Assembly (NCBI GenBank): GCA_030528545.1
Contig: JAUMYR010000002.1
Coordinates: 69,310 to 74,787 of the forward strand
Origin: Propionibacteriaceae bacterium
GTDB taxonomy: Bacteria > Actinomycetota > Actinomycetes > Propionibacteriales > Propionibacteriaceae
DNA: 5,478 bases
Direction of reading: 5' to 3'
Made by a program: the position numbers and the translations under genes. This document shows, in pieces, positions 1 through 5,478 of this stretch; position 1 is the stretch's first letter; the number at the start of each line of letters is the position of its first letter. The notes beneath the pieces are model-generated. The model was given only the letters and a program-made list of their open reading frames with translations, ran no database searches and was not told where the DNA came from.

Positions 1-22
1 CGCGCGTCGGCATGCGCGCGAT

Positions 23-45
23 GGGAAAGTGCGAGAGAGTTTCCC
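23..45 (+). other. Small inverted repeat in the glpX leader
   Basis: GGGAAA (23-28) and TTTCCC (40-45) are perfect complements around an 11-nt purine-rich loop. They lie about 25 nt before the glpX Shine-Dalgarno. The repeat could be a weak hairpin in the glpX leader or the tail of an upstream terminator, since it is followed by TTGT. Positions 1-20 also hold CGCGCG twice (1-6 and 15-20). I saw no convincing promoter in 1-80, and no end of an upstream gene can be identified. Confidence 0.25.
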
Positions 46-67
46 TTGTACTGGTGAGCTTCTGAAC

Positions 68-74
68 AGGGAGG
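68..74 (+). promoter_or_regulatory. Ribosome binding site of glpX
   Basis: AGGGAGG ends 6 nt before the ATG at 81, a near-ideal Shine-Dalgarno at good spacing. It fixes the glpX start at 81 rather than at the later in-frame ATG codons (residues 8 and 19). Confidence 0.8.
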
Positions 75-80
75 TTTTGA

Positions 81-1088
81 ATGACCGACATCACTCGTTT
101 CATGTTGTCCGACCACAATCTAGGCCTAGACCTCATGCGCGCCACCGAGGCCGCGGCCCTCGCCGCCGCCCGCTGGGCTGGCCGCGGTGATAAGGAATCC
201 GGTGACAAGGCGGCCGTCGACGCCATGCGCGCGGTGCTGAACCAGGTGGGGATGCAGGGCACCATCGTCATCGGGGAAGGAGAGAAGGACGAGGCCCCCA
301 TGCTCGGCAACGGCGAAAAGGTGGGCACCGGCTGGGGCCAGCGGATCGATATCGCCGTTGACCCGGTCGATGGCACCCGGTTGCTCGCCCGCGGGTCCCG
401 GAACTCGATAGCCGTGCTGGCGGCCTCGGAGGGCGGCACCATGTACAACCCGCACATGTGTTTCTACATGGACAAGCTCGTGGCCGGGGCGGACGCTGCC
501 GATGCCCTCGATATGGATGCCCCCATCGGGGACAACATCCGGCGAGTGGCCCAGGCCCTCGGCAAGCCCGTACACGAGGTCGTGGTGGCGGTCTTGAACC
601 GTCCCCGCCACGACAACCTCGTCCGCGAGATCCGCGAAGCGGGCGCCGCGACCCGCATGTTCACCGATGGCGATGTCGCTGCCGGTGTCATGGCGGCCAC
701 CCCTGGTATGCCGGTCGACCTGCTGGCTGGCATCGGCGGCAGCCCCGAAGGCGTGGTGCTGGCCTGCGCGATGAAGTGCCTGGGTGGGCGGATCCTCGCG
801 CGGCTGGCCCCGACCACCGAAGAGGAACGGCAGCGCACCATCGACGCCGGTTTCGATCCGTCCCAGATCCTCGATACCAATGCCCTGGTCGCCAGCGACG
901 ACACGCTGTTCGTCGCCACCGGCATCACCGATGGCGACCTGGTCGACGGCGTGCGGTACCGGCCCGATGGCAGCGCCCGCACCAAGTCCGTGGTCATGCG
1001 CTCCAAGTCGGGCACCGTCCGCTATGTCGAGGCCTATCACCACCTAGACAAGATCAATGCCTGGGCCGAGGCCCAAGGGCAGGCATAG
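81..1088 (+). CDS. glpX: Class II fructose-1,6-bisphosphatase (GlpX)
   Basis: Cytosolic metal-dependent sugar phosphatase that hydrolyses fructose 1,6-bisphosphate to fructose 6-phosphate, the committed step of gluconeogenesis. The 335-residue product matches the usual family length. Visible family motifs are the N-terminal RATEAAALAAARWAGRGDK block (about 20-38), DKAAVDAMR (42-50), IGEGEKDEAPML (64-75), DPVDGTR (94-100), KPRHD-like NRPRHD (173-178), DGDVAAG (196-202), GIGGSPEGV (217-225) and ATGIT (279-283). By alignment from memory with E. coli GlpX, the metal ligands D33, E57, D85, E88 and E213 correspond to D42, E66, D94, D97 and E223. The only change is Glu to Asp at position 97, which is common in DPVDGT or DPIDGT versions. 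All catalytic residues therefore look intact. Actinobacteria commonly rely on this class as their main FBPase, so it is probably essential for growth on non-sugar carbon. The start is supported by AGGGAGG. It seems to be transcribed separately from the exporter operon downstream, which has its own promoter-like sequence. Confidence 0.96.
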   Translation: MTDITRFMLSDHNLGLDLMRATEAAALAAARWAGRGDKESGDKAAVDAMRAVLNQVGMQGTIVIGEGEKDEAPMLGNGEKVGTGWGQRIDIAVDPVDGTRLLARGSRNSIAVLAASEGGTMYNPHMCFYMDKLVAGADAADALDMDAPIGDNIRRVAQALGKPVHEVVVAVLNRPRHDNLVREIREAGAATRMFTDGDVAAGVMAATPGMPVDLLAGIGGSPEGVVLACAMKCLGGRILARLAPTTEEERQRTIDAGFDPSQILDTNALVASDDTLFVATGITDGDLVDGVRYRPDGSARTKSVVMRSKSGTVRYVEAYHHLDKINAWAEAQGQA

Positions 1089-1112
1089 CCCACGCGCCCT
1101 GGGGCGGTTGCC

Positions 1113-1141
1113 CTGGCAGAGGCGATCTGCTCCGGCATAAT
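1113..1141 (+). promoter_or_regulatory. Putative sigma70-type promoter of the ABC exporter operon
   Basis: CTGGCA (1113-1118, 4 of 6 matches to TTGACA), then exactly 17 nt, then CATAAT (1136-1141, 5 of 6 matches to TATAAT). It is the most AT-rich short motif in the 94-nt gap between glpX and the exporter ATPase. Predicted transcription start is about 1147-1149, which coincides with the first bases of the strong inverted repeat. Judged by eye only. Confidence 0.45.
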
Positions 1142-1143
1142 TC

Positions 1144-1186
1144 ACGCGCGGGGGAGCCGGCCTTCTTGGTAGGCTCCCCCGCGTGT
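1144..1186 (+). terminator. Strong hairpin: glpX terminator or start-codon-sequestering leader hairpin
   Basis: CGCGGGGGAGCC (1147-1158) pairs perfectly with GGCTCCCCCGCG (1172-1183) around a 13-nt loop. The stem can be lengthened by one G-U, one C-G and one A-U pair to 15 bp (1144-1158 with 1172-1186). No T tract follows the 3' arm. It may be a U-less terminator of glpX, common in high-GC actinobacteria. However, it also contains the GTG at 1183 proposed as the start of the exporter ATPase, and its 5' end lies at the predicted transcription start. It could therefore also act as a 5' leader hairpin. The structure is certain at sequence level; its role is inference. Confidence 0.6.
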
Positions 1187-2106
1187 CCCCGGTGATCTCC
1201 GCTCAAGGCCTCCTGAAGCGCTATGGCGACTTTGTCGCCGTGGCGGGCATCGATTTCGAGGTGGCGGCGGGGGAGTCCTTCGGACTGCTCGGCCCCAATG
1301 GTGCGGGCAAGTCCACGACGATGCGGATGATCGGCGGCACCCTGGAACGATCGGGCGGGCAGCTTCGGGTGCTCGGCCTGGACCCCCAAAGCCACGGCCC
1401 CCAGGTCAGGGCGAGCCTCGGGGTAGTGCCCCAGCAGGACAACCTGGACGAGGAACTGCGCGTCCGAGACAACCTCGTAACCTACGGGCGCTATTTCGGT
1501 TTACCGCGGACCTGGCTTCAGGCCAAGGCTACGGAGTTGCTGGCCTTCGCCAGCCTGAGCGACAAGGCCAACTCCAAAGTTAGGGAGCTCTCCGGCGGGA
1601 TGAAGCGCCGCCTCACCATCGCCCGCGCTCTGATCTCAGAGCCCCGCATCCTGTTGCTGGACGAACCCACCACCGGGCTCGATCCTCAGGCCCGCCACGT
1701 TCTCTGGGACCGCCTATTCCGGCTGAAGGAGGCCGGGGTGACGCTGCTTGTCACGACGCACTTCATGGACGAGGCCGAGCAGCTATGCGACCGTTTGATC
1801 GTCATCGACAAAGGCATCATCATGGCTGAGGGTTCCCCTTCGGAGCTGATTCGCCGTTACGCCGCCAAAGAGGTACTGGAACTGCGTTTCGGAGCCGAAA
1901 GGCACTCCTCGGTGATCGAGCGGCTCGCCGGGATCGGCGAGCGCCAGGAGATCTTGCCCGACCGGGTGCTGGTCTACACCGACTCCGGCGAACCCGCATT
2001 GGAGGAGGTCACCGCCCGGGGGCTCCAGCCGGTCAGTTCCCTGGTGCGGCGCGGTTCCCTTGAGGATGTGTTCCTGCGGCTGACTGGACGGAGCCTCGTT
2101 GACTGA
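1183..2106 (+). CDS. ABC exporter ATP-binding protein, NodI/DrrA type
   Basis: Cytoplasmic ATPase subunit that powers an ABC-2 exporter. The 307-residue product carries the full nucleotide-binding domain: Walker A GPNGAGKS (37-44), Q-loop in VVPQQDNLD (81-89), signature LSGGM (136-140), Walker B ILLLDEP (156-162), D-loop GLD (165-167) and switch histidine H193. The phrase PQQDNLDEELRVRDNL and the run GRYFG (102-106) are typical of the NodI/daunorubicin-resistance subfamily. A C-terminal accessory region of about 80 residues ends with SLEDVFLRLTGR (292-303), the usual tail motif of that group. Substrate cannot be told from sequence; drug, lipid or polysaccharide export are all possible. The start is uncertain. 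GTG at 1183 is inside a strong hairpin and lacks a Shine-Dalgarno, and GTG at 1192 (residue 4) is an equally short alternative, also without one. No start further upstream is available, because a stop lies in frame at 1138. The next gene overlaps its end by 8 nt. Confidence 0.93.
   Translation: MSPVISAQGLLKRYGDFVAVAGIDFEVAAGESFGLLGPNGAGKSTTMRMIGGTLERSGGQLRVLGLDPQSHGPQVRASLGVVPQQDNLDEELRVRDNLVTYGRYFGLPRTWLQAKATELLAFASLSDKANSKVRELSGGMKRRLTIARALISEPRILLLDEPTTGLDPQARHVLWDRLFRLKEAGVTLLVTTHFMDEAEQLCDRLIVIDKGIIMAEGSPSELIRRYAAKEVLELRFGAERHSSVIERLAGIGERQEILPDRVLVYTDSGEPALEEVTARGLQPVSSLVRRGSLEDVFLRLTGRSLVD
2090..2093 (+). promoter_or_regulatory. Ribosome binding site supporting a TTG start of the first permease
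   Basis: GGAG ends 5 nt before the TTG at 2099, inside the end of the ATPase gene. Together with the 8-nt overlap it points to translational coupling and favours TTG 2099 over the in-frame GTG at 2144. Confidence 0.5.
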
Positions 2107-2974
2107 CCACACCCAGCACCGGCACGACCTGGGCTATTCGGAGGTGACCTTCTCCGGGGCGCTGCCCGCTCCCGCGGAGCTGGCCGAGCGGGTCCGCCGC
2201 CGGGGCTGGTGGTATTTCGCCGAGTATGTGTTGTCGGCGATGCGCGCCTGGCTGCTCAGCGCCCTGGTCGGGGCCGTGGGGAACCCGCTGGTCTACCTCC
2301 TGGCCCTCGGCCTCGGGCTCGGCGCCATCGTCGGGGAACGCACCGGAACCGTCGATGGGGTCTCCTACCTGGTCTTCGTCGCCCCCGGGTTGCTGATCTC
2401 CACACTCGTCATGAGCGTCATCGGGGAACTGGGGTACCCGATCCTGGGTGGGTTCAGCTGGAACCGGACCTTCTATGCCGCCCACGCCACACCGCTGCGG
2501 CCCTGGCAGATCGCGCTGGGACACGCCGTGGCCGTCGAGATCCGGTTCGTGGCGCAGTCGGCGATCTTCTATGCCTTGATGCTGGCCTTCGGCGCGAGCC
2601 CGAGCCCATGGGGCTGGCTCACCATCGGGATCGGGGCGCTTACGGCCGCGGCATTCGGCGCTTTGATCATGGCCTTCTCGGCGAGCCGGGAGTCCGCGGG
2701 GGACGGATCCTTCGTGCTCATCCAGCGCTTCGTCGTGATGCCCATGTTCCTTTTCGCCGGTACCTTCTTCCCCTTGGAGGCCATGCCCGGATACCTGCAC
2801 TGGATCGGCTGGGTCTCCCCGATCTGGCACGGTACGCAGCTGTCGCGGCTAGCCAGCTACGGCTCCGCGGTACCGGGATGGCTCGTGGCCGGGCACCTGT
2901 GTTTCCTGGCGGTCATGACCGCTGTGGGCATGTGGCTGGCGATCCGGATCTTCACCCGGAGGCTGACCTCATGA
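2099..2974 (+). CDS. ABC-2 type exporter permease, first of two (NodJ/DrrB-like)
   Basis: Integral inner-membrane subunit expected to form the translocation path with the second permease, driven by the upstream ATPase. The 291-residue product has a roughly 45-residue cytoplasmic N-terminus and about six hydrophobic segments (about 51-77, 89-110, 137-163, 170-194, 208-226 and 260-284). The family signature is clear at 214-250: MPMFLFAGTFFPLEAMP, then HWIGWVSPIWHG. An early block VYLLALGLGLGAIVG (65-79) is nearly matched in the second permease (VLYLLAMGLGVGSLVG), showing that the two are paralogues. The start is TTG at 2099 with GGAG at 2090-2093, overlapping the ATPase stop by 8 nt. Its own stop overlaps the next ATG in an ATGA. 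The 48 or so residues before the first membrane helix carry several basic residues and no signal peptide. Confidence 0.9.
   Translation: MTDHTQHRHDLGYSEVTFSGALPAPAELAERVRRRGWWYFAEYVLSAMRAWLLSALVGAVGNPLVYLLALGLGLGAIVGERTGTVDGVSYLVFVAPGLLISTLVMSVIGELGYPILGGFSWNRTFYAAHATPLRPWQIALGHAVAVEIRFVAQSAIFYALMLAFGASPSPWGWLTIGIGALTAAAFGALIMAFSASRESAGDGSFVLIQRFVVMPMFLFAGTFFPLEAMPGYLHWIGWVSPIWHGTQLSRLASYGSAVPGWLVAGHLCFLAVMTAVGMWLAIRIFTRRLTS
2957..2962 (+). promoter_or_regulatory. Ribosome binding site of the second permease
   Basis: CGGAGG lies 8 nt before the ATG at 2971, within the coding end of the first permease. This decides the start: the reading frame stays open far upstream (from about 2209), but that stretch merely shadows the first permease. 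Confidence 0.65.
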
Positions 2975-3801
2975 GCGAGATCCCCGACCTGGCGAGGCGG
3001 AGGCTGGAAAGGCGCCGCCCCTGGCCCGGGCTCTATTCGGGAAACATCAGGTCGGTCTTCGAGCGGGGCATGACCGTGATCGCGTCCCAGAACTGGACGA
3101 TCGTGCTGTCGGGTTTCTTCGAGCCGGTCCTCTACCTGCTGGCCATGGGTTTGGGAGTGGGCTCCCTGGTGGGTCAGGTCAGCGGCCCCGGCGGATCGGA
3201 GATCAGCTATGCGGCCTATCTCGCCCCCGCCCTGCTAGCCACCTCGGCGATGAACGGCGCCATCTATGACGCCACCTGGAACGTGTTCTGGAAGCTGCGT
3301 TACGCCAAGCTGTACGAGACCATGTTGCAGGCTTCCCTCGGCCCCCTCGACGTCGCACTCGGCGAGATCGGGCTGGCGCTGCTACGCGGGCTGCTCTATT
3401 CCTCGGCCTTCCTGTGCGTGGTGGCGGCCCTGGGGCTGGTCACCTCCTGGTGGGCTTTGCTGATGGTCCCGTGTGCCCTGCTCATCGCGCTGGGATTCGC
3501 CGCGCTGGGTATGGGCGTCACGAGTTTCATCACCAGCTTCCAGCAGATGGACCTGGTGACTTTCGCGCTGCTGCCGATGTTCCTGTTCTCGGCCACGCTC
3601 TACCCGATCACGGTCTACCCGGAGGCGGTGCAGTGGATCATCATGTCCCTGCCGCTGTGGCACGGTGTCGAGCTGATGCGACACCTAGCCGTGGGCCATT
3701 CCGAGGCCATGACCGGAGTCCACGTCGGATATTTCGTGGGGATGACCGTGATCGGGGTGGTGTTCACCACGCTGCGGCTGCGCAAGCTATTCCTGCGCTG
3801 A
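2971..3801 (+). CDS. ABC-2 type exporter permease, second of two (NodJ/DrrB-like)
   Basis: Second integral membrane subunit of the same exporter, 276 residues from the ATG at 2971. The N-terminus is short and basic (ARRRLERRRP, 8-17), followed by about six hydrophobic segments (about 44-67, 79-97, 132-157, 159-186, 195-213 and 252-268). The ABC-2 signature is at 201-237: LPMFLFSATLYPITVYP, then LPLWHG and ELMR. It aligns with the first permease over its whole length, especially at EPVLYLLAMGLGVGSLVG (51-68) and MFLFSATLYP, so the pair arose by duplication. One ATPase gene with two permease genes suggests an ATPase homodimer on a permease heterodimer. The start codon overlaps the stop of the preceding gene (ATGA), so the two are probably translationally coupled. 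The operon ends here: the next gene is on the opposite strand 36 nt away. Confidence 0.92.
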   Translation: MSEIPDLARRRLERRRPWPGLYSGNIRSVFERGMTVIASQNWTIVLSGFFEPVLYLLAMGLGVGSLVGQVSGPGGSEISYAAYLAPALLATSAMNGAIYDATWNVFWKLRYAKLYETMLQASLGPLDVALGEIGLALLRGLLYSSAFLCVVAALGLVTSWWALLMVPCALLIALGFAALGMGVTSFITSFQQMDLVTFALLPMFLFSATLYPITVYPEAVQWIIMSLPLWHGVELMRHLAVGHSEAMTGVHVGYFVGMTVIGVVFTTLRLRKLFLR

Positions 3802-3808
3802 GACCCCT

Positions 3809-3825
3809 CGCGGCGCGCTGCCGCG
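3809..3825. terminator. GC hairpin between convergent genes, possible bidirectional terminator
   Basis: CGCGGC (3809-3814) pairs with GCCGCG (3820-3825) around the 5-nt loop GCGCT. It occupies the 36-nt gap between the stop of the second permease and the stop of the symporter. There is no T tract on either side, so intrinsic termination is uncertain. The position between converging genes is the main support. Confidence 0.35.
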
Positions 3826-3837
3826 GCTTCTGGAGGC

Positions 3838-5193
3838 TCAGGCGTTCTCCAGTTCCTCGACCGGATGGGCAGAGTCATAGCGTCGCTGGTCGAGGATGGC
3901 CTCCCGCTTCGCCACGATGGTCGGAACCAGGGCCTGACCAGCCACGTTGACCGCGGTCCTGCCCATGTCGAGTATGGGGTCGATGGCCAGCAGCAGACCG
4001 ACCCCCTCCAGGGGGAGTCCGAGCGTGGACAGCGTCAGGGTCAGCATCACGACGGCTCCCGTGGTCCCGGCCGTCGCCGCCGAACCCAGCACCGCGACGA
4101 TGACGATGAGCAGGTACTGGGTCAGGCTGAGTTCGAGGCCGAAGAAGTTAGCGACGAAGATCGCCGAGATCGCCGGGAACACCGCCGCGCACCCATCCAT
4201 CTTGGTGGTCGCGCCCAGGGGCAGCGCGAAGGAGGCGTATTCGCCGGGCACTCCGAGATTGCGTTCGCTGACCCGCTGGGTGAGCGGGAGCGTGCCCACC
4301 GAGGAGCGGGAGACGAAGGCCAGCTGGATAGCGGGCCAGGCACCGGAGAAGAACCTGCGCACGCTCAGGCCGTTCAGCTTCAGCAGCAGCGGGTAGAGCC
4401 CGAAGAGCACCACCGCCAGGCCGATGTAGTTCGCCAGCACGAAGGTCCCGAAGGAACCGATCTTGTCCCAGCCGTATTCGAACATTGCGCGTCCGATCAG
4501 ACCGACCGTGCCGAGCGGTGCCAGGCGGATGATCCACCACAGCACCTTCTGGATCACCTCGAGAGCGCTGCGGTTGAACTCCAGGAAAGCTTCGGCGCGC
4601 TCGCCCAGCTTGACCACCGCGATACCGACGGCGAGCGAGATCACTAGCAGCTGGAGCACGTTGAACGAGACGCTGGAGCTGGCACCGGTTTCGGTGACCC
4701 GGGTGGTGATCTCAAGGCCGAAGATGTTGGACGGGATCAGGCCCTGCAGGAAACCCAGCCAGGATCCCTGGCGGCCGGTGTAGGAGGCCGGGGCAGCCAG
4801 CGTCGCCTCGGGCCCGGGCCGCAAGACGAGTCCCGTGGCGATACCGATCAGCACCGAGGCCAGCGCCGTCACCGCGAACCAGATCAGAGTCTGTGCCGCG
4901 AGCCGGGCGGCGTTGGTCACCTGTCGCAGGTTCGCGATGGATGCGATCACCGCGGTCACGATGAGCGGGACCACGATGGTCCGCAGCAGCGCGATATAGC
5001 TGGAGCCCAGGGTCGACAGCGTTGTCATCAGCCAGTTGGGTGAAGACTTCGGGTCACCTCCCAGCCAAGCCGCGACCAGCCCTAGGCAGACTCCGGCGAT
5101 GAGTGAGAGCAAGATCTGAAACCCGAAAGACCTCGCCCAGGCCGGGAACCGACGAGGTGGTGCTGATAGATCGGTCATGACTTGTTCGACCAT
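3838..5193 (-). CDS. Dicarboxylate/amino acid:cation symporter (DAACS family)
   Basis: Secondary uptake transporter of the glutamate transporter homologue fold in the cytoplasmic membrane, 451 residues, normal length. The transport core is recognisable: re-entrant hairpin HP1 SRSSVGTLPLT (295-305), the TM7 motif KMDG (331-334), HP2 around TAGTTGA (374-380) and TM8 DPILDMGRTAVNVAGQ (405-420). By comparison from memory with GltPh, the substrate-binding D394, R397 and N401 correspond to D409, R412 and N416, all kept. The conserved arginine favours an acidic substrate such as a C4-dicarboxylate, glutamate or aspartate. Two sodium-site positions differ: GltPh N310 is K331 and D405 is Q420, so the coupling ion is in doubt. 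The start is ATG 5193 or ATG 5178 (residue 6). Neither has a clear Shine-Dalgarno. The gene stands alone, convergent with the exporter operon and divergent from the tRNA-like element. Cystine transporters of the TcyP branch are a less likely alternative, because they lack the MDG motif. Confidence 0.92.
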   Translation of the reverse strand: MVEQVMTDLSAPPRRFPAWARSFGFQILLSLIAGVCLGLVAAWLGGDPKSSPNWLMTTLSTLGSSYIALLRTIVVPLIVTAVIASIANLRQVTNAARLAAQTLIWFAVTALASVLIGIATGLVLRPGPEATLAAPASYTGRQGSWLGFLQGLIPSNIFGLEITTRVTETGASSSVSFNVLQLLVISLAVGIAVVKLGERAEAFLEFNRSALEVIQKVLWWIIRLAPLGTVGLIGRAMFEYGWDKIGSFGTFVLANYIGLAVVLFGLYPLLLKLNGLSVRRFFSGAWPAIQLAFVSRSSVGTLPLTQRVSERNLGVPGEYASFALPLGATTKMDGCAAVFPAISAIFVANFFGLELSLTQYLLIVIVAVLGSAATAGTTGAVVMLTLTLSTLGLPLEGVGLLLAIDPILDMGRTAVNVAGQALVPTIVAKREAILDQRRYDSAHPVEELENA

Positions 5194-5203
5194 CCAGGAG
5201 CCA

Positions 5204-5232
5204 CGGATATTCCGTTGTTCGCCCAGAGTGAA
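5204..5232 (-). promoter_or_regulatory. Weak candidate promoter of the symporter
   Basis: On the minus strand TTCACT (5232-5227), a 17-nt spacer, then TATCCG (5209-5204). Transcription would start close to 5197, only a few nt before the ATG at 5193. That would make the mRNA almost leaderless and fit the lack of a Shine-Dalgarno. The -10 lacks its final T, so this is a tentative call. Confidence 0.25.
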
Positions 5233-5248
5233 CGCGCCCGGATGTCCC

Positions 5249-5269
5249 AGCGCCGGTTTCCCCGGCGCT
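5249..5269. repeat. Perfect 8-bp inverted repeat, possible operator
   Basis: AGCGCCGG (5249-5256) and CCGGCGCT (5262-5269) are exact inverted copies around TTTCC. The right arm ends on the first T of the TATCCT box, so the repeat would fill the -35 to -10 spacer of a plus-strand promoter. A regulator bound there would block transcription of the tRNA-like element. It also lies about 56 bp upstream of the symporter start. It might instead be a hairpin terminator of something on either strand, but no gene ends nearby. Confidence 0.45.
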
Positions 5270-5274
5270 ATCCT
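5269..5274 (+). promoter_or_regulatory. Putative -10 box upstream of the tRNA-like element
   Basis: TATCCT matches the actinobacterial TAnnnT -10 pattern. Transcription would start at about 5281-5283, roughly 17 nt before the cloverleaf. No good TTGACA-like -35 is visible at 16-19 nt spacing; that space is filled by the inverted repeat. This would suit an activator-dependent or alternative-sigma promoter. Confidence 0.35.
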
Positions 5275-5298
5275 GGTGGTCTCGGCGGAGGACGACCA

Positions 5299-5370
5299 CG
5301 GCGTGTAGTTCAGCAGTAGAACACCGGGCTACATTCCCGGAGGGCGCAGGGGCAGCACCTGCCACGCCGG
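5299..5370 (+). ncRNA. tRNA-like cloverleaf RNA with non-canonical loops, function unknown
   Basis: A full cloverleaf can be drawn with every stem perfectly paired. Acceptor: CGGCGTG (5299-5305) with CACGCCG (5363-5369). D stem: GTTC (5308-5311) with GAAC (5319-5322). Anticodon stem: CCGGG (5324-5328) with CCCGG (5336-5340). T stem: GCAGG (5346-5350) with CCTGC (5358-5362). T8, A14, A21, T33, a 5-nt variable loop ending in C48, and C56 are all as in real tRNAs. The departures are in the loops. The T loop is GGCAGCA instead of TTCRANY. The D loop AGCAGTA has AG where G18G19 is expected. The anticodon loop CTACATT gives ACA with T37, an A34 rarely seen in bacteria. G5370 would be the discriminator, and the next bases are CCCC rather than CCA. 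No terminator follows; a ribosome binding site and ATG come 14-26 nt later. It could be a non-translational tRNA, a tRNA mimic bound by a protein, a cis-acting leader, or a decaying tRNA gene. The intact stems argue against decay. Confidence 0.65.
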
Positions 5371-5383
5371 CCCCGAGGTAGAC

Positions 5384-5390
5384 AAGGAGA
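5384..5390 (+). promoter_or_regulatory. Ribosome binding site of the right-edge gene
   Basis: AAGGAGA ends 5 nt before the ATG at 5396, a near-consensus Shine-Dalgarno. It begins only 14 nt after the end of the tRNA-like fold, so folding or processing of that RNA could affect ribosome access. Confidence 0.75.
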
Positions 5391-5395
5391 GTCTC

Positions 5396-5478
5396 ATGGC
5401 TAACGGTTATGTCCACGCCCAATTAGCGAAAGCGCTACTCACCGCGGCGGCTCACGAAGATCCCCAAACCCGGGCCCG
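5396..5478 (+). CDS. Unrecognised protein, N-terminal 27 codons only, cut by the window edge
   Basis: The ATG at 5396 follows AAGGAGA at ideal spacing and the frame stays open to the window end, so this is very likely a true gene start. The visible product begins MANGYVHAQLAKALLTAAHE and continues DPQTRA. It reads as a soluble start with one amphipathic helix (about 6-19) followed by a charged turn, with no signal peptide or membrane segment. That is too little to assign a family, and I give no function. Codon use differs somewhat from the neighbours: it has a TTA leucine codon (5423-5425), rare in high-GC actinobacteria, plus CTA, AAA and TAT. Early codons are often AT-richer, so this is only a mild hint of an accessory gene. 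Its leader contains the tRNA-like element, 25 nt upstream, with no terminator between them. The protein may therefore act with, or be controlled by, that RNA. Confidence 0.75.
   Translation, partial: MANGYVHAQLAKALLTAAAHEDPQTRA

Follow-up and report, generated by a model that had tools for sequence, protein, structure and literature searches.

What does an RNA with the stems and spacing of a tRNA, and with the wrong residues in its elbow, do just ahead of a protein gene in a member of the Propionibacteriaceae? The locus lies near the end of the window, by which we mean the whole stretch of 5,478 nucleotides that was analyzed; the other genes there are glpX, an ABC transporter and a Na+/dicarboxylate symporter. 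The symporter has its best named match, at 86% identity, in a metagenome-derived genome of the Propionibacteriaceae, and the host is therefore probably an uncultured representative of this family. The features that matter for the question are as follows.

5269..5274, plus strand: possible -10 hexamer TATCCT (inspection; in relatives a promoter-like motif abuts the element)
5299..5370, plus strand: tRNA-like leader element, a cloverleaf of 7/4/5/5 bp (Rfam match, minimum free energy fold, family alignment, covariation)
5299-5305/5363-5369, plus strand: acceptor stem (sequence)
5308-5322, plus strand: D arm GUUC-AGCAGUA-GAAC (sequence)
5312..5318, plus strand: D-loop AGCAGUA, with A18-G19 replacing G18-G19 (sequence and family alignment)
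5324-5340, plus strand: anticodon arm CCGGG-CUACAUU-CCCGG (sequence)
5329..5335, plus strand: anticodon loop CUACAUU (C32 and U33 the same in all 100 elements, 34-38 varying)
5341-5345, plus strand: variable region AGGGC (sequence)
5346-5362, plus strand: T arm GCAGG-GGCAGCA-CCUGC (sequence)
5351..5357, plus strand: T-loop GGCAGCA (G54 G55 C56 A57 G58), the altered half of the elbow (GGCRGNN in 99 of 100 elements)
5370, plus strand: G73 (sequence)
5384..5390, plus strand: Shine-Dalgarno-like AAGGAGA before the start codon (inspection)
5396..5478, plus strand: putative start of the orphan protein gene, MANGYVHAQLAKALLTAAAHEDPQTRA..., cut by the window end (translation; N-terminal consensus fitted by eye)

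A sequence-only reading of this DNA had described four perfect stems with the spacing of a tRNA, together with A18, G54, G55, G58, U37 and the anticodon ACA, and the description is accurate in every particular: all 21 of the 21 stem pairs are formed, each residue was found as stated, and G19, C56 and A57 are there as well. In an ordinary tRNA the elbow is held by the G18-U55 and U54-A58 contacts. The covariance-model search that the same reading had proposed gave a match of the Rfam tRNA model RF00005 to 5299-5370 at 46.5 bits (E 7.9e-8), the gathering score being 29. Folded alone, the 72 nt adopt precisely the cloverleaf as their minimum free energy structure (-31.3 kcal/mol, z -2.2; 3 of 200 shuffles did as well), and the resemblance to a tRNA exceeds chance. 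With its flanks (5290-5410) the fold is retained but reaches only z -0.05 against shuffles, and throughout the loci folded, the window included, folds with flanks were no better than shuffles (z -0.05 to -0.96); the minimum-energy fold of L001 lacks the anticodon stem. G73 is followed by CCC, not CCA, and ARAGORN, run on the window, did not call the element as a tRNA. Both the ACA anticodon and U37 are peculiar to the window copy and are not family traits.

The start codon at 5396 lies 25 nt after G73, and the first 27 residues of the peptide fit GYxxxQLARAFxTAxxHEDAxTRxRA by eye, a length too short for a scored match; judged from these residues, the truncated gene probably belongs to the family of helical orphan proteins described below. 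No convincing -35 was seen for the TATCCT hexamer on inspection of the window, and a promoter at this site would possibly give one transcript of element and gene. An 8-bp inverted repeat, AGCGCCGG-TTTCC-CCGGCGCT (window 5249-5269), touches the possible -10 site and sits between the divergent symporter gene and the element, where it may be an operator.

The partnership of RNA and protein became visible in other actinobacteria. A blastn search against plasmids returned six actinobacterial records in which an identity of 82-88% is confined to the element; in five of them an open frame for a protein of 698-808 aa stands directly after the element, and in the sixth (L002) the gene is decayed. A protein scan with one genome per species found 217 relatives, and among the best 80 of the 217, which were kept, the element lies upstream on the same strand in 80/80, with an anticodon loop of 7 nt in 79 and of 6 nt in L034. 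Three wider samples, which overlap, gave the same picture. Within 200 genomes of the family, the element was detected in 33 (E <= 1e-14), the protein in 39 (E <= 1e-20) and the two together, adjacent by their coordinates, in 32. Among the seven genomes with the protein only, five have immediately upstream a variant of the element whose score fell below the cut, and the remaining two hold gene fragments only (148 and 282 query residues matched); overall, the element stands beside the protein in 37 of the 39 protein-matched genomes, and in the single element-only genome the protein gene is decayed. The class sample has the protein in 26/394 genomes and the element upstream in 26/26 (57-100 bits; copies inspected in 19 of the 26), and the phylum sample has them in 4/396 and 4/4. 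The gene is thus patchy (39/200, 26/394 and 4/396 genomes), and no full-length gene without an element was seen among those examined, that is, the 80 loci and the three wider samples.

The element, for its part, keeps to the gene. Copies that score 87-101 bits were found nowhere but at the orphan-gene locus in 17 genomes or records, the next match having 62.4 bits, and in a 296-genome phylum sample the element model reaches 87 bits or more in 2 genomes. When the 28 next-best loci were fetched, all carried a TTC T-loop; 27 look like ordinary tRNAs, and the other, G242, is a family member with a canonical elbow. The gene is decayed or fragmentary in L002, G344, G393, G400, G369 and G489, and the element is retained beside the decayed gene in the first four. 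An element kept beside a decayed protein gene was noted in L132, L135 and L002, which suggests, as far as sequences can tell, repeated loss of the protein. Copy number ranges from one to three, with one copy in 73 of the 86 loci and more in 13. Outer array copies look degenerate in L308 and L316, and maybe one of the two in L309 does. Element and protein would accordingly seem to form one inherited unit in many actinobacteria, and a database and literature search with known gaps found no published description of such an RNA-protein partnership.

The protein itself is about 700-800 aa long, helical, mostly basic (median pI 9.1, range 5.7-10.6, 202 proteins) and uncharacterized. One search of 90%-identity clusters found 2535 proteins at E <= 0.001, and AlphaFold2 gave a confident, nearly all-helical model (pLDDT 92.4; C-terminal half 88.9), for which structure comparison returned no clear fold relative. 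Pfam (4 proteins), PADLOC (3) and PHROG (3) yielded no match up to E 1, NCBIfam (4) only matches far below cut-off, and the PDB none. Since there is no significant domain or fold match, the idea that this protein recognizes tRNA is guesswork based on the leader and the charge. The gene occurs on six plasmid records and stands on its own, no neighbor cluster being common to more than 12 loci. For such an orphan family, the link to a built-in tRNA mimic would offer a first handle on what the protein binds.

Is the tRNA shape maintained? Our counts cover 100 elements from 86 loci, L007 (a phage) and L034 (6-nt loop) being left out, and the alignment for covariation holds 84 distinct sequences, the window and 83 others. 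Across these, 99.8% of cells pair, and changes on both sides are seen in 9 of the 21 pairs and in all four helices, which bears out the earlier claim of a tRNA shape under selection. Compared with 500 shuffles, which ignore the relatedness of the sequences, four of the five covariation measures were reached by none and the fifth (further pair types) by 142. A14, C32, U33, G55, C56 and G73 are invariant in the 100 elements and U8 is present in 98; the conservation of U8, A14 and C56 means that the contacts 8-14 and 19-56 can persist. Variants below the cut and the canonical-elbow clade depart at some of the invariant sites.

The elbow is altered just as consistently. A18-G19 is found in 100/100 elements, and A18 goes with GGCRGNN in 99, the exception being L010, where U54-A58 is combined with A18-G55. 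A divergent clade of seven loci and nine copies carries the T-loop TTCGANN instead, with G18-G19 in 8/9, U73 in 8/9 and an encoded CCA in 3/9; by inspection, its start codon stands behind a Shine-Dalgarno-like stretch. The gene-proximal copy of L329 has the canonical T-loop and a short D-loop without GG, for which reason this locus was labeled by its other copy. The protein tree shows a single change of elbow state, with an SH-aLRT of 100; the tree, built from 46 chosen proteins (partial ones included, the window protein not among them) by a quick method with SH-aLRT only, bears elbow and start labels assigned by hand and is unrooted, so that the direction of the change in actinobacteria cannot be read from it. 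We infer that A18-G55 and G54-G58 form contacts of their own. The sequence-only reading had guessed that 18 and 55 changed together while G19-C56 was kept, and the single switch fits that guess, as do the viral tRNAs discussed below, in which 18 is coupled with 54-55. These leaders thus appear to present a tRNA elbow rebuilt by coordinated changes. Taken together, the element is almost certainly the tRNA-shaped, apparently non-decoding leader of one protein family, with a coordinated elbow switch.

How might such a leader work? Our preferred reading, to which we give a probability of roughly 40%, is that it is a tRNA mimic which is processed, bound by its protein and thereby limits that protein; the case is drawn from sequences. 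The protein would recognize the tRNA shape, and the leader would be a built-in mimic of it. Trimming of the leader in the manner of a tRNA would free the AUG and, in the Streptomyces form, leave a nearly leaderless mRNA, and the mimic, once bound, would restrain the protein, whether through feedback on the mRNA that encodes it or by serving as an antidote RNA. With its elbow altered, the mimic would escape both use among the translating tRNAs and modification at U54/U55, and would still have G19-C56 and the L shape.

The arrangement of promoter and start codon bears directly on the processing step. Upstream of the 85 first copies, with positions numbered from the element, A prevails at -47 and -46 (62 and 65 of 85), T at -39 (66), T, A and T at -16, -15 and -11 (51, 47 and 49) and C at -3 (78), a motif that looks like a promoter from which transcription would begin a few nucleotides at most from the element. 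An AUG or GUG follows nucleotide 73 by 1-3 nt in 83 of the 86 loci and is in frame with the protein in 81. The exceptions to an in-frame start at this distance are two Curtobacterium plasmids, the window, L079 (whose near start is out of frame with the protein match) and L002 (whose gene is decayed); in L001 and L004 the first ATG comes 13 and 11 nt after nucleotide 73, and a later ATG behind a Shine-Dalgarno sequence was taken instead. A spacing of 1-3 nt leaves no room for a Shine-Dalgarno sequence outside the stem. From what is generally known of ribosomes, a folded acceptor stem this near the AUG should be an obstacle to initiation unless it is first cleaved or melted. As in the window, a spacer with a Shine-Dalgarno sequence probably exists in Curtobacterium and in the canonical-elbow clade, and this form would permit initiation without cleavage, so that processing is not needed family-wide.

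These observations would also suit a pure processing module, in which the tRNA shape only recruits the enzymes that process tRNA 5' and 3' ends, a cut after nucleotide 73 creates the near-leaderless mRNA, and the protein never contacts the RNA. The close in-frame start, the abutting promoter-like motif, the seeming irrelevance of anticodon identity and the rarity of CCA at nucleotides 74-76 (6/100 elements) all speak for it. It leaves unexplained the restriction to one protein family, the tandem copies and the forms with a spacer and a Shine-Dalgarno sequence, and we hold it to be rather unlikely. Somewhat less likely still is that the mature tRNA-like RNA is a cofactor built into an RNA-protein machine, there to give it structure or to guide it, as RNAs do in other co-transcribed RNA-protein systems. 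Strict linkage on the same strand and a mostly basic protein are what such a cofactor would lead one to expect, but the 34-38 loop is short and has no excess complementarity to the DNA just upstream or downstream, and the strict spacing to the start codon favors a role in cis.

The anticodon loop raises another possibility. Entropy is 1.35-1.71 bits at positions 34-37 as opposed to 0 at 32 and 33, and 23 different anticodons occur among the 84 distinct sequences, the Gly anticodon UCC in 6 of them; the opal-type UCA is present in 8/100 elements. Adjacent tandem copies differ in anticodon in 14/14 pairs, the rest of the element being 89-98% identical in the nine pairs of equal length. With C32-U33 fixed and 34-38 free to vary, and with the folded acceptor stem adjoining the AUG, the leader might be a bait that mimics many tRNAs: an anticodon nuclease of a phage or rival would cut it, the acceptor stem would unfold, the start codon would be exposed and the protein would be switched on. 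But position 59 is about as variable as the anticodon, whose variation may therefore reflect a lack of constraint; a few copies have 6-nt loops, and single copies are the rule (73 of 86 loci). We consider this sensor quite unlikely.

The same variation argues for the earlier claim that the RNA is no ordinary elongator. The cloverleaf and the spacing of an elongator tRNA are present, while the canonical elbow and an anticodon conserved among orthologs are both absent. ARAGORN, run on 13 loci, called the element in 11 and named seven different amino acids, the calls being Gly, His, Glu, Arg, Asn, Ser, Gln or an unknown tRNA. Gene finders thus hide the element, either calling it as tRNAs of changing identity or passing over it. 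In L001 and L005 the locus-tag numbering has gaps at the element (RS20980 and RS33905 are absent from the CDS table), which suggests that the NCBI pipeline annotated it as a non-CDS gene, perhaps a tRNA. The sequence-only reading had named two observations that would speak against it, namely a want of covarying homologs and homologs with canonical loops that would expose a degraded tRNA; homologs do covary, and those with canonical loops exist in one divergent clade only, where they occupy the orthologous site ahead of the same protein, and are not a source of recent decay. That the element decodes as a real tRNA, or is an ordinary tRNA gene decaying beside a protein gene by chance, is very improbable, for all the ARAGORN calls and the tRNA-like canonical-elbow clade, because the called identity differs between orthologs, UCA and 6-nt loops occur, the stems covary and every examined full-length gene has its element. 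To judge from the sequences, the element looks like neither an elongator nor a decayed tRNA.

To return to the tRNA mimic that limits its own protein, its best support is an asymmetry: elements stand beside dead genes, while no examined intact gene stands without an element. The same asymmetry would equally follow from any strict requirement in cis. A toxin-antidote or defense-like role is the least certain step of the proposal; it is suggested by genes that are patchy, stand-alone, sometimes plasmid-borne and sometimes decayed.

The rebuilt elbow is not confined to these leaders. In viral contigs, A18-GGC was found in 22 stretches (21 of them distinct, two having the same sequence), G18-GGC in 1, A18-TTC in 9 and G18-TTC in at least 120, and with this lower bound the coupling of 18 with the T-loop has a Fisher p of 2.4e-18. 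In the 22 A18-GGC stretches (L147-L168), the full set of 21 pairs is present in 14 and 20 pairs in the other 8; their anticodons are plausible and of many identities, CCA is encoded in 10, and 16 hold three or more ARAGORN calls. A copy in L156 has an amber-type CUA loop. In Erythrobacter phage vB_EliS-L02 (L138), a Val(GAC)-like tRNA with the A18/GGC elbow at 72154-72223 was missed by ARAGORN, which called 32 tRNAs together with a tmRNA across the 15 kb that was read. A tRNA array lies on the Curtobacterium plasmid pS16 (W01) at about 480-491 kb; the plasmid has 24 model matches, and those listed besides the leader fall within about 11 kb.

The elbow residues of the viral tRNAs are identical to those of the leaders. 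The viral copies differ in lying in multi-tRNA stretches, in encoding CCA in some cases, in their plausible anticodons and in having no linked orphan protein that a protein search of the viral contigs could find. Since the elbow also occurs in these functional-looking phage tRNAs, it need not mean exclusion from translation. One could imagine A18/G54-G55-C56-R57-G58 as a second self-consistent elbow that marks RNAs as non-host, by which the actinobacterial mimic restrains a tRNA-directed protein and phage tRNAs escape tRNA-directed defenses or imitate their antidote, a thought that we find quite doubtful. The sharing of one elbow by leaders and phage tRNAs does make the 18-55 and 54-58 rules testable on natural pairs.

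Among known systems, Y RNAs bound by Ro proteins share a tRNA-like module with the element, and an earlier suggestion of such a link found no support: Rfam Y RNA models gave no match in the window up to E 10, and Pfam found no TROVE domain in four downstream proteins up to E 1. As to an RNA-repair context, the window genes are glpX, the transporter and the symporter, and the neighbor clusters are each common to 12 loci or fewer. The non-proteogenic staphylococcal tRNA-Gly, whose anticodon is still that for Gly and which is charged for use in cell-wall peptides, is likewise derived from a tRNA and changed in elbow residues; our element differs in its leader position and, in the window, in its anticodon ACA. 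The Bacillus cereus pseudo-tRNA called tRNA-Other, known from Bacilli and with a Trp anticodon, is another tRNA-shaped RNA apart from translation and has been proposed as a tRNA-like element in a larger regulatory RNA (PMC3399842); in the parts of that account consulted here there is no mention of a rebuilt elbow or of a protein family encoded directly after the RNA (PMC3399842).

Type III ToxIN-like systems resemble the orphan unit in having a small structured RNA, often in tandem, directly upstream of a gene, and the unit is similarly patchy, in some cases plasmid-borne and in some decayed. The toxins of the known systems are much smaller than the orphan protein, the RNA here is a tRNA cloverleaf, and no toxin domain was found: for toxins of the ToxN/AbiQ/TenpN type, Pfam (4 proteins) and PADLOC (3) gave no match up to E 1 and NCBIfam (4) nothing but matches far below cut-off. 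Finally, the bacterial thrS leader contains a tRNA-like operator, a partial mimic of one tRNA for the cognate synthetase, and like our element it puts a mimic of tRNA into the mRNA leader, close before the start codon (for our element, 1-3 nt in 81 of the 86 loci and 25 nt in the window). The element is unlike it in being a full cloverleaf with any anticodon, ahead of a protein in which no synthetase domain was found. By analogy, we think that the thrS mechanism is the most similar one known.
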